64,000 bases of DNA. Origin: Synechocystis sp. PCC 6714 (GTDB lineage Bacteria; Cyanobacteriota; Cyanobacteriia; Cyanobacteriales; Microcystaceae). Position 1 is the stretch's first letter; each line of letters begins with the position of its first letter. Below are positions 1 to 64,000 of the stretch, piece after piece. The notes beneath the pieces are model-generated. The model was not told the DNA's origin. It did not search any database and saw nothing but the letters and a program-made list of their open reading frames with translations. The stretch is taken from the NCBI RefSeq assembly GCF_000478825.2, contig NZ_CP007542.1, forward strand, positions 3,038,001-3,102,000, given 5' to 3'. A program made the translations under genes and the position numbers.

Positions 1-510
1 CTCTGTACCCTGCCTAATCAAACGGAAACTATTGCCGCTCCCATTGTCGATGAATCATCCCAAAGCTTTTTGCTGTTACAACAAAGAAGGCTGGCCGATA
101 AACTCAAAGAAAGACTCGGTTACCTAGGAGTGTACTATAAACGTAAGCCCAGTCACTTTTATCGTAACTTTTCCCCCCAAGAAAAACTGGAATATCTAGA
201 GGACTTGAGCACCCAATACCGGGAAATTGTTCTTGGCTATTTCAGTGACGAGGGAGCAGTAAATGACCTATTAGATCAATTTGTCAATCAGGCTTTCTTT
301 GCTGACCTAGCCATCTCCCAAATCCTTGAAATTCACATGGAGTTAATGGACGAATTTTCCCAGCACTTAAAACTAGAAGGGAGAAGTGAAGAAGTTCTGC
401 TCGACTACCGTTTAGTTCTCATTGACATCCTCGCCCACCTCGGGGAAATGTACCGTCGTTCCATACCACGGGAAGACATTCCCTTTGATGTATATTATCA
501 AACGGATTAA
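1..510 (+). CDS. kaiA: Circadian clock protein KaiA, C-terminal part (5' end outside window)
   Basis: The reading frame is open from base 1 and ends at a TAA at 508-510, so 169 residues of the C-terminal part are visible. This all-helical segment matches the KaiA dimerisation and KaiC-binding domain, which binds the KaiC C-terminal tail and stimulates KaiC autophosphorylation. A full cyanobacterial KaiA is near 300 residues, so the N-terminal pseudo-receiver domain lies upstream of the window. kaiB starts 115 bp downstream and kaiC follows, the usual kaiABC order. The identification rests on helix content, length and context. No start codon can be assigned here. Confidence 0.93.
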   Translation, partial: LCTLPNQTETIAAPIVDESSQSFLLLQQRRLADKLKERLGYLGVYYKRKPSHFYRNFSPQEKLEYLEDLSTQYREIVLGYFSDEGAVNDLLDQFVNQAFFADLAISQILEIHMELMDEFSQHLKLEGRSEEVLLDYRLVLIDILAHLGEMYRRSIPREDIPFDVYYQTD

Positions 511-625
511 TAGCCAACTTTCCGGTTCAATCAATGGCTAAACTTTTGCCGTTGAATGTTGCCCCCATTCCCTGGTTGTTTATTTTCTTAGTTGGTTTCT
601 CTTCTCGTTCCAGTAGATCCATAAA

Positions 626-943
626 ATGAGCCCCTTTAAAAAAACTTACGTTCTCAAACTCTACGTAGCTGGCAACACTCCTAATTCAGTGCGGGCCCTA
701 AAGATGCTGAAAAACATCCTAGAGCAAGAATTTCAGGGAGTTTATGCCCTCAAAGTAATTGATGTGTTAAAAAATCCCCAATTGGCCGAAGAAGATAAAA
801 TTCTTGCTACCCCGACCTTAGCTAAAATACTGCCTCCCCCCGTCAGAAAAATTATCGGTGACCTTTCCGACCGGGAAAAAGTATTAATTGGTCTAGATTT
901 ACTCTACGACGAAATTCGAGAGCGGGAAGCGGAAGACCACTAA
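626..943 (+). CDS. kaiB: Circadian clock protein KaiB
   Basis: A 105-residue protein with the KaiB thioredoxin-like, fold-switching family pattern: a [18 protein letters not shown]-type first strand and helix, then a [17 protein letters not shown] segment. KaiB binds phosphorylated KaiC, sequesters KaiA and displaces SasA, giving the delayed negative limb of the clock. The ATG at 626 gives the standard family length. It lies between kaiA and kaiC on the same strand. Its N-terminal fold is related to that of the SasA kinase encoded about 16 kb away at 16684-17835. Confidence 0.97.
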
Positions 944-1113
944 AAATTTTAACCAGTGGACAAGCTGTTCTCAATAATAACAAAAGTTATAAAAACTCTG
1001 AAAAATTTTCCTCAGTCCATGGGTTAAAAGAAATTAAATTAGTTTTTCCCAGTGGTAAAAATTGCCCTTTAGTTTTAATTTTATCAACTCCTTTAAAGCT
1101 TTAAATTCTTCTA

Positions 1114-2673
1114 ATGAACTCACCCATCGTTAACGAACGCAACCGCCCCGACGTACCCAGAAAGGGAGTGCAAAAAATTCGCACTGTTATCGAGGGATTC
1201 GACGAAATTACCCACGGAGGTTTACCTATTGGCCGCACTACCCTCGTCAGTGGTACTTCCGGCACTGGCAAAACCCTCTTGGCGGTACAATTTCTTTACC
1301 AAGGAATCCAACACTTCGATTATCCGGGGCTATTTATTACCTTTGAAGAATCCCCCAGGGACATTATTGAAAATGCCTATAGTTTTGGTTGGGATTTACA
1401 ACAATTAATTGACGATGGCAAATTATTTATCCTCGACGCCTCCCCAGATCCCGAAGGGCAGGAAGTGGTAGGTACATTCGATTTATCTGCCCTGATTGAA
1501 AGAATTCAGTACGCAGTGCGGAAATATAAAGCAAAATTAGTTTCCATCGATTCTGTTACAGCGGTATTTCAACAATATGATGCGGCGTCAGTGGTGCGGC
1601 GGGAAATTTTTCGTTTAGTAGCGCGGCTCAAACAACTGCAGGTCACTTCAATTATGACCACGGAAAGGGTGGAAGAATATGGCCCCATTGCCCGTTTTGG
1701 TGTAGAAGAATTCGTTTCCGATAACGTGGTAGTTCTGCGGAACGTATTGGAGGGAGAACGGCGACGACGCACGGTGGAAATCCTCAAACTGCGGGGTACC
1801 ACCCACATGAAGGGGGAATATCCCTTCACCATTACCCATGATGGCATTAACATTTTTCCCCTGGGGGCCATGCGCCTCACCCAAAGGTCTTCCAATGCTC
1901 GCATTTCTTCAGGGGTAAAAACCTTGGACGAAATGTGCGGCGGTGGTTTTTTCAAGGATTCGATTATTTTAGCTACGGGGGCCACGGGCACAGGCAAAAC
2001 TCTGTTGGTAAGCAAATTTTTACAGGAAGGTTGTCGCCAGGGGGAACGGGCTATTTTGTTTGCCTACGAGGAATCCAGAGCTCAGCTTTCCCGCAACGCC
2101 TCTTCCTGGGGCATTGATTTTGAAGAAATGGAACATAAGGGTTTATTAAAACTCCTTTGTACCTATCCAGAATCGGCCGGGTTAGAGGATCATTTACAAA
2201 TGATCAAATCGGAAATATCGGAATTTAAACCTTCCCGCATTGCCATCGATTCCCTTTCTGCCCTGGCCCGGGGGGTGACCAATAATGCTTTCCGTCAATT
2301 TGTCATTGGGGTAACAGGCTACGCTAAACAAGAGGAAATCACTGGCTTTTTTACCAATACCACGGACCAGTTTATGGGGGCCCATTCCATTACCGAATCC
2401 CATATTTCCACCATCACAGATACGATTTTAATGTTGCAGTATGTGGAAATTCGCGGGGAAATGTCCCGGGCATTGAATGTGTTTAAAATGAGAGGCTCCT
2501 GGCACGATAAGGGCATTCGAGAATATAGCATTAGCCATGACGGCCCAGATATTCGCGATTCCTTCCGAAATTATGAGCGGATTATTAGTGGTTCCCCCAC
2601 TCGCATTAGTGTGGATGAAAAGTCCGAGCTTTCTCGCATTGTCCGGGGGGTTAAAGATAAAACCGTCGAGTAG
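1114..2673 (+). CDS. kaiC: Circadian clock protein KaiC (autokinase/ATPase)
   Basis: A 519-residue double RecA-fold protein, the same length as the Synechococcus elongatus protein. Walker A motifs are visible in CI (GTSGTGKT) and CII (GATGTGKT). The CII segment SHISTITDT carries the paired Ser/Thr autophosphorylation sites (S431/T432 in S. elongatus numbering), and the C-terminal tail needed for KaiA binding (TRISVDEKSEL) is present. KaiC hexamers cycle through phosphorylation over 24 h and pass timing to SasA. The gap from kaiB is 170 bp, long enough for a separate promoter, although I see no decisive one. This is a standard, complete KaiC1-type protein. Confidence 0.98.
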   Translation: MNSPIVNERNRPDVPRKGVQKIRTVIEGFDEITHGGLPIGRTTLVSGTSGTGKTLLAVQFLYQGIQHFDYPGLFITFEESPRDIIENAYSFGWDLQQLIDDGKLFILDASPDPEGQEVVGTFDLSALIERIQYAVRKYKAKLVSIDSVTAVFQQYDAASVVRREIFRLVARLKQLQVTSIMTTERVEEYGPIARFGVEEFVSDNVVVLRNVLEGERRRRTVEILKLRGTTHMKGEYPFTITHDGINIFPLGAMRLTQRSSNARISSGVKTLDEMCGGGFFKDSIILATGATGTGKTLLVSKFLQEGCRQGERAILFAYEESRAQLSRNASSWGIDFEEMEHKGLLKLLCTYPESAGLEDHLQMIKSEISEFKPSRIAIDSLSALARGVTNNAFRQFVIGVTGYAKQEEITGFFTNTTDQFMGAHSITESHISTITDTILMLQYVEIRGEMSRALNVFKMRGSWHDKGIREYSISHDGPDIRDSFRNYERIISGSPTRISVDEKSELSRIVRGVKDKTVE

Positions 2674-2803
2674 GTCATACCCTTAACGTTGTCTGAGTTG
2701 CCTAAACAGGGATTGTTAATCAATGGTCTGGTTCAGTCTGGATAAGCTGGGTCGATGGCTTCACTAGGTTGCTTTTACGATGGTAGAGGAACATTTTGGA
2801 CAT

Positions 2804-2889
2804 TATGGTCATTTCAAATAATTTCGAGGTCTTTATTGACAGGCTTTTCGGTGAATTTGACTGCCTCAGTCTTACTAGAAACGACTATA
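2804..2889. mobile_element. MITE-like element, copy 1 (86 bp, TA-flanked inverted ends)
   Basis: This 86-bp segment is nearly identical to 52841-52935, differing mainly by a 9-bp internal deletion after position 2825. The left end reads TATGGTCATTTC and the right end, reverse complemented, TATAGTCGTTTC, so the ends are imperfect inverted repeats bounded by TA. That is the architecture of IS630/Tc1/mariner-type non-autonomous elements. The copy ends 26 bp upstream of the ATG of the following oxidoreductase gene, so it may supply part of that gene's promoter or leader. It encodes no protein. The MITE label is inferred from two copies, size and ends. Confidence 0.75.
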
Positions 2890-2915
2890 TTATTTGCTAG
2901 TGATTCAGTGGGTTT

Positions 2916-4412
2916 ATGGCTCAACTTAGTGCGGCGGCAATTGATCGGGTTGATGTGGCGGTTATTGGGGGGGGTATTGCGGGGGTGGCGATCGCCGAAT
3001 ACCTGGCCCGCCATACTAATCTGTCGTTGCAGTTGCTGGAGCAACATAGTCATTTGGGGGGAGATTCTTCCGGTAAATTGGAGGGCTGGTTCCACACGGG
3101 GGCGCTATATTCTGGCCAGGATGATGGTCAGACCTTTTTCAACTGCGTCAATGGGGTGGAGGATCTGCTCAACCATTACAGCAATTATTTTACCGAACGC
3201 TGTAATCTCACCCTGGGACGGTTTGACCGGGGTTATAGGCCCATGGTCAGTGGTGCTGGCTGGTTTGATCCCAATCCCGTCTATCTTATCCATCCCCAAC
3301 AGCATTGCCCAGAAATGCTCCAGTCCGGCCTCAAGGGCGATCGGGTGCAGTTGGAAATGCAGTTAAAACGGGTATTAGGTCGTTTAGAAATGGCCTATGG
3401 GCAACAGTTTGATTGGCAATCGCCTATGGGAAATGGAGCAATGGCACCGGATTATGGCCATTTGGAAAGTTATGAACAGCGGGGCTGTAGTCTATTAAGC
3501 CAATCGGAAAAAATTAGTTACTACTGTCGACAATTCGACCTCAGCCACGGAATTGAGCCTAGCAACTATGCTTTGCTCAAGAGTTTGGACTGTGCCATGG
3601 ATACCCAGGGTATTTTGCAAGATCTCACCGCCAGTGCCCTGGCCCACGGAACGGCGATCGCCACCGGGATTAATATAGAGCAAATTAATGTCGACCGTTA
3701 TGGTCCGGTGAGGGTACAGAGTATTTTTTATCGAGACCACCGGGGACAGCAACATTACCTTAAGGCTAAAGCATTTATTTTCGCGGTGGGGGCAGGGTTT
3801 GAAAGTATTTTACCTACTCTCCAAGTGCGGGCCAAACTAAAGCGGAGTCGCAGTACCATGGTGGTTGCCTATCCAGCGGTCAGTCCCCATAATTTTGTGC
3901 GGATGTCCACCAAAAATTCTTACCATTTCAATCATTTTTCCCAGCGAGCTAATATCTCTGCTTTAGAACAATGCTTTAATTATTCTATGTTAGCCAATTC
4001 TGGTTATGTCAGTGATGAACATGGTTATTTAGCCAATGGAGAAATTGAATTACTTTTGGATTCGGCGGAACGTTACTTTGGTGAAGAAAACTTATATCAA
4101 CGACAACTGTGGAGCTACGATTGCGTTAAAACTGAATTTATCAGTGACGATGCCCAAAAACGACGTTACAGTTATTGGATTGAGGCTAATCCCCAGAGCA
4201 ATTATCTTTGTGTTTTACCGGGCAAATTTTCCTTTTTTCCCACTGTCGCAGTGCAAACTCTCAAGCAATTAAAAAGTATTTTGCCAGTGCAAAAAGTTGA
4301 GCACCAACCTCACGATTTAAGTTCCTATTACGGTCAAGCTCAAGCTCTAGTGGCATCTCCCTATCCTCACCAACTATTGGCATCTTATTTGCAAAATAAA
4401 GCTAACTTTTAG
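2916..4412 (+). CDS. FAD-dependent oxidoreductase (DAO-like Rossmann fold)
   Basis: A 498-residue protein opening with a dinucleotide-binding motif, VAVIGGGIAGVAIAEYLARH, at about residues 14-33. An FAD-contacting Leu-Gly-Gly segment follows near residue 45, and an FAVGAGFES segment near residue 290. This is the plan of FAD-dependent oxidoreductases of the D-amino-acid oxidase type. Substrate and pathway are unknown. There is no signal peptide, so it is probably cytosolic. Its ATG lies just past a MITE-like insertion, and hypF begins 45 bp downstream on the same strand, so the two may be cotranscribed. A redox role linked to hydrogenase maturation would be speculation. Confidence 0.7.
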   Translation: MAQLSAAAIDRVDVAVIGGGIAGVAIAEYLARHTNLSLQLLEQHSHLGGDSSGKLEGWFHTGALYSGQDDGQTFFNCVNGVEDLLNHYSNYFTERCNLTLGRFDRGYRPMVSGAGWFDPNPVYLIHPQQHCPEMLQSGLKGDRVQLEMQLKRVLGRLEMAYGQQFDWQSPMGNGAMAPDYGHLESYEQRGCSLLSQSEKISYYCRQFDLSHGIEPSNYALLKSLDCAMDTQGILQDLTASALAHGTAIATGINIEQINVDRYGPVRVQSIFYRDHRGQQHYLKAKAFIFAVGAGFESILPTLQVRAKLKRSRSTMVVAYPAVSPHNFVRMSTKNSYHFNHFSQRANISALEQCFNYSMLANSGYVSDEHGYLANGEIELLLDSAERYFGEENLYQRQLWSYDCVKTEFISDDAQKRRYSYWIEANPQSNYLCVLPGKFSFFPTVAVQTLKQLKSILPVQKVEHQPHDLSSYYGQAQALVASPYPHQLLASYLQNKANF

Positions 4413-4457
4413 CTGTGGGATGGTTGGTTATTTAACAATATTAATGGAAGCAGAATA

Positions 4458-6761
4458 ATGTTAAAAACCGTTGCCATACAGGTACAGGGAAGGGTGCAAG
4501 GGGTAGGTTTTCGTCCCTTTGTTTACGCCCTTGCCCAAAAGATGGGACTAAACGGTTGGGTAAATAATTCCACCCAAGGGGCTACCGTTGTCATTACCGC
4601 TGATGAAAAGGCGATCGCCAATTTTATCGATAGATTAAAAATAGAATTACCCCCACCCGGCTTAATTGAACAATTAACCATCGAATCACTAACACAGAAA
4701 ATTTTTACCAGCTTTACCATTCGCCCTAGTGGTAATGGTTCTAAAACCGCCACCATTTTGCCTGATTTATCCACCTGTTCCACCTGTTTAACAGAATTAT
4801 TTGACCCGGGCGATCGCCGCTACCTCTATCCCTTTATCAACTGTACCCATTGCGGTCCCCGTTACACCATTATTGAAGCTTTACCCTACGACCGTTGCCG
4901 TACTACCATGGCTCAATTTCACCAATGTGTCCACTGCCAAAGGGAATATGAACGACCAGGCGATCGTCGCTTCCACGCTCAGCCCAACGCCTGTCCTTGC
5001 TGTGGCCCCCAACTTGCTTTTTGGGATCGACAAGGGAGGACAATTGTAGAAGCAAATAATGCTTTAAATTTTGCCGCAGATAGGTTAAAAGGCGGCAATA
5101 TTATCGCCATTAAAAGCTTAGGTGGTTTCCATTTATGTTGCGATGCTACTAACTTTAAAGCGGTAGCAAAATTAAGAGTAAGAAAGCATCGACCGGATAA
5201 ACCATTGGCAGTAATGTATGGCAACCTTGGTCAGATTATCGAGCATTATCAACTTAATGATCTAGAAGTTGAGACATTAAAAAGTAGTGCTGCTCCCATT
5301 GTACTACTGGCAAAACGGTCTTGCTTACCACTGGCGGAGAATATTGCCCCTGGTAACCCCAGGATGGGGGTTATGTTGGCATATACTCCTTTGCATCACT
5401 TATTACTAAAAAAATTAAATCAGCCCATCGTAGCCACCAGCGGTAATCTGGCAGGGGAACCAATTTGCATTGATAATATTGATGCTTTAGTTCGTTTACA
5501 AAATATTGCTGACGGTTTTCTCGTTCATGATCGCCCCATTGTTTGTCCGGTGGACGATTCTGTGGTCCAAATAGTAGCTGGGGAGCCATTATTTTTACGT
5601 CGGGCCCGGGGTTATGCTCCCCAACCCATTACTTTACCAAAGCCTACCCAACAAACCCTATTGGCGGTGGGGGGCCATTATAAAAACACTGTGGCGATCG
5701 CCAACCATAATCGAGCCTATATTAGTCAACATTTGGGCGAGTTAAATTCCACTTCTGCCTACCAAGCTTTTGAAAAAACCATTGCCCATTTAAGCCAGCT
5801 ATACGATTTTTCTCCCCAGGAAATTGTCGCGGATTTACACCCCGATTACCTCAGTCATCAGTACGCTGAATATCAAACTGTACCTGTAACTTTTGTTCAA
5901 CATCACTATGCCCATATTTTAGCCATAATGACGGAAAATAAAGTTATTGAAGAGCCGGTGTTGGGCATCGCTTGGGATGGTACTGGTTACGGTATGGATG
6001 GTACCATTTGGGGGGGAGAATTTTTAAGAATTACTGATAATACTTGGCAGAGAATTGGACATCTACAAACATTTTCTCTATTAGGTAATCGGAAGGCTAT
6101 TCAATATCCTTACCGCATTGCTTTAGTACTACTTTGGTCAACCTTTGGTGACGATTTTCCCTGGGACTATTTGCCAGAATGGTTAGGCTCGGACGGCAGT
6201 GTCGGGGTTGATGTAAAGAACAATTTGAGCAATGATTTGAATCATAAAAACTTGCGTCAACTTTGGCAGCAGGGAACTGCACCGTTAACCTCTAGCATGG
6301 GGAGATTATTCGACGGTATTGCGGCGCTGATGGGACTGATTGATCAAGTAACCTTTGAAGGCCAAGCTGCCATGGCATTGGAAGCCCAGGCTGTGCCCAA
6401 TTTAACAAAGGAATCTTATCCTTTATTTTTCAATGATCAGAGCAATCAAATAGTAATAGATTGGCGACCTTTGATTAAAGCAATAACCAGAGAAGAGAAG
6501 AAAAATAATAACCTCATAGCTACTAAGTTTCACAATACTCTGGTAAATTCAATTGTCACCATGGCCCAACGACAGGGCATAGAAAAAGTGGCCCTGGGGG
6601 GAGGCTGTTTTCAAAATGGTTATTTACTTTCCAGTGCCATTACGGCCCTCAAAAAGGCAGGCTTTGATCCCCTTTGGCCTAAACTATTACCCCCCAATGA
6701 CGGCGGTCTTTGTTTGGGCCAACTATTAGCTAAAATTCAACCAAGACAATATATTGATTAG
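4458..6761 (+). CDS. hypF: [NiFe]-hydrogenase maturation carbamoyltransferase HypF
   Basis: A 767-residue, full-length HypF. The order of domains is an N-terminal acylphosphatase-like domain (GRVQGVGFRPF, residues 11-21), two zinc-finger-like pairs (C107/C110 with C129/C132; C157/C160 with C179/C182), a YrdC-like nucleotide domain, and a Kae1/carbamoyltransferase domain with HHYAHILAIM, a WDGTGYGMDG loop and GGGCFQNGYLL. HypF uses carbamoyl phosphate and ATP to transfer a carbamoyl group to the HypE C-terminal cysteine, the source of the active-site cyanide ligands. No other hyp or hox gene is nearby, consistent with scattered hyp genes in Synechocystis. rnc converges from the other strand 20 bp downstream. 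Confidence 0.96.
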   Translation: MLKTVAIQVQGRVQGVGFRPFVYALAQKMGLNGWVNNSTQGATVVITADEKAIANFIDRLKIELPPPGLIEQLTIESLTQKIFTSFTIRPSGNGSKTATILPDLSTCSTCLTELFDPGDRRYLYPFINCTHCGPRYTIIEALPYDRCRTTMAQFHQCVHCQREYERPGDRRFHAQPNACPCCGPQLAFWDRQGRTIVEANNALNFAADRLKGGNIIAIKSLGGFHLCCDATNFKAVAKLRVRKHRPDKPLAVMYGNLGQIIEHYQLNDLEVETLKSSAAPIVLLAKRSCLPLAENIAPGNPRMGVMLAYTPLHHLLLKKLNQPIVATSGNLAGEPICIDNIDALVRLQNIADGFLVHDRPIVCPVDDSVVQIVAGEPLFLRRARGYAPQPITLPKPTQQTLLAVGGHYKNTVAIANHNRAYISQHLGELNSTSAYQAFEKTIAHLSQLYDFSPQEIVADLHPDYLSHQYAEYQTVPVTFVQHHYAHILAIMTENKVIEEPVLGIAWDGTGYGMDGTIWGGEFLRITDNTWQRIGHLQTFSLLGNRKAIQYPYRIALVLLWSTFGDDFPWDYLPEWLGSDGSVGVDVKNNLSNDLNHKNLRQLWQQGTAPLTSSMGRLFDGIAALMGLIDQVTFEGQAAMALEAQAVPNLTKESYPLFFNDQSNQIVIDWRPLIKAITREEKKNNNLIATKFHNTLVNSIVTMAQRQGIEKVALGGGCFQNGYLLSSAITALKKAGFDPLWPKLLPPNDGGLCLGQLLAKIQPRQYID

Positions 6762-6781
6762 CTTTATTTTGCTTGATAGCG

Positions 6782-7516
6782 TTAATTTGGCTTGGGAATG
6801 GGTAAAATTTCCTTAGCAATAAATTCTTGGTAAGCCTGGTGAGCGGCGGCCTGTTCTGCACTTTTTTTTGATGGGCCACTGCCACTGCCCAAAGGTTGAT
6901 CGCCAAGCCAGACCGTTGCCTGAAAACCCAATTGTTGGGATGAATTTTGGGCTAGGGACTCCACCCGATATTCGGGCAAACATTTATAATTGGCTTGGGT
7001 CCATGCTTGCAAAGCTTCTTTGTAGTTATGAAGCGCCGGGTCTTGGCTAATTTCCACAGCTTTCTTCCGCAAATGTTCTCCTAACCAAGGATGTACTAGG
7101 GATAAGTCCCCCACACTGAGGTAGAGGGCCCCTAGCAAGGCTTCAAAACTATCTGCCATTAGGGAAACCCGGCCGTTTTTATCCGCCAACACCGCTGGAG
7201 TAACCCAAAGAAAGCGGTCTAATCCATACAATTCTCCCCAATCTGCCAAGGTGCGATCGCTGACCAAAATTGCTCTCAGGGCTGACATTTCCCCCACCGA
7301 TGCTTGGGGATAGTTTTCCATCAACACCTCCGCCGCTGCTAATCTCACCACTGCGTCACCGACAAATTCTAATTGCTGGTAATTTTTCTCCGGGGACTGA
7401 CTGCCATGGGTTAAAGCCAAATCCAAGAGGGCTAAATCCACCCCAACGTTATCGGCCAATCCCAACCGTCGCAGTAGGGCCTTTAACTGAGTTTGACGAT
7501 GGGGAGCAAGGGACAT
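6782..7516 (-). CDS. rnc: Ribonuclease III
   Basis: A 244-residue protein with an N-terminal RNase III catalytic domain. The signature helix reads LEFVGDAVV with E50 and D54, and DSFEALLGALYL supplies the second pair of metal ligands, D122 and E125. A C-terminal double-stranded RNA-binding domain (about residues 163-236) includes GSGSGPSKKSAEQAAA. It cleaves double-stranded RNA in rRNA processing and antisense-RNA decay. The start ATG lies 6 bp downstream of the DUF5989 stop, and SxtJ and glycosyltransferase genes lie further upstream, so it is probably read from the same transcript. Confidence 0.95.
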   Translation of the reverse strand: MSLAPHRQTQLKALLRRLGLADNVGVDLALLDLALTHGSQSPEKNYQQLEFVGDAVVRLAAAEVLMENYPQASVGEMSALRAILVSDRTLADWGELYGLDRFLWVTPAVLADKNGRVSLMADSFEALLGALYLSVGDLSLVHPWLGEHLRKKAVEISQDPALHNYKEALQAWTQANYKCLPEYRVESLAQNSSQQLGFQATVWLGDQPLGSGSGPSKKSAEQAAAHQAYQEFIAKEILPIPKPN

Positions 7517-7522
7517 ACGGAC

Positions 7523-7684
7523 TTAAAAAAGGGTGTAGATAAAGGGGGCGATCGCCGAACCTTGGGTAAAAATAATCAAAGCACCGAGGAGAACGAGGGT
7601 TAAAATCAAGGGAAACAGCCAATATTTTTTTCTCTCTCGCAAAAAGCCCCAAATATCCTGCAATAATTCGATAAATCCTTCCAT
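7523..7684 (-). CDS. Small DUF5989-type membrane protein (53 aa)
   Basis: A 53-codon gene. The protein starts MEGFIELLQDIWGFLRERKK, then has one hydrophobic helix (about residues 21-40), and ends QGSAIAPFIYTLF. I recognise this as the DUF5989 pattern: an amphipathic N-terminus, a charged RERKKYW stop-transfer and a SAxAPFIYTLF tail. DUF5989 proteins commonly sit directly after SxtJ-family genes, and here an SxtJ homologue ends 35 bp upstream. rnc starts 6 bp downstream. The function is unknown; a small membrane subunit accompanying SxtJ is the natural inference. The recognition is from memory of the family. Confidence 0.8.
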   Translation of the reverse strand: MEGFIELLQDIWGFLRERKKYWLFPLILTLVLLGALIIFTQGSAIAPFIYTLF

Positions 7685-7719
7685 AGGGTTAATTTTATGG
7701 CTTTATTGGTAATCTTGGC

Positions 7720-8127
7720 TTAGTAGGGTTTTTGTAAATGACTAATGTCCCGGGGACGACAAGGCGATCGATAGGTAATCCGTTGGGGCTCCAGTTGACG
7801 GGCCATGGTATCCCTTTTTAATAACTTCATCACTAGGGCCATGGGGGTAACCACCACCACAAAAATTATGGTCAAAATGATGCGGCTATTGATCCATCCT
7901 AAAACATGGCCAATTTTTAGCCATAGTTCATACACTGGCCCCAAACTACGGGGCGCCACCAGCCCCAGCCCCACAAAGGCAACGGCGATCGCCCAAGGTA
8001 ATATGGGGAGTCCATGGCCTTTGAGCAGGGGAATGAGTAAACCAAAGATAAAGGCAATCATCCCCGCCATAATCCAGGCAAATTCCCGCAGTATTTTAAC
8101 TGTGGGGGCAGTTGTAGTATTTGTCAT
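7720..8127 (-). CDS. SxtJ-family membrane protein
   Basis: A 135-residue protein with three to four hydrophobic segments (about residues 13-35, 40-57, 70-80 and 83-103) separated by short polar loops, and a basic C-terminal tail rich in Arg and Pro. The pattern FAWIMAGMIAFIFGLLIP and later VTPMALVMKLLKRD matches the SxtJ family, first named in the saxitoxin cluster but widespread in bacteria. Elsewhere it often accompanies carbamoyltransferase genes and DUF5989. Here the DUF5989 gene follows within 35 bp and a glycosyltransferase precedes it. The biochemical role is unknown. Confidence 0.75.
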   Translation of the reverse strand: MTNTTTAPTVKILREFAWIMAGMIAFIFGLLIPLLKGHGLPILPWAIAVAFVGLGLVAPRSLGPVYELWLKIGHVLGWINSRIILTIIFVVVVTPMALVMKLLKRDTMARQLEPQRITYRSPCRPRDISHLQKPY

Positions 8128-8289
8128 GGCACTTGATCAAGATGGCGATGTTGGGACAGCTTGGTGTTAATGGACTTTTAGCTAATCTAGATTAAGCTAT
8201 TTTGCCGATTTGCGGACCACAAAATCAATAAAAATCAGCCTTTTCCCCGGGGCTCTCTTCACTGATGGTGGAAGTATGGTCAGCATATT

Positions 8290-9708
8290 TTAGTTGATCC
8301 TAAACCGCAGCAGTTTGCCCAATGCCTTTTTACACAGCCTTTTAAGCGTCTTTTTTGTATTTGATAACTCCTCAATTTGTAGGGAATAATGGTCGAGGTC
8401 AACTTGTAGGGCCTGGTTGCGGCTTTCCAATTGGGCAATGAGCTGGTTTTGCTGCTCTATTTGCTCCGTTAAATTCCTGTGCTCACCCTCCAACTGGGCA
8501 ATTGCCTGGTGCAATTCAATGTTTTTTTGATTGATTTCCCCCGCCAGAAGACGATATTTGCGTTCTTGCACTTGAGTCTGTCTGAAATCTTGCCATAGCC
8601 CCATAAAGTTAAATTTCTTTGGTCTATTCTTCCCCTCATCAATTGTTTTTAGACACAAACTACTAATTTTATCGGCGGCTGTTGACCAGGAAAATTTTTT
8701 CGCCTGCTTTTTACCCTTTTCAATTAATTGATGCCGGATTGCTTTATTTTGGACTTTCTTCAAAGCTTCAACCATTTCTCCCACATCTTGGCCATTGATA
8801 TAAATGGCTGCATCTCCCCCCACCTCTGGTAAAGAAGAATTAGAACAGGTAATCACCGGACAGCCGCAGGCCATAGCCTCAAGAATAGGTAAACCAAAGC
8901 CTTCATACAAAGAAGGGTAAACTAAGGCGATCGCCCCTGAGTAAATTGCCCTTAATTCCCAATCTGTGGGTTGAATCAAGCAAATATTGATGTTGCCACA
9001 TAGGTCGGCTAATTGTGGTTCTAAAGTTTTTTCTCCTCCTACACAAACAATAGTAAGTTGCTGAAGTTCTTCGCTTTCATTTAGAGCCTTAAATAAGATA
9101 GTTGCATTTTTATAATTATTGAGACTTAGCCGCGACCCCACCAAAAGTACATAGGGCGAGCCGATGGCAAAATTATCTTCAGTGGCGGTGATTTCTGATG
9201 GAGAGGCAGGGAAAAAAATGTTATCTACACCATTATAAATAGTACTAATTTGGGAAGGCTCGATCTCGGGAAAAAACTTGATCAAGTCCTCGGTTGTATT
9301 TCTTGAGACCGTAATGTATCGACTTGCGTAGAGTATGGAGTAATGTTTTTCCCGCCACCAAAACTCTTTTAAATCCAAACCAATCACTTCTGGAATCATG
9401 TCATGGATCATTAAAATAGAGGGGGTGAACAAGGGCGTAGTGTAATAGGTGGAAATAAATAAATCAGCATTAAACTGATCACAAATATACTGTAATTGAA
9501 TGGAAAATAGCGCTTCTTCTTCGTAATTAAACAACGGTAAATGGTAGTATTTAAGCCCTTGTACCTCGGGAGCTGTGTAACCGCGATTAATCAAAATAAT
9601 ATTTTCTATAAAACCGGAATCACACCACTTCTTCAACAAAGTCTGCCAAACCCGAGCAATGCCTGTGTTGGCAATTTGGAAAAAGATGCCATCAATTACA
9701 ATTTTCAT
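8290..9708 (-). CDS. Family 4-type glycosyltransferase with C-terminal coiled coil
   Basis: A 472-residue GT-B glycosyltransferase. The C-terminal donor-binding half carries the GT4 signature YEGFGLPILEAMACGCPVI with the catalytic-type E-x7-E spacing, followed by GGDAAIYI. The N-terminus has the acceptor-side fold with a GIARVWQTL loop. The last 80-90 residues form a Leu/Gln/Glu-rich heptad region, probably a coiled coil for oligomerisation or membrane association, ending in a basic segment. Donor and acceptor are unknown; cell-surface polysaccharide or lipid glycosylation is likely. It lies 162 bp upstream of the SxtJ gene on the same strand. Confidence 0.85.
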   Translation of the reverse strand: MKIVIDGIFFQIANTGIARVWQTLLKKWCDSGFIENIILINRGYTAPEVQGLKYYHLPLFNYEEEALFSIQLQYICDQFNADLFISTYYTTPLFTPSILMIHDMIPEVIGLDLKEFWWREKHYSILYASRYITVSRNTTEDLIKFFPEIEPSQISTIYNGVDNIFFPASPSEITATEDNFAIGSPYVLLVGSRLSLNNYKNATILFKALNESEELQQLTIVCVGGEKTLEPQLADLCGNINICLIQPTDWELRAIYSGAIALVYPSLYEGFGLPILEAMACGCPVITCSNSSLPEVGGDAAIYINGQDVGEMVEALKKVQNKAIRHQLIEKGKKQAKKFSWSTAADKISSLCLKTIDEGKNRPKKFNFMGLWQDFRQTQVQERKYRLLAGEINQKNIELHQAIAQLEGEHRNLTEQIEQQNQLIAQLESRNQALQVDLDHYSLQIEELSNTKKTLKRLCKKALGKLLRFRIN

Positions 9709-9990
9709 TGACTGTCAAAGTTGGGGAATTGCTGGGGTAAATCAAACTTTTTACGTACAAAAATATGTGCAAAAAAAATCCTTTGCAAACAAAATAAGCT
9801 GACAAAGGAATTTATGTAGTAATGGTATCTTAAATTTTGACTAATCGTTCCGGAAGTTAGCTAACAAATATCACTAGATGCCAAGTGTTGAAGATGGATT
9901 AGAATTTTGTCGAACTTCTAGGATGTAAACCACCTGTGTGGATCTCCCCCAGAGTGAAAAAGTTTGCTCCGGGGAAGAGAAAAATTTTCC

Positions 9991-10473
9991 TTAAAACAAG
10001 CCAAGGGTTAAAGACTTATCAATGGGGAAAGTAGCGCCAGCACCCAACCATAAAGCGGCCGCAGTGCCAAACAGGAAAATGGTCATGGCAATGGGGCGAC
10101 GGAATGGATTTTGGAATTTGTTCACACTTTCAATGAAAGGCACCAGCATTAAGCCCAAGGGAATGGCGGCCATACCAGCAATGCCTAACAGTTTGTTGGG
10201 TAAAATCCGCAAAATTTGGAAAGTGGGGTACAAATACCATTCGGGCAAAATTTCCAGGGGAGTTGCAAAGGGATCCGCCGGCTCTCCCACCATGGCGGGG
10301 TCTAGGATGGCTAACCCAGCAATTAGACCCAGGGCACCCAGAATGCAAATGGGAAACATGTAAAGAATATCGTTGGGCCAGGCAGGTTCACCATAGTAGT
10401 TGTGTCCCATACCCTTGGCTAGTTTGGCCCGCAATTCGGGATCGCTGAGATCCGGTTTTTTGATAATGCTCAT
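9991..10473 (-). CDS. petD: Cytochrome b6f complex subunit IV
   Basis: A 160-residue protein of exactly the expected length. It has the subunit IV N-terminus ([31 protein letters not shown]), the PEWY quinol-oxidation-site motif ([14 protein letters not shown]) and three transmembrane helices. Together with cytochrome b6 it forms the thylakoid quinol oxidase core linking photosystems II and I. It lies 118 bp downstream of petB, the usual petBD order. No clear intrinsic terminator is visible in the 282 bp before the next gene. Confidence 0.98.
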
Positions 10474-10591
10474 GGGGCGGAAGCTCCAAATTAATATTTT
10501 TTAACGATTTTCTAATCTGGTTCGAGATTCGGCAACCTTGCCATGGGCAAAACTGCCCCCATCAAATATCAGATCAGTGGGGATTTAGAAA

Positions 10592-11260
10592 TTACAAAGG
10601 ACCGGAAATGCCTTGTTTACGGATCATCAGGAAGTGCAGTAGGAGCAGAACGGCGATCGCCCAGGGCAAGACAAAGGTGTGGAGGCTATAGAAACGGGTC
10701 AAAGTAGCTTGGCCAACACTTTCACTACCCCGCATGAGGGTCACCAATTGGTCCCCAACTACGGGAATGGCCGCCGGCACACCGGAAACGATTTTTACCG
10801 CCCAGTAGCCCACCTGGTCCCAGGGAAGGGAATATCCAGTTACCCCAAAGGTAACAGTGGTGACAGCTAACATCACACCGACAACCCAGGTCAATTCCCG
10901 GGGCTTTTTGAAACCACCGGTAAGGTAAACCCGGAAAACGTGGAGAATCATCATCAGCACCATCATGCTGGCGGACCAGCGGTGGATGGAACGGATCAGC
11001 CAACCGAAGTTGACTTCATTCATGATGTATTGGACAGAGGCAAAGGCTTCCGTGACCGTGGGTTTGTAGTAAAAGGTCATGGCAAATCCAGTGGCAAACT
11101 GGATCAGGAAGCAGGTCAGGGTCAAACCCCCCAGACAGTAAAATATGTTTACGTGGGGAGGAACGTATTTGCTGGCAATGTCGTCGGAGATGGCTTGCAC
11201 TTCCAGGCGATCATTGAACCATTGAAAAACTTTTGATTCGGTGACTTCTTTTGAAAACAT
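10592..11260 (-). CDS. petB: Cytochrome b6
   Basis: A 222-residue four-helix cytochrome b6. Helix B contains [20 protein letters not shown], with H93 and H107 as heme ligands; helix D contains [20 protein letters not shown], with the partner histidines. Cys42 in NIFYCLGG corresponds to the covalent heme c-prime attachment cysteine. The N-terminus is about seven residues longer than the common 215-residue form, as I recall for PCC 6803. petD follows in the same operon. The divergent gene starts 222 bp away, so both promoters share that interval. Confidence 0.98.
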
Positions 11261-11482
11261 TGAAGCTAGACTTCTCTTAAGGATCAGGGATGGAGGGGGT
11301 TGACTCCGGCGGAGCCGTAAAATCGCATATAATCAGCGTACTATGACAGTTTGACCAAGACGGGAAAAGTTCCAAAACTTGGCAAAAATGAGAATTACTC
11401 ATCACAAAATGTAACACAGCTTTAAGCCCTGGGGAAAGGGAACTCCGGCTGTGGATCCGCTCTAAATTTTGCTCCTCTAGCT

Positions 11483-12994
11483 ATGCTTGCTAAATATTTT
11501 TCCGAACCCATTGATCGTGCGGCCCTGAGTCTGATTGGTTTCCTTAGTGCGGCGATCGCCGTGGTGGGGGTGGGTCACTACACCTGTGAAAATAACAACC
11601 AGTGTTTGTTTGCCAACCGCCCTAAGGTGCAGAGCTTCAGTTGGGACGGGGCCAATCTGGGAGCCCAGGACAGGGCTTTTATCATGACCTTTGACCGCCC
11701 AATAGATCAACGGGAAGTGGAAAAGAATCTGGTTATTACCCCGGCGCTACCGGGAAAAATTAGTTGGGCGGGGCGTCGCATGGCCTATACCCTGGAAAAT
11801 CCCATTCCCTACGGCACCGACTACGATATTCAGATTACCAATGTGCGGGAACAGTATGCCGGTCAGCACAAAAGTGCGCTACGTGGCCGCCAAGGGCAAA
11901 TGATAGCCCCTTTCAGCAGCAGTTTCCGCAGTCGGGACCGGGCCTTTGCCTACATTGGCACCCAGGGCATTGAACAGGGCAGGATTGTTTTCTATAACCT
12001 AACCAAACAAAGAAAAACCATCCTCACCCCGCCGGGCCTGACAGTGGTGGAGTTCAAATTTTACGATCAGGGTAAGGGGATTCTATTCGCCGCCGCTGAA
12101 AGTCAACTGGGCTTTGAGGGTCTACGGCAGTTGCAGTTATACCAAATACCTGTGGTGGAAAGTGATAATCCCCAAGAATTACCTAAACCAACTTTAGTGC
12201 TGGATAACCAAGAATTTCAAAATAATCAGTTTGACGTCAGTGATGATGGCAAGGCCATTGTGGTACAGAGGGTTAATCGCCAAAATCCCGCTGACTTTGA
12301 TCTTTGGATAGTCAAAAATCAGCAAAAGCCAGAGCGCTTGAAAGTACAGGGGGGAGATTTCCAGATCGCCCCAGATAATCAGTCCCTAGCGGTGGCCCGG
12401 GGAGAGGGTATCGGCATTCTGCCCCTCCAGCCAGAGGCAAGGCCCTTGGATTTTTTGCCCAAATTTGGTCAATTGCTAAATTTTTCCGCCGATGGTAGCG
12501 CCGCTGCCCTGGTAAATTTCAATACGGAGGATGCCCAAAAACGTTTCCAAAGAACTCTTTTCTTTGTTAATAACCTGGGGGTGCAAAAGGAATTGGTGGA
12601 TACGGATGGTTCCATTGTCAGTTGCGAGTTTGGCCGCAATAATCAGACCCTCTATTGCTTATTAACTAAGCTTTTGCCGGGGGATGAATACATTGAACAG
12701 CCCTATTTTGTCCAAATTGACATTAACAGTGGCGAAGTTTTTCCTCTACTGAAACTACAGGATTACCGGGACACGAAAATGAGCCTTTCCCCCGATGGTT
12801 TAGCCCTGTTATTCGACCAGGTAATCATTGATCCCGATACCCCCGCCAATAGCCGTCTCAACACCGATGGCGGTGAGGCGATCGCCGATAGTCAATTGTG
12901 GTTACTTATACCGCCATTGAAACCAGAAACGGGGCAACAGGCGGAACTTAAGGCTCTTTCTCTGATGGGATTTCGTCCCCTGTGGGCACCGTAG
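11483..12994 (+). CDS. Membrane-anchored protein with Ig-like (Big_5) and beta-propeller-like repeats
   Basis: A 503-residue protein. One N-terminal hydrophobic segment (about residues 14-32) acts as a membrane anchor or uncleaved signal. It is followed by an Ig-like domain (residues 45-110, FDRPIDQREVEKNLVITPAL, typical of SbsA/Big_5 modules) and then a C-terminal half of TolB-like strands (SDDGKAIVVQ, APDNQSLAVA, SADGSAAALV, SPDGLALLFD) suggesting a beta-propeller. Most of it is probably periplasmic. The function is unknown. Its 3' end overlaps the convergent solute-binding protein gene by 47 bp. Confidence 0.72.
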   Translation: MLAKYFSEPIDRAALSLIGFLSAAIAVVGVGHYTCENNNQCLFANRPKVQSFSWDGANLGAQDRAFIMTFDRPIDQREVEKNLVITPALPGKISWAGRRMAYTLENPIPYGTDYDIQITNVREQYAGQHKSALRGRQGQMIAPFSSSFRSRDRAFAYIGTQGIEQGRIVFYNLTKQRKTILTPPGLTVVEFKFYDQGKGILFAAAESQLGFEGLRQLQLYQIPVVESDNPQELPKPTLVLDNQEFQNNQFDVSDDGKAIVVQRVNRQNPADFDLWIVKNQQKPERLKVQGGDFQIAPDNQSLAVARGEGIGILPLQPEARPLDFLPKFGQLLNFSADGSAAALVNFNTEDAQKRFQRTLFFVNNLGVQKELVDTDGSIVSCEFGRNNQTLYCLLTKLLPGDEYIEQPYFVQIDINSGEVFPLLKLQDYRDTKMSLSPDGLALLFDQVIIDPDTPANSRLNTDGGEAIADSQLWLLIPPLKPETGQQAELKALSLMGFRPLWAP

Positions 12995-13904
12995 TTAGAG
13001 CTTGACTTTCCCTGGCACGGCAATGGTTTTCCACCCTCTCCAAAGCAGGGAAAAGAGGGCCCAACCAGCGACGGTAAATGTTCCTGGAATTGGGGGAACT
13101 GACGACCCGATTGACTAAATTTTCCCATTCCGGTTGGTCGGAGGGCAGAATTAGCCCATAGCCCTGGCAATCCAGGGGATAGGGAGGATAAAGACGATAA
13201 TCTCGCCCCAGGGGAATTTCCAATAGGAGAGCTTCTCCAAACAGCAAAATTCCGTCACTGGCAAAGGCATCGATGCGTCCTTGCATTAGGGCTTCTACCC
13301 CTAGGCGACGGGCCGTAAAGCCCTGAAAGTTGATTAATTCCGCTTTGGGGTAACGGGTTGCCAAAAATTCACTGTTGCTGGTGCCGGCTAAAACGCCAAT
13401 TCTTTCCCCCTGTAAATCTCCATTGCCATCAAATTGCCCCAGGCGATCGCCGGGAATTAAAAATTGGGTTCCGGTGACAAAAAAGGGTAGGGAAAAGGTA
13501 ATGGGAAGTTCCAGATCATGGCGGATGGTATTGGGACCACATTCCACCACCACCACATTCTCTGCCACGAGATTATAGCGATTGAACAAACTAGATTGAT
13601 AAAATTTTACCAACAAGGGTTGACCCCCCAGGGTGGCGGAAACTTCTGCTTGCAACGCTTGGATGAAATCAACACAGATGCCAGTCCACTGGTTGGCGGG
13701 GCCATCTCGGAAACCAAAGGGCACGGAGTCCTCCCGAATGGCCGCCCGGAGTAGTCCAGTGGTTCGGATGGATTCGAGCACTGTTTCAGCCTGGGTTATG
13801 GGCATCCATGAATTCTGTAAAGTCCAAGCCAATAGGGGAGCTAGGATACGGGCAATGGCAGACTGTTTTTTTGAACCGGGGCAGCTGAAGTTGGGATTGC
13901 TCAT
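12948..13904 (-). CDS. Family 3 extracellular solute-binding protein (amino-acid type)
   Basis: A 318-residue protein with an N-terminal hydrophobic export signal (about residues 18-40), then the solute-binding family 3 start: a TTGLLRAAIREDSVPFGF strand, WTGICVDFIQAL, and later GERIGVLAGTSNSEFL and the hinge ASDGILLFGEAL. Such proteins deliver amino acids or related small ligands to ABC permeases or sensor proteins. No permease or ATPase lies next to it; the upstream gene, overlapping by ATGA, is an AI-2E-type transporter. The C-terminal 47 bp overlap the convergent gene, and the last 20 residues are low complexity. Confidence 0.78.
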   Translation of the reverse strand: MSNPNFSCPGSKKQSAIARILAPLLAWTLQNSWMPITQAETVLESIRTTGLLRAAIREDSVPFGFRDGPANQWTGICVDFIQALQAEVSATLGGQPLLVKFYQSSLFNRYNLVAENVVVVECGPNTIRHDLELPITFSLPFFVTGTQFLIPGDRLGQFDGNGDLQGERIGVLAGTSNSEFLATRYPKAELINFQGFTARRLGVEALMQGRIDAFASDGILLFGEALLLEIPLGRDYRLYPPYPLDCQGYGLILPSDQPEWENLVNRVVSSPNSRNIYRRWLGPLFPALERVENHCRARESQALTTVPTGDEIPSEKEP

Positions 13905-14920
13905 TGCCAGTTATCTAAAAGATCTTTAAACAAGGCTTCTTCAATCCAGGTTTTTAAAACCACCGTCAGGGGTAGGGCTAGGATCAGCCCCAGTAGTCCG
14001 AATACACTGGCAAAAAAAAGTTGGGCAATCAGGGTGACAGCGGGCAGAAGGGAAACCTGCTTCGCCATGACAATGGGGGTAAGCCAGTAGCTTTCTATGT
14101 TCTGGATGAGGAAGTAGAGAATCAACACTGCGATGATTTTCCAGGGGGCATCCAACACAGCAATCATCAGGGGGAAAACAACGCTGGCGGCGGGGCCAAT
14201 GTTGGGAATAAAGTTCAAAATTCCTGCCATTAGGGCATGGACTAACACTAATTTAATCTGCAGAATCCACAGACCGATGCCGCTGAGACTGGCGATAAAA
14301 ATGGAGTTAATGACAATGCCTGTGAGCCAATTGCCCAGGGAAGATTCCGACTGGGTCAAAATTTCATCGGCCCGGCGGCGGTAAAAGGAAGGAAATAGTT
14401 TCAGTACTCCCCGGCGGTAGGCTTGGGGAGAAAACAGCATCATCACGGCGATCGCCAGGATGAAAAGTATTTGCAGAACAGCGGTGACAGAGTTGGAAAA
14501 AAAGCTAATTAGGGAACTAAAGGCATTGGCCCCCAGCGCCGAAATGGAGTCCGGTAAATCATCAATGGAAAAGGCTTGGCTGAAAAATTCCAGTTCCACC
14601 CGATCTTGCCAGCCCTCGACAAATTTCTGCAGGCGATCGCCAACCTTAGGAAGAGAACTGAGCAAAACCTGGAGCTGTTCCCAAAAAGGGGGAATGACCA
14701 AAAGCAGAAACAACGCCACCGCCACAGTGACTGTGACCAGAGTAATGGTCAGGGCCAAAGATCTGTTGATGCCCCAGGTTTGTAATTGTTTAACGGAACG
14801 ATTCAGAGCCGTGGTCAGCACCATAGCCAGGAAAAGCAGTAGCAGGAGTTGGCGGATTTCCCAAGCCACATAGACCGCCATCACCAAACAAGCTAAACCC
14901 AACCACTGACTTAGTTTCAT
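13901..14920 (-). CDS. AI-2E family (UPF0118) membrane transporter
   Basis: A 339-residue protein with about eight hydrophobic helices. The family landmarks are a long amphipathic region after helix 3 (residues 75-130), the GILNFIPNIGPAASVVFPLMIA motif near residue 235, and a C-terminal FGLLGLILALPLTVVL motif. Members include TqsA-type exporters and Na+/H+ antiporters, so the substrate cannot be inferred. Its stop overlaps the start of the solute-binding protein gene (ATGA), so the two are probably translationally coupled. Confidence 0.85.
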   Translation of the reverse strand: MKLSQWLGLACLVMAVYVAWEIRQLLLLLFLAMVLTTALNRSVKQLQTWGINRSLALTITLVTVTVAVALFLLLVIPPFWEQLQVLLSSLPKVGDRLQKFVEGWQDRVELEFFSQAFSIDDLPDSISALGANAFSSLISFFSNSVTAVLQILFILAIAVMMLFSPQAYRRGVLKLFPSFYRRRADEILTQSESSLGNWLTGIVINSIFIASLSGIGLWILQIKLVLVHALMAGILNFIPNIGPAASVVFPLMIAVLDAPWKIIAVLILYFLIQNIESYWLTPIVMAKQVSLLPAVTLIAQLFFASVFGLLGLILALPLTVVLKTWIEEALFKDLLDNWQ

Positions 14921-15026
14921 TACACTTGCTAGCTCTTGTTACCCAATGGGGGCGGGCATGCATCTTTCCCACAGATAGCTTGATGTGGAACCGGAACAAG
15001 CAGGGAGAAGAGGTTGGCCCAGGGAC

Positions 15027-15755
15027 CTAGGGTTGAAAATTGACAATGCGGGCAAAACTCTCGGGTTCTAAGCTCGCTCCCCCCACCAGAGCTCCGTCAA
15101 TTTCCGGTTGGGCCATAATTTCGTCCACATTATTGGCATTAACCGAACCCCCATACTGGATGGTGACCTGGGAATTGCTTAATTGTTCCCGGATTAGGCC
15201 AATCACCCGGTTCGCCTCCGTTGCCGCACAGGTATCCCCTGTGCCAATGGCCCAAATGGGCTCGTAGGCAATGACAAGGTTAGATTGGTCCACATTCACC
15301 AAGCCTTTTTTAACCTGGTCAATAATCACCTGCTCCGTTGCTCCGGCATCCCGCTGGGCCTTGCTTTCCCCCACACAGAGGATGGGGATTAAACCCGCCT
15401 TTTGGGCCGCCAGCACCCGCAAATTCGCCGTTTCGTCCGTTTCACCAAAATATTGCCGCCGTTCACTGTGGCCGATGACTACGTAATGAATGCCAATTTC
15501 CACCAACATAGCCGCCGAAATTTCGCCAGTGTAGGCTCCACTGGTTTGCCAATGGACGTTTTGTGCCCCCAAGCGAACCCGCCCCCCATGGAGTTGTTGG
15601 GACATGGCGCTCAAATCGGTGAAAGGAACACACAACACCACTTCACGGCTTTCCGCCGCATCTTCGATTAAAGGCTTAAACTCCTGCAAAAACGCTTGGG
15701 CCTCCGCCTGCGTCTTATGCATTTTCCAGTTGCCCGCAATGATAATTTTTCGCAC
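15027..15755 (-). CDS. tpiA: Triosephosphate isomerase
   Basis: A 242-residue TIM barrel. It has the N-terminal NWKMHKT lysine loop, the catalytic-histidine segment [13 protein letters not shown], the catalytic-glutamate segment [13 protein letters not shown] with phosphate loop 6, and the C-terminal QYGGSV and GALVGGASL phosphate-binding loops. It interconverts dihydroxyacetone phosphate and glyceraldehyde 3-phosphate in glycolysis and the Calvin cycle. It is transcribed away from the GerMN gene, with a 190-bp divergent intergenic region. Confidence 0.97.
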
Positions 15756-15945
15756 GATTCCAATCTTTAACTTATGAAGGTCACAACAAAATTTGCCAAC
15801 CCCCAGTTTACGTTGTCCGGGGTCGTCACCATTAATCAGCTCCCAACTAACCTGGTAAGGCCTGGATCTGTGCCACTATTACCTTCAATCTAGCCCCGTT
15901 GAGAAGATAAACTAGAACCAGTCCTGGCTACTGGTGGAAAAGATC

Positions 15946-16539
15946 ATGAGTGAACAAAGACCATTTTCAGCCTTGACCGGCTTTGCCCTGGCCGCTTTGG
16001 TGGTGGCTCTGGCCGGTACGGGTTTTGCTCTTTGGACGGGCTTCAATCTTTCCCAAAGTCCCCCTGCCGTCACGGTGGATCCCCATAGGCCCGATGTTGC
16101 CATCCCTGGGCAGGCACAAGTTTATTGGCTCGGTAATGGCAAAGATGATACGGCGATCGCCTTTGTGCCCCAAAATATTCCCCCCAATGGTGACCCACCG
16201 GAAGTGCAGACGGAGCGGGCTCTCAAAACCCTGTTAGCCGCATCCGGCAGTGACATTTCTGCCATTCCCACCAACACCACCATGCTAAGCCTGGACAAAG
16301 GTTCTAATGGTATCAACCTAAACCTGTCAACGGAATTCACCGCAGGGGGGGGGAGCCAGAGCATGATCGCTAGGCTGGGGCAAATTATTTACACCGCCAC
16401 CAGTACGGACCCCAGTCTTCCAGTTTGGTTATCCGTGGAGGGAGAACCCCTGACGGTACTAGGGGGAGAAGGGCTAATGGTGGAACAGCCCATTACCCGC
16501 AAGCAGTTTGACGCGGATTTTATGGCCCCTGATCGTTGA
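15946..16539 (+). CDS. GerMN-domain exported protein
   Basis: I start at the ATG at 15946, preceded by GGAAAAG, rather than at the in-frame GTG at 15934. The protein is then 197 residues. One N-terminal hydrophobic segment (about residues 10-30, ALAALVVALAGTGFALW) is an anchor or signal. The remainder fits the GerMN fold: an IAFVPQ strand, TERALKTLLAA, ISAIPTNTTMLSL, INLNLSTEF, a long helix SMIARLGQIIYTAT, and VWLSVEGEPL. Named from spore germination protein GerM, the fold is found in many exported proteins of non-sporulating bacteria. The role here is unknown. Confidence 0.75.
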   Translation: MSEQRPFSALTGFALAALVVALAGTGFALWTGFNLSQSPPAVTVDPHRPDVAIPGQAQVYWLGNGKDDTAIAFVPQNIPPNGDPPEVQTERALKTLLAASGSDISAIPTNTTMLSLDKGSNGINLNLSTEFTAGGGSQSMIARLGQIIYTATSTDPSLPVWLSVEGEPLTVLGGEGLMVEQPITRKQFDADFMAPDR

Positions 16540-16683
16540 CAATTGGAGTCATGGTCTGCTCATCTATGGTGAGGACAGTTAGAACCATTGCGGTTCTAGC
16601 CGATAAAACGTCCTTGTTCAATTAGATTCAGGCTGAAGCCTAGCAATCCGGACACCCTGTCTTTGAAAGCCAAACGCTCTGCA

Positions 16684-17835
16684 ATGTCCTCCCCCCCAGA
16701 ACTTGGTAATGCGTCTTCTGTCCCATTGCAATTTTTGCTGTTCATTGACGATCGCCCCAGCTCCCAGGACAGTGTGCAAGAAATTAGTCAATGCCTAGGC
16801 ACCCTGGTGGATGGCCACAGTTACGACCTACAGATTCTGCAGATCAGTAAACATCCCCATTTAGTGGAACATTTCCGTTTGGTGGCTACCCCGTCCCTGA
16901 TCAAACTGCAACCCGAACCCCGGCAGGTGTTGGCCGGCAGTAATATTATTCAACAATTGCAGAAATGGTGGCCCCGCTGGCAACAGGAACTCCAAGTGAA
17001 TCTAGGGCCAGAGGAGACCGAGCAATCCCCCAGTTGTCCCCGGGAAATTTCTTCCGTAGGTTATTCCGGCGAACTGATGAAAATGTCGGACGAGCTTTTT
17101 CTGCTCAAAAAGGACAAGGAAGAATTGCTCGAACAAATCAGTTTTAAGGATCAAATTTTGGCCATGTTGGCCCACGATTTACGTAGTCCCCTCACCGCCG
17201 CCTCCATTGCTGTCGATACGTTGGAACTGTTGCAACATAAGCCCGTCGAAGAACAGAAACCAGCCCTGAGAAGTCAGCTATTACAACAGGCCCGCAAGCA
17301 GTTCAAAATTATGGACCGCTTGATTGAGGATATTCTGCAGGCATCGAAGAATCTCAATTCCCAGTTTCAGGTGCATGGCCGTCCCCTGGCGATCGCCGAT
17401 CTTTGTCAAGAAATTTTAGAACTGTACCAAGTAAAATTTAGCAAAAAAAACCTCACCATTACCTACGATATTCCCAAGGATTTACCCAATGTTTTTGCCG
17501 ATGAGGAGTTAATCCGCCAGGTGATTGCTAATTTGTTGGACAATGCCATTAAATACACCCCCTCCAATGGTCTGATCACAGTGGGAGCTCTCCACCGGAC
17601 CACCCAGAAAGTCCAGGTGAGCATCACCGACAATGGCCCCGGCATTCCCAATTCCAAACAGGAAAGTATTTTTGAGGGGCACTTTCGCCTACAACGGGAC
17701 GAACAAACCGATGGCTATGGTTTAGGTTTATCCCTCTGTCGCAAAATTATCCAAGCCCATTATGGTCAAATTTGGGTGGACAGTCGTCCAAAACAAGGCA
17801 GTTCTTTCCATTTTACGTTGCCCGTTTACCGTTAA
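16684..17835 (+). CDS. sasA: Clock output histidine kinase SasA
   Basis: The ATG at 16684 gives 383 residues, the length I recall for Synechocystis SasA (Hik8). Residues 13-100 form a KaiB-like thioredoxin fold (LQFLLFIDDRPSSQDS, RLVATPSLIKLQPEP) that competes with KaiB for KaiC. A short coiled coil leads to the HisKA domain with the phosphorylated H164 (MLAHDLRSPL). The ATPase domain has an N box (NLLDNAIKYTP), a G1 box (DNGPGIP) and a G2 box (GYGLGLSL). SasA autophosphorylates when bound to KaiC and phosphorylates the response regulator RpaA, which is not in this window. kaiABC lies about 14 kb upstream. Confidence 0.94.
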   Translation: MSSPPELGNASSVPLQFLLFIDDRPSSQDSVQEISQCLGTLVDGHSYDLQILQISKHPHLVEHFRLVATPSLIKLQPEPRQVLAGSNIIQQLQKWWPRWQQELQVNLGPEETEQSPSCPREISSVGYSGELMKMSDELFLLKKDKEELLEQISFKDQILAMLAHDLRSPLTAASIAVDTLELLQHKPVEEQKPALRSQLLQQARKQFKIMDRLIEDILQASKNLNSQFQVHGRPLAIADLCQEILELYQVKFSKKNLTITYDIPKDLPNVFADEELIRQVIANLLDNAIKYTPSNGLITVGALHRTTQKVQVSITDNGPGIPNSKQESIFEGHFRLQRDEQTDGYGLGLSLCRKIIQAHYGQIWVDSRPKQGSSFHFTLPVYR

Positions 17836-17933
17836 CTTTTCCCCATCTGTGAACCTTATTGTTCGCCCATAATTTTTCCTACCTTGTCAGCTTCGCTCAA
17901 AAATATTAACTATCTCACCTCTTTTTTTAACCA

Positions 17934-18458
17934 ATGCGTCACTCTCTTTTTGCCTGCCTAACGTCGGTACCCAACTTCACTCGCGGTTTAGGAGTTGCCA
18001 TTGCTAGTGTTTCCTTCGGAGTTGGCCTAACCATGGCCGCTGGAGCCGAAACCTGTGTGCCCATTGCTTTGGTGGGGGGTGAAGGTAATAGCGTTACTAA
18101 AACCGTTGCCGCTCCGACCATTCCCGCAGGACCGTTGGGCATGTTGGGCATTAACATCACCCGCAACAATTGGAACACTGATTGGGCAGTCCCGGGAGGA
18201 ACGGTGTTTAAAAGGTTTGTTATGACGGTGACTTCCAATGAGACAAATCCTTTTGATATTCGGATGTTTCTCAAATATAGTGACCAAACAGCGGCGGAAG
18301 TTTTTAATCAATCAAGCTTTGTGTTTAAGCCCAATACTCCCCTAGAAATCATTGGCAATGTCACCCCAGAAGAGCAACCCTACCAAGTCAATCTTTTTGT
18401 TAATGGGTTGGATTCCCTGGGCAGAACCTACACCGCTACCCTGGTGGGATGCCGTTAA
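17934..18458 (+). CDS. Small exported protein of unknown function
   Basis: A 174-residue protein with a signal-peptide-like N-terminus: basic start, hydrophobic GVAIASVSFGVGLTMAAG, and an AGAE cleavage-type site near residue 39. The mature part is rich in Thr, Asn, Val and Pro with predicted strands, and contains two cysteines (in AETCVP and the final VGCR) that could pair. I do not recognise a family. It follows sasA by 98 bp on the same strand; there is no other hint of function. Secreted or periplasmic location is inferred. Confidence 0.6.
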   Translation: MRHSLFACLTSVPNFTRGLGVAIASVSFGVGLTMAAGAETCVPIALVGGEGNSVTKTVAAPTIPAGPLGMLGINITRNNWNTDWAVPGGTVFKRFVMTVTSNETNPFDIRMFLKYSDQTAAEVFNQSSFVFKPNTPLEIIGNVTPEEQPYQVNLFVNGLDSLGRTYTATLVGCR

Positions 18459-18480
18459 AATTCTCCCAGACCAACTCCCA

Positions 18481-18819
18481 TCAAAGCTTAAATTTAGTCC
18501 CTTTGATTCCCTCCACCACCACAATCCCCGCTCGCCCCAGCAACTCCTTCCAGCGAGCATTTTCCACCTTGGGTTGGCCTAGAGCCACTAATACACCAGG
18601 GTTAGCTCAGATTTCTGGTTTACCCTCCACGGGATACTAGAACAGATCTCTCGCCACAAAAACATCAGGATTATCGGCAAAAAGATATTCCAAGCTTTCT
18701 TTTAATAGAACAATTTAACTAAATTGTTTGGTGTTGTCAGCCATGCGTTGTCCATCACTATCGGGATAAACAATTTGCCGATCTAAGGCTATGGTGATAG
18801 TGGTGGTCTCCAGCAGCTA
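18481..18819 (-). pseudogene. Decayed Uma2 (DUF820) endonuclease-fold gene
   Basis: Read on the minus strand from about 18819 to the TGA at 18483-18481, one continuous frame gives Uma2 N-terminal signatures: YPDSDGQRMADNTKQF, then LEYLFADNPDVFVARDLF, then YPVEGKPEI and GVLVALGQPK. Three in-frame stops (TAA after KQFS, TAG where Trp is expected before YPVEG, TGA where Arg is expected after KPEI) interrupt it, and there is no start codon. The Trp-to-TAG and Arg-to-TGA positions look like single G-to-A or C-to-T changes. The last 30 codons no longer resemble Uma2, and the rest of the PD-(D/E)XK fold is missing. It is clearly non-functional. Confidence 0.8.
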
Positions 18820-18867
18820 GGCACTGACCTTTAGTTGAACTGATGACTTTTCAACATTATTTTAGAA

Positions 18868-18995
18868 CCTCTTTGAAAAGCCCCCCTGGCCCCCAATTCT
18901 GGAGAGAAAGTCTTCAAAGTCCCCCAAACTTGCCGGAGCTTAGGGAGGAGATTCAGGGGGCAGAATAACTTTTAAAACATTATCTGGGGGGAATT
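18868..18995. repeat. Dispersed G/C-tract repeat (copy A)
   Basis: This non-coding stretch between the Uma2 pseudogene and gltB has alternating C- and G-tracts (GCCCCCCTGGCCCCC, AAAGTCCCCC, GCCGGAG, CAGGGGGCAGAA, TCTGGGGGGAATT) that can fold on themselves. A similar arrangement, inverted, is at 57232-57350 (AAAGTCCCCCTGG, CTCCGGCATTGGGAG, TAGGGGGCAAAC on the minus strand). Weaker relatives may lie at 45280-45345 and 31990-32110. It looks like a dispersed intergenic repeat. Family membership was judged by eye only. Confidence 0.45.
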
Positions 18996-19111
18996 CTTCA
19001 ACCCTGAAACAAACTACAGCAAAATAGTTAAACTTGTTACCTTTTCCCCGGGAGAAATCTGAAATTTGAGCGAAACTTAATAGATTCATTAAGCAGACTG
19101 TCTCAATCAAG

Positions 19112-19125
19112 GTTATGACCGTTAC
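19112..19125. promoter_or_regulatory. Possible NtcA-type site upstream of gltB
   Basis: GTT-N8-TAC at 19112-19125 differs by one base from the NtcA consensus GTA-N8-TAC. A TAnnnT hexamer (TACCCT, 19144-19149) follows after 18 bp, slightly shorter than the 20-24 bp usual for NtcA-activated promoters. Nitrogen control of a glutamate synthase gene is biologically sensible. The match is imperfect and such short motifs occur by chance. Confidence 0.3.
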
Positions 19126-19202
19126 AATTCAAAAACCGGGGAATACCCTGCCATAGAGGTCTTCACCCCCTCATTCCAAACTTTTGTACGGTTATCAGTC
19201 CT

Positions 19203-22200
19203 ATGAACAGCTTCCACCAAGCTCCCTCAGCCCAAGGCCTTTACGATCCCCACCAGGAACATGATGCCTGTGGCGTTGGTTTTATCGTGCAGATGAAGGG
19301 CAAGACTTCCCACGATATTGTGGAGCAGGGTTTGCAGATGTTGGTCAATCTGGAGCACCGGGGAGCCTGTGGCTGTGAACCAAACACAGGGGATGGGGCT
19401 GGCATCTTAATCCAAGTTCCCCACAAATTTATCCAAAAAGTGGCTGGAGCCGAAGGAATAACCATTCCTGCTCCGGGACAGTATGCCGTAGGTAACATTT
19501 ACGGCTCCCCAGATCCGATCGCCAGGGCGGAAACTCGAAGATTATTCAAAGAAGTGACGGAGGCGGAGGGCTTAACTCTGTTGGGTTGGCGGGATATTCC
19601 CACGGATCATAGTTCCCTGGGCCAGACGGCGATCGCCAGTGAACCTTTTATGCAGCAGGTTTACATTGCCCGGCCAGAAGGTTTGACCGATGACTTGGAT
19701 TTTGAGCGCAAATTGTTTGTATTGCGGAAGCTGAGCCACAATGCCATTCGAGCTACAGGATTTAACAAGTTTTGGTATGTGGCTAGTTTATCGGCCCGGA
19801 CACTGGTTTATAAGGGGATGCTGACCACCGCCCAGGTGGGGCAATATTATCCAGAATTGCATGATCCGGATATGGAAAGTGCCCTGGCCCTGGTCCATTC
19901 CCGGTTTAGTACTAACACTTTTCCCAGTTGGGAGCGTTCCCACCCCTACCGTTACATTGCCCATAACGGCGAAATCAACACTATGCGGGGCAACGTCAAC
20001 TGGATGCAAGCCAGGCAAGCTCTGTTTGAATCGTCCCTGTTCGGGGAGGATATGGCCAAAGTCCAGCCGGTGATTAACATTGACGGTAGTGACTCCACCA
20101 TTTTTGATAATGCCTTAGAACTGCTTTATCTGGCCGGTCGCTCCCTACCCCATGCGGTGATGATGATGATTCCCGAGCCGTGGAGTGCCCACGAGTCCAT
20201 GGGGCCTGAGAAAAAAGCGTTTTATAAATACCATTCCTGTTTAATGGAGCCTTGGGACGGGCCGGCTTCCATCGCCTTCACCAACGGCAAGATGATGGGG
20301 GCAGTGTTGGACCGTAATGGTCTGCGGCCTTCTCGCTACTACGTCACCAAGGATGATCTGGTGATTATGGCTTCCGAAGCGGGGGTTTTGCCCATTGAGC
20401 CGGAGCGGGTGGCCAAAAAAGGTCGTTTACAACCGGGGCGGATGTTCTTGGTGGATATGGAACAAGGACGCATCATCGCCGATGAGGAAATTAAGCAAGA
20501 AATTGTCAGTCAATATCCCTACGGGGAATGGTTAGCGGCTAACCTCAAATCCTTGGATCAGTTGCCTAATCCCGGTAATGTCCCCGGCACCGATGGGGAA
20601 AGTTTACGCCAACGCCAAATGGCCTTTGGATACACCTTTGAAGAACTGCGGATTCTGTTAGCTCCCATGGGCCGGGATGGGGTGGAGGCGATCGGTTCCA
20701 TGGGGGCAGACACTCCGTTGGCGGTGCTGTCCGATAAGCCCAAGTTGCTCTATAACTATTTCCAACAGTTATTTGCTCAGGTTACTAATCCCCCCATTGA
20801 TTCCATCCGGGAAGAAATTATTACCTCTGCAGAAACCACCATTGGCGGCGAAGGCAATTTACTCGATCCCAGGCCAGAAAGTTGCCGCTTAATTGAACTA
20901 AAAACGCCAATTCTGACCAATGAAGATTTAGCCAAATTGAAAGCGCTGGATAATGACGAGTTTAAATCCGTTACTTTACCGATCTTATTTGATCCTAACC
21001 AAGGGGAAAAGGGCTTAAAAACTGCTTTAGATGATTTGTTTACTGAGGCGGATCAAGCTATTGCAAAAGGAACTAATTTAATCATTCTCAGTGACCGGGA
21101 TGTTTCGGTGGAAAAAGCCGCTATCCCCGCATTGTTGGCTGTATCGGGATTACATCACCATTTAATCCGTAACGGTTCCCGCACCAAAGTGGGGCTAGTG
21201 TTGGAATCCGGCGAACCCAGGGAAGTGCATCATTTTGCAGTCTTATTGGGCTACGGTTGTGGAGCCATTAATCCTTATCTAGCCTTTGAAACTTTAGACG
21301 GCATGATCGCTGAAGGTTTACTGGTGAATGTGGATCATAAAACTGCCTGTAAAAACTACATCAAAGCCGCCACTAAAGGGGTTATTAAAGTTGCTTCCAA
21401 AATTGGTATTTCCACCATTCAAAGTTATCGGGGGGCACAAATTTTTGAGGCAGTGGGTTTAAATCAAGCCGTCATTGATGAATATTTCTGCCGCACCTCT
21501 TCCCGTATCCAGGGTTCCGACCTAGGGATAATTGCCCAGGAAGCTATTCTGCGCCATCAACACGCCTTTGCCCCCCGCCCCGGCGATCGCCATACCCTTG
21601 ATGTGGGGGGTGAATACCAGTGGCGTAAGGATGGGGAAGAGCATTTATTTAGTCCCCAAACCATTCATTTGCTCCAGCGGGCGGTGCGGGAAGGGAATTA
21701 TGAACTGTATAAACAGTACGCCGCTCTGGTTAATGAGCAGAACCAAAAATTCTTTACCCTGCGGGGCTTGCTGGATTTCCAAGACCGACAACCCATTCCC
21801 CTAGAGGAAGTGGAACCCGTGGAGGCGATTATGAAACGCTTTAAAACCGGGGCCATGAGCTATGGGTCTATCTCCAAAGAAGCCCACGAGTCCCTGGCGA
21901 TCGCCATGAACCGCATTGGCGGTAAGTCCAACACCGGGGAAGGAGGAGAAGATCCGGAACGGTTTACCTGGACAAACGAACAGGGTGATTCCAAAAACAG
22001 TGCCATTAAACAAGTGGCATCGGGACGATTTGGGGTGACCAGTTTGTACCTCTCCCAAGCCAAGGAAATTCAGATCAAAATGGCCCAGGGGGCCAAACCC
22101 GGCGAAGGGGGTCAATTGCCCGGCAAAAAGGTTTATCCCTGGATTGCCAAAGTGCGCCACTCTACCCCCGGTGTGGGTTTAATTTCTCCCCCGCCCCACC

Positions 22201-23795
22201 ACGACATTTACTCCATTGAAGATTTGGCGGAGTTAATCCACGATTTGAAAAACGCTAACCGGGAAGCTCGCATTAACGTCAAACTCGTTTCCGAAGTAGG
22301 GGTGGGAACTATCGCCGCTGGGGTAGCCAAAGCCCATGCCGATGTAGTCCTTGTTTCCGGTTATGACGGTGGTACAGGAGCATCCCCCCAAACTTCCATT
22401 AAACACGCCGGTCTGCCCTGGGAATTGGGACTAGCGGAAACCCATCAAACCCTGGTGTTAAATAATCTCCGCTCCCGCATTGTGGTGGAAACCGATGGGC
22501 AAATGAAAACTGGCCGGGACGTGGCGATCGCCGCTTTGCTGGGGGCAGAAGAGTTTGGTTTTTCCACTGCGCCGTTGGTATCCCTGGGGTGCATTATGAT
22601 GCGGGCCTGTCACCTCAATACCTGTCCTGTGGGCATTGCCACCCAAAACCCGGAACTGCGGGCCAAATTTACCGGCGATCCGGCCCATGCGGTGAACTTT
22701 ATGACCTTCATTGCCACGGAACTGCGGGAGATTATGGCCCAACTCGGTTTCCGTACCATCAACGAAATGGTGGGCCACACGGAAATTTTGGAACCCAAAA
22801 AAGCGGTGGACCATTGGAAGGCTAAAGGGATTGACCTTTCCCCTCTGCTCCATCAGCCTGATGTTGCCCCGGAAGTGGGTCGTTATTGCCAAATTCCCCA
22901 GGATCATGGCCTGCAACACTCCCTCGATGTCACCCAATTGCTGGATCTTTGCCAACCGGCGATCGCCAAGGGGGAAAAAGTTAAGGCCACCCTACCCATT
23001 ACCAATATCAATCGGGTGGTGGGCACCATTGTGGGCAATGAAATCACCAAACGCCATTGGGAAGGGCTAACGGAAGATACTGTTCATCTTCATTTCCAAG
23101 GCAGTGCCGGCCAAAGTTTCGGCGCATTCATTCCCAAAGGCATGACCCTAGAGCTAGAAGGGGATGCCAATGATTATTTAGGTAAAGGCCTGAGTGGCGG
23201 CAAAATTATCGTTTATCCCCCCAAGGGTTCTAGTTTTAATGCTTGGGAAAACATCATTGCCGGTAACGTTTGCCTCTACGGAGCCACGGCGGGGGAAGTC
23301 TATATTTCCGGCATGGTGGGGGAACGGTTCTGTGTCCGCAACTCCGGCGTTAATACCGTTGTGGAAGCGGTGGGGGACCATGGCTGTGAGTATATGACCG
23401 GCGGTAAGGTGGTGGTTCTCGGTCAAACGGGACGAAACTTTGCGGCGGGCATGAGTGGCGGCGTTGCTTATATTCTTGATGAAACCGGTGATTTTGCCAC
23501 CCGTTGTAATCAAGCCATGGTTGCTTTGGAAACACTTGAAGATCCAGAAGAAATTAAGGATCTCCAAGAACTAATTCAAAATCACGTTAACTACACCGAT
23601 AGCGCCAAAGGTAAAGCTGTTTTAGCAGATTGGGAAACTAGTATTTCCAAATTTATTAAGGTGATGCCCCGGGATTACAAACGGGTTCTGCAAGCCATTA
23701 AAAATGCCTTGGAAGCTGGTTTGAGCGGCGATGATGCCCTGAATGCGGCGTTTGAGGAGAATGCCAAAGATGTAGCTCGCATTGGGGGTAGCTAG
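19203..23795 (+). CDS. gltB: Glutamate synthase large subunit, GltB (NADH-type)
   Basis: A 1530-residue enzyme. Removal of a short propeptide would expose Cys23 (HDACGVGF) as the amidotransferase nucleophile. The glutaminase domain is followed by the central domain, the FMN/synthase domain ([23 protein letters not shown]), 3Fe-4S cysteines in [16 protein letters not shown], and the C-terminal GXGXG beta-helix ([11 protein letters not shown]). It converts glutamine plus 2-oxoglutarate to two glutamates. The segment between [10 protein letters not shown] and [13 protein letters not shown] is short and lacks the roughly 27-residue insertion I recall in ferredoxin-dependent GlsF. I therefore assign it to the pyridine-nucleotide type, which needs a GltD subunit not encoded here. 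Confidence 0.92.
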
Positions 23796-23869
23796 GTTAT
23801 CGAGCATTTGCATTAGGAGGGATATAACGATCAGTTAATCTCTCCTTTGTTCAACCTTGGCTACAATTT

Positions 23870-24142
23870 ATGTATGAATTTCGTTGGAATTCAGAGAAAA
23901 ATGAATGGCTAAAACAAAATCGTCGAGTTTCTTTTGAGCAAATTGTTAAGGCTGTTCAGAATGATGATGTTCTTGCTGATGTCGAGAATCCAAACCAAGA
24001 AAAATATCCCCATCAGTATATGTTGATTGTCAAGATTAGTGATTATGTCTATTGTGTCCCTTATGTTAAAGATGGGTCTACTCACTTTTTTAAAACAATT
24101 TTTCCAAGCCGTAAAATGACTAAGTTTTATTTAGGAAGTTAA
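23870..24142 (+). CDS. brnT: BrnT-family toxin
   Basis: A 90-residue protein with the BrnT pattern: an N-terminal FRWNSEKNEWLKQNRRVSFEQ motif, a central LIVKISDYVYCVPYV strand pair, and a C-terminal TIFPSRKMTKFYLG strand that corresponds to the IRIISARKAT-type motif. BrnT is a RelE-fold ribonuclease toxin neutralised by BrnA. The RHH-type antitoxin gene begins 2 bp after its stop, the usual toxin-first order. It is the first gene of the accessory island, 75 bp after gltB. Confidence 0.72.
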   Translation: MYEFRWNSEKNEWLKQNRRVSFEQIVKAVQNDDVLADVENPNQEKYPHQYMLIVKISDYVYCVPYVKDGSTHFFKTIFPSRKMTKFYLGS

Positions 24143-24144
24143 TT

Positions 24145-24468
24145 ATGTTATCTAATGCTGACTGGGACAAAATGACGGATGATGAATTTGCTAATGCTTG
24201 GAAGCTTGATAATGAAGAGCAGGAGCTTTTAAGGAGTCTTGAAAATGGGGAATGGGTTAGTGTGCCTAATTTTGAGGAAAGAAAACGAGAGCTTCAGGAG
24301 ATGGCAAAAGCCCAAATGACTCAGCAAACCATAGAAGTCAATTTATCGATGCAAGACGCGGATAAGATTAGAGATCTCGCTGAGCAGTCGCAGATTTCGA
24401 TAAATCTTTTTGCCCAAGAGATTATTCATCGCTATTTAGGAGGTGAGTTAGTTGAAAAGCAATCATAA
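24145..24468 (+). CDS. brnA: BrnA-like ribbon-helix-helix antitoxin
   Basis: A 107-residue protein. The N-terminal half is acidic (MLSNADWDKMTDDEF, typical of toxin-binding tails) and the C-terminal half has a CopG/Arc-type ribbon-helix-helix segment: TIEVNLSMQDADKIRDLAEQ then SINLFAQEIIHRYL. It should bind the preceding BrnT-like toxin and repress their shared promoter. Spacing of 2 bp from the toxin indicates translational coupling. The family name is given by fold and position. Confidence 0.7.
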   Translation: MLSNADWDKMTDDEFANAWKLDNEEQELLRSLENGEWVSVPNFEERKRELQEMAKAQMTQQTIEVNLSMQDADKIRDLAEQSQISINLFAQEIIHRYLGGELVEKQS

Positions 24469-24475
24469 TTTTCGT

Positions 24476-24529
24476 ATGCAATATTTTGAACAGGAGGATG
24501 TTCTACATTTAGTGAATTTCATCAGTTAA
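24476..24529 (+). pseudogene. Remnant or leader ORF resembling a DUF2283 antitoxin start (17 aa)
   Basis: An ATG-initiated 17-codon frame reads MQYFEQEDVLHLVNFIS and stops at TAA (24527-24529), with the stop overlapping the hicA ATG as TAATG. The first 13 residues look like the beginning of DUF2283 antitoxins (the pattern QYFExEDxLHLV), so this may be the stump of a lost antitoxin. As it stands it could act as a leader giving translational coupling to hicA. The call is tentative because the match is very short. Confidence 0.4.
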
Positions 24530-24744
24530 TGCCCAAGAAAATTCGTGAACTCAAAGCACTATTGAAGCAAGCGGGATTTACCGTCAAACCAGCAAAGGGA
24601 AGTCATAGCAAATGGACTCACCCCAGTCTCCCGCAGGCTATCATTATGGCAGGGAAGGACGGCGATGATGCTAAACTTTACCTAGAAAAGCAGGTGATGG
24701 AAAGTTTGGCCAAATTACGAAAACTTGATCAGGAGGGTAACTAA
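24529..24744 (+). CDS. hicA: HicA-type mRNA interferase toxin
   Basis: A 71-residue double-stranded-RNA-binding-fold toxin: PKKIRELKALLKQAGF, then the catalytic-histidine motif KGSHSKWTHP with H26, then YLEKQVMESLAKL. HicA cleaves mRNA and is neutralised by HicB. hicB begins 2 bp after its stop. The start overlaps the stop of a 17-codon frame (TAATG), suggesting reinitiation. All family features are intact, so it is probably functional. Confidence 0.87.
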   Translation: MPKKIRELKALLKQAGFTVKPAKGSHSKWTHPSLPQAIIMAGKDGDDAKLYLEKQVMESLAKLRKLDQEGN

Positions 24745-24746
24745 AA

Positions 24747-24953
24747 ATGAAATATACAATTGTCATTCAGTGGTCAGATACGGATAACTGCTTTGTTGTC
24801 TTTCTTCCAGATTTTGAATCGGTTATGCAGCCCGTTACCCACGGTGATAGCTATGATGAAGCATTGCAAAATGCCCAGGAAGTTTTGAGTTTGTTAACGG
24901 AGCTAGATGACGGGAAACTGCCCAAACCTCAACCACTTCTTCAAATGGCGTAG
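24747..24953 (+). CDS. hicB: HicB-type antitoxin
   Basis: A 68-residue protein with the HicB partial RNase H-like fold: MKYTIVIQWSDTDNCFVVFLPDF, then VTHGDSYDEALQNAQEVLSLL. It lacks a C-terminal DNA-binding domain, as in the short HicB subtype. It pairs with the hicA toxin 2 bp upstream. It differs from the truncated HicB-like gene at 52298-52465. Confidence 0.85.
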   Translation: MKYTIVIQWSDTDNCFVVFLPDFESVMQPVTHGDSYDEALQNAQEVLSLLTELDDGKLPKPQPLLQMA

Positions 24954-24982
24954 ACTGTAGATAAAAAGTTCTAAATATAGCA

Positions 24983-27724
24983 ATGATAGCGACCACTGAA
25001 TCTCTCCGCAGTTTTGTGCATTATTGCCAGCAACATATTAAGGGGGATGAAAAGTCGGAGTCCCAAACTTTTTTGACCAAGTTTTTTCAGGCTTTTGGTC
25101 ACGAGGGTATTAAGGAAGCAGGGGCAGAGTTTGAACAGAGGGTAAAAAAGAGTAGTAAACAGGATCGAACGGGCTTTGCGGATTTGGTCTGGCCGTCCAG
25201 GTTGAGGGTTAAAGGGGTGGTGATTGAAATGAAGAAGCGGGGCACAGATTTAACTTTGCATTATTCCCAGCTTGAACGGTATTGGATGCGGTTAACGCCT
25301 AAGCCCCAGTATTCAATCCTTTGTAATTTTGATGAGTTTTGGATCTACGACTTCACCAATCAAGTAGATGAGCCGGTGGATCGGGTCAGGCTGGAGGATT
25401 TACCTAAGCGTTTGGGGACTTTTTCCTTTATGGAAATTGGGGGGAAGGCTCCCATTTTTCGCAATAACCAAGTAGAGGTAACGGAACGCACCGCCCGACG
25501 CATGGGAGAGTTTTATCAGTTGGTGCGGGAGCGGGGTAAAAGGGAGAAGTTTGCCTATTTTACGGAGGAGCAGTTACAACGGTTTACTTTGCAATGTGTG
25601 CTGGCAATGTTTGCCGAGGATCGCAATCTTTTGCCCAGGGATTTGTTTGTGTCTTTGCTACAGGATTGTTTGACGGAGAAGGATAATGCTTATGATGCGT
25701 TTAGTGGCCTATTTCGGGCTATGAATCAGCCAGGCGTTGTTCCCCAGGGTCGTTATGCAGGAGTGGATTACTTTAATGGGGGTTTATTTGCAGAAATTCA
25801 GCCGATCGCCTTGGAAGAATCAGAGTTAAAACTTTTAGATGTTTGTGCCAGGGATAATTGGGAAAATATTCGTCCGTCGATTTTTGGCAATATCTTTGAA
25901 GGGGCGATTGATGAAAATGAGCGTCATGCTAGGGGCATTCATTACACGTCGGAAACAGATATTCGACAGATTGTACGGCCAACAATTTCAGATTATTGGG
26001 AAGAAAAAATCAATAATGCTAGAACGATTGGGGAATTAAATCAGCTTCAGCTAGAGTTACAAGCTTATCGAGTGCTTGATCCGGCCTGTGGATCGGGGAA
26101 TTTTCTTTATGTAGCTTATCAGGAACTAAAACGCATTGAACGGCTTTTAATTCAGAAGATTGCAGACAAACGCAAGCAACCACCAAGCCAAATGGAAATA
26201 GGTTTTGTCACACCTTTACAGCTTTTTGGCATGGATACAAATTCCTTTGCGGTGCAGTTAGCCAGGGTAACAATGATGATTGCCAGAAAAATTGCCATTG
26301 ATAAATTCGAGTTAACAGAACCAGCTTTACCGCTAGATTCGTTAGATAAAAATATTCTTTGCCAAGATGCTTTGTTTACAGATTGGCCAAGGGCCGATGC
26401 CATTATTGGAAATCCACCTTTTCTTGGGGGACATTTAATGCGTATAGAACTAGGTGATAATTATGTTGACAAGCTTTTCAAGCAGTTTCCAGAAGTCGTT
26501 AATCAACAAATAGACTTTGCAAGTCATTGGTTTCGCCTAGCTCATAATAAAATAAAAGAAAATTCTGGACGTGCAGGTTTAGTGGGAACAAATTCAATTA
26601 GTCAAGGCAAGAGTCGTCAAGCATCTTTAGACTATATTGTTGAGCATGGAGGATATATTCATAATGCTATTTCGTCGCAAATTTGGTCAGGAGATGCAAA
26701 AGTACATGTTAGTTTAGTCAATTGGATGACATCTAAACCGACTGAATTCTATTTGGATAACCGGCAAGTCAGTTTAATCAATTCATCATTAAAATCAGCT
26801 TCAGATATTCGACTAGCAAAGATTCTAAAAATCAATCAGAATGTTGCTTTTAGAGGAGTTGAACCTAATGGTAGTGGTTTTTTTATTAATGAGTATGTTG
26901 TTCACGAATGGATTTATAAAAATCAATCTAATAAGGCAGTTCTTAAATTATTTTCGATGGGGTCGAATTTGGTTCGTAATCCCCATGGAAAACCAGAGAG
27001 GTGGATTATCGACTTTAGGGATTTTAGCGTAGAAGAAGCTCAAATGTTTTGCCTGCCTTTCGAGCACGTCAAAAATACGGTTAAGGAATTTCGCCAAACA
27101 AATAGAGTATCAATGCTCCGGGAAAATTGGTGGAAGTTTAAACGTACAAATTTAGCAATGAGAAATGCCGTAACCAAACTATCCTTCTTTTTTAATGTTT
27201 CTAGGGTATCAAAGTGGTTTATTTTTCTGCCGATTGAAACAAAGTATTTACCGGCAGATTCAACGACAGTAGTAGCTTCGGATGATTTTTATGTGTTGGG
27301 AATATTGACCTCTGACGTTCATCGTCAATGGGTAAAAACCCAAAGCTCAACATTAAAGGGCGATACCCGTTACACTCACAATACTTGTTTTGAAACCTTT
27401 CCCTTTCCCCAAACCGCCAGTGAAAAACTGACCCAACAAATTCGTCAGGCGATGGTTGATTTACATGAATATCGTAGTCAGCAAATGGAGGCCAAACAAT
27501 GGGGAATTACCAAACTGTATAATGCTTTTTTCGATGAGCCGGCCAGTCAACTGTATAAACTCCATAAAAAACTGGATGAATTAGTGATGAAAGCCTATGG
27601 ATTCAAAAAAGATGACGACATTCTGGAAAAACTTTTAAACCTCAATCTTGAACTTGCTGAAAAGGAAAAAAAAGGTGAAAGTATTATCGGCCCCTGGGCT
27701 ATAGATAATCCACCAAAATCTTAA
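24983..27724 (+). CDS. MmeI-like single-chain restriction endonuclease-methyltransferase
   Basis: A 913-residue protein. The N-terminal nuclease domain has D67 and E82-x-K84 (VVIEMKKRG), a PD-(D/E)XK arrangement similar to the MmeI family. A helical connector follows. The adenine methyltransferase domain has the SAM motif DPACGSGNF near residue 366 and the catalytic NPPF near residue 476. The rest would be the target-recognition and C-terminal helical regions (YNAFFDEPASQLYKLHKKLDEL). Such type IIL/IIG enzymes combine cutting and modification in one chain with one recognition domain. There is no separate specificity gene nearby. The bases at about 26440-27350 are visibly more AT-rich than the 5' part. 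Confidence 0.8.
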   Translation: MIATTESLRSFVHYCQQHIKGDEKSESQTFLTKFFQAFGHEGIKEAGAEFEQRVKKSSKQDRTGFADLVWPSRLRVKGVVIEMKKRGTDLTLHYSQLERYWMRLTPKPQYSILCNFDEFWIYDFTNQVDEPVDRVRLEDLPKRLGTFSFMEIGGKAPIFRNNQVEVTERTARRMGEFYQLVRERGKREKFAYFTEEQLQRFTLQCVLAMFAEDRNLLPRDLFVSLLQDCLTEKDNAYDAFSGLFRAMNQPGVVPQGRYAGVDYFNGGLFAEIQPIALEESELKLLDVCARDNWENIRPSIFGNIFEGAIDENERHARGIHYTSETDIRQIVRPTISDYWEEKINNARTIGELNQLQLELQAYRVLDPACGSGNFLYVAYQELKRIERLLIQKIADKRKQPPSQMEIGFVTPLQLFGMDTNSFAVQLARVTMMIARKIAIDKFELTEPALPLDSLDKNILCQDALFTDWPRADAIIGNPPFLGGHLMRIELGDNYVDKLFKQFPEVVNQQIDFASHWFRLAHNKIKENSGRAGLVGTNSISQGKSRQASLDYIVEHGGYIHNAISSQIWSGDAKVHVSLVNWMTSKPTEFYLDNRQVSLINSSLKSASDIRLAKILKINQNVAFRGVEPNGSGFFINEYVVHEWIYKNQSNKAVLKLFSMGSNLVRNPHGKPERWIIDFRDFSVEEAQMFCLPFEHVKNTVKEFRQTNRVSMLRENWWKFKRTNLAMRNAVTKLSFFFNVSRVSKWFIFLPIETKYLPADSTTVVASDDFYVLGILTSDVHRQWVKTQSSTLKGDTRYTHNTCFETFPFPQTASEKLTQQIRQAMVDLHEYRSQQMEAKQWGITKLYNAFFDEPASQLYKLHKKLDELVMKAYGFKKDDDILEKLLNLNLELAEKEKKGESIIGPWAIDNPPKS

Positions 27725-27756
27725 ATTTTGATCAACTTAGTTAAAAGATAAACATC

Positions 27757-27984
27757 ATGAACACCGCCCAAATTAGTAACGATGGTTCTCATCAAATTGT
27801 AATACTCCCCGAAGGCTTCAAATTGTCGGGTACTGAGGTTTACATTAAAAAAGTTGGAAACACGGTTGTTTTAATCTCGAAAGATAACCCTTGGCAATCC
27901 TTGATTGAAAGCTTAGATCAATTCTCAGATGACTTTATGGCAACTAGGGAACAGCTTCCCCTCGATGTGCGAGAAGAATTTTAG
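27757..27984 (+). CDS. vapB: VapB-type antitoxin
   Basis: A 75-residue protein with an AbrB/SpoVT swapped-hairpin start (TAQISNDGSHQIVILPEGFKL, then VYIKKVGNTVVLI) and a C-terminal acidic toxin-binding tail (LDQFSDDFMATREQLPLDVREEF). It is the cognate antitoxin of the VapC ribonuclease, whose ATG immediately follows its stop. The gene starts 32 bp after the restriction-methyltransferase gene. Confidence 0.85.
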   Translation: MNTAQISNDGSHQIVILPEGFKLSGTEVYIKKVGNTVVLISKDNPWQSLIESLDQFSDDFMATREQLPLDVREEF

Positions 27985-28386
27985 ATGAAATACTTACTAG
28001 ATACAAATATTCGCATTTATCTAATTAAGAAGAAGCCGCTCCAAGTCTTGGCAAAATTTCAAACCCTAGAAGTGTCAGAAATTGGTATTTCATCCATTAC
28101 CGTAGCAGAATTAGAATATGGTGTCAGTAAAAGTCAACAGCAATCGAAAAACCGTGATGCCTTGATGCAGTTCTTGATTCCGCTAGAAATCATTGAGTTT
28201 AATCAAGAAGCGGCGATCGCCTATGGCAATATCAGAAGTAATCTGGAAAGTAGAGGTCTTGTCATTGGGGCTATGGATATGCTGATTGCGGCCCATGCGT
28301 TAAGTCTGGAAGTAACTCTTGTGAGCAATAATGTTCGAGAATTTTCACGCATTAGCAATTTATTCTTGGAAAACCGGGCAGAATAA
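27985..28386 (+). CDS. vapC: VapC-type PIN-domain ribonuclease toxin
   Basis: A 133-residue PIN protein. Catalytic acidic residues are visible: D6 (LLDTNIRIYLI), E42 (TVAELEYG) and D98 (GAMDMLIAAHAL), followed by the C-terminal LVSNNVREFSRI motif. VapC toxins cleave tRNA or rRNA. It is adjacent to vapB with no gap. All key residues are present, so it is probably active. After it come 134 bp containing a HIP1 site. Confidence 0.88.
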   Translation: MKYLLDTNIRIYLIKKKPLQVLAKFQTLEVSEIGISSITVAELEYGVSKSQQQSKNRDALMQFLIPLEIIEFNQEAAIAYGNIRSNLESRGLVIGAMDMLIAAHALSLEVTLVSNNVREFSRISNLFLENRAE

Positions 28387-28520
28387 ACTATCAATTAAAA
28401 TTTGACTTGTCACTTTTAACCACTCAGCGCACCGCGTAGCTGAACTCTTGGCGATCGCCAACTCAGACTAATCCATTCAATGGAATATAATTGTCAGTAA
28501 ACTCAACGGGAATTTGACCC

Positions 28521-28751
28521 ATGTCATCTGAAAACATTGCTACCGTTACCAAAATGATAGAATCTCTGCCGGAGATAGCTCAGACTCAGCTTATTGAACA
28601 TCTTCGAGAATATATTACTAGTCTTCAGGACGAACTAGAATGGGATAATCTTGTCAGTAAGACTCAGAATAATTTGATTCAAGCTGCAAAAAAAGCCAAG
28701 CAGGAAATTGCTGACGGAAAATCCAAGCCGATGGACTACGAAAAGTTATGA
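28521..28751 (+). CDS. Antitoxin of a RelE-type module (module 1)
   Basis: A 76-residue acidic, helical protein ending KQEIADGKSKPMDYEKL, a C-terminal pattern that I associate with cyanobacterial antitoxins preceding RelE/ParE-like toxins. The N-terminal region (IESLPEIAQTQLIEHLREYI) would be the dimerisation part. Its stop overlaps the toxin ATG by 4 bp (ATGA), indicating coupling. No DNA-binding motif is obvious, so a named family is not assigned. Confidence 0.68.
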   Translation: MSSENIATVTKMIESLPEIAQTQLIEHLREYITSLQDELEWDNLVSKTQNNLIQAAKKAKQEIADGKSKPMDYEKL

Positions 28752-29011
28752 AATCAGCAACCATACCATCATTTTGGGAGAATTACAAATTACTAGACTT
28801 TCAAACTAGACAAAGAGTTAGAAAAACTTACTACTTGTGGCGTGATAATCCGTTTCATCCCTCTCTACATTTTAAATGTATTAATCGACAGGAAGATATT
28901 TGGTCTGTCAGAGTTAGTCTTAATTATCGAGCACTAGGTATTCTTGAAAAAGATACAGTAACTTGGTTTTGGATTGGTAGCCACAAAAACTATGAGCAAT
29001 TTTATTCATAG
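28748..29011 (+). CDS. RelE/ParE-superfamily toxin (module 1)
   Basis: An 87-residue protein with the RelE-fold order: a helical N-terminus (SFWENYKLLDFQTRQRVRKTYYLW), FHPSLHFKCI, a WSVRVSLNYRALG strand pair with the Arg/Tyr signature, and a C-terminal WFWIGSHKNYEQFY strand. Such toxins usually cleave mRNA on the ribosome. It overlaps its antitoxin gene by 4 bp. The frame after the stop runs into a 19-bp repeat containing HIP1 (29001-29019), partly inside the gene's end. Confidence 0.75.
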   Translation: MKSATIPSFWENYKLLDFQTRQRVRKTYYLWRDNPFHPSLHFKCINRQEDIWSVRVSLNYRALGILEKDTVTWFWIGSHKNYEQFYS

Positions 29012-29019
29012 GCGATCGC
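29001..29019. repeat. 19-bp HIP1-containing direct repeat, copy 1
   Basis: TTTATTCATAGGCGATCGC is repeated exactly at 30878-30896. The core GCGATCGC is the HIP1 palindrome; the shared 11-bp flank TTTATTCATAG goes beyond it. The copies lie at the ends of two different toxin-antitoxin modules about 1.88 kb apart. Confidence 0.75.
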
Positions 29020-29069
29020 TAATCCTTTTTCACATAATTCAAACTTTAAACAAATCCTGTCAAACTACA

Positions 29070-29288
29070 ATGCTAAAAACATCAGAATTCCAAAAAGCCA
29101 TTGAATCCGTTGAAAATCTCCCCCTAGATGATCAACAAATCTTGCTTGACATTATCCAGAAAAGATTGCAAGAAAAAAGAAGAAAACAATTAACCGAAGA
29201 AATCAAAGAGATTCGCCAAGAATTTGCTAACGGTGATGTTCAGTTTGGTTCAGTGAATCAATTTTTAGAAGCGCTCGATCAAGAATGA
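29070..29288 (+). CDS. Antitoxin of a RelE-type module (module 2)
   Basis: I start at the ATG at 29070 (72 residues) rather than the in-frame TTG at 28974, which would overlap the preceding toxin and add a 32-residue non-conserved segment. The protein is helical and charged, ending QEFANGDVQFGSVNQFLEALDQE, a tail I associate with cyanobacterial antitoxins of RelE-like toxins. The stop overlaps the next ATG by 4 bp. Its layout resembles module 1 directly upstream, but the sequences are clearly different. Confidence 0.68.
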   Translation: MLKTSEFQKAIESVENLPLDDQQILLDIIQKRLQEKRRKQLTEEIKEIRQEFANGDVQFGSVNQFLEALDQE

Positions 29289-29566
29289 AAATTGCCTGGT
29301 CTCCAAAATCGTTACGTTCATTCAAGCGCCTGATTCGCAAAAATCCTAATCTGAGGCCGATGATTGAACAAGTATTACATCAGTTGGCAACAGATCCTTT
29401 TCACCCTAGCCTACGCACCCATAAACTAAAAGGAGAACTAGCTAACGTCTGGTCATGCTCTATCGACTATAATTATCGTCTGCTATTTGAATTTGTGAAC
29501 AACCTAGAAGATAACGAAGAGGCAATTTTATTACTAAATTTAGGTTCCCATGATGAAGTCTACTAA
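29285..29566 (+). CDS. RelE/YafQ-type toxin (module 2)
   Basis: A 93-residue protein: MKIAWSPKSLRSFKRLIRKNP, then DPFHPSLRTHKLKGELANVWSC, SIDYNYRLLFEFV, and a C-terminal LLLNLGSHDEVY. The LKGxLxxxWS and DYNYRLLF segments with the terminal GSHDEVY are standard for YafQ/RelE-type mRNA interferases. It overlaps its antitoxin gene by 4 bp. The protein appears complete and probably active. After it come 93 bp with another HIP1 site before the first mntA. Confidence 0.82.
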   Translation: MKIAWSPKSLRSFKRLIRKNPNLRPMIEQVLHQLATDPFHPSLRTHKLKGELANVWSCSIDYNYRLLFEFVNNLEDNEEAILLLNLGSHDEVY

Positions 29567-29659
29567 TTTAACTTGTCAAAAAAGAAAGGTCGATCTCTAG
29601 GCGATCGCCAAAATCTCTAAAGTTCAAATTTCAATAAACTCAGCTATACAATAAACATC

Positions 29660-29989
29660 ATGGACAAGATAAACGTTAGTAAATTGACCAAAGAGTTACC
29701 AATGGAGCAGATTCGTCAATTTTGTCACAAATGGCAGGTTAAGGAATTTGCCTTGTTTAGTTCCATCCTACGTCCAGACTTCCATTCAGCCAGCGATGTT
29801 GACATCCTCATTGAATTTGCCCCTACAGCAAAACGAGGTTTGACAGAAACAATACAGATGCAGGATGAACTGCAAGCTATCTTTCAACGTCCCATCGATT
29901 TGATTATCAAAAATGCCATTAATCGAAGTGAAAATTGGCTCAGACGCAAAAACATTTTAGAATCGGCCCAGATTATCTATGCAACGTGA
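29660..29989 (+). CDS. mntA: MntA-type nucleotidyltransferase antitoxin (module 1)
   Basis: A 109-residue minimal nucleotidyltransferase. The canonical active-site motif GSx10DxD is altered here: residues 34-35 are Ser-Ser (FALFSSILRPDF) followed by D46 and D48 (SDVDILIEF). In MntA/HepT modules this enzyme neutralises the HEPN ribonuclease by adding AMP to a tyrosine in its RX4HXY motif. The C-terminal ENWLRRKNILESAQIIYA overlaps the HepT start by 11 bp. The Gly-to-Ser change could weaken catalysis. Confidence 0.82.
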   Translation: MDKINVSKLTKELPMEQIRQFCHKWQVKEFALFSSILRPDFHSASDVDILIEFAPTAKRGLTETIQMQDELQAIFQRPIDLIIKNAINRSENWLRRKNILESAQIIYAT

Positions 29990-30236
29990 TCAAGAATCTC
30001 TAATTGATATTGCCAATGCTATCAGACGTATTTTACGATACACAGATGAAATTGATAAAGTACAACTAGAAATTAACGATGAGAAATTATCAGCCATTCT
30101 CTATCAAATTACGATTATTGGAGAAGCAACAAGGCGAATTTCTCAAGACTTTCGCAATCAACATCCAACCATAGCTTAGCTTGGCGAGAAATGGCGGCAA
30201 TGCGGAATGTTATTGTTCATGAATATGATCAATGGG
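29979..30236 (+). pseudogene. hepT: HepT (HEPN ribonuclease) broken by a 5-bp duplication (module 1)
   Basis: The frame starts at ATG 29979 and gives 66 residues (MQRDQESLIDIANAIRRIL through YQITIIGEATRRIS to NQHPTIA) before TAG at 30177-30179. At that point AGCTT is present twice in tandem. Removing one copy restores a frame from 30182 reading WREMAAMRNVIVHEYDQWE, which contains the HEPN active-site motif RX4HXY. The frameshift therefore removes the catalytic and AMPylated residues. The normal last 30 or so residues are also absent; the restored frame runs into the next mntA gene. Confidence 0.85.
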
Positions 30237-30531
30237 AGTTTCCTTCCAAATCCTTCGTCAATTTTGCCAACAACATAAAATCACTGAATTATCCGTTTTT
30301 GGTTCCATCCTAAGGGAAGATTTTAATTTTGATAGCGATATTGATTTATTGGTTAAATTTGATCCGAATGCCCATATTAGTTTAATGGATATGATTAAAA
30401 TAGAAGATGAATTTAAAAGATTACTAAGACGAAATATTGATCTCGTTTCTAAAAAAGCGATTGAAAATAGCAAAAATTGGATTCGTCGCAAGAATATTCT
30501 CAATGATGCGGAGATTATTTATGCTCAGTGA
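30232..30531 (+). CDS. mntA: MntA-type nucleotidyltransferase antitoxin (module 2)
   Basis: A 99-residue minimal nucleotidyltransferase with an intact motif: G24-S25 (VFGSILREDF) and D36/D38 (SDIDLLVKF). It ends SKNWIRRKNILNDAEIIYAQ, parallel to module 1. Its start codon falls within the HepT1 remnant (GATCAATGGGAG), so the original 5' end may have been replaced at a deletion junction. It overlaps the downstream hepT2 start by 11 bp. The enzyme domain looks complete apart from a possibly non-native first few residues. Confidence 0.82.
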   Translation: MGVSFQILRQFCQQHKITELSVFGSILREDFNFDSDIDLLVKFDPNAHISLMDMIKIEDEFKRLLRRNIDLVSKKAIENSKNWIRRKNILNDAEIIYAQ

Positions 30532-30856
30532 TCAAGAAATTATTTTGGATCTTTATCATGCTCTCAATCAAATTCTTAGTTTTACTCACAATATGGATAA
30601 ACAAGAATTTGTTGATGATGAAAAAACGTAATCTTCAGTCTTATACCAATTAGTAATTATAGGAGAAGCTGTAAACCGATTATCTGAACAATTCAAAAGT
30701 CAATATCCCCAAATTCCATTCAATGAGATTCGTGGAATGCGGAACCGGGTTGTCCATGAATATAAAGAAGTTGATTGTGATATTATTTGGGAAGCTATAC
30801 AAAAAGATATTCCTGCGTTAATTTACTTTATTTCATCAGTCAATAGCCATGACTAA
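30521..30856 (+). pseudogene. hepT: HepT (HEPN ribonuclease) broken by one in-frame stop (module 2)
   Basis: From ATG 30521 the frame reads 36 residues, ending VDDEKT, then TAA at 30629-30631. It continues in the same frame without any further stop: SSVLYQLVIIGEAVNRLSEQF, then NEIRGMRNRVVHEYKEVD with the RX4HXY motif, to a natural TAA at 30854-30856. HepT homologues have Gln at the stop position (DEKTQSxV), so a single C-to-T change explains it. The rest is well preserved, suggesting recent inactivation. Only a 36-residue peptide without active site would be made. Confidence 0.87.
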
Positions 30857-30877
30857 TTATTTTCTAATTATGAAGAC

Positions 30878-30896
30878 TTTATTCATAGGCGATCGC
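30878..30896. repeat. 19-bp HIP1-containing direct repeat, copy 2
   Basis: Identical to 29001-29019 (TTTATTCATAGGCGATCGC). It lies 21 bp after the natural stop of the hepT2 pseudogene. The identical flank suggests that the intergenic joints of these modules share ancestry or have exchanged sequence. Confidence 0.75.
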
Positions 30897-30916
30897 CATC
30901 CTATTTAATCAATTAA

Positions 30917-31270
30917 ACACCAATTAAAAACAACGAAATTTTAACCATCCGAAAACAGAGAATTGAGTATTCGACTAGTCTAGATGCATTAGTTGCCATC
31001 ACTAAACGTCTTAGCCTATTTGAGCATCAATATCATTGGGATTCCGAGGAATTTTTTAATCTATACAGTAATGGTTTAATTCGCGACGAAGAACCGTTTA
31101 TTGAGTGGGCTAATGATTATCGGCATTATATTGCCTTACGCCCAGAAGTAACAAACCTATCAACCGGCGCAACCCACAGCAGATCCTTTGGCGATCGCCA
31201 TCAACAAAGCTTGACGGGGAATTTGAACATTCTCGATGCCTGTGCTATTCTTTCCCCCATTCTCGGCTAA
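30917..31270 (+). pseudogene. Start-less remnant resembling a TumA-type antitoxin
   Basis: An open frame without any ATG reads IEYSTSLDALVAITKRLSLF, then WDSEEFFNLYSNGLIRD and PFIEWANDYRHYIALRPEV before becoming non-conserved and stopping at 31268-31270. The conserved block (about 30962-31150) resembles TumA antitoxins of the TumE/TumA system. The N-terminal coding end and any TumE toxin partner are missing, so I treat it as a remnant. A non-ATG start such as ATT at 30962 cannot be excluded. The family name rests on memory of the WANDYRHYLALR motif. Confidence 0.5.
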
Positions 31271-31283
31271 TTGGATTGTCCCC

Positions 31284-31985
31284 ATGCTACAAATTTCCGA
31301 TCTGAATGTGTATTACGGCGAGAGCCATATTTTGCGGAATGTGGATATGTCCATTGCTCCGGGGCAAATGGTGTGTTTGATTGGCCGCAACGGGGTTGGT
31401 AAGACCACCCTACTCAAAACCATTATGGGACTGCTTTCCCCCCGCAGTGGTTACGTGGTCTACAACGATCGCCATTTGAATCCTTTACCGACGGATAAAC
31501 GGGCTCGTTTGGGCATTGGTTACGTTCCCCAGGGGCGAGAGATCATTCCCCGCCTAACAGTGCAGGAAAATTTGCTGCTGGGCTTGGAAGCCTGTGCTGA
31601 TAAAAGCCAACGACAGAAGGGTATACCCGACGAAATTTTTGAGCTTTTCCCTGTGCTGAAAACCATGCTTTCCCGTTGGGGGGGCGACCTGAGTGGTGGT
31701 CAGCAACAACAATTGGCGATCGCCAGGGCCTTGATGGGCCAGCCCAAACTATTACTGTTGGATGAACCCACCGAGGGGATCCAACCATCCATTATTTTGG
31801 AAATTGAAGCAGCGGTGAAACGAATTATTGCCGCCACCGGCATTTCTGTCCTTTTAGTGGAGCAACATTTACATTTTGTTCGCCAGGCGGATCGTTACTA
31901 CGCCATGCAAAAGGGAGGCATTGTCGCCTCCGGGGAAACCCAAACCCTGAGCCAAGAAGTAATTCAAAAATTCCTGGCAGTATAG
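31284..31985 (+). CDS. urtE: Urea ABC transporter ATP-binding protein UrtE-like
   Basis: I use ATG 31284 (MLQISDLNVYYG, 233 residues), the usual family start, instead of the in-frame ATG at 31236. It has Walker A (GRNGVGKTT), a Q loop (YVPQGREIIPRLTVQENLLLGLE), the ABC signature (LSGGQQQQLAIARAL), Walker B (LLLLDEPTEGIQP) and the H loop (LLVEQHL). The protein is of the LivF/UrtE type, and the GREIIPRLTV form favours UrtE. The other urt genes are absent here, as in Synechocystis, where they are scattered by my recollection. It marks the end of the accessory island. Confidence 0.82.
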   Translation: MLQISDLNVYYGESHILRNVDMSIAPGQMVCLIGRNGVGKTTLLKTIMGLLSPRSGYVVYNDRHLNPLPTDKRARLGIGYVPQGREIIPRLTVQENLLLGLEACADKSQRQKGIPDEIFELFPVLKTMLSRWGGDLSGGQQQQLAIARALMGQPKLLLLDEPTEGIQPSIILEIEAAVKRIIAATGISVLLVEQHLHFVRQADRYYAMQKGGIVASGETQTLSQEVIQKFLAV

Positions 31986-32125
31986 TCCTCTCCGGAATAG
32001 ATTTTCCCTATGGGGGACCCATAATCTTCAAACGACAAGTACTTATCTCAATCCCCCTGCCCATCGGCTTTTTCCTTATTTGGGGGATATTTTGTCTATT
32101 CTATCCCCCTTTTTTCTTCCTTTAC

Positions 32126-35053
32126 CTATCGTTCAACACTTTTGGATGGCAACACCTTGGCTAAATATTTTCCTGTATAGGAAGTGGGATGTTGCGCCAC
32201 CGTTTCTGGGGTTCCAGTGACCATAATTTCCCCACCCCGATCACCGCCTTCGGGGCCTAGATCAATAATCCAATCGCTACAGCGGATTACGTCGAGGTTA
32301 TGTTCAATCACTAAAACGGAATTGCCTTTATCGACCAAGCGTTGCAGTACGTTGAGCAAATGGTGGACATCGTAAAAAGATAAGCCCGTGGTAGGTTCGT
32401 CAATTAAATATAAAGTCTTACCTGTGGCCCGGCGAGACAATTCGGAAGCTAGTTTGACCCGTTGCGCTTCTCCCCCGGATAGGGTGGGGGCCGGTTGACC
32501 CAGTTTGATATAGCCCAAACCCACATCCACTAAGGTTTGCAAGCGATTCACCGCCCGGGGAATATTTTCAAACACCGTTAACGCTTCCTCGGTGGTCATG
32601 GCCAGCACGTCAGCAATGGAATGACCTTTATATTTGACCTGTAACGTTTCCCGGTTATATCTGGCTCCTTTGCACACGTCACATTGCACATAAACATCGG
32701 GCAAAAAATTCATTTCAATGACGTTAACCCCCTGGCCGGCGCAGGCTTCACAGCGACCCCCTTTGACGTTGAAAGAAAATTGTCCCGGTTTATAGCCTCG
32801 AGCTTTGGCTTCAATGGTTTGGGTGAAAATTTCCCGGATGGGGTCAAAAATGCCGGTATAGGTGGCAGGGTTGGAGCGGGGGGTACGGCCAATGGGGGAC
32901 TGGTCAATGACAATGACTTTATCGATCGCCTGGAGGCCGGTAATTTCCCCTAAATTTTTGGGAAAGGCCACCTGCCGGGAGAGATGATGTTGCAACGCAG
33001 GATGAAGCAGTTCATTGACCAAGGTAGATTTACCGGAACCGGATACCCCCGTAATGCACACCAGTTTGCCCAGGGGAATGGTGACATCAATGTTACGTAA
33101 ATTGTTATGGCTACAGTTTTTCAGGGTCAACTTAGCTCCGTTGCCCGTTCTTCGTTCCTGGGGAGTGGCGATCGCCTCCCGACCGGAAAGGTAAGCCCCC
33201 GTTAGGGATCGTTTATTTTTTACTAAGGTCTGAAAATCCCCTTGACAGACAATTTCCCCACCATGGATGCCCGCCTTGGGGCCAATATCGACAATATAGT
33301 CAGCGTGGCGGATGGTATCTTCATCATGCTCTACCACAATTAAGGTATTACCCAAATTCCGTAGTTTAGTTAAAGTGGCCAACAGGCGATCGTTGTCCCG
33401 TTGATGGAGACCAATGCTGGGTTCGTCTAAAACGTATAAAACTCCAGTAAGACCGGAACCAATTTGGGTGGCAAGGCGGATGCGTTGGGCTTCCCCGCCG
33501 GAAAGGGTCATGGCGGCCCGATCAAGGGTCAAATAGTCCAAACCTACGTCTAGCAAAAATTGTAAACGGGCTTTAATTTCTTTTAGCGCCAATTCCCCAA
33601 TCATGGCTTGACGGGAAGTTAGGGCTAGGTTTTCAATCCGCTCTAGGGTCTGACGGATGGGCACACTGGTTAAGTCATCAATGTTGTACTGGCCCAGTTT
33701 TACCGCCAGCGCTTCCGGCTTTAATCTTTTGCCATGGCAGGTGTGGCAGGGTTGATTGATAATGTATTTTTCTAACTTTTGTTTGATGGCATCGGAACTG
33801 GTTTCGTCATAACTTTTTTGTAGAATGTTCAGTGCCCCCGTAAAGCGACGGTAATATCCCTTTTGATTACGGTAACGGGATTCCCCTTCAAACCAAATTT
33901 CTTCTTCTGTGCCGTATAGGATTATTTCTTTTTGTTCTTGGGTTAACTTTTTCCAGGGAGTTTGTAACTGAAAATTAAAATGTTGCCCTAAACTGTACAG
34001 CAACGATAAATAGTAGGAATTATCCTTTTCTGACCAGGGGGCGATCGCCGCATAAACGGGTTTATCAGGATCGGGAATGACCAAATCGGGGCAAAAGGAT
34101 CGCACAAAGCCAATGCCATGGCAATCGGGACAAGCACCGTAGGGAGAGTTAAAGGAAAATAGGCGGGGGGAAAGTTCATCCATTACCGCCCCGTGTTCTG
34201 GGCAGGCAAAGTTTTCCGAAAAAACTATTTCTTTCGGCAAATTTGTTTGATAAGCTTGGCCATTTTCCGCCGCTTTTAACCCCTCTGAATTATCTGGTTT
34301 ACCACCGTCCAATACTTCCAGTTTTGGAACATCTAAAATATCAATAATGGCGGTGCCTTCCGCCTGTTTTAAACAGGTACTTAAAGAATCCGCCAAGCGC
34401 TCCTGCAAATCATCTTTTTTGATCAGGCGATCAATGACTACTTCAATGGTGTGGGCTTGGCTTTTTTTGAGTTCAATATTGTCACTTAATTCCCGCACTT
34501 CACCGTTAATTCTCACCCGTACGAATCCCTGGGAAGCCAGACTGGAAAGTAGTTGCACATGGGTGCCTTTTTTGCCCTTTACCACCGGGGCAAGAATTTG
34601 AAATTTAGTCCTGTCCGGTAATTCCATCACCCGATCGCACATTTGATCGATGGTTTGGGGCGCAATGTTCCGTTGGCAATGGGGACAATGGGGACTGCCG
34701 GCCCGACCAAATAATAGGCGCAAATAATCGTAAATTTCCGTCACTGTACCCACGGTGGAGCGGGGATTATGGGAAGTGGATTTTTGATCGATGGAAATGG
34801 CCGGGCTTAGCCCCTCAATGCTGTCCACATCCGGCTTATCCAGTTGCCCCAAAAACTGCCGAGCGTAGGCGCTTAGGGATTCCACATACCGTCGTTGCCC
34901 CTCTGCAAAAATGGTATCAAATGCCAAAGATGATTTCCCTGACCCCGATACCCCCGTAAACACAATCAGGCGATCGCGGGGCAAATCCAGATCCACATTT
35001 TTCAGGTTATGTTGTCTCGCGCCTCGGATACGGATGCTGTTTTGCTCTGGCAT
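32126..35053 (-). CDS. uvrA: Excinuclease ABC subunit A
   Basis: A 975-residue UvrA with two ABC modules. Walker A GVSGSGKSS near residue 35 and GVSGSGKST near residue 670; signature LSGGEAQRIRLATQIGSG and LSGGEAQRVKLASELSRR; zinc-binding cysteines in CPHCQRN, CPEHG/CPDC, CHTCHGKR and CEACAGQG/CDVC. UvrA recognises DNA lesions with UvrB in nucleotide excision repair. It converges with urtE across 140 bp and diverges from an Mrr-like gene across 153 bp. The length and all motifs are standard. Confidence 0.97.
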   Translation of the reverse strand: MPEQNSIRIRGARQHNLKNVDLDLPRDRLIVFTGVSGSGKSSLAFDTIFAEGQRRYVESLSAYARQFLGQLDKPDVDSIEGLSPAISIDQKSTSHNPRSTVGTVTEIYDYLRLLFGRAGSPHCPHCQRNIAPQTIDQMCDRVMELPDRTKFQILAPVVKGKKGTHVQLLSSLASQGFVRVRINGEVRELSDNIELKKSQAHTIEVVIDRLIKKDDLQERLADSLSTCLKQAEGTAIIDILDVPKLEVLDGGKPDNSEGLKAAENGQAYQTNLPKEIVFSENFACPEHGAVMDELSPRLFSFNSPYGACPDCHGIGFVRSFCPDLVIPDPDKPVYAAIAPWSEKDNSYYLSLLYSLGQHFNFQLQTPWKKLTQEQKEIILYGTEEEIWFEGESRYRNQKGYYRRFTGALNILQKSYDETSSDAIKQKLEKYIINQPCHTCHGKRLKPEALAVKLGQYNIDDLTSVPIRQTLERIENLALTSRQAMIGELALKEIKARLQFLLDVGLDYLTLDRAAMTLSGGEAQRIRLATQIGSGLTGVLYVLDEPSIGLHQRDNDRLLATLTKLRNLGNTLIVVEHDEDTIRHADYIVDIGPKAGIHGGEIVCQGDFQTLVKNKRSLTGAYLSGREAIATPQERRTGNGAKLTLKNCSHNNLRNIDVTIPLGKLVCITGVSGSGKSTLVNELLHPALQHHLSRQVAFPKNLGEITGLQAIDKVIVIDQSPIGRTPRSNPATYTGIFDPIREIFTQTIEAKARGYKPGQFSFNVKGGRCEACAGQGVNVIEMNFLPDVYVQCDVCKGARYNRETLQVKYKGHSIADVLAMTTEEALTVFENIPRAVNRLQTLVDVGLGYIKLGQPAPTLSGGEAQRVKLASELSRRATGKTLYLIDEPTTGLSFYDVHHLLNVLQRLVDKGNSVLVIEHNLDVIRCSDWIIDLGPEGGDRGGEIMVTGTPETVAQHPTSYTGKYLAKVLPSKSVER

Positions 35054-35206
35054 GGGGTAAGGGCAACATTCTTAACTTTTCTTCACAATAATCTTAAACG
35101 GTCTTTGTTGATATGGGCCGGCGATCGCCATTTAGACTGAGCAAGAAATGTTGAGCTGATACAATTTTCTAAAGCGTCAAAATTAGCCAGATCAAAATAA
35201 CTATTA

Positions 35207-36088
35207 ATGTCCAAGGCAACTAAGGGGCCAGAATTTGTCAAATACTTCGTTCCACTACTGAACGCCCTAAAGGAATTAGGCTATTCCGGCACTCCCACGG
35301 AAGTAAAGAATCTGATCATTGAAACACTGCAAATTTCTGAAGAGTTATTGGAGGAAAAACTGAAAAGTGGCTCTTCCCGAGTAATTAACCAAATTGACTG
35401 GGCTAGATTCTATTTGGTGAAGGCAGGTTATCTAGATGCTTCTAAACGGGGAGTGTGGACACTAACGGAAAAAGGCATAGTGGAAACAGTAAACAATCAA
35501 AAAGCATTCGCGATTTTTAAAGAAGTTCAAGGTGGTTTTAAAGATAAAAAATCAGGGAATTCAACGACAATTGATGGGGACATTCAAGAAGAAATTTCTG
35601 CTCCGGATAGCGATACTAGTCTAATCACCGTTGACTATCGAGAAAAACTACTACAAATTTTACGCAATCTTTCTCCCAACGGATTTGAGCATTTGTGTAA
35701 GCAATTTTTACGGGAAGCTGGCTTTCAAGAAGTGGAGGTGACAGGCAAAACTGGGGATGGAGGCATTGATGGCAAAGGTATTTTGCAAATTAATCCCCTG
35801 TTAAGCATTCCGGTTTTATTTCAATGTAAGCGTTACACTGGCTCAGTGGGGGCGCCACAAATTAGGGATTTTCGCGGAGCCATGATGGGACGGGCTGATA
35901 AGGATATTTTGATCACCACCGGCAGTTTCACTAAAGAAGCAGAAAGGGAAGCCATACGGGATGGAGTATCCCCAATAGAATTGGTGGACTCAAACAAATT
36001 AATTAAGATGTTCGAGCAATTAGAACTAGGCTTAAAACCCAAGACGGTCTATGAAATTGATACAGATTTTTTTGATCGCTTTCGTTGA
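35207..36088 (+). CDS. Mrr-like type IV restriction endonuclease
   Basis: A 293-residue protein. The N-terminal 90 residues resemble the Mrr winged-helix domain (FVKYFVPLLNALKELGYSGTP, GVWTLTEKG). Then a linker leads to the Mrr catalytic domain: FEHLCKQFLREAGF, GDGGIDGKG with D187 or D189 as metal ligand, and FQCKRY, giving the Q-x-K variant of the PD-(D/E)XK core (Q207-C-K209). Such enzymes restrict modified DNA and act without a partner methylase. It sits alone between uvrA and zwf. All core residues are present. Confidence 0.87.
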   Translation: MSKATKGPEFVKYFVPLLNALKELGYSGTPTEVKNLIIETLQISEELLEEKLKSGSSRVINQIDWARFYLVKAGYLDASKRGVWTLTEKGIVETVNNQKAFAIFKEVQGGFKDKKSGNSTTIDGDIQEEISAPDSDTSLITVDYREKLLQILRNLSPNGFEHLCKQFLREAGFQEVEVTGKTGDGGIDGKGILQINPLLSIPVLFQCKRYTGSVGAPQIRDFRGAMMGRADKDILITTGSFTKEAEREAIRDGVSPIELVDSNKLIKMFEQLELGLKPKTVYEIDTDFFDRFR

Positions 36089-36098
36089 CCGCTAAAGT

Positions 36099-37628
36099 CT
36101 AAAGTCTGCGCCAGCGGCGACCATCTCTATTGATCAACCATTCCGCCTCCGCCGGTTCCCAAGTGCCCGCCTCATACAAGGGCATGGTTAAGGGATCGCT
36201 GGGAGCATCCCAAGCTGATAACACCGGAGTTACCACCCGCCAAGCCTCTTCCACTTCATCTGCTCTAGTAAAGAGAGTTTGGTCCCCCAACATACAATCC
36301 AACAAAAGACGATGGTACGCATCCGCCGTAGCTACCCCAAAGGAAGAGCCATAGCTGAAATCCATATCCACCGTACGGGTACGTAGTTCTGAACCGGGCA
36401 TTTTCGCCTCAAAGCGCAGGGAAATACCTTCGTTGGGCTGAATCCTCAAACTTAATATATTAGGATTAGCCTGGTGGGCCACCGATTGAAAGATCAACAG
36501 GGGTACTTCCCGGAATTGAATGGCAATCTCGCTCACTTTTTTTGGCATGCGCTTACCAGTGCGGAGATAAAAGGGCACCCCCTGCCAACGCCAATTATCC
36601 ACCATCAATTTAAGGGCAGCAAAGGTGGGAGTGGTGGAACTAGGTGCTACCCCCGGTTCCTCCCGGTAGCCTGGTACTGGCTTACCTCCCATCCAACCAG
36701 CTTTATATTGACCACGGATGCCAGCATTTTCCAGATTATTGATATCCGCTAAACGGGTAGCTTGCAAAACTTTGACTTTTTCGTTGCGAATGCTATCGGC
36801 GTCAATGGCATTGGGGGGATCCATCGCTGTTAGACAAAAGAGTTGCAGTAGGTGATTCTGCACCATATCCCGTAGGGCCCCCGCAGATTCGTAATAACCG
36901 GCCCGTTCTTCTACTCCCACGGTTTCCGCCACAGTAATTTGTACGTGATCAACAAATTGACGGTTCCACAATGGTTCAAAAATGGCGTTGGCAAAGCGGA
37001 AGACCATCAAGTTTTGCACTGTTTCTTTGCCCAGATAATGGTCAATGCGATAAACTTGATTTTCCTTACAGACTGCTTGCACCACCCTGTTCAGGTTTTG
37101 GGCCGAACTCAAATCCCGCCCAAAAGGCTTTTCGATCACAATACGGCTTTTGCTTGGGTCACTTAGCATACCCGCCGCCCCTAATTGCTTGATGCCGGGG
37201 GGAAAAAAGTTTGGAGAAACGGCAAGATAGAAAACTCGATTTCCTCTGGTGTTACGTTTTTGATCCAATTCCCCGAGGAAATTTTTTAGCTTCAGGTAGC
37301 TATCCGGGTCATCCATGTTACCGGAGCAATAAAATAAACCCTGAGCAAACTCATTCCACAGGTCTTCACTACCAATGCCGGTGGAGAACTCTTCAATGCC
37401 CTTACGCATCTGTTCACGAAAATGGTCGTGGCTCCAGTCTCTTCTCGCAAAACCGACAATGGTCAACTCCGGAGGAAGACGACGTTCCCGTTTCATTTGG
37501 TAGATGGCAGGCACCAGTTTTCTTTGGGTCAGATCCCCCGATGCGCCAAAAATGGTCAGAATGAGGGGTTCCGGTGTGCGTTCTTGGCGGAGTCCGGTGC
37601 GGAAAGGGTTTTCGAGTAGCGTTACCAT
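36099..37628 (-). CDS. zwf: Glucose-6-phosphate 1-dehydrogenase
   Basis: A 509-residue enzyme with an N-terminal NADP site ([14 protein letters not shown]), the substrate motif RIDHYLGKE with its catalytic histidine, IEKPFGRD, and RTGKRMPKK. It oxidises glucose 6-phosphate to 6-phosphogluconolactone, starting the oxidative pentose phosphate pathway used in the dark. The opcA activator gene is not adjacent. The 3' end lies 10 bp from the convergent Mrr gene stop. Confidence 0.97.
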
Positions 37629-37724
37629 GGGGAATGCTCGTATTGTGTGGCCACTTACGCTTTAAAATAACTCACAATTCCAGAAAGTTTTCTTTTCCCC
37701 GCAAAGTTTTAAGAAAAATTTCTT

Positions 37725-38663
37725 CTAATCTAAATCCTGGAACAGAGGAGTGCTGAGGTATCTTTCTCCGAAACTAGGTTGAATCATGACAATCAGTTTG
37801 TCTCTATTGGCAGGTCTTTTGCCAACTTTGAGAGCCGCGGCTAGGGCTGCCCCGGTAGAAATACCCGATAACAAACCCTCTTCCCTGGCTAATCTTCTTC
37901 CGTAGGCGATCGCCTCTTGGTCGGTAACCGTAATCACTTCGTCAATTAAATTCACATCCAACACCTCTGGAATAAAGCCGGCTCCAATACCTTGAATTTT
38001 GTGCGGTCCCGGTTTTCCCCCCGACAAAACTGGGCTATTTTCTGGCTCCACGGCGATCGCCTGGAAACTAGGTTTTTTTTCCTTCAACACAGAAGCTACC
38101 CCGGTAATAGTACCGCCAGTACCAACTCCCGCCACAAGGAAATCAATTTGACCGTCAGTATCTTCCCAAATTTCCAGGGCAGTGGTCTGCTGATGAATTT
38201 GAGGATTAGCGGGATTATCAAACTGTTGCAACATATAGGCATCGGGTAGACTATTGACCAATTCCTGGGCCCTTTTAATACATCCCCCCATCCCTTCACT
38301 CCCAGGAGTCAGCTCTAGTTTCGCTCCATAGGCCTTTAACATCGCCCGCCGTTCCTGACTCATTGTTTCCGGCATGGTTAGGATCAATTGGTATCCTTTA
38401 GCCGCCGCCACCATAGCGAGGGCAATGCCTGTGTTTCCAGAAGTGGGCTCAATGAGCAGAGTCTTACCAGGTTCAATTAACCCTTGCTTTTCTGCCTGGT
38501 TAATCATATTAATGCCGATGCGGTCTTTAACTGACGCCGCCGGATTCATCCCCTCCAACTTGACTATAATCTTGGCCATACATCCTTCCGCAGAGGGAAT
38601 GCGATTGAGCTGCACTAGAGGCGTGCGACCAATTAACTCTGTAACGTTGTTGGCAATTTTCAT
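37725..38663 (-). CDS. cysK: Cysteine synthase A (O-acetylserine sulfhydrylase)
   Basis: I start at the ATG at 38663 ([20 protein letters not shown]), giving 312 residues. The upstream in-frame extension covers the intergenic terminator of the porin gene and is not coding. K46 in [11 protein letters not shown] is the pyridoxal-phosphate lysine; the TSGNTG loop and the GTGGTITG phosphate-binding loop are present. It makes cysteine from O-acetylserine and sulfide. Transcription probably starts between 38700 and the ATG. Confidence 0.95.
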
Positions 38664-38706
38664 AGGTAAGGGCCCACCAAGAAGGGAAGTCTGCCTGGAT
38701 CTTACA

Positions 38707-38734
38707 ACGAAAAACCCCACCAGAGGCGGGGTTC
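38707..38734 (-). terminator. Intrinsic terminator downstream of the SLH porin gene
   Basis: On the minus strand this reads CGAACCCCGCC, loop TCT, then GGTGGGGTTTTTCG. The 9-bp GC-rich stem (one G-T pair) is followed by a T-run. It lies about 62 bp after the porin stop and 44 bp before the cysK start, separating the two transcripts. Confidence 0.8.
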
Positions 38735-38795
38735 GTAAGTGATTAAACTTTAACTGGTAGGAAAAAGTCAACCTAAACTGTGCTCAGATCGCAGT

Positions 38796-40688
38796 CTAGA
38801 AAGTGAAGGTACCACGGATGGTGCCGATGAAAGCGTCAGTGGCATTGGTGGTCTGTTCAGGTTTGGAAATCCAGATCACACCAGGGGTTAAAGAAAGGTT
38901 GTCGGTGAGTTGGTACTTATAGAAAAGTTCAACTTGAACGGGGTTAGTGGTAGGAATGAAGGTGGTTCCTAAGGTGCTGTTGCTGAAGCCGCCCACATAG
39001 GGTTGAACACCAGCAAAGATACCTAGAACGTTGCCTTCTTTACCGAGGTCAGGGAAAGCAAAACCACCGCCGTAGGTCCAGATGTCACCGTTATCTTTAC
39101 CGATCAAAGTAACGTTGGTGTAGCTGCCGTAGGCACTGAAGCTCAACCAATCAGCGATATTCCAAGCCATTTGGACACCATAGCTGTTGGTCTGCTTACC
39201 ACCAAAGTCGTAAGGATTAACAACGTTACCGGAGGCTGTACCACCGCTGACATTGGAGTTATAGGTGGCGGCATCCACTGGGGGAGCGCCCACACCCAAA
39301 CCGTTGACGAAAGAATCATTCAACTCAGAGCGGTTGAGGTTAGCGGCGGTAGTACCAACGATGCCCTGGGTACCACCCTTACCGAAGATAGCGGCGTCGG
39401 GGGTAGTGTAGGCATTGACGTAGGTGAAGCCTAGGCTTACGCGGTCAAAAATGTTGGTGGTAATCTGGGCCAGGGCACTGTAGCCACCGTTGAACAGACC
39501 GTTACCACCACTACTGAACTCGTAGTTGTTGCCAGTGGCGGGGTTAACAACGGAGTTACCACTGCTGGGGTTGTTGCCGGTGCTAGCCAAGTAACCCAAG
39601 CTCAAGGAGGTGGGGCCTAAGAGATTGCTGAGGAAGCCCAACTCCAAGCTGGTACCCACACCAGTACCACCACCAATGGAGTAGATGGGGTTCTGGGCGG
39701 TGAATTGGCTCAGAGCACCTTTACCACCGGTGTAGTCATCAAAATAGGGGTTGAGGGTGGGAACGAAGTCGTCCCAGATACCACCCCAGGCAGCGATGTA
39801 GTTGTTAAGACGGAAGTTGGGACCCAGATCTAAGGGGACGTAGTAAGCCAACCAGTCAACAGCGACGTTATTGTTGTCGCCAGGGGAAAGCTGGTGCACC
39901 TGGGTAAAGGTGGGGCTCTCATAGTAGTCACCTACGATGCCAAGGGGTTGACCAGTTTCGGGGTCAAGTACGTTCTGGGTGGGATAGAAACTCTTGAAGC
40001 GGTTACCATTGCCAGCGGCAAGACGAGTGACTAACAGGTCTTCACCGGAGAAGCTGGTGTTAAACTGCAAACGAACCCGGTTTTGGAATACCGCTTGGTT
40101 GTTGTCGGTAATGTTGTTGAGGGTTTTTTTGGTACCAAAGATGGCAGTGGGAGCAAAAATTACTTCCCCAGTCAATTTGGTGGTGGTGGAAAATTGGTGG
40201 TCTTCCAGGAAAGAGGTGCGGGCTTCGAGGTTATCTACCCGGGCACCCAAGGCAGCCAATTCTGCTTCGAATTCCTGCATGAGGCGTTTTAACTTGTCGA
40301 TGTCCTCCCGGAGAACCGCCACGTTTTCCTGAATTAAACGTTCCATAACGTTCATACAGGCATTAAGACCGGCGGCAAATTCCCAACGGCTGAGGGCCCG
40401 ATCGCCTCGGAAAGTACGGTCAGGGTAACCAACGATACAACCGTAGCGTTCCACCAAGCTCTTGAGCGCTTCATAGGCCCAGGCAGTGGGTTGCACATCG
40501 CGGAGTTCGCTGACGCTGGTTACTTGATCAATGGCAGAAGACTGACCTTCAGCGGTGTATTGATCGAGTTGGTCTAAAACTTGAGCATTCGTAACATTGT
40601 CGGGAGCAGCATTCGCAGCGCCAGCCACCAGGGCGGCACCAATCACAGCAGGGCTCACTAACAGGGACTTCCAAGATAGTTTAAGCAT
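38796..40688 (-). CDS. SLH-domain OprB-type outer membrane porin
   Basis: From the ATG at 40688 (MLKLSWKSLLVSPAVIGAAL) the protein has 630 residues, the length I recall for Slr1841 of PCC 6803. A signal peptide is followed by an SLH domain (residues 60-120, AYEALKSLVERYGCIVGYPD, RWEFAAGLNACM), a coiled coil (residues 125-165) and a C-terminal beta-barrel ending in an aromatic residue (GTIRGTFTF). Such proteins are major cyanobacterial outer-membrane porins, linked to the peptidoglycan through the SLH domain. A GAGG ribosome-binding site precedes this ATG, deciding it over the upstream GTG at 40730. Confidence 0.93.
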   Translation of the reverse strand: MLKLSWKSLLVSPAVIGAALVAGAANAAPDNVTNAQVLDQLDQYTAEGQSSAIDQVTSVSELRDVQPTAWAYEALKSLVERYGCIVGYPDRTFRGDRALSRWEFAAGLNACMNVMERLIQENVAVLREDIDKLKRLMQEFEAELAALGARVDNLEARTSFLEDHQFSTTTKLTGEVIFAPTAIFGTKKTLNNITDNNQAVFQNRVRLQFNTSFSGEDLLVTRLAAGNGNRFKSFYPTQNVLDPETGQPLGIVGDYYESPTFTQVHQLSPGDNNNVAVDWLAYYVPLDLGPNFRLNNYIAAWGGIWDDFVPTLNPYFDDYTGGKGALSQFTAQNPIYSIGGGTGVGTSLELGFLSNLLGPTSLSLGYLASTGNNPSSGNSVVNPATGNNYEFSSGGNGLFNGGYSALAQITTNIFDRVSLGFTYVNAYTTPDAAIFGKGGTQGIVGTTAANLNRSELNDSFVNGLGVGAPPVDAATYNSNVSGGTASGNVVNPYDFGGKQTNSYGVQMAWNIADWLSFSAYGSYTNVTLIGKDNGDIWTYGGGFAFPDLGKEGNVLGIFAGVQPYVGGFSNSTLGTTFIPTTNPVQVELFYKYQLTDNLSLTPGVIWISKPEQTTNATDAFIGTIRGTFTF

Positions 40689-41036
40689 TTTTAGCTTTTC
40701 CTCACACCTAATAATGACTACGGGAACCAAGTCCTATACTCAGTAACACATTGTACACGTTTTTTTCGAAAGAGTGGGAGAAGTTGACAATTTTCTTTAG
40801 ATTCATGGTAGATGCTAGGTTCAGCAAGGCCATTGGGCTGTTTTGCGGACTAGCTTAGAAAGCCAGGGCCACAATCAGTGTTGGTAAAGAAAAACCGCCT
40901 ACAGCTTCTGCTCACGGAACGATGATGTTGATGGTTAATAACAGATTATAGTTGCTATTTTGGGGATGGCTAGGGGCAGGGTCAGTTTTTAGTCCGGCCA
41001 TGGTCCCTCTCCTAATGATGGAGAATCTGTCTGAAG
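40689..41036. promoter_or_regulatory. Porin upstream region with candidate -10 box
   Basis: The 348-bp gap between the porin and the glycerate kinase gene holds no credible gene. On the minus strand TACAAT (40755-40750) is a fair -10 hexamer about 60 bases before the porin ATG, and GAGG lies before the start codon. I see no matching -35 box. The rest (40800-41036) shows nothing recognisable. Confidence 0.4.
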
Positions 41037-42152
41037 TTAGTTTTGGCCTTGGGCTAGGTGTTGCTTAACTTGAACCAGTCTTTTTTTTAGAGCTGTTTGA
41101 GGATGTTGCAAAGCTTTTTCCAGGGGAATATCGGGCCCCACCAGGCTAAAAACTCTGAGCACGCTGGGTAAAACTGCCTGACTTAATTGGCATTGTCCCG
41201 CTATGATGATCACCGGTTTGTTGATTTTCTTTGCTAGCTCAAGAACTCCTCCCACCACTTTGCCCTGTGGGGATTGATGATCCAAGCAGCCTTCCCCGGT
41301 AATCACTAGATCAGATTCAGTCATGGCTTGTTCCAACTGGGTCAAGTTGGCGATCGCCGCAAAACCTGATTTTATTTTTGCCCCTAGTGCCCAGGCCACG
41401 CCCCCTCCCATTCCCCCAGCGGCCCCAGCCCCAGGAAAATTGACTTCAAAGCCATCAAATCCTTGCACTACCTGGGCAAAATGGCACAAACCTTGGTCTA
41501 AACGTTGAACCATAGCTGGATCTGCCCCTTTTTGGGGAGCATAGACCTGGGCGGCCCCATGGGAACCATAAAAAGGATTGGTAACATCACACAGCACTGT
41601 TACCCGGGGAAAAGCATTTAGGACTGGGGGAATAATTTCGGCAACTTTACCCAACGCTTGCCCTCCCCAACCGACGGATTGACCTTGGTGATCTAAAAAC
41701 TGCCAACCCAACGCCATTAGTAAACCCAAGCCGGCATCATTGGTAGCAGAACCGCCGATCGCCAATTGAATTTGCTTAGCTTCCCGGTGGATAGCATGGA
41801 CCATTAACTCCCCGGTGCCGTAGCTGGTGGTAATTTCTGGATTACGTTCCCCAATCGGAACTAAGGGCAAACCACTGGCCTGGGCCATTTCAATAACGGC
41901 TGTTTCCTTTTCCGGTAACCATAAATAACGGGCATTAACCTTTTGACGTGGTAATGGGCCCTGTACCTGCAGAGTTTGCCATTGGCTGTGGAGATTACTG
42001 GCGATCGCCTCTAAGGTCCCTTCACCTCCATCGGCTAGGGGATGGGAAACACAGTCAAATTCCGGTTCTAAAGTCTCCAAAGCAATCCGACAAACCTCCC
42101 CAGCGGAAAGAGTCCCCTTGAAAGAGTCCGGCGCAACCAAAATTTGACGCAT
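41037..42152 (-). CDS. Glycerate kinase (GlxK/GarK type)
   Basis: A 371-residue protein from ATG 42152 (MRQILVAPDSFKGTLSAGEV), preferred over the in-frame TTG at 42167. Family landmarks are the N-terminal APDSFKGTLSA, PLADGGEGTLEA, a GGSATNDAGLGLLMALGW substrate/nucleotide motif, and DLVITGEGCLDHQSPQGKVVGG. It phosphorylates D-glycerate from photorespiration. Whether the product is 2- or 3-phosphoglycerate cannot be read from the sequence. It is followed 60 bp upstream by the ccmK genes on the same strand, so cotranscription is possible. Confidence 0.9.
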   Translation of the reverse strand: MRQILVAPDSFKGTLSAGEVCRIALETLEPEFDCVSHPLADGGEGTLEAIASNLHSQWQTLQVQGPLPRQKVNARYLWLPEKETAVIEMAQASGLPLVPIGERNPEITTSYGTGELMVHAIHREAKQIQLAIGGSATNDAGLGLLMALGWQFLDHQGQSVGWGGQALGKVAEIIPPVLNAFPRVTVLCDVTNPFYGSHGAAQVYAPQKGADPAMVQRLDQGLCHFAQVVQGFDGFEVNFPGAGAAGGMGGGVAWALGAKIKSGFAAIANLTQLEQAMTESDLVITGEGCLDHQSPQGKVVGGVLELAKKINKPVIIIAGQCQLSQAVLPSVLRVFSLVGPDIPLEKALQHPQTALKKRLVQVKQHLAQGQN

Positions 42153-42212
42153 TGGGGAATTTGGCAACCGACTTTATCCTGAATCTATGCTTCCCCGTTT
42201 CCCAACAAAAAA

Positions 42213-42551
42213 CTAACGACGATTTAAACCTTCCGCCGCTTCCCGGAAAGGTTCAACTTCAGGACTAAAATCAATGGGCAAAACCGCCACTACGTTTTCA
42301 TGGGGTCGGGGAATAATCACCCAGGTTTTCACATCTGCCCCTTCGGTGCGGTTAATGGCATCAATGCCCGCCGCCATAGCAGTTTTCACTTCCTGCACAT
42401 CCCCCCGAATGTTGAGGGTGAACCGAGCACTCCCCGCCCGAATGTAGCCCACAATTGTAATCCTACCGGCCTTAACCATGGCATCAGCAGCGGCAAGAAT
42501 ACCGGGAAAACCAATGGTTTCAATGGAACCGACGGCGGATTGGGCGGACAT
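42213..42551 (-). CDS. ccmK4: Carboxysome shell protein CcmK4
   Basis: A 112-residue BMC-domain protein: SAVGSIETIGFPGILAAADAMVKAGRITIVGYIRAGSA, then FTLNIRGDVQEVKTAMAAGI and the C-terminal PRPHENVVAVLPIDF. The length and C-terminal extension fit CcmK4. It forms hexagonal shell tiles; CcmK3/CcmK4 can form mixed hexamers and are encoded away from the main ccmKLMN operon. It follows the ccmK3 gene by 154 bp on the same strand. Confidence 0.92.
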   Translation of the reverse strand: MSAQSAVGSIETIGFPGILAAADAMVKAGRITIVGYIRAGSARFTLNIRGDVQEVKTAMAAGIDAINRTEGADVKTWVIIPRPHENVVAVLPIDFSPEVEPFREAAEGLNRR

Positions 42552-42705
42552 ATTGTTCTCCTTGACAGTGGCGGCAAAAACGAAAGGACAGAGCGAACCA
42601 AAACCCTCGACTCAACTATTGGTCGGGGTGAGAATTAGCAAGAATCCCATGGTCAACTATAGGCTAAGTGGTGTACATCGGACTACGAAGGCAGAAAAGT
42701 CCCCG

Positions 42706-43017
42706 TTAGGTGCGGAAGCGAGCAACTTTTTCCGTGTATTCCACCGGCAGAACCGCTAGGACATTCTCCGGCGGGTTGGGAACAATGTAGTGGCTGACAA
42801 TTTCTCCCCCCATGACGGATTCATTAACCGCGGCTAGACCCATTTTCATCGAGAGATTAACTTCCGACACAGGCCCCCGTATCGCCACCACAAAATTGCC
42901 CCGTTCTGCCAGGTCATAGTACACAAGGGTCACCCTACCCCCCTTGAGCATGGCATCGGCGGCGGCCAAAACGGAGGGGAAGCCAAGGGTTTGTATAACG
43001 CCAACGGCTTGGGGCAT
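42706..43017 (-). CDS. ccmK3: Carboxysome shell protein CcmK3
   Basis: I start at ATG 43017 (MPQAVGVIQTLGFPSVLAAADAM), giving 103 residues, and reject a 17-residue upstream extension. It has the BMC fold with VTLVYYDLAERGNFVVAIRG and the C-terminal NPPENVLAVLPVEYTEK. Compared with CcmK4, the strand after GGRV and the pore region differ, as is known for CcmK3, which is thought to work only together with CcmK4. It is the promoter-proximal gene of the pair. Confidence 0.92.
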   Translation of the reverse strand: MPQAVGVIQTLGFPSVLAAADAMLKGGRVTLVYYDLAERGNFVVAIRGPVSEVNLSMKMGLAAVNESVMGGEIVSHYIVPNPPENVLAVLPVEYTEKVARFRT

Positions 43018-43407
43018 GGGAAGTTCCTCTGGGGGACGGATGGAAAATATTGATAAAAACTGAAACAAGCTAAGACAAGACCTCAGCTAGGTTTTCATCC
43101 TAGCAAAAACATGGCACGGGCAAATCATTGCCAAAAGCCCCGTTGCTTTTAGCTGGAGACCTTGGTTATTTCCGCAACCCGAGGCAAGATGGGATCTCTG
43201 ACTGAATATCTTGGACACTGGCGGGCTAATCAACTTCAATGTTTAATCCCTGCCAAAATCCCCGCCATGGGGGGTCGGTCAGTATGTCAAAATACTAGAT
43301 TGTTGTGCCCCGATCGCCCTTGACTAGTTTCTCCAGTGGGAATTAATCAGGGATGATGCGGCGGCGATTTAAATCGTTATCACAAACTAAGTTTTCCCCC
43401 AGAAATC
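43018..43407. other. 390-bp divergent intergenic region (ccmK3 / pdhB)
   Basis: No open frame with recognisable content. The region must hold the promoters of the carboxysome pair and of pdhB. A TTGACT hexamer lies at about 43320 on the plus strand, but I see no convincing -10 partner, so no promoter is called. Confidence 0.4.
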
Positions 43408-44382
43408 ATGGCTGAGACCCTACTGTTTGCCGCCCTACGCCAAGCCCTTGACGAAGAAATGGGACGGGATGTCAACGTCCTTGTGCTGGGAGAAGATGTG
43501 GGACATTATGGCGGTTCCTATAAAGTGACCAAAGATTTGTACGAAAAGTATGGTGAAATGCGGGTGCTGGATACTCCCATCGCCGAGAACAGTTTCACCG
43601 GCATGGCTGTGGGGGCCGCCATGACAGGGTTGCGCCCAGTGATCGAAGGCATGAATATGGGCTTTCTTCTGCTGGCGTTTAACCAAATCGCCAACAATGC
43701 GGGGATGTTGCGCTACACCTCCGGCGGTAATTACCAAATTCCCATGGTTATCCGTGGCCCTGGAGGCGTGGGTCGGCAATTGGGGGCAGAACATTCCCAA
43801 CGGTTGGAGGCCTATTTCCATGCGGTGCCAGGACTAAAAATTGTGGCTTGCTCCACCCCCTATAACGCCAAGGGTTTGCTCAAAGCGGCCATTCGGGACA
43901 ATAATCCGGTCCTATTTTTTGAGCACGTCCTACTGTATAACCTCAAAGAAAACTTACCCGACTACGAATACATTGTGCCTTTGGACAAAGCTGAAGTGGT
44001 GCGCCCCGGTAAGGATGTAACCATTTTGACCTACTCCCGTATGCGCCACCATTGTTTGCAGGCACTGAAAACTTTGGAAAAAGAGGGTTACGACCCGGAA
44101 ATTATCGATTTGATTTCCCTCAAGCCCTTTGATATGGAAACCATCAGCGCTTCGGTGAAGAAAACCCATCGGGTCATTATTGTTGAAGAATGTATGAAAA
44201 CCGGAGGCATCGGAGCCGAGCTAATTGCCCTAATCAATGACCATCTCTTTGATGAGTTGGATGGACCAGTGGTGCGTCTTTCTTCCCAGGATATTCCTAC
44301 CCCCTACAACGGTATGTTGGAACGGCTGACCATTGTGCAACCGCCCCAAATCGTTGATGCTGTCAAGGCGATCGTCGGCTAA
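43408..44382 (+). CDS. pdhB: Pyruvate dehydrogenase E1 component, beta subunit
   Basis: A 324-residue transketolase-like subunit: [34 protein letters not shown], the [20 protein letters not shown] segment, [29 protein letters not shown], and a C-terminal [17 protein letters not shown]. With the E1 alpha subunit it uses thiamine diphosphate to decarboxylate pyruvate. Its stop overlaps the convergent manR stop region by 4 bp. The alpha subunit is not in this window. Confidence 0.95.
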
Positions 44383-45083
44383 TTGACTTCAAAACAGTAC
44401 CCCTTGCCATAAACAGAATTAATCAGGCGGGGGGTATTGGGCTGTTCGATTTTGCGCCGTAGTAATCGTACCAGGGCCGCTAGCACGTTGCTGCTGGGGG
44501 GACTTTCACCGGGCCAAAGGTGGGAATAGATCTCTTCGTGGCTGAGAATTTGTCCGGGAGCTTGTAAAAATAGGGTTAACAGGGCTACTTCCTTTTCCGA
44601 AAGAGCAATGCGTTGGCCCTGGCAATAGGCCACCTGATTGGCTATATCCAAACTGATGTTGTTGACGCTGAGCAATGATCCCCGTCCTCCACTACCATTG
44701 TCTAGGCCAGTTTCTCCCTGACCTTGTCGTCGCAGTAGGGCCCGCACCCGGGCCAATAATTCCCGGAGTTGAAAGGGTTTAACTAAATAGTCATCTCCAC
44801 CAGCATCTAACCCCGCCACTCGGTCATCCAGGGTATCTTTGGCAGTGAGAAACAAAACCGGCGTTGAGTGGCCCAGGGTCCTAATCTGGCGACAAATCTC
44901 TAACCCCGACACCTGGGGCAACATCCAGTCAAGGATTAATAGATCGTACTGGCCGGCGATCGCCATGGCTAAGCCTGTTTTTCCTTGGTCAGCTATGTCA
45001 ATGCTATGGCCTTGGTGCCCTAGGGCTTTGCTCAAGGGTTCAGTTAAGGCGTTTTCATCGTCCACTAAAAGGATATTGGCCAT
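44379..45083 (-). CDS. manR: OmpR-type response regulator, ManR-like
   Basis: A 234-residue protein with a receiver domain (acidic D8/D9, phosphoacceptor D52 in [10 protein letters not shown]103-type KPF motif) and a C-terminal winged helix ([24 protein letters not shown], then [14 protein letters not shown]). I identify it as ManR because of the gene context next to pdhB and ccmK, as I recall for Synechocystis. ManR with the sensor ManS represses the mntCAB manganese transporter when manganese is sufficient. manS is not adjacent. If the context recollection is wrong it is still an OmpR/PhoB-type regulator. Confidence 0.82.
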
Positions 45084-45738
45084 GGTGGGATTTTTCTCAA
45101 CTCTAGCAAGGGTTTAGGTTAGAGCTTTTTGGCCACTCGGGGGATCTGGCTCTAACCAGGCAATATTTTGTTAGTCATGGTCTAAACTCCCATGGAAACA
45201 GTATTTTGGGGCAAATGGAAGCACTAAGATGGGTCGGAAGTTTATCTTAGTTGGTTTTCTAATTATTTTAGGAATGTGATTAAAAGCGCCACAGCCCTCT
45301 CTCAACTTTGGGGAGCAACTAGGTAAAAGCCCCTCAAATATTGTCTGAGCGAGTGGGCAAATGAAAAATTGTCCAATGGGTTTTAAGGGCAGAGTAGAAT
45401 CCTGTTCGAACATATTTTGTCAGCAAGTTAGCAGAAAGATAGAAAAGATTAGTGTTGCGTTCACAGTACTAGCAAGATTATTTAGCCTTTTCTAGGAAGG
45501 TCTCAACCGTGGGAAGTAGTGCCAAATATCAATGTGTCTAGTACTGGTTATTTATGCTTAATGGACAGCATATAGTTTATTATCCTTCCACCTAGATTAA
45601 CGTAAGAGATAGAGACAATTTTTTATTGAAATCTTACTGCAAATTTAGAACAAGGGAGCGTTATTGAAACACAACCGAGGCTGACCAATTTGAAATTACT
45701 ATCAACAACGTTAGATTTGGAACAGCCAACATTTTCCC
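45084..45738. other. 655-bp intergenic region without a supported gene
   Basis: I find no recognisable coding sequence. A possible minus-strand frame at 45171-45413 has no family features, and part of it covers a C/G-tract repeat-like stretch (45280-45345: CTCTCAACTTTGGGGAG). The last 200 bp are AT-rich and probably contain the promoter and leader of the glycosyltransferase operon. The stretch could be the scar of a lost gene. Confidence 0.5.
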
Positions 45739-47043
45739 ATGCAATCCATTCAATCACCCCCACTTCGACAACATTTTCCCTGGCGATCACCAAAAAAATT
45801 GGCGTTAAAAAAGTCCGGTGGATTGCGCCATAGGGTTACCGTTTGCCGTTGCTACTATCGCATTGTTCTGTACTCCCACGACACCATGGGGTTGGGGCAT
45901 AAGCGCCGTAACTTATTAATTGCCCAAACGTTGCTGAGGTCTGGATTACCCGTTGAAATTTTGGTGATTACAGGCATTGAAGAAGGGAATGGTGCCTTAA
46001 CTGCGGCGGGTATTGACTATGTGGGTTTGCCCAGTCTGCGAAAAAATTCCGATGGTTCCTACAGCGGCCGGGATCTGAATCTGCCTTTGGAGAAATTGAT
46101 TGCTTGGCGATCGCAGTTAATTTTGCAAGCAATCCAACAATTTCAGCCCGATGTGCTGATTGTGGACAATGTGCCCCGGGGAGTGGAACGGGAACTGGAT
46201 CCCAGTCTAGAATATATGCGACAGCGCCCCGCAATGCTCTGTGTGCTTGGGTTAAGGGATATTTTGGATCAGCCGGGGGCAGTAAAGCGGGATTGGGACC
46301 GAGCGGACAATGAAAGGGCCATTCGTCGCTATTACGATGCAGTCTGGGTTTATGGCGACCCGCAAGTTTATGATCTGCGGCAGGAGTATGGTTTTGCCCC
46401 AGATATAAAGGCGAAAATGCAGCCCCTTGGTTATTTCCATCAGGGCGATCGCCTCCGGTATTTGGCCCAACCATGGGCAGAAACCCAGAAAAATTGGAAT
46501 TTACCGCCTCGCTTTGTTTTAGGGGCTGTCGGAGGAGGTCAAGATGGGGAAACCCTGGCGATCGCCTTTGCCCAAATTCCCTTCACTGCTGACTTACCGG
46601 GAGTACTACTCACTGGGCCATTTATGCCGGAGTCTGTACGGCAAGAGTTAAAGGTCAATGCCCAACAAAATCCCCACCTCAGCATCCTGACCCACTGTCC
46701 CGAACCGACCATGCTGATGGCAGCAGCAGAACGGGTAATCACCATGGGGGGCTATAACACCACCTGCGAAATTCTTTCCTTCCAGAAGCCGGCCTTGATT
46801 ATTCCCCGCATTAAACCCCGGCAAGAACAATGGCTCCGGGCGACCCGCTTACAACAACTGGGCCTGGTAGATGTGCTCCATCCCAATCAAGTAAATGCCC
46901 AAAACCTGGCCGCTTGGCTCCACTGTGCCCCGACAAACCAACACGACAAACCAGTTCTAAATCTCCGGGCTACCCAACAACTTCCCCTGATGTTGGATCA
47001 TTTGCTCAAAACCCGTGCCCGTTTTATCTCCCAAGCCTGCTAG
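45739..47043 (+). CDS. MurG/GT28-like glycosyltransferase
   Basis: A 434-residue GT-B protein. After a basic 40-residue leader, RIVLYSHDTMGLGHKRRNLLIA is the glycine-rich N-terminal nucleotide-sugar glycosyltransferase motif. The C-terminal half has FVLGAVGGGQDGETLA, the donor-site segment ERVITMGGYNTTCEIL typical of MurG-like enzymes, and PRIKPRQEQWLRATRL. Substrates are unknown. It is the first gene of a five-gene plus-strand run with two GT4 enzymes, an ABC exporter and a kinase, suggesting assembly of a surface glycan or glycolipid. Confidence 0.8.
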   Translation: MQSIQSPPLRQHFPWRSPKKLALKKSGGLRHRVTVCRCYYRIVLYSHDTMGLGHKRRNLLIAQTLLRSGLPVEILVITGIEEGNGALTAAGIDYVGLPSLRKNSDGSYSGRDLNLPLEKLIAWRSQLILQAIQQFQPDVLIVDNVPRGVERELDPSLEYMRQRPAMLCVLGLRDILDQPGAVKRDWDRADNERAIRRYYDAVWVYGDPQVYDLRQEYGFAPDIKAKMQPLGYFHQGDRLRYLAQPWAETQKNWNLPPRFVLGAVGGGQDGETLAIAFAQIPFTADLPGVLLTGPFMPESVRQELKVNAQQNPHLSILTHCPEPTMLMAAAERVITMGGYNTTCEILSFQKPALIIPRIKPRQEQWLRATRLQQLGLVDVLHPNQVNAQNLAAWLHCAPTNQHDKPVLNLRATQQLPLMLDHLLKTRARFISQAC

Positions 47044-47065
47044 CCAATTCCGTTGTAAATCTTCC

Positions 47066-48304
47066 ATGGCCATTGCCTACGTTGTTAAACGCTATCCCCG
47101 TTATTCGGAAACGTTCATTGTCAATGAAATTCTTGCCCACGAAGCGGCGGGTTTAGACATCAAAATCTTTGCCCTCCGTCCCCCGATGGATAGCCATTTC
47201 CAAGATAAAATTGCCCAGGTCAAAGCTCCTGTCACCTACATTCAAAAACCCAACCAAGGGCGATCGCACCCTGATTTATTGGGGCAAAATCCCACCGCCG
47301 CCAGTTACCTCTGGGCCGAAATCCAAGCCACCGCTGCTCTAATTCCCGACCTTTGGGGAAAATTAGCCTATGCGACCGGGGAACGCTCTAGTGTTTTATA
47401 CCAGGCCCTCTGCCTTGCCCAAGCAGTCCGTCACTACGGAATTACCCATCTCCATGCCCACTTTGCCAGCGTCGCCACCAGTGTTACTCGCTTAGCAGCA
47501 TATTTTGCTGGGGTACCCTACAGTTTTACCGCCCATGCTAAGGATATTTTCCATGAAAGCGTTGATGCGGCAGATTTTGCCCGCAAACTCCAGGATGCCC
47601 GCGCTGTGGTGACCGTCAGTGACTATAACTGGGCTTATTTACAGCACCAGTACGGGGGAGCCGCCAGCAGAGTACAGCGTATCTATAACGGCATGGATTT
47701 AATGGAATTGCCCTATCAATCCTGCCCAAACAACGGTGAACCGCCGTTAATTTTGTCAGTGTCGCGGTTTGTAGAAAAGAAAGGATTAACTTATTTGATT
47801 GCTGCCTGTGGTTTGCTACGCCGTTGGAATTGTTCGTTCCGCTGTCAGATAGTAGGCGCTGGCCCCCTGGAACCCGCATTGCGATCGCAAATTGCCCAGC
47901 ACCAGTTGGAGCCTTGGGTGGAGATTACTGGCCCTAAACCCCAGGGAGAGGTATTTCGGCTCCTAAAACAGGGAACGGTGTTTGCAGCTCCCTACATTGT
48001 TGGTAAGGATGGCAATCGGGACGGTTTACCCACAGTGTTGTTAGAGGCGATCGCCTTGGGTACTCCCTGCGTAGCGACGGATGTGACGGGGATTCCCGAA
48101 ATTATTCAGCATCAGGAAACGGGGTTGCTGGTGGGTCAAAATGATCCGGAACAGTTAGCCAAAGCTCTGCAAACCCTCTTGAACGACGCGGACCTACGTA
48201 ACCGCTTCGCCCAGGCAGCCCGCCAACGGTTAGCACAAGCTTTTGACCTACACCGCAATGCCGCCCAGCTCCGTGAATTGTTTCATTTAGGGGAGCAACT
48301 ATGA
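47066..48304 (+). CDS. Family 4 glycosyltransferase (first of two)
   Basis: I start at ATG 47066 (MAIAYVVKRYPRYSETFIVNEIL), giving 412 residues; an upstream frame overlaps the previous gene and is rejected. The N-terminal segment is typical of GT4 enzymes acting in exopolysaccharide synthesis (KRYPRYSETFI, HLHAHFASVATSV). The C-terminal domain has ILSVSRFVEKKGL, RDGLPTVLLEAIALGTPCVA with the E-x7-E motif, and EIIQHQETGLLV. It lies 22 bp after the MurG-like gene and overlaps the next gene by ATGA, which indicates an operon. Confidence 0.87.
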   Translation: MAIAYVVKRYPRYSETFIVNEILAHEAAGLDIKIFALRPPMDSHFQDKIAQVKAPVTYIQKPNQGRSHPDLLGQNPTAASYLWAEIQATAALIPDLWGKLAYATGERSSVLYQALCLAQAVRHYGITHLHAHFASVATSVTRLAAYFAGVPYSFTAHAKDIFHESVDAADFARKLQDARAVVTVSDYNWAYLQHQYGGAASRVQRIYNGMDLMELPYQSCPNNGEPPLILSVSRFVEKKGLTYLIAACGLLRRWNCSFRCQIVGAGPLEPALRSQIAQHQLEPWVEITGPKPQGEVFRLLKQGTVFAAPYIVGKDGNRDGLPTVLLEAIALGTPCVATDVTGIPEIIQHQETGLLVGQNDPEQLAKALQTLLNDADLRNRFAQAARQRLAQAFDLHRNAAQLRELFHLGEQL

Positions 48305-49440
48305 AGATTGCCTACGTCTGCGCCGATCCAGGTATTCCAGTCTTTGGCTGCAAAGGTGCCTCGATCCACGTCCAGGAAATGATCCGTGCCTTTCGCCACC
48401 AGGGCGCAACGGTGACGCTATTTGCGGCGAGGCTTGGGGGGAAACCGCCCGCAGACTTGGTTGATTTGCCCGTTTATCGCCTGCCCAAGGTACCCAAAGG
48501 AGATCTAGCAATGCGCGAGCAAGGGTTATTTCAACAAAATCAGACGTTGCAAGATTTATTAACCCAGGCAGCGCCCTACGATCTTGTTTATGAACGTTAT
48601 TCTCTCTGGAGTCGGGCAGGGATGAGCTTTGCGCGAAACCGGCAGATTCCTGGGATTTTAGAGGTGAATGCGCCCCTAATTGAAGAGCAGGCCACCCACC
48701 GGAGTTTGCTAGACCGGGATTTGGCTTTGCAGGTAGCAAAAACAGCCTTTGGGGAAGCCACAGCTTTGATCGCAGTATCGGAAGGGGTTAAATCCTATCT
48801 ACAGCAATGGGTGCCGGCCGATCGCCTTTTTGTAATGCCCAATGGAGTGAATTCCGCCCGTTTTTCCAGTACCTCCAAGCCGTGCGGAGCAATGCCTTTT
48901 ACCGTTGGTTTTGTTGGTTCCCTCAAGCCCTGGCATGGACTGGATTGCCTGATTGAAGCCTTTGGCCAATTGCGACAAACTGTCCCGGAGGCCCGCTTGT
49001 TGATGGTCGGTGATGGCCCCCAACGGCAAGAGATTGAACGGGCGATCGCCCAGCGCCGTCTAACAGCCCAGGTGCAATGGACAGGCACAGTGTTACCAGA
49101 GCAAGTACCCCACTGGTTAAGCCAGATGAGCGTTGCGGTGGCTCCCTATCCTGCCAGTGAAAATTTTTATTTTTCGCCCCTCAAGGTGGTGGAATACATG
49201 GCAGCGGGGTTGCCAGTGATAGCTAGTCGCATCGGTCAACTGAGGGACATTATTGACCATGGGGTGACGGGCATTTTGTCTCCACCGGGGGAAGCGACAG
49301 CCCTCGCCCAAGCCCTCGAATATCTTTGGCGATCGCCCCAGCAACGGGAACAGTTAGGTCTGGCTGCCCGTGGTTTCGTACTTAAACACCATACCTGGGA
49401 TCGCATTGCTGCCGAAATTTTGGTGATCGCCCAAGCCTGA
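48301..49440 (+). CDS. Family 4 glycosyltransferase (second of two)
   Basis: A 379-residue GT-B enzyme. It opens MKIAYVCADPGIPVFGCKGASIHVQEM, with the glycine-rich acceptor loop and the conserved GASIHVQE. The donor-binding domain has VGFVGSLKPWHGLDCLIEAF, LLMVGDGPQRQEIE and FYFSPLKVVEYMAAGLPVIAS. Its ATG overlaps the stop of the previous GT4 gene (ATGA). The two GT4 enzymes are clearly different in sequence, so they probably add successive sugars. The sugar specificities are unknown. Confidence 0.87.
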   Translation: MKIAYVCADPGIPVFGCKGASIHVQEMIRAFRHQGATVTLFAARLGGKPPADLVDLPVYRLPKVPKGDLAMREQGLFQQNQTLQDLLTQAAPYDLVYERYSLWSRAGMSFARNRQIPGILEVNAPLIEEQATHRSLLDRDLALQVAKTAFGEATALIAVSEGVKSYLQQWVPADRLFVMPNGVNSARFSSTSKPCGAMPFTVGFVGSLKPWHGLDCLIEAFGQLRQTVPEARLLMVGDGPQRQEIERAIAQRRLTAQVQWTGTVLPEQVPHWLSQMSVAVAPYPASENFYFSPLKVVEYMAAGLPVIASRIGQLRDIIDHGVTGILSPPGEATALAQALEYLWRSPQQREQLGLAARGFVLKHHTWDRIAAEILVIAQA

Positions 49441-49487
49441 TTTTTTACCACTGAAGTTAGTTAGTTGAAGTTAAAAGTTACAAATAG

Positions 49488-51320
49488 ATGAACCGTGCCT
49501 CCCCCATGAACCAAGCTGTGCCCGGCCTCTGGGCAGTGATCACCACCTTTTGGCCCGAAATTCGCGCCCAGTGGCGATTATTGCTAGTGGCTATGGTAAC
49601 TTTGCTGGTGGACGTGGGGTTGCGGCTGCTAGAACCTTGGCCCTTAAAACTACTCATTGATGGGATACTGATTCCCTCTCAAACCCAACCAAACCTTTCT
49701 CTCTGGGGCTTTACTAACCTCAATCCCAATTGGCTATTAGTCTTGGTCACCGTCGGGGTGATTATCATTGCCATCAGTCGGGCGATCGCCACCTATTGGA
49801 ATACCGTTAGTTTGGCGATCGTTGGTAGTCGCGTCATGGCCCAGGTGCGAGATCAACTCTATGGGCATTTGCAACGGCTGTCCCTGCGTTACCACTACCA
49901 AGCCCGCAGTGGCGATCTGATTATCCGTGTCAGTAGCGATGCCAACCGTCTCCAGGAAATTTTACTCACGGCGGCGTTGCCCCTGCTGGTCAGTCTTTTA
50001 ACCTTGGGGGGAATGGTGGGGGTGATGGCCTGGCTAGACCTGAAATTAACCCTTTTGTCCTTGGTTACTTTTCCCCTATTTTGGTTCGCCGCCAATCGTT
50101 TAAGTGCCAAAATTCGCCATGCTTCCCTCACCCAACGTCACCGGGAAGGGGCCGTTGCCTCCACCGCCGCTGAATCCCTCGCTGCGATTAAACTTGTCCA
50201 AGCCCTCTCCCTAGAACAGGCCTTTGCCGATTTGTTTAGCCGCCAAAATCAACGGAGCCTCCAGGAAAACATCGAAACTAAACGATTGGCGGCCAACCTG
50301 GAACGGTCAGTGGACGTGCTGATTGCCCTGGGCACGGCTTTAGTGATGGGTTATGGAGGCCATCTGGTCATTGAAGATGTTCTGACAGCGGGAACAGTTT
50401 TAGTATTTTTAACCTATCTACGTAACGCCTACAAACCGGTGCAGAATTTTGCTAAATACACAGGTCGTTTGGCCAAGGCAGCGGCATCGGGGGAACGGAT
50501 TTTAGATATTTTGGCGGAAACTCCTGATATTCAGGACAAACCAGGGGCTATTCTTGCCCCATTCCTCCAGGGATTTATCGAATTTAAACATGTTTCCTTT
50601 GGCTATCACCCTGACCAAGCAATTCTTAAGGGGTTGAATTTAACGGTAAAACCAGGGGAAAAAATCGCCCTCGTTGGCGCTTCCGGCAGTGGTAAATCTA
50701 CTCTTCTCAGCCTGTTATTGCGTCTCTACGATCCCACCGCAGGGGCAATTCTCATCGATGGTCATGATCTGCGGGATTACCAATTGACGAGCGTTCGGAA
50801 CCAAATGGCAGTGGTATTGCAGGAGAGTTTACTTTTTGCAGCAACGATTCGAGAAAATATCGCCTATGGCATCGAGGGGGCAACGATGGCAGAGATTGAA
50901 ACGGCCGCAAGTTTGGCTAATGCCCATGAATTTATTCTGCAACTGCCCCAGGGCTACAACACGGTGGTAGGAGAACGGGGCACTACTCTTTCCGGAGGGC
51001 AACGGCAACGGTTGGCGATCGCCAGGGCGGCCATGAGGCAAACCCCCATTTTGATCCTGGATGAACCCACCAGCGGTCTGGATAAAGTCAATGAACAGTT
51101 GGTTTTTGAAGCCTTAGAACGGTTAGCGGAAAATCGCACCAGCTTTCTGGTAACCCATAATCTCCAGTTGGCGATCGCCGCTGACCAAATCTTTTACCTT
51201 GACCAGGGACAAATCCGGGAGCAGGGTACCCATGGGGAATTACTGGCCCACCAAGGGGCCTATGCTGACCTCTTCCAGCGGCAAACCTTCGCAATTGTCA
51301 CCGAATCCCTGCGGCGTTAA
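49488..51320 (+). CDS. ABC exporter half-transporter (MsbA-like)
   Basis: A 610-residue fusion of a six-helix membrane domain (residues about 20-315) and an ATPase domain. The ATPase has Walker A GASGSGKST near residue 400, a Q loop (MAVVLQESLLFAATIRENIAYG), the signature TLSGGQRQRLAIARA, Walker B ILILDEPTSGLD and the H loop VTHN. Such homodimeric exporters move lipids, glycolipids or drugs. Position after three glycosyltransferases and 2 bp before an APH-like kinase favours export or flipping of the product of this operon. The start could be 49488 or ATG 49506. Confidence 0.9.
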   Translation: MNRASPMNQAVPGLWAVITTFWPEIRAQWRLLLVAMVTLLVDVGLRLLEPWPLKLLIDGILIPSQTQPNLSLWGFTNLNPNWLLVLVTVGVIIIAISRAIATYWNTVSLAIVGSRVMAQVRDQLYGHLQRLSLRYHYQARSGDLIIRVSSDANRLQEILLTAALPLLVSLLTLGGMVGVMAWLDLKLTLLSLVTFPLFWFAANRLSAKIRHASLTQRHREGAVASTAAESLAAIKLVQALSLEQAFADLFSRQNQRSLQENIETKRLAANLERSVDVLIALGTALVMGYGGHLVIEDVLTAGTVLVFLTYLRNAYKPVQNFAKYTGRLAKAAASGERILDILAETPDIQDKPGAILAPFLQGFIEFKHVSFGYHPDQAILKGLNLTVKPGEKIALVGASGSGKSTLLSLLLRLYDPTAGAILIDGHDLRDYQLTSVRNQMAVVLQESLLFAATIRENIAYGIEGATMAEIETAASLANAHEFILQLPQGYNTVVGERGTTLSGGQRQRLAIARAAMRQTPILILDEPTSGLDKVNEQLVFEALERLAENRTSFLVTHNLQLAIAADQIFYLDQGQIREQGTHGELLAHQGAYADLFQRQTFAIVTESLRR

Positions 51321-51322
51321 CC

Positions 51323-52291
51323 ATGGCTGAAATTTCCCCTGACCCAAAAATGCCCTGGCTACCGTTGGCCCTCGATTGTCAGTTATCTCAACAACACCTG
51401 ACTAGCATTTTTCCTGGCTTAGAAAAGGTCAAGAAAACCAAGCTTCTACGCCATAAACTTGGGCGACGGGCATTGATTGCCTATCATTTGGAAGCCGATG
51501 GGGGGGAACGGATTATTCTCGGCAAAATTCGCGCCAAAGGCACAGATTACAGAAGCTATGGCTGTCAACGGGCGCTCTGGGAGAATGGCTTCCATGGCCA
51601 TAGTGAAGATAGCCTATCCGTACCGGAACCTTTAGGGCTAGTTAAACCCTGGCAGATGTGGCTCCAACGGTGGGTTCCTGGTCAACTCTCAACAAATTTA
51701 TTGCTAACTGAGCCCGGCTTACCGGAAAAAGTTGCTGCCCTGGCCCACAAAATCCATAGCTATTCTGTCCCCACTACCAAAATCCACACCATTGCCGCTG
51801 AATTACAGATCCTTGGCGATCGCCTCCGGGAGTTCGTCCACCAGCAACCCCAGTGGCAAAAACAAATTCAACATTTCATCGCCCAGAGTGAACGGCTAGG
51901 AAAGCTTTTAGAACAGTATTCCCATCCCCTCACGACCATTCACCGAGACTTTTACCCCGACCAAATTTTGGTAGATGGCGATCGCCTTTGGTTAGTGGAC
52001 CTCGACCTCTATTGCCAAGGGGATTCCGCCCTTGATTTGGGAAACTTTATCGCCCACATGACCGAGTATAGCCTCCGTATCTGGGGTAATCCCGATGCCA
52101 TGGTTAGTCAAGAACAAACATTAAAAACTGCTTTTCTGGCCAAACAACCCCAAAATAACCCTTATTTGAGCCAAGCTATTGATATTTACATAGTCCTTAC
52201 CCTAATGCGTCACATTGCCATTAGTTGGCGTATTCCCGCTCGTCGTCCCAATATCCCTGCCCTAATCGAACTCTGTGGCGATCGCCTTTGA
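51323..52291 (+). CDS. Aminoglycoside-phosphotransferase-fold (APH-like) kinase
   Basis: A 322-residue protein with the APH/choline-kinase fold. The catalytic loop is TIHRDFYPDQILVDGD (H-x-D-x4-D/N type), followed by LWLVDLDLYCQGDSALDLGNF with the metal-binding DLD. The ATP lysine probably lies in ILGKIRAKG. Substrates in this superfamily include sugars, choline and other small molecules; antibiotic resistance is not implied. It starts 2 bp after the ABC exporter gene, so it should act in the same pathway, for example by phosphorylating a sugar precursor or product. Confidence 0.82.
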   Translation: MAEISPDPKMPWLPLALDCQLSQQHLTSIFPGLEKVKKTKLLRHKLGRRALIAYHLEADGGERIILGKIRAKGTDYRSYGCQRALWENGFHGHSEDSLSVPEPLGLVKPWQMWLQRWVPGQLSTNLLLTEPGLPEKVAALAHKIHSYSVPTTKIHTIAAELQILGDRLREFVHQQPQWQKQIQHFIAQSERLGKLLEQYSHPLTTIHRDFYPDQILVDGDRLWLVDLDLYCQGDSALDLGNFIAHMTEYSLRIWGNPDAMVSQEQTLKTAFLAKQPQNNPYLSQAIDIYIVLTLMRHIAISWRIPARRPNIPALIELCGDRL

Positions 52292-52297
52292 CAATGA

Positions 52298-52465
52298 TTA
52301 TTCATATTCATTTTCTTCCATCGTTTCTCCCTGAGGCATACAACTCGGCAAGGCGGGAATCAGCGCAGTAAATCCTCCTTCTTCTTCTGGGATGATATAG
52401 ATGGGATATTTCAAGTCTAGATAATATTCCAAAGATTGCGTTTCAAACGCTTGCTTAGTTGTCAT
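52298..52465 (-). pseudogene. C-terminally truncated HicB-like antitoxin
   Basis: The 55-codon frame starts at ATG 52465 with GGAAG at a good ribosome-binding distance. It reads MTTKQAFETQSLEYYLDLKY, then PIYIIPEEEGGFTALIPALP and SCMPQGETMEE, which is the first two-thirds of the HicB fold. The helix that should follow GETMEE is missing: the frame ends after NEYE at a TAA, 6 bp from the kinase gene stop. No HicA partner is present. I treat it as truncated. A short peptide could still be expressed. Confidence 0.75.
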
Positions 52466-52689
52466 ACTTCCAATTCTACAAATTTAACAGGCTAATAAGT
52501 TATTCAAAATAAGTTTGTTTTGCGGTTTTATCTATTTTTTGGGGAAATGATCGCCGTTATATTTTACTCTTCTTCCATCAGTCTAGGCAGAAGAATAGCA
52601 GAATATATCCCATAAACTTACTAAAGTTTTTAACCTGTCTAGTCTATCAACCTTTGTAAAAAGCTTTGCTAATTTCTCCAAAAGATGAG

Positions 52690-52840
52690 TATAGCTAGTT
52701 AAAATAAATATAGGACACTATGCTACACAGTAGTTACGAATAATTTCATCTATGCTTACACCTGGAGATACGTATGTTCTTGCTCTTTTCAATGCACTAA
52801 AATCATGCTCTATGTCATTAGGATCTGGCGAGTAGGTAGG
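52690..52840 (-). mobile_element. IS630-type transposase C-terminal remnant
   Basis: On the minus strand 52840-52718 encodes about 40 residues: TYSPDPNDIEHDFSALKRAR, then SIDEIIRNYC, ending at TAG 52720-52718. The YSPDxNxIEHxF motif is the last acidic-residue region of the DDE domain of IS630/Tc1-type transposases, including the final catalytic glutamate. The rest of the gene is missing: it stops exactly where the second MITE copy begins. A TATAGCTAGTTAAAATAA stretch at 52690, 28 bp beyond the stop, resembles the MITE end and may be the outer end of the IS. Confidence 0.8.
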
Positions 52841-52935
52841 TATAGTCATTTCAAATAATTTCGAGACTGCTTAAGTCTTTATTGACAAGCTTTTCGGTGA
52901 ATTTGACTGCCTCAGTCTTACTGGAAACGACTATA
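52841..52935. mobile_element. MITE-like element, copy 2 (95 bp, TA-flanked inverted ends)
   Basis: The left end is TATAGTCATTTCAAATAA and the right end, reverse complemented, TATAGTCGTTTCCAGTAA, matching at 15 of 18 positions. The inner sequence is almost identical to 2804-2889 but includes an extra 9 bp (ACTGCTTAA after TCGAG). There is no coding capacity. It directly abuts the transposase remnant and ends 22 bp before the stop of the hydrolase gene. It is probably mobilised by an IS630-family transposase. Confidence 0.8.
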
Positions 52936-52956
52936 CTAGTTCTCCTAAGGTGTCCT

Positions 52957-53808
52957 TTAAGTAATTTGTTTACGGAAAAAAGTTTGTAGGGTTTCTCCCA
53001 CTTCTTGGGGAAAATGTTCCTGGGGATAGTGTTTTGCCTCCGGTAATTTGACCAATTCCAGATGGTTGGCTCCCTGGACTAAATGCTCAATGGGTTCCAC
53101 CGATAACCATTTATCCGCTATTCCCCAAATAAAGCAGGTCGGTTTTCGCCATTCCTTTTGCAGGCGATCGCCAATTTTTGTCAGAGCATTAGTGGTGGGT
53201 AAATTCTTAGTGGCAGCCATTAAAGCCCGACCGGCAGCGGAAGTTTTTAGCCACGGTTTACGGTAAATGTTGAGTTTTTCGTCACTGATCACAAAACCAC
53301 TACCCCCTTCCAACGTACGGTCGATAATTAGTGGATCTTGGGTGACCATATCCCCCACCAAAGGAATTGTCCATTGGCGCATGGGCCAGGGTAAGGACAC
53401 CGGAGGAACAACGGGGGTATTTAGGATAGCAAGTCGTTCAATCTGGTCTGGGTGATTGAGGGCATATTCAATGCCAGCTGTGGCCAAAAATCCCTGCACC
53501 ACTAAGGATATTTTTTTCAATTGTAAAGACTGTAAAAATTCCCCCAAAGCCTGTTCATAGGCCACTGAAGTATAAGCAAAATCCCGTTTGTCCAAGATAT
53601 CCGAAAAGCCAAACCCTAACCAATCCGGGGCGATCGCCGTTAACCCCTTTTCCGCCAACAGGGGCATTACTCCTGTCCAACACAAACTTTGACTTGGTAA
53701 ACCATGGAGCAGCGCAACGGGGGGATTATTGGTGGGCTGGGACGGCTGAATCTGGCGGTAAAACCAGTGAAACTGTCCCACCTCAAGGGTCTGTTCGGAA
53801 ATTTTCAC
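52957..53808 (-). CDS. Alpha/beta-hydrolase-fold protein lacking a canonical nucleophile
   Basis: A 283-residue protein of the haloalkane-dehalogenase-like branch: VALLHGLPSQSLCWTGVMPLL with the oxyanion HG, APDWLGFGFSD, and a C-terminal LPEAKHYPQEHFP with a candidate catalytic histidine. At the nucleophile elbow the sequence is SLVVQGFLATAGIEYA (residues 101-116), with no G-x-S/D/C-x-G; neither Ser, Cys nor Asp is at the expected position. I believe some cyanobacterial homologues share VQGFL, so it may be a non-hydrolytic or unusual member. The substrate is unknown. Confidence 0.75.
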   Translation of the reverse strand: MKISEQTLEVGQFHWFYRQIQPSQPTNNPPVALLHGLPSQSLCWTGVMPLLAEKGLTAIAPDWLGFGFSDILDKRDFAYTSVAYEQALGEFLQSLQLKKISLVVQGFLATAGIEYALNHPDQIERLAILNTPVVPPVSLPWPMRQWTIPLVGDMVTQDPLIIDRTLEGGSGFVISDEKLNIYRKPWLKTSAAGRALMAATKNLPTTNALTKIGDRLQKEWRKPTCFIWGIADKWLSVEPIEHLVQGANHLELVKLPEAKHYPQEHFPQEVGETLQTFFRKQIT

Positions 53809-53939
53809 GGAGGTTTGCTATCCTATGGAATCAATTCTGGGCCATTAATTGTCCCATTTCCTGTGCCCATCCCCCATCGCCAGGCTAACCATAATCCTGT
53901 CCTGGCCAACGGTTAACTTTTCGGCAGGAGACATTGCCA

Positions 53940-54383
53940 ATGAATGCGGCAGAACAAGCCATTGGACTCGCTACCACTAGTAAAATCGCCGCTGTGGTGA
54001 ACCTCTTTAAAGCCCAATTTCCCGATGCAAGGGCCGACCTCGCACCTTGGCAAGGCGATCGCCAGACCCAAGCCCAGGTGGACCCCCACTCCATCGACAT
54101 TGGTTTCCATTTACCCGGTTGGAGTCCCCGTTACCAGAGCCGCAGTATCCTGGTGCAAATTCGCTTCCATCCAGATCCCATGGAAAAATCCCCGAAAATT
54201 ATTGGCATTGAAACCGTCGGCATCAATCACCAAGGGCAGGCCTGGCGACTATCCACAGTGGACAACTGGCAGGTGGTGGGTAAATATCTCCCCGCCCAGG
54301 ACATCGGGGAAAAACTGCGCCAATTCACCCGCCAAGCCTTCGAGCTTTTTCAGCCTCCAGACCGCTCCGGTTCCCCTTCCTAG
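53940..54383 (+). CDS. Conserved cyanobacterial protein of unknown function
   Basis: A 147-residue protein from ATG 53940 (preceded by AGGAG around 53926), chosen over TTG 53934. It has an N-terminal helix (SKIAAVVNLFKAQFPDAR), strands including SIDIGFHLPGWSPRYQSRSILVQIRF, KIIGIETVGINHQGQAWRLSTV, and a C-terminal helix (IGEKLRQFTRQAFELF). It has no signal or membrane segment. I do not recognise the family. Its stop overlaps the convergent gene stop by 4 bp. Confidence 0.62.
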   Translation: MNAAEQAIGLATTSKIAAVVNLFKAQFPDARADLAPWQGDRQTQAQVDPHSIDIGFHLPGWSPRYQSRSILVQIRFHPDPMEKSPKIIGIETVGINHQGQAWRLSTVDNWQVVGKYLPAQDIGEKLRQFTRQAFELFQPPDRSGSPS

Positions 54384-55285
54384 CGCATGGATTGCACTCC
54401 GCTCCAACTGCGGCTGACCCGTTTCCCGTAGGCAATGACTGTGGGGGCTTTTGCTGGTTGGACTTTGCCATCTAGGGCCACGCTGACCAAAGAATTTTCG
54501 TCCTCCTCTTGGTCAAAATGGCTCACCTGAAAAAGTACCTGACCGGGATCGCTCTCATGCCAACCCAATAGGGTCGCGCTGGATTCCGTGTTGTTCTGGG
54601 GCATGGCACTGAGGGTACGGATGGAACCTTTTTGCCAAACAACGCCATAATCGCTGATATCGGAAGAATTAAACGCCCCTTCCATTTGCCGGGCCAATAG
54701 GCGATCGCCGTCCTCAGACCAGGAAGCTGGCAAAAGAATAGAAATTACCCCGGCCATTTCTGGACTATCTTCCCCCACCCTTTGCAGATAGCTGGCAATG
54801 GGGGAGTTGGCCCGCACTACCTGCAGCTTGCCCGTAGCTAAATTTTCAATAAACATTACCCCCAACACCTTGGATTCATAGGAATTAGGCTCCGCCCGCA
54901 CTTCAATGCGACTATAGGCGGCATATTGACCAGAGGGAGACACTAAAGCTGGACTGCGGTAGTAGCGCAACCCTGACTGTTGTTGTTCTGCATAATCCTG
55001 CTGGGTGCGGACAATCCATTCCCAGGGCACCGGGTAGGGACTATCAAGGGGATCCGTTTCCCGTACATCGGTGACATTGAGTAGAAAATGATCGTCGGGA
55101 ACCCCCATCGGGGTAAAACTAAAGGGCCTCAAAACACCGTTCAACAATAGGGGCTCGGGCTGATTAACAGGAAGATTAGCGGCGATCGGCAAATTAGCGA
55201 GGGCTGGGGTAGCGGTGGCGGCAATCATCAGCATGGCAGCGAAGGGGAGACGGGAACGCAGAGCACGGCAAATAGGGGCAATCAT
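54380..55285 (-). CDS. Exported protein with TolB-like repeats, function unknown
   Basis: I use ATG 55285 (MIAPICRALRSRLPFAAMLM, 301 residues) because a proper signal peptide follows: basic residues, then FAAMLMIAATATPALA with cleavage after ALA. The GTG at 55297 is an alternative. The mature protein has segments with a beta-propeller look (SPSGQYAAYSRIEVR, SEDGDRLLARQMEG, ATLLGWHESDPGQVLFQVSHF). It is probably periplasmic. No partner is evident from its neighbours. Confidence 0.62.
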   Translation of the reverse strand: MIAPICRALRSRLPFAAMLMIAATATPALANLPIAANLPVNQPEPLLLNGVLRPFSFTPMGVPDDHFLLNVTDVRETDPLDSPYPVPWEWIVRTQQDYAEQQQSGLRYYRSPALVSPSGQYAAYSRIEVRAEPNSYESKVLGVMFIENLATGKLQVVRANSPIASYLQRVGEDSPEMAGVISILLPASWSEDGDRLLARQMEGAFNSSDISDYGVVWQKGSIRTLSAMPQNNTESSATLLGWHESDPGQVLFQVSHFDQEEDENSLVSVALDGKVQPAKAPTVIAYGKRVSRSWSGVQSMR

Positions 55286-55495
55286 GGGGGACTCCACTCT
55301 GGGGAAACTATTACCACAACCAACTTCAAACCCTAGGTCGGTGAAGAGTTAGTATTGGGGGCAAGTATAGTTTTTTAGTCTGAGATTATTGCCAGAGGTT
55401 CCACAATTGTTAGAAGACTTCACAATTACTCCCACATTAGCCACCGCCGCTGGTTTAGTTTCGTATTTATACTCATATAGCTGCCCCCAAAAGAG

Positions 55496-55526
55496 ACAAA
55501 AAAAAGGGACTAGCAACAAGTCCCAG
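55496..55526 (-). terminator. Intrinsic terminator downstream of cpcG
   Basis: On the minus strand the sequence is GGGACT, a 7-base loop TGTTGCT, AGTCCC and then eight T residues. The 6-bp stem is perfect. It lies about 105 bp after the cpcG stop, within the 343-bp interval before the exported-protein gene; the rest of that interval (55286-55495) holds no gene that I can support. Confidence 0.85.
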
Positions 55527-55628
55527 CGAAACAATTATTGAACTTTTCTGTTTGAGTTTTGCGACAGAAAAATATTTAACTATCCATGCCGGGAATGTAC
55601 TAATCCTTCAACCCTCTGACTTTGATCC

Positions 55629-56378
55629 CTAGCGACGGGGTACAGAAGCTTGGATGTTGATATTTTGGGCAGAAACTTTGGGAATAGTATTGGCGGCAGG
55701 GTTGATACTGCGGGCCATGGCCAGGAAATTCATCGGATTGCCAGCGGTAAGCTTTTTCTCCTGGGGAATAAAACGACGCACTTCGTTTTGCCAAACAATT
55801 TGGGGGAAGCCCAATTGACGACGGTGGTAAGCATCGTACCGGGGAGATTTAATGTTAAAGGGCAATTCACCCGCTTCCCGACCGGGAAGATTGCGACGAC
55901 GTTGGTAAGGTACCGTGTCATAGCCAAAGTTACTGAGATACTCATCGCTGTTGAGTAGGTCGTCGATCAGCCCTTGATAGCCTTTGGTGGCTACGACAAT
56001 GGACCAAGCGATTTTTTCCCGTTCGCTGTAAACGTCCCGTCCTAAAATCTTCTGTACACAATGCTCAACGAAGCGGTAGTTACTATTTTTTTCGTAGAAG
56101 CTATTGCGGAAGGTGTTGGAAAGCAACAATCCCCGCACAAAATCCCGTACAGTGATTTGGCCGTTACGCAGTTGGGACTCAAGGATTTTTTCCCTGTCCC
56201 ACTTGAACGCATGGAAAAAGATTTGACGATAGGCCGCCTCGATCAGGTTATCCATGTCGGTGCTGGAGAGGATGTTTTCGGTGGTGAAAACAACAGGCTT
56301 CTCTTCAGAGCCAACTTCATAACCTTCAACCCTCACATTCTGACTTTTGGGGGCGTAGTTCAATAGGGGAAGAGCCAA
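55629..56378 (-). CDS. cpcG: Phycobilisome rod-core linker CpcG
   Basis: A 249-residue linker with one phycobilisome linker domain (residues about 20-180): [82 protein letters not shown] and [20 protein letters not shown]. The C-terminal segment lacks a hydrophobic helix, so it resembles CpcG1, which attaches phycocyanin rods to the allophycocyanin core, rather than the membrane-associated CpcG2/CpcL. It is transcribed alone, with a clear terminator downstream. Confidence 0.94.
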
Positions 56379-56560
56379 GTGTAAACCTCCGTGATCTTAA
56401 GAAGAGCTTGATAATGAGTTAGTTTAAATAATAAGGGCGAAGGGTCCTGATCGTTGGCAAATATTACAATTTATTACAATTGTTAGCCTTTGGCCGTTGT
56501 AGCTCATTTCCCAGGAATTAGCCTTGATGCACTAATCTCTCCCTCCTGGGAAAGGTAGCA

Positions 56561-57139
56561 CTACCAACCGCAGAATTGTTCGTAGGTCGGGGAAGGGGTT
56601 GTCGGCACTGAGCTATCTTCCTTAACCCGCATTTCCGTGCAATAGGTGGCGGTGTTGAAACCTCCGAACCTTTGCACAGTGCTGGTTCTTAGGCGCATAT
56701 CCGGGTTGGCAAACCAAAACCGTTCAATGGTAGTCATGGTTTCATAGTCTGTCACTAGTACTAGGGCGTCTTCTTCGTCGATGTGATAGCGACCGGCGAT
56801 GGGCACAATTTCCGCATAACCCCGTTCCCTCAACAACAGACCCTGTTGGGGATTGTCTTCTTCGGGGATGAGGGCAAAAACCGTTGTGCCTTCGTGGTTT
56901 TCATCTTCTTTATCCCAGGCCATGGCGCTTTCCCAGCGGACAAAGGCTCCGCCTACGGTCTTAGTGGGGTCACAGTTGTGCAGCTGGCAGATCTCGATGA
57001 TCTTTGGGTCATCAGCGGCTAGGGCTTCAACAAAAATTTCTGAAGTGCCCGTTTCGGCCCGACGGAAGGCCAGGTGGTGGGTGGTCCGTTGCGATCGCCA
57101 ATTGCCGGAACTATTGCGAAAAAACTCCATGGCATCCAC
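56561..57139 (-). CDS. cpcS: CpcS/CpeS-family phycobilin lyase
   Basis: A 192-residue lipocalin-fold protein of the CpcS/CpeS family: MEFFRNSSGNWRSQRTTHHLAFRR, RWESAMAWDKEDE, TVFALIPEEDN, GYAEIVPIAGRYHIDEEDALVL, ERFWFANPDMRLRTSTV and TYCTEMRV. These enzymes attach phycocyanobilin to a conserved cysteine of phycobiliprotein subunits. It lies 182 bp upstream of cpcG on the same strand, consistent with a phycobilisome function. Which of the CpcS/CpcU paralogues it represents cannot be settled from sequence alone. Confidence 0.88.
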   Translation of the reverse strand: MDAMEFFRNSSGNWRSQRTTHHLAFRRAETGTSEIFVEALAADDPKIIEICQLHNCDPTKTVGGAFVRWESAMAWDKEDENHEGTTVFALIPEEDNPQQGLLLRERGYAEIVPIAGRYHIDEEDALVLVTDYETMTTIERFWFANPDMRLRTSTVQRFGGFNTATYCTEMRVKEDSSVPTTPSPTYEQFCGW

Positions 57140-57231
57140 GATGATTAACTCCTGAAAATTAAATAGGGATCAAAAAAACAATAATTAGGCTGGTGGAAAG
57201 TTTGTCGCCAAGTATTAGCCTGGGGAACTTT

Positions 57232-57350
57232 CACTAAGAGACTGTTTACGAAGTTTTAGTTTGCCCCCTACATCTCCCAATGCCGGAGGATTGTTATTTA
57301 GCTTCCCCAAAACTTTGGGGAACCAGGGGGACTTTATAAATGCTCTCTAA
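57232..57350. repeat. Dispersed G/C-tract repeat (copy B)
   Basis: The intergenic sequence between the lyase and pratA genes has GCCCCCTACATCTCCCAATGCC, CCCCAAAACTTTGGGG (a hairpin) and CCAGGGGGACTTTATAA. Inverted, its order of tracts matches copy A at 18868-18995. It has no coding capacity. The assignment was made by eye. Confidence 0.4.
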
Positions 57351-58498
57351 AGATTATCCAGCTTTTCTTGAGTCCGGTCACGGCCGGGGATATTGCCCTG
57401 GGTTTGATAAAGTTTTTCGGCTTCTCCAAAGGACTTTTTTGCCAGGTCAGTTTTCCCATCAACGAGGTAGGCTTCCCCCAGCAGATAGTGAAAATCGGCG
57501 TTAGTGGGTTGCAGACGGGTTAGATCCCGAAAAACCCAAACTGCTTCGGCAGGGTTATCCAGCTCCAAATACATCCGGCCAGTGCCTATTTTAGCGGCGA
57601 TCGCCGTGGGTTCATTGCGGAGGGCTTGTTTATAGGCATCCAGGGCCCCGGCAAAATTCCCTTCCTGTTCCAGCAGTTCTGCCCAGGTAAGGTATAGGGA
57701 AAAACTACGCCAATCAGGATTGAGCCTGGGTTCTAACACTCTGCGGGCCGCCACCAGATCCCCCTGGGCCAGATAGGCTTTACCCAGTTGCAAGTTCAGT
57801 TCGGAACGGTTAGGAAATAATCTGAGAGCCTGATTATTGAAGGTGATTAACTGTTCATACTCATTGCTCTGGAGGAGGGCCGCCCCCATCATCACCGCCG
57901 CTTCTTCATTATCCGATTGCAAACGATGAATTTCGTTATACAGTTGACGCACTCGGTTGTAGTCTCCCTGCTGGAGCATGATGACCCCCAGGGCAAGGCG
58001 ATATTTAACTGACTGCGGGGAATTGGGACCTAAACTGATGGCAGTGGCATAGGCGCTGGCGGCTTCGTTTAACAATCCCTGGCGCGCGTAACTAAATCCT
58101 AAACCATCGTAATATTCAGGATTATTGGGATTTACCCGCAAAGCCTGCTGAAAACTTTGGCTTGCCTCGGCAAATTGTCCCTGGCGAGCGTAGAGATAAC
58201 CCATGCTGCCAAACAGTTCTGCGTTTTCCCCGTCTAACATGGCCGCCTGTTGGTAAATGGCGATCGCCTGGGGAAAATTACCGTTATCCACATAGGCCTT
58301 GCCTTGGCGCAGTAGCTCATTGAACTGCCTTCTATCATCGGCCGCTGAGCGTTGAGCCAGCAGGGGGTTAACGTTGGGATGGCGGTTGAACTCAGTGGGG
58401 ATGGAAGATTGAGCCAACACAGTGGCACTGAATAACAGGGGAATTAAACTGCCTCCCATCAATATTTGTCTGCCTGACCAGAGGTAGCGTAAATTCAT
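57347..58498 (-). CDS. pratA: TPR protein PratA, photosystem II assembly factor
   Basis: From ATG 58498 (MNLRYLWSGRQILMGGSLIP) the protein has 383 residues, the length I recall for PratA; an upstream 26-residue extension is rejected. An N-terminal hydrophobic segment is an export signal. The rest is a chain of about nine tetratricopeptide repeats (for example AIAIYQQAAMLDGENAELFG, ASQSFQQALRVNPNNPEYYD). PratA binds the D1 C-terminus in the periplasm and supplies manganese early in photosystem II assembly. The assignment uses length, signal and neighbourhood. Confidence 0.82.
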   Translation of the reverse strand: MNLRYLWSGRQILMGGSLIPLLFSATVLAQSSIPTEFNRHPNVNPLLAQRSAADDRRQFNELLRQGKAYVDNGNFPQAIAIYQQAAMLDGENAELFGSMGYLYARQGQFAEASQSFQQALRVNPNNPEYYDGLGFSYARQGLLNEAASAYATAISLGPNSPQSVKYRLALGVIMLQQGDYNRVRQLYNEIHRLQSDNEEAAVMMGAALLQSNEYEQLITFNNQALRLFPNRSELNLQLGKAYLAQGDLVAARRVLEPRLNPDWRSFSLYLTWAELLEQEGNFAGALDAYKQALRNEPTAIAAKIGTGRMYLELDNPAEAVWVFRDLTRLQPTNADFHYLLGEAYLVDGKTDLAKKSFGEAEKLYQTQGNIPGRDRTQEKLDNL

Positions 58499-58764
58499 TG
58501 AAAAACTGGTGGTGAAACTCCGCCCCGAAGGACGGCTTGGCATTTGCTTAACTTGGTTTAATTTTGCTTTAGACAAAAAAGGCCTAGAGACGGTTCATTC
58601 GCCCCCGGTCTCACCCCACACCACATTGGCGATTACCTTGACCATTGGCCACGGGTTCACGCCCGCATCAGTGTACAACAAACTTTTGCTTCTGGGAAAA
58701 TTGCCCCTGGCCTTAGGGTGGCTCAATGCTCTCAAACCCTTTAGACATAGACCTTTCACCAAGA

Positions 58765-59742
58765 TTACTTGAGAGTTGCTGGACTGGTATTTTCAGAACG
58801 TTCGTAAGCTTCCACAATCCTTTGCACCAGGGGATGACGCACCACATCCGCTTGATTAAGGTAACAGAATGCAACCCCTTCCACATCCTTGAGGATGGTT
58901 TGGGCCACTTGCAAACCCGATTTTTGGTAATTGGGTAAATCGGTTTGGGTTATATCGCCAGTAACAATCATTTTCGAGCCAAAACCAAGGCGGGTTAAGA
59001 CCATTTTCAGTTGGGCTGGGGTGGTGTTTTGGGCTTCATCCACAATCACAAAGGCATTGGTCAAAGTTCTTCCCCGCATATAGGCCAGGGGCGCCACTTC
59101 AATTTTGCCTCGCTCCATCAAATCGGGAATTTTTTCCGGTTCTATGAATTCATAGAGGGCATCGTAGAGGGGGCGCAAAAACGGATCAACTTTTTGTTGC
59201 AAATCCCCCGGCAGAAAACCTAATTTTTCCCCCGCTTCCACCGCTGGTCGAGTCAAAATCAGGCGATCGCATTCATTATTCAACAGCGCTTGCACCGCCA
59301 GCACCGCTGCCAGAAAAGTTTTCCCTGTCCCCGCTGGGCCAATGCAAAACGTCACATCATGTTTTTGGATCGCTTTAATGTATTGTCGTTGCCGAAAGGT
59401 TTTGGCGCGGACAGTCTCCCCCCGGCGGGTTTTAGCCAACACCGTTTGTTGTAGGGCCTGATATTCTTCCTGTTTGCCCGTATCCAATGCATGGAAAGCT
59501 GTCATCAAATCGGGACGGGAAATGGCCTTGGCACTCTGCCAGTAGGGAGCGAGGGATTGGAGCACGGCCATAACCCTAGCCACGGCTTTTTCGGTGCCGA
59601 CCACCATCAGTTCCTGCCCCCGTAGAATTAACTTTGCACCGGTATGGTGGGCCAAATAGGTCAGGTTATCTTCTCCGCTTCCTGCTAAGGCGATCGCACT
59701 TTCCGGGCTGGGCAATGGCAGGGTGGCGGTAGTTTGGGACAT
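58765..59742 (-). CDS. phoH: PhoH-family ATPase
   Basis: A 325-residue protein. A KH-like N-terminal region (GAKLILRGQELMVVGTEKAV) precedes the PhoH ATPase domain: QRQYIKAIQKHDVTFCIGPAGTGKTFLA with Walker A, LTRPAVEAGEKLGFLPGDL, AFVIVDEAQNTTPAQLKMVLTRLG with Walker B, and MIVTGDITQTDLP. PhoH-like proteins are linked to RNA metabolism and phosphate stress, with the precise role unsettled. It ends 266 bp before the pratA start. Confidence 0.92.
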   Translation of the reverse strand: MSQTTATLPLPSPESAIALAGSGEDNLTYLAHHTGAKLILRGQELMVVGTEKAVARVMAVLQSLAPYWQSAKAISRPDLMTAFHALDTGKQEEYQALQQTVLAKTRRGETVRAKTFRQRQYIKAIQKHDVTFCIGPAGTGKTFLAAVLAVQALLNNECDRLILTRPAVEAGEKLGFLPGDLQQKVDPFLRPLYDALYEFIEPEKIPDLMERGKIEVAPLAYMRGRTLTNAFVIVDEAQNTTPAQLKMVLTRLGFGSKMIVTGDITQTDLPNYQKSGLQVAQTILKDVEGVAFCYLNQADVVRHPLVQRIVEAYERSENTSPATLK

Positions 59743-59783
59743 AAATGGAGTAACTCAGAAGGGGTTTGAGTCGAGTATATGCC

Positions 59784-60611
59784 CTAGGCAACGGACCTTG
59801 CCATCCACTGTCTAAATGCCAAACTAATCAGATAGGCAATGCTAGCCACCAAAATAATGGTCGCTCCGGAAGAAAGGTTGAAACTGTAGGAAAGTGCCAA
59901 CCCAAAAGTGCAAAAGATTATACCCAGACCACTGGCCACTGCCATCATTTGGGGCACATCCCGCACATACTGACCGGCGATCGCCGCCGGAATACTCAAC
60001 AGGGCAATAACCATAATTAATCCCACCAACTGCATCACCATCACCACCGTTAAAGCAATGGCTGCCACTAGGGTTAAATAAAGAATATCCACCGGCAAAT
60101 TACGGGTGGTGGCATAGATGGGATCGAAGGAAATGGCCAAAAACTCCTTGTACAGCAGAAATAAAAGAATAATGATCACAAGGTCTAGGCCGGCCATGAG
60201 CCAGAGTTCCTGTCGGGGCACCGTCAAAATACTGCCAAACAAATAACTAGCTACATCGGCTTTATAGCCCTTGGTTAAATCAATCAACATAATGCCGATC
60301 GCCATGCCCAGGGCCCACATCACTCCAATTAAAGTGTCACTGCGCTGTTGATATTTCCTCGCTACCCAACCCATAGCTAAGGCCATCACTAAGGAAAAAC
60401 CAAATGCTCCCCAGAGGGGATTAAAGGCAAAATAGTAGCCTAAACCAATGCCTCCATAGGCAGCATGGGCTACACCGCCACTAATGAAAACCATGCGGTT
60501 AATGACAATGAAAGAGCCAATTAATCCACAGGCTAAGCTGACCAGCAAACTGGCTACGATGGCGTTTTGCATAAATTCGTATTGCAACGCCTGAGTCAGG
60601 GTCTCAATCAT
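59784..60611 (-). CDS. znuB: Zinc ABC transporter permease ZnuB
   Basis: I start at ATG 60611 (MIETLTQALQYEFMQNAIVA), giving 275 residues; the longer frame overlaps znuC for 100 bp and is non-conserved. Eight to nine hydrophobic helices with the ABC-3 family motifs SFIVINRMVFISGGVAHAAYGGIGLGYY and later MQLVGLIMVIALLSIPAAIAGQYV. It forms the membrane channel for periplasmic zinc delivered by ZnuA. Its start overlaps the znuC end by 8 bp, so it is cotranscribed. Confidence 0.92.
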   Translation of the reverse strand: MIETLTQALQYEFMQNAIVASLLVSLACGLIGSFIVINRMVFISGGVAHAAYGGIGLGYYFAFNPLWGAFGFSLVMALAMGWVARKYQQRSDTLIGVMWALGMAIGIMLIDLTKGYKADVASYLFGSILTVPRQELWLMAGLDLVIIILLFLLYKEFLAISFDPIYATTRNLPVDILYLTLVAAIALTVVMVMQLVGLIMVIALLSIPAAIAGQYVRDVPQMMAVASGLGIIFCTFGLALSYSFNLSSGATIILVASIAYLISLAFRQWMARSVA

Positions 60612-61431
60612 GGTGACACTCCACAGAATGACCTTGACCATTGGTTCCGTCCAGCACAGGTAAAGCCAGGTCATGGCTAGGGAAAACCCGATGGGGCACA
60701 CCATGGGCAATTAAATCCACTGGACATTGATAGGTGGCTTCAATCATCTGGGGGGTGATAAATTTTTCTTGGTGGTAGTGCAAACTGCGGTTTAGACAAC
60801 CGACGGTTTTGACATAGCGGGAAATGGCCCCTAGGTCGTGGGAAATCATCACAATGGTCATGGTTTGATTCAGTTCCCCCAACAACTCGTAAATGCTTTT
60901 TTGCACCTTACTGTCCACATTGGCGGTGGGTTCGTCCAGCAATAAAATCTTTGGTTGGGAAGCCAAGGCCCTAGCAATATAAACCCGTTGCCGTTGTCCC
61001 CCAGATAAAGCTCCCAGCGGGCGATCGCCCAAATCTCCCATACCTACCTGTTCCAAACAACGACGCACAATGGCTTCATCCTGCTGGTGATAACGGCGAA
61101 ATAATTTGCCCCGCCCCAGGCGACCCATCCTTACCACATCCAATACCCGCACTGGAAACGCCCGGTCAAACTCCAACCATTGGGGCACATAACCCACGTA
61201 GCGTCGCCCCTGTTCCACTGGGCGTCCAAGGATTTGCACTTTGCCTTGCTGGGGTTTGATTAAGCCCAACAGCACTTTGAGCAGAGTGGTTTTTCCCCCT
61301 CCATTGGGGCCAATTAAACCGAGAAAATCCCTTTCCTCTACTTGCAGGTCAATATTTTCCAGTACTGGGTTGCCATCGTAGCCGGCGGACAAATTTTCAA
61401 CGGTAATTACAGGGGGAGAATGGCTGACCAT
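60604..61431 (-). CDS. znuC: Zinc ABC transporter ATP-binding protein ZnuC
   Basis: An ABC ATPase of 275 residues from ATG 61431 (MVSHSPPVITVENLSAGYDG); starts at 61467 or 61485 would overlap znuA and cannot be excluded. It has Walker A GPNGGGKTT, the Q-loop region YVGYVPQWLEFDRAFP, signature ALSGGQRQRVYIARAL, Walker B ILLLDEPTANVDSKVQ and an H-loop VMISHDLGAIS. The FPVRVLDVV segment is typical of metal-type ATPases. It energises ZnuB. The C-terminus has a cysteine/histidine-rich extension. Confidence 0.92.
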   Translation of the reverse strand: MVSHSPPVITVENLSAGYDGNPVLENIDLQVEERDFLGLIGPNGGGKTTLLKVLLGLIKPQQGKVQILGRPVEQGRRYVGYVPQWLEFDRAFPVRVLDVVRMGRLGRGKLFRRYHQQDEAIVRRCLEQVGMGDLGDRPLGALSGGQRQRVYIARALASQPKILLLDEPTANVDSKVQKSIYELLGELNQTMTIVMISHDLGAISRYVKTVGCLNRSLHYHQEKFITPQMIEATYQCPVDLIAHGVPHRVFPSHDLALPVLDGTNGQGHSVECHHD

Positions 61432-61444
61432 GGAGGCATTAGCA

Positions 61445-62446
61445 TTAGGGCTGGGCACTGTTAGCATTGGCGATTTTTTGGGCAACGGATTTAAGATTGC
61501 TAGACCAATCGGCGGCTAAAGGATCGAGTAACTCCACCCCCGTCCCAATTTCAGCGGCGATCGCCTCGGCACTTTTAGTACTAAATTGGGTTTCTCCAAA
61601 CACAACCCTCAAATTATTTTCCTTGGCCGTATCGATTAACTGTTTCAATTCCTGGGCGCTGGGCTCTTGGCCCTCCACCTCAATGGGAATTTGCACTAGG
61701 TTGTAATCCCGAGCAAAGTAAGCCCAAGAAGGATGGAAAACAATAAATTTTCTTTGGGGTAAGGGCTCCAGGGTTTGTCGCAATTCCTGATCTAACTGCC
61801 CAACTTCTTCGATGAACTTAGCTAAATTAGCCTCATACTGTGCACGATTATCCGGGTCAAGCTCCGCCAATCCCTTGGCGATCGTTGTGGCCTGCTGTTT
61901 TACCAGGGTGGGAGATAACCAAATATGGGGATCCACCACCATCACTGCTCCCATGGCCTTTTCCTTTTCTGACTCTGACCCATGGTCGTGGCCGTGGTCA
62001 CCGTGCCCTTCCTCCTCCCCATGACCATGCTCCTCCATCTCCAAGGGATTAATGCCTTCAGCGGAATCAATCAAAACCAGATTGGCATTGGCAGCCTTGA
62101 CCTTCTCTAGCCAGGGTTGCTCAAACCCAAGACCGATTAAAACATAGGCTTCAGCTTCACTCAGGGCTGCCAATTGTTGCGGTTTCGGCTCGTAGGTGTG
62201 AGGATCATTATTACCAGGCACCAGGACGTTGACTCGAACCAAGTCACCACCAATTTTTTCCAAAAAGTATTGTTGGGGAGGGATACTTACCGTAATATCC
62301 ATGGCTTCCACCGATGGGGCATCCCCAGATTGGCCATTTTGCCCAATTTGTTCAACGGCAGACTGACAGCCTAGGGTTCCTAAACCCACAATTACGGCAA
62401 GACCAAAGGATTGGACAAAGCGGGGGACAGTGGGCAAAATGAACAT
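61445..62446 (-). CDS. znuA: Zinc ABC transporter substrate-binding lipoprotein ZnuA
   Basis: From ATG 62446 (MFILPTVPRFVQSFGLAVIV) the protein has 333 residues with a lipobox-like LGTLGC (Cys27), suggesting a lipid-anchored periplasmic protein. Metal ligands are visible at H83 (NNDPHTYEP) and H174 (VDPHIWLSP), plus HPSWAYFARDY. Residues 139-162 form a His/Glu/Asp-rich loop (GHGDHGHDHG), diagnostic of zinc-specific ZnuA rather than manganese-type MntC. It is the first gene of znuABC, transcribed divergently from zur. Confidence 0.94.
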   Translation of the reverse strand: MFILPTVPRFVQSFGLAVIVGLGTLGCQSAVEQIGQNGQSGDAPSVEAMDITVSIPPQQYFLEKIGGDLVRVNVLVPGNNDPHTYEPKPQQLAALSEAEAYVLIGLGFEQPWLEKVKAANANLVLIDSAEGINPLEMEEHGHGEEEGHGDHGHDHGSESEKEKAMGAVMVVDPHIWLSPTLVKQQATTIAKGLAELDPDNRAQYEANLAKFIEEVGQLDQELRQTLEPLPQRKFIVFHPSWAYFARDYNLVQIPIEVEGQEPSAQELKQLIDTAKENNLRVVFGETQFSTKSAEAIAAEIGTGVELLDPLAADWSSNLKSVAQKIANANSAQP

Positions 62447-62514
62447 TACCAATGTGCAATACAGTGAAGATCGAGCCGACGGGAAATTCATCCCCGCGGA
62501 GCTCAATAACAAAC

Positions 62515-62527
62515 GATAATCGTTATC
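62515..62527. promoter_or_regulatory. Zur-box-like palindrome between znuA and zur
   Basis: GATAATCGTTATC is an inverted repeat (GATAA-TCG-TTATC), extended by a T-A-rich flank, close to the Fur/Zur consensus core TGATAATnATTATCA. It lies 69 bp from the znuA ATG and 25 bp before the zur ATG, so zinc-loaded Zur bound here could repress both divergent transcripts. Zur control of znuABC is established in cyanobacteria. This exact site is inferred. Confidence 0.75.
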
Positions 62528-62551
62528 ATTGCATAATTCCTCGCCATTGTC

Positions 62552-62968
62552 ATGAGTCTTTCCCCCCCCTCCCTTGCCATTCGTCTAGAAGCCCTGACGG
62601 TTAACCAACGATTAGTACTCCAAGCTTTACAGAGGGAGACGGAACCGCTTTCAGCTCAGGACCTGTTCACCAAACTGAGGGAGACCAAGAAAATTGGTTT
62701 AGCCACCGTGTACCGGGCTTTGGAAGCCCTCAAATTGGCGGGGTTTATCCAACACCAAGCCACCATGACGGGGGAATTGCTTTACCAAACCTTAGAGCAG
62801 GACCAACATTGTCTGACCTGTTTACAGTGTGGGGAATCGGTACCAATTCAGGGTTGCCCAGTCCAATCCCTGGAAGAAAATTTGCAGACTAATTATTCGT
62901 TTCGGATTTACTACCACACCCTAGAATTCTTCGGACTTTGTCAACTCTGTGCCAAGGGCAATGATTAG
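62552..62968 (+). CDS. zur: Zinc uptake regulator Zur (Fur family)
   Basis: A 138-residue Fur-family repressor. The winged helix (residues 15-75) has GLATVYRALEALKLAGFI as the recognition helix. Structural zinc cysteines are C90/C93 (CLQCG) and C130/C133 (CQLCA); C87 is an additional cysteine. Divergent position to znuABC with a palindromic operator between them supports Zur rather than Fur or PerR. It represses zinc import when zinc is sufficient. Confidence 0.92.
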   Translation: MSLSPPSLAIRLEALTVNQRLVLQALQRETEPLSAQDLFTKLRETKKIGLATVYRALEALKLAGFIQHQATMTGELLYQTLEQDQHCLTCLQCGESVPIQGCPVQSLEENLQTNYSFRIYYHTLEFFGLCQLCAKGND

Positions 62969-63141
62969 GATTGGGCGATTAGTACAATTATTTTTATTCC
63001 CACCCCGTGGTCTTTTTGGGCAAGGGTGGTCTTGAAATAAAACCATTTGCCGGGAGAGGATTGATCTGTCTTGTGGGCCGATAGAATATCTTCTTGAGTT
63101 CTAGATGCAAAGCCACCGGGATTTAAGGCCCAGTTTTTTTG

Positions 63142-63819
63142 ATGAATTTTTTGCTTACCAATGATGACGGCATTGACGCCCCTGGTATTGAGGCTCTCTA
63201 TAGGGCCCTCGGTCAAAGGGGAATGTGGGTGGCCCCCAAAGATCAGCATTCTGGCTGCGGCCATAAAGTAACCACTGACCAGGCGATCGCTGTGGAGCAG
63301 AGGGGAAAAGATCGCTATGCCGTGGATGGCACTCCGGCGGACTGTACCCGTTTGGGGGTTGCCCATTTTTACCCGGAAGTTGATTGGGTAATAGCAGGTA
63401 TTAATGCGGGGGGCAATATGGGTATTGATTCTTACCTATCTGGCACGGTGGCCGCGGTGCGGGAGGCGGCTATCCTTGGCCATAAGGCGATCGCCATTTC
63501 CCACTGGATTAATAAACCCCGTACCATTGATTGGGACTGGGCTTCCCGCTGGTCGGCGGTGGTATTGAAAACCCTTTGGCAACAGGAATTACCCCCCCAA
63601 CATTTTTGGAATGTGAACTTGCCCCATTGGCAGGCCGGCGATCCGGAGCCGGAGATTATTTTTTGTGAACCTAGTCGGGATCCTCTACCCGTGGCATTTA
63701 CCAAAGAAGGGTCAAATTTCTTTTATCGGGGAGAATATAGCCAACGACCCCGAAAACCGGGAACGGATATTGACGTTTGTTTTTCTGGCAACATTGCCAT
63801 CACTCAATTGGGAGTTTAA
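63142..63819 (+). CDS. surE: 5'-nucleotidase SurE
   Basis: A 225-residue protein from ATG 63142 (MNFLLTNDDGIDAPGIEAL), preferred over the TTG one codon earlier. The metal-binding D8-D9 (TNDDG), the DQHSGCGHKVT serine/histidine loop, VDGTPADCTRLG and INAGGNMGIDSYLSGTVAAVREA are all present. SurE dephosphorylates nucleoside monophosphates and is linked to stationary-phase survival. The protein is slightly shorter than the 250-260 residues of many SurE proteins, but the C-terminus appears natural. Confidence 0.93.
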   Translation: MNFLLTNDDGIDAPGIEALYRALGQRGMWVAPKDQHSGCGHKVTTDQAIAVEQRGKDRYAVDGTPADCTRLGVAHFYPEVDWVIAGINAGGNMGIDSYLSGTVAAVREAAILGHKAIAISHWINKPRTIDWDWASRWSAVVLKTLWQQELPPQHFWNVNLPHWQAGDPEPEIIFCEPSRDPLPVAFTKEGSNFFYRGEYSQRPRKPGTDIDVCFSGNIAITQLGV

Positions 63820-64000
63820 GCCAGGGAGTTCAACGTTTTTTCTATTTAACTGGACTTCAGCGGGGAGAGAACGGGTTAGAGGTGATCGGGACCATAGAGG
63901 ATTGGACGAGCCCCCTCCTGGGCATTCGCTTTCTTCTAACCACTGATACCTTGGAAGTTTATTATCCTGATGGGCAGAAGTTTCTTACCACAGTGGAGCT
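63813..64000 (+). pseudogene. Uma2-like C-terminal fragment running off the window
   Basis: Frame 63813-64000 overlaps the surE stop and stays open to the edge without a visible ATG. It reads FFYLTGLQRGENGLEVIGTI, then TDTLEVYYPDGQKFLTTVE. This resembles the C-terminal domain of Uma2 (DUF820) proteins, in which a strand with a WYxxDG turn precedes a charged coiled coil. The N-terminal nuclease core is absent. It could be a remnant or a divergent gene with a non-ATG start; the continuation lies outside the window. Confidence 0.4.

Follow-up and report, generated by a model that had tools for sequence, protein, structure and literature searches.

The 5-bp tandem duplication described here lies in hepT1, a toxin gene on the chromosome of Synechocystis sp. 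PCC 6714, and we conclude that it is very probably one of several lesions in two type VII MntA-HepT modules that lie in tandem and are decaying. In such modules, HepT is an RNase that MntA silences by AMPylation, according to the sections of PMC7641770 available to us. Within a 64,000-nucleotide stretch of the chromosome, which we refer to as the window, the first module has undergone at least three changes, the duplication among them, and the second module bears a lesion of its own (Table 1). What we see is the ordinary decay of toxin-antitoxin genes of a known kind. Because the lesions differ between species, the comparison with sister Synechocystis genomes points to decay that would have been repeated and independent.

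Table 1. Features of the array and of the neighboring modules (window coordinates).
Feature	Position	Strand	Basis
VapB-VapC module	27757..28386	+	NCBIfam VapC, 176.3 bits (cut-off 140)
Two-gene module, 76 and 87 aa, resemblance to RelE by eye only	28521..29011	+	ORFs
Two-gene module with RelE/StbE-family toxin (second gene)	29070..29566	+	ORFs, alignment, NCBIfam
MntA1, 109 aa; GSX10DXD reads SS...DVD	29660..29989	+	ORF, NTP_transf_2, NCBIfam MntA, motif column
HepT1, N-terminal part, 66 aa	29979..30179	+	ORF ending at the stop met past the frameshift; HepT-like match
5-bp tandem duplication, derived	30172..30182	+	AGCTT at 30173-30177 and 30178-30182; spacing and alignment
HepT1, continuation in the other frame	30183..30231	+	RX4HXY codons at 30203-30226; homology up to HEYDQ
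Junction of HepT1 and 5' part of MntA2	30230..30236	+	blastn pieces and alignment; 220 bp here in the sister genome G003
MntA2, open, 99 aa; GSX10DXD intact	30232..30531	+	ORF; first codons contributed by the junction
HepT2, RX4HXY present; internal TAA at 30629-30631	30521..30856	+	Profile, 96.7 bits; one TAA inside

A first-pass annotation made from the letters alone had read the locus as a HepT toxin inactivated by a 5-bp repeat, and its description of the repeat itself holds. AGCTT occurs twice in tandem at 30173-30182 (the period-5 stretch is 30172-30182), the gene belongs to the HepT family by profile match, and the five bases shift the frame just before RX4HXY, the motif tied to RNase action and AMPylation. 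Residues 11-59 of the N-terminal part match the HepT-like profile (E 8.9e-7), and over the gene as a whole the Pfam HepT-like profile is split, with positions 1-73 matching up to 30158 and positions 74-96 matching in another frame from 30164. HepT1 terminates after 66 codons; the WRE...RX4HXY segment is encoded in the downstream frame, where the out-of-frame RX4HXY starts at 30203, 20 bases from the end of the duplication. From the GEA codons to RX4HXY, HepT1 has 83 nt, whereas every one of the 111 open HepT genes that contain the two landmarks has 78 nt; another 17 open genes, in which one landmark is missing, were excluded. When the DNA is aligned with that of four other cyanobacteria and of the syntenic copy in the sister Synechocystis G003, only the window has bases in five additional columns. 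The first-pass annotation had raised the possibility that close relatives share the 5 bp; the bases are absent from all five relatives aligned, including the copy in G003, the row of which has an additional large gap that reflects a deletion of its own. Judged by this comparison, the duplication is confirmed as real and derived. As a bare repeat, AGCTT is unremarkable, and its meaning comes from the comparison: the window contains 42 non-homopolymer 5-bp tandem duplications vs 44.4 on average over 20 shuffles (range 32-56). A chance repeat as the whole explanation is ruled out, since spacing and alignment reveal a derived insertion. Searches of solved-structure sequences gave no match to the N-terminal part of HepT1 (E up to 0.1) or to MntA1 (E up to 0.001).

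The duplication is not the only change in hepT1. HepT homology in the window stops after HEYDQ (about 30231), and the next MntA gene then begins. Two blastn pieces place window positions 30232 and 30235 opposite positions 4421 and 4200 of the corresponding G003 locus (L018), and the about 220 bp that G003 has at this junction comprise the remainder of HepT1 plus the beginning of MntA2, which the window does not have. This comparison shows that the junction has cost HepT1 its C-terminal part and MntA2 its 5' end. In 124 open HepT genes, the number of residues beyond RX4HXY is 27 at the 5% point and 32 at the median. Because the C-terminal part of HepT1 is also lost, the duplication alone is not established as what inactivated the toxin, and the earlier proposal that one mutation had done so is not supported.

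The antitoxin of the first module, which the first-pass annotation had taken to be left intact, has an open frame, yet its GSX10DXD motif begins with SS in place of GS. The column holds Gly in 133 of 134 distinct MntA sequences (from 143 pairings), with Ser in MntA1 of the window only, and the Gly is retained in MntA1 of G003. In an archaeal MntA, changing GS to AT abolished modification of HepT (PMC7641770, in the part available to us). MntA1 and MntA2 both exceed the Pfam cut-off for NTP_transf_2 (E 5e-15 and 3.4e-13), and both match the NCBIfam MntA model (NF047752) at 30.6 and 37 bits, below its curated cut-off of 60. Eight MntA-like partners elsewhere, each beside an open HepT, have FGD or FGL for FGS (L134, L144, L147, L150, L154, L158, L172, and L195) and are perhaps non-catalytic antitoxins. 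An alternative reading is that slippage, in one event, disabled an MntA-HepT1 module that was otherwise intact and left the rest untouched. The derived 5-bp insertion and the open MntA1 frame agree with it; however, the loss of the HepT1 C-terminal part at the MntA2 junction and the MntA1 motif without its Gly make it unlikely. The duplication could nonetheless have been the first lesion of the module.

The second module also argues against a single event, because HepT2, in the same array, bears its own nonsense codon. In both modules, a HepT-like HEPN gene is immediately preceded, on the same strand, by an MNT gene, and neither module has an uninterrupted HepT frame, with HepT1 frameshifted and truncated and HepT2 interrupted by the TAA at 30629. 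The RX4HXY codons are present in both toxin genes, out of frame in HepT1 and past the nonsense codon in HepT2. HepT2 is open in G003 and has a different nonsense codon in a second sister genome (G001). Three-taxon codon counts assign to the window 5 nonsynonymous and 2 synonymous changes over 57 MntA2 codons, which are too few for dating or selection, and 4 nonsynonymous changes, 1 stop, and 7 synonymous changes in HepT2, which are too few for dating.

Synteny with G003 frames the array. On the left, identity is 90% and 85% over 24529-29096, and on the right, it is 84% over 30235-31102, the match ending within 250 bp of HepT2. G003 has lesions of its own: deletions collapse MntA1 and the N-terminal part of HepT1, and MntA2-HepT2 is open. 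A third, open MntA-HepT pair (L018, about 5310-4650, minus strand) replaces the RelE-family pair that the window has at 29070-29566. In G001, HepT2 has a stop, and MntA2 is truncated, 157 bp from the contig end. MntA genes decay as well, as in the truncated MntA1 of G003 and the truncated MntA2 of G001, and one MNT match of the genus (G003:C1:3545342) contains two stops. G004 has no match to the array locus. Of the 17 HepT loci in five Synechocystis genomes, 5 are broken, with at least one in four of the five genomes and the two rows of the window HepT1 taken as one locus. In G002, a related open MntA with HID where the motif has DXD (L020, contig 55, about 1950-1524, minus strand) adjoins a HepT fragment that spans only positions 83-117 of the 120 in the profile.

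To place the locus in its family, we surveyed HepT matches, of which there are 220 in 50 genomes of one cyanobacterial family (38 of the 50 genomes have one). The loci comprise 140 regions from the better-scoring HepT matches listed and 8 further loci; the matches left out include at least four of those listed (in G016, G019, G032, and G029), and gene models were built with profiles made from the survey sequences. Among near-complete pairs from these loci, HepT contains an internal nonsense codon in 11 of 136 and MntA in none of 136. The 11 cases each belong to a different one of the 70 clusters formed at 80% identity, and a one-sided binomial test that allows for gene length gives p 0.0015. 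The 136 pairs come from 153 HepT models, 17 of which were excluded: those cut by the locus end in overlapping loci (L155, L168, L189, and L209); the HepT1 models of the window and G003, the G002 fragment, L092, and a short model in L247; L126 (HepT stop, no MntA) and L019 (HepT stop, MntA truncated); L157 and L215 (divergent neighbor, HepT open) and L213 (MntA cut by the contig end); and L124, L136, and L211 (HepT open, no MntA; 254, 29, and 688 bases present upstream, respectively). Stops in the last tenth of a model were ignored (HepT in L171, L219, and L222; MntA in L200). Selection by HepT score tends to hide broken HepT but not broken MntA, a bias that runs against the 11-vs-0 result; frameshifted and shortened HepT genes are undercounted. 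In a second set chosen by similarity to MntA and biased towards intact MntA (31 of 57 loci examined, the other 26 being without cyanobacterial titles), the 24 cyanobacterial loci (L023-L045 and L067) have a full open HepT in 14, a HepT with a stop in 3, a partial HepT in 3, and no HepT found in 4. The family count fits toxin-first decay as a general trend, which is unsurprising. Counting against it, MntA can disappear entirely, as in L211 and perhaps L124, and is truncated in G003 and G001. In the literature consulted, we found no description of the array locus and no census of nonsense codons in HepT vs MntA; the words "toxin," "frameshift," and "pseudogene" are all absent from the main text of PMC4060947.

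Breaking a toxin gene would be cheap while its antitoxin is present, and breaking the antitoxin first would be harmful; HepT lesions would therefore come first, with MntA drifting later, an order that module 1 may or may not have followed. We suggest that the duplication itself arose through local slippage during replication or repair. The first-pass annotation had presented it as direct evidence of replication slippage, which overstates the case, since the footprint of an excised transposon could give a similar duplication. Some transposons are known to duplicate 5 bp on insertion, and short direct duplications can be left on excision. The alternative that the duplication is the target-site footprint of an element once present in HepT1 finds some support elsewhere in the family: two open HepT genes have no adjoining MntA, one with enough upstream sequence to contain it (L211) and one with none in the 254 bp before the contig end (L124), and by eye the upstream sequence of both, in the place of MntA, resembles the terminal stretch of a transposase-like gene; the antitoxin side may thus have been replaced. 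At the site in HepT1, however, the alignment has only the five bases, and we regard a transposon footprint as distinctly unlikely.

A broader alternative holds that HepT is lost repeatedly in cyanobacteria while selection keeps MntA, either as an anti-addiction factor against other HepT modules of the same genome or as a free AMP-transferase with new targets; we consider this improbable. It is very improbable that the duplication is an assembly or sequencing error and that the living cell has one AGCTT unit: the other HepT1 lesions are independent of the duplication, and the finished PCC 6714 genome, four circular contigs made up of a 3.5-Mb chromosome plus three plasmids (109, 104, and 41 kb), rests on a PacBio assembly for which an Illumina draft served as correction (PMC4118070). 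Reversible phase variation, in which 5-bp copy number switches HepT1 on and off, is scarcely credible, because, although short tandem units can change in number, there are only two units here, the C-terminal part of HepT1 is gone, and the repeat is in none of the five relatives aligned.

The decaying tandem stands at the end of a defense-type island (24983-30856), all on the plus strand, in the order type IIG restriction-methyltransferase (PADLOC, 1340.9 bits), VapBC, two small two-gene modules, and the two MntA-HepT modules. The module at 28521-29011 has no NCBIfam or PADLOC match. A GGCGATCGC-centered repeat recurs in the gaps between the two-gene modules or at their margins (28442-28461, 29004-29023, 29593-29612, 30881-30900, and 31183-31202). 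Because G003 has a different toxin-antitoxin pair beside one of these copies, the repeats may be exchange points. Promoter-like sites are at expectation (8 vs a shuffled mean of 7.1), and terminator-like sites are above it (4 vs 0.8).

The MntA-HepT module SO_3165/SO_3166 of Shewanella oneidensis, as described in the part of PMC7641770 available to us, shares with the window a HEPN gene that immediately follows an MNT gene, the PF01909 and PF01934 domains, the RX4HXY codons that both window HepTs have, and the GSX10DXD motif of MntA2. The window differs from it in that both HepTs are broken, MntA1 has SS for GS, and the modules are joined by a deletion. Closer by genus, Synechocystis sp. PCC 6803 has the MNT-HEPN pairs sll1504-sll1505, ssl2749-sll1411, and slr5017-slr5018, which are two-gene modules of the same kind, likened here by description (PMC4963859); in the main text of that source, as far as it was available, the words "pseudogene," "frameshift," and "truncated" are absent. 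The locus also resembles the solo antitoxins and toxin-antitoxin-derived genes treated in the available part of PMC2701414, in that the antitoxin frame is kept while the toxin is broken and module content varies between close relatives. Unlike solo antitoxins in general, some decay steps here can be read with the help of sister genomes.

For gene annotation, the locus is a caution that MntA genes with open frames may partner dead toxins. That toxins should break earlier than antitoxins is an expected rule, on which the count of nonsense codons in one family, 11 in HepT and 0 in MntA, puts a simple number. Finally, with sister genomes bearing other lesions at the same locus, the array of PCC 6714 is a case in which the decay of a tandem toxin-antitoxin array can be read.
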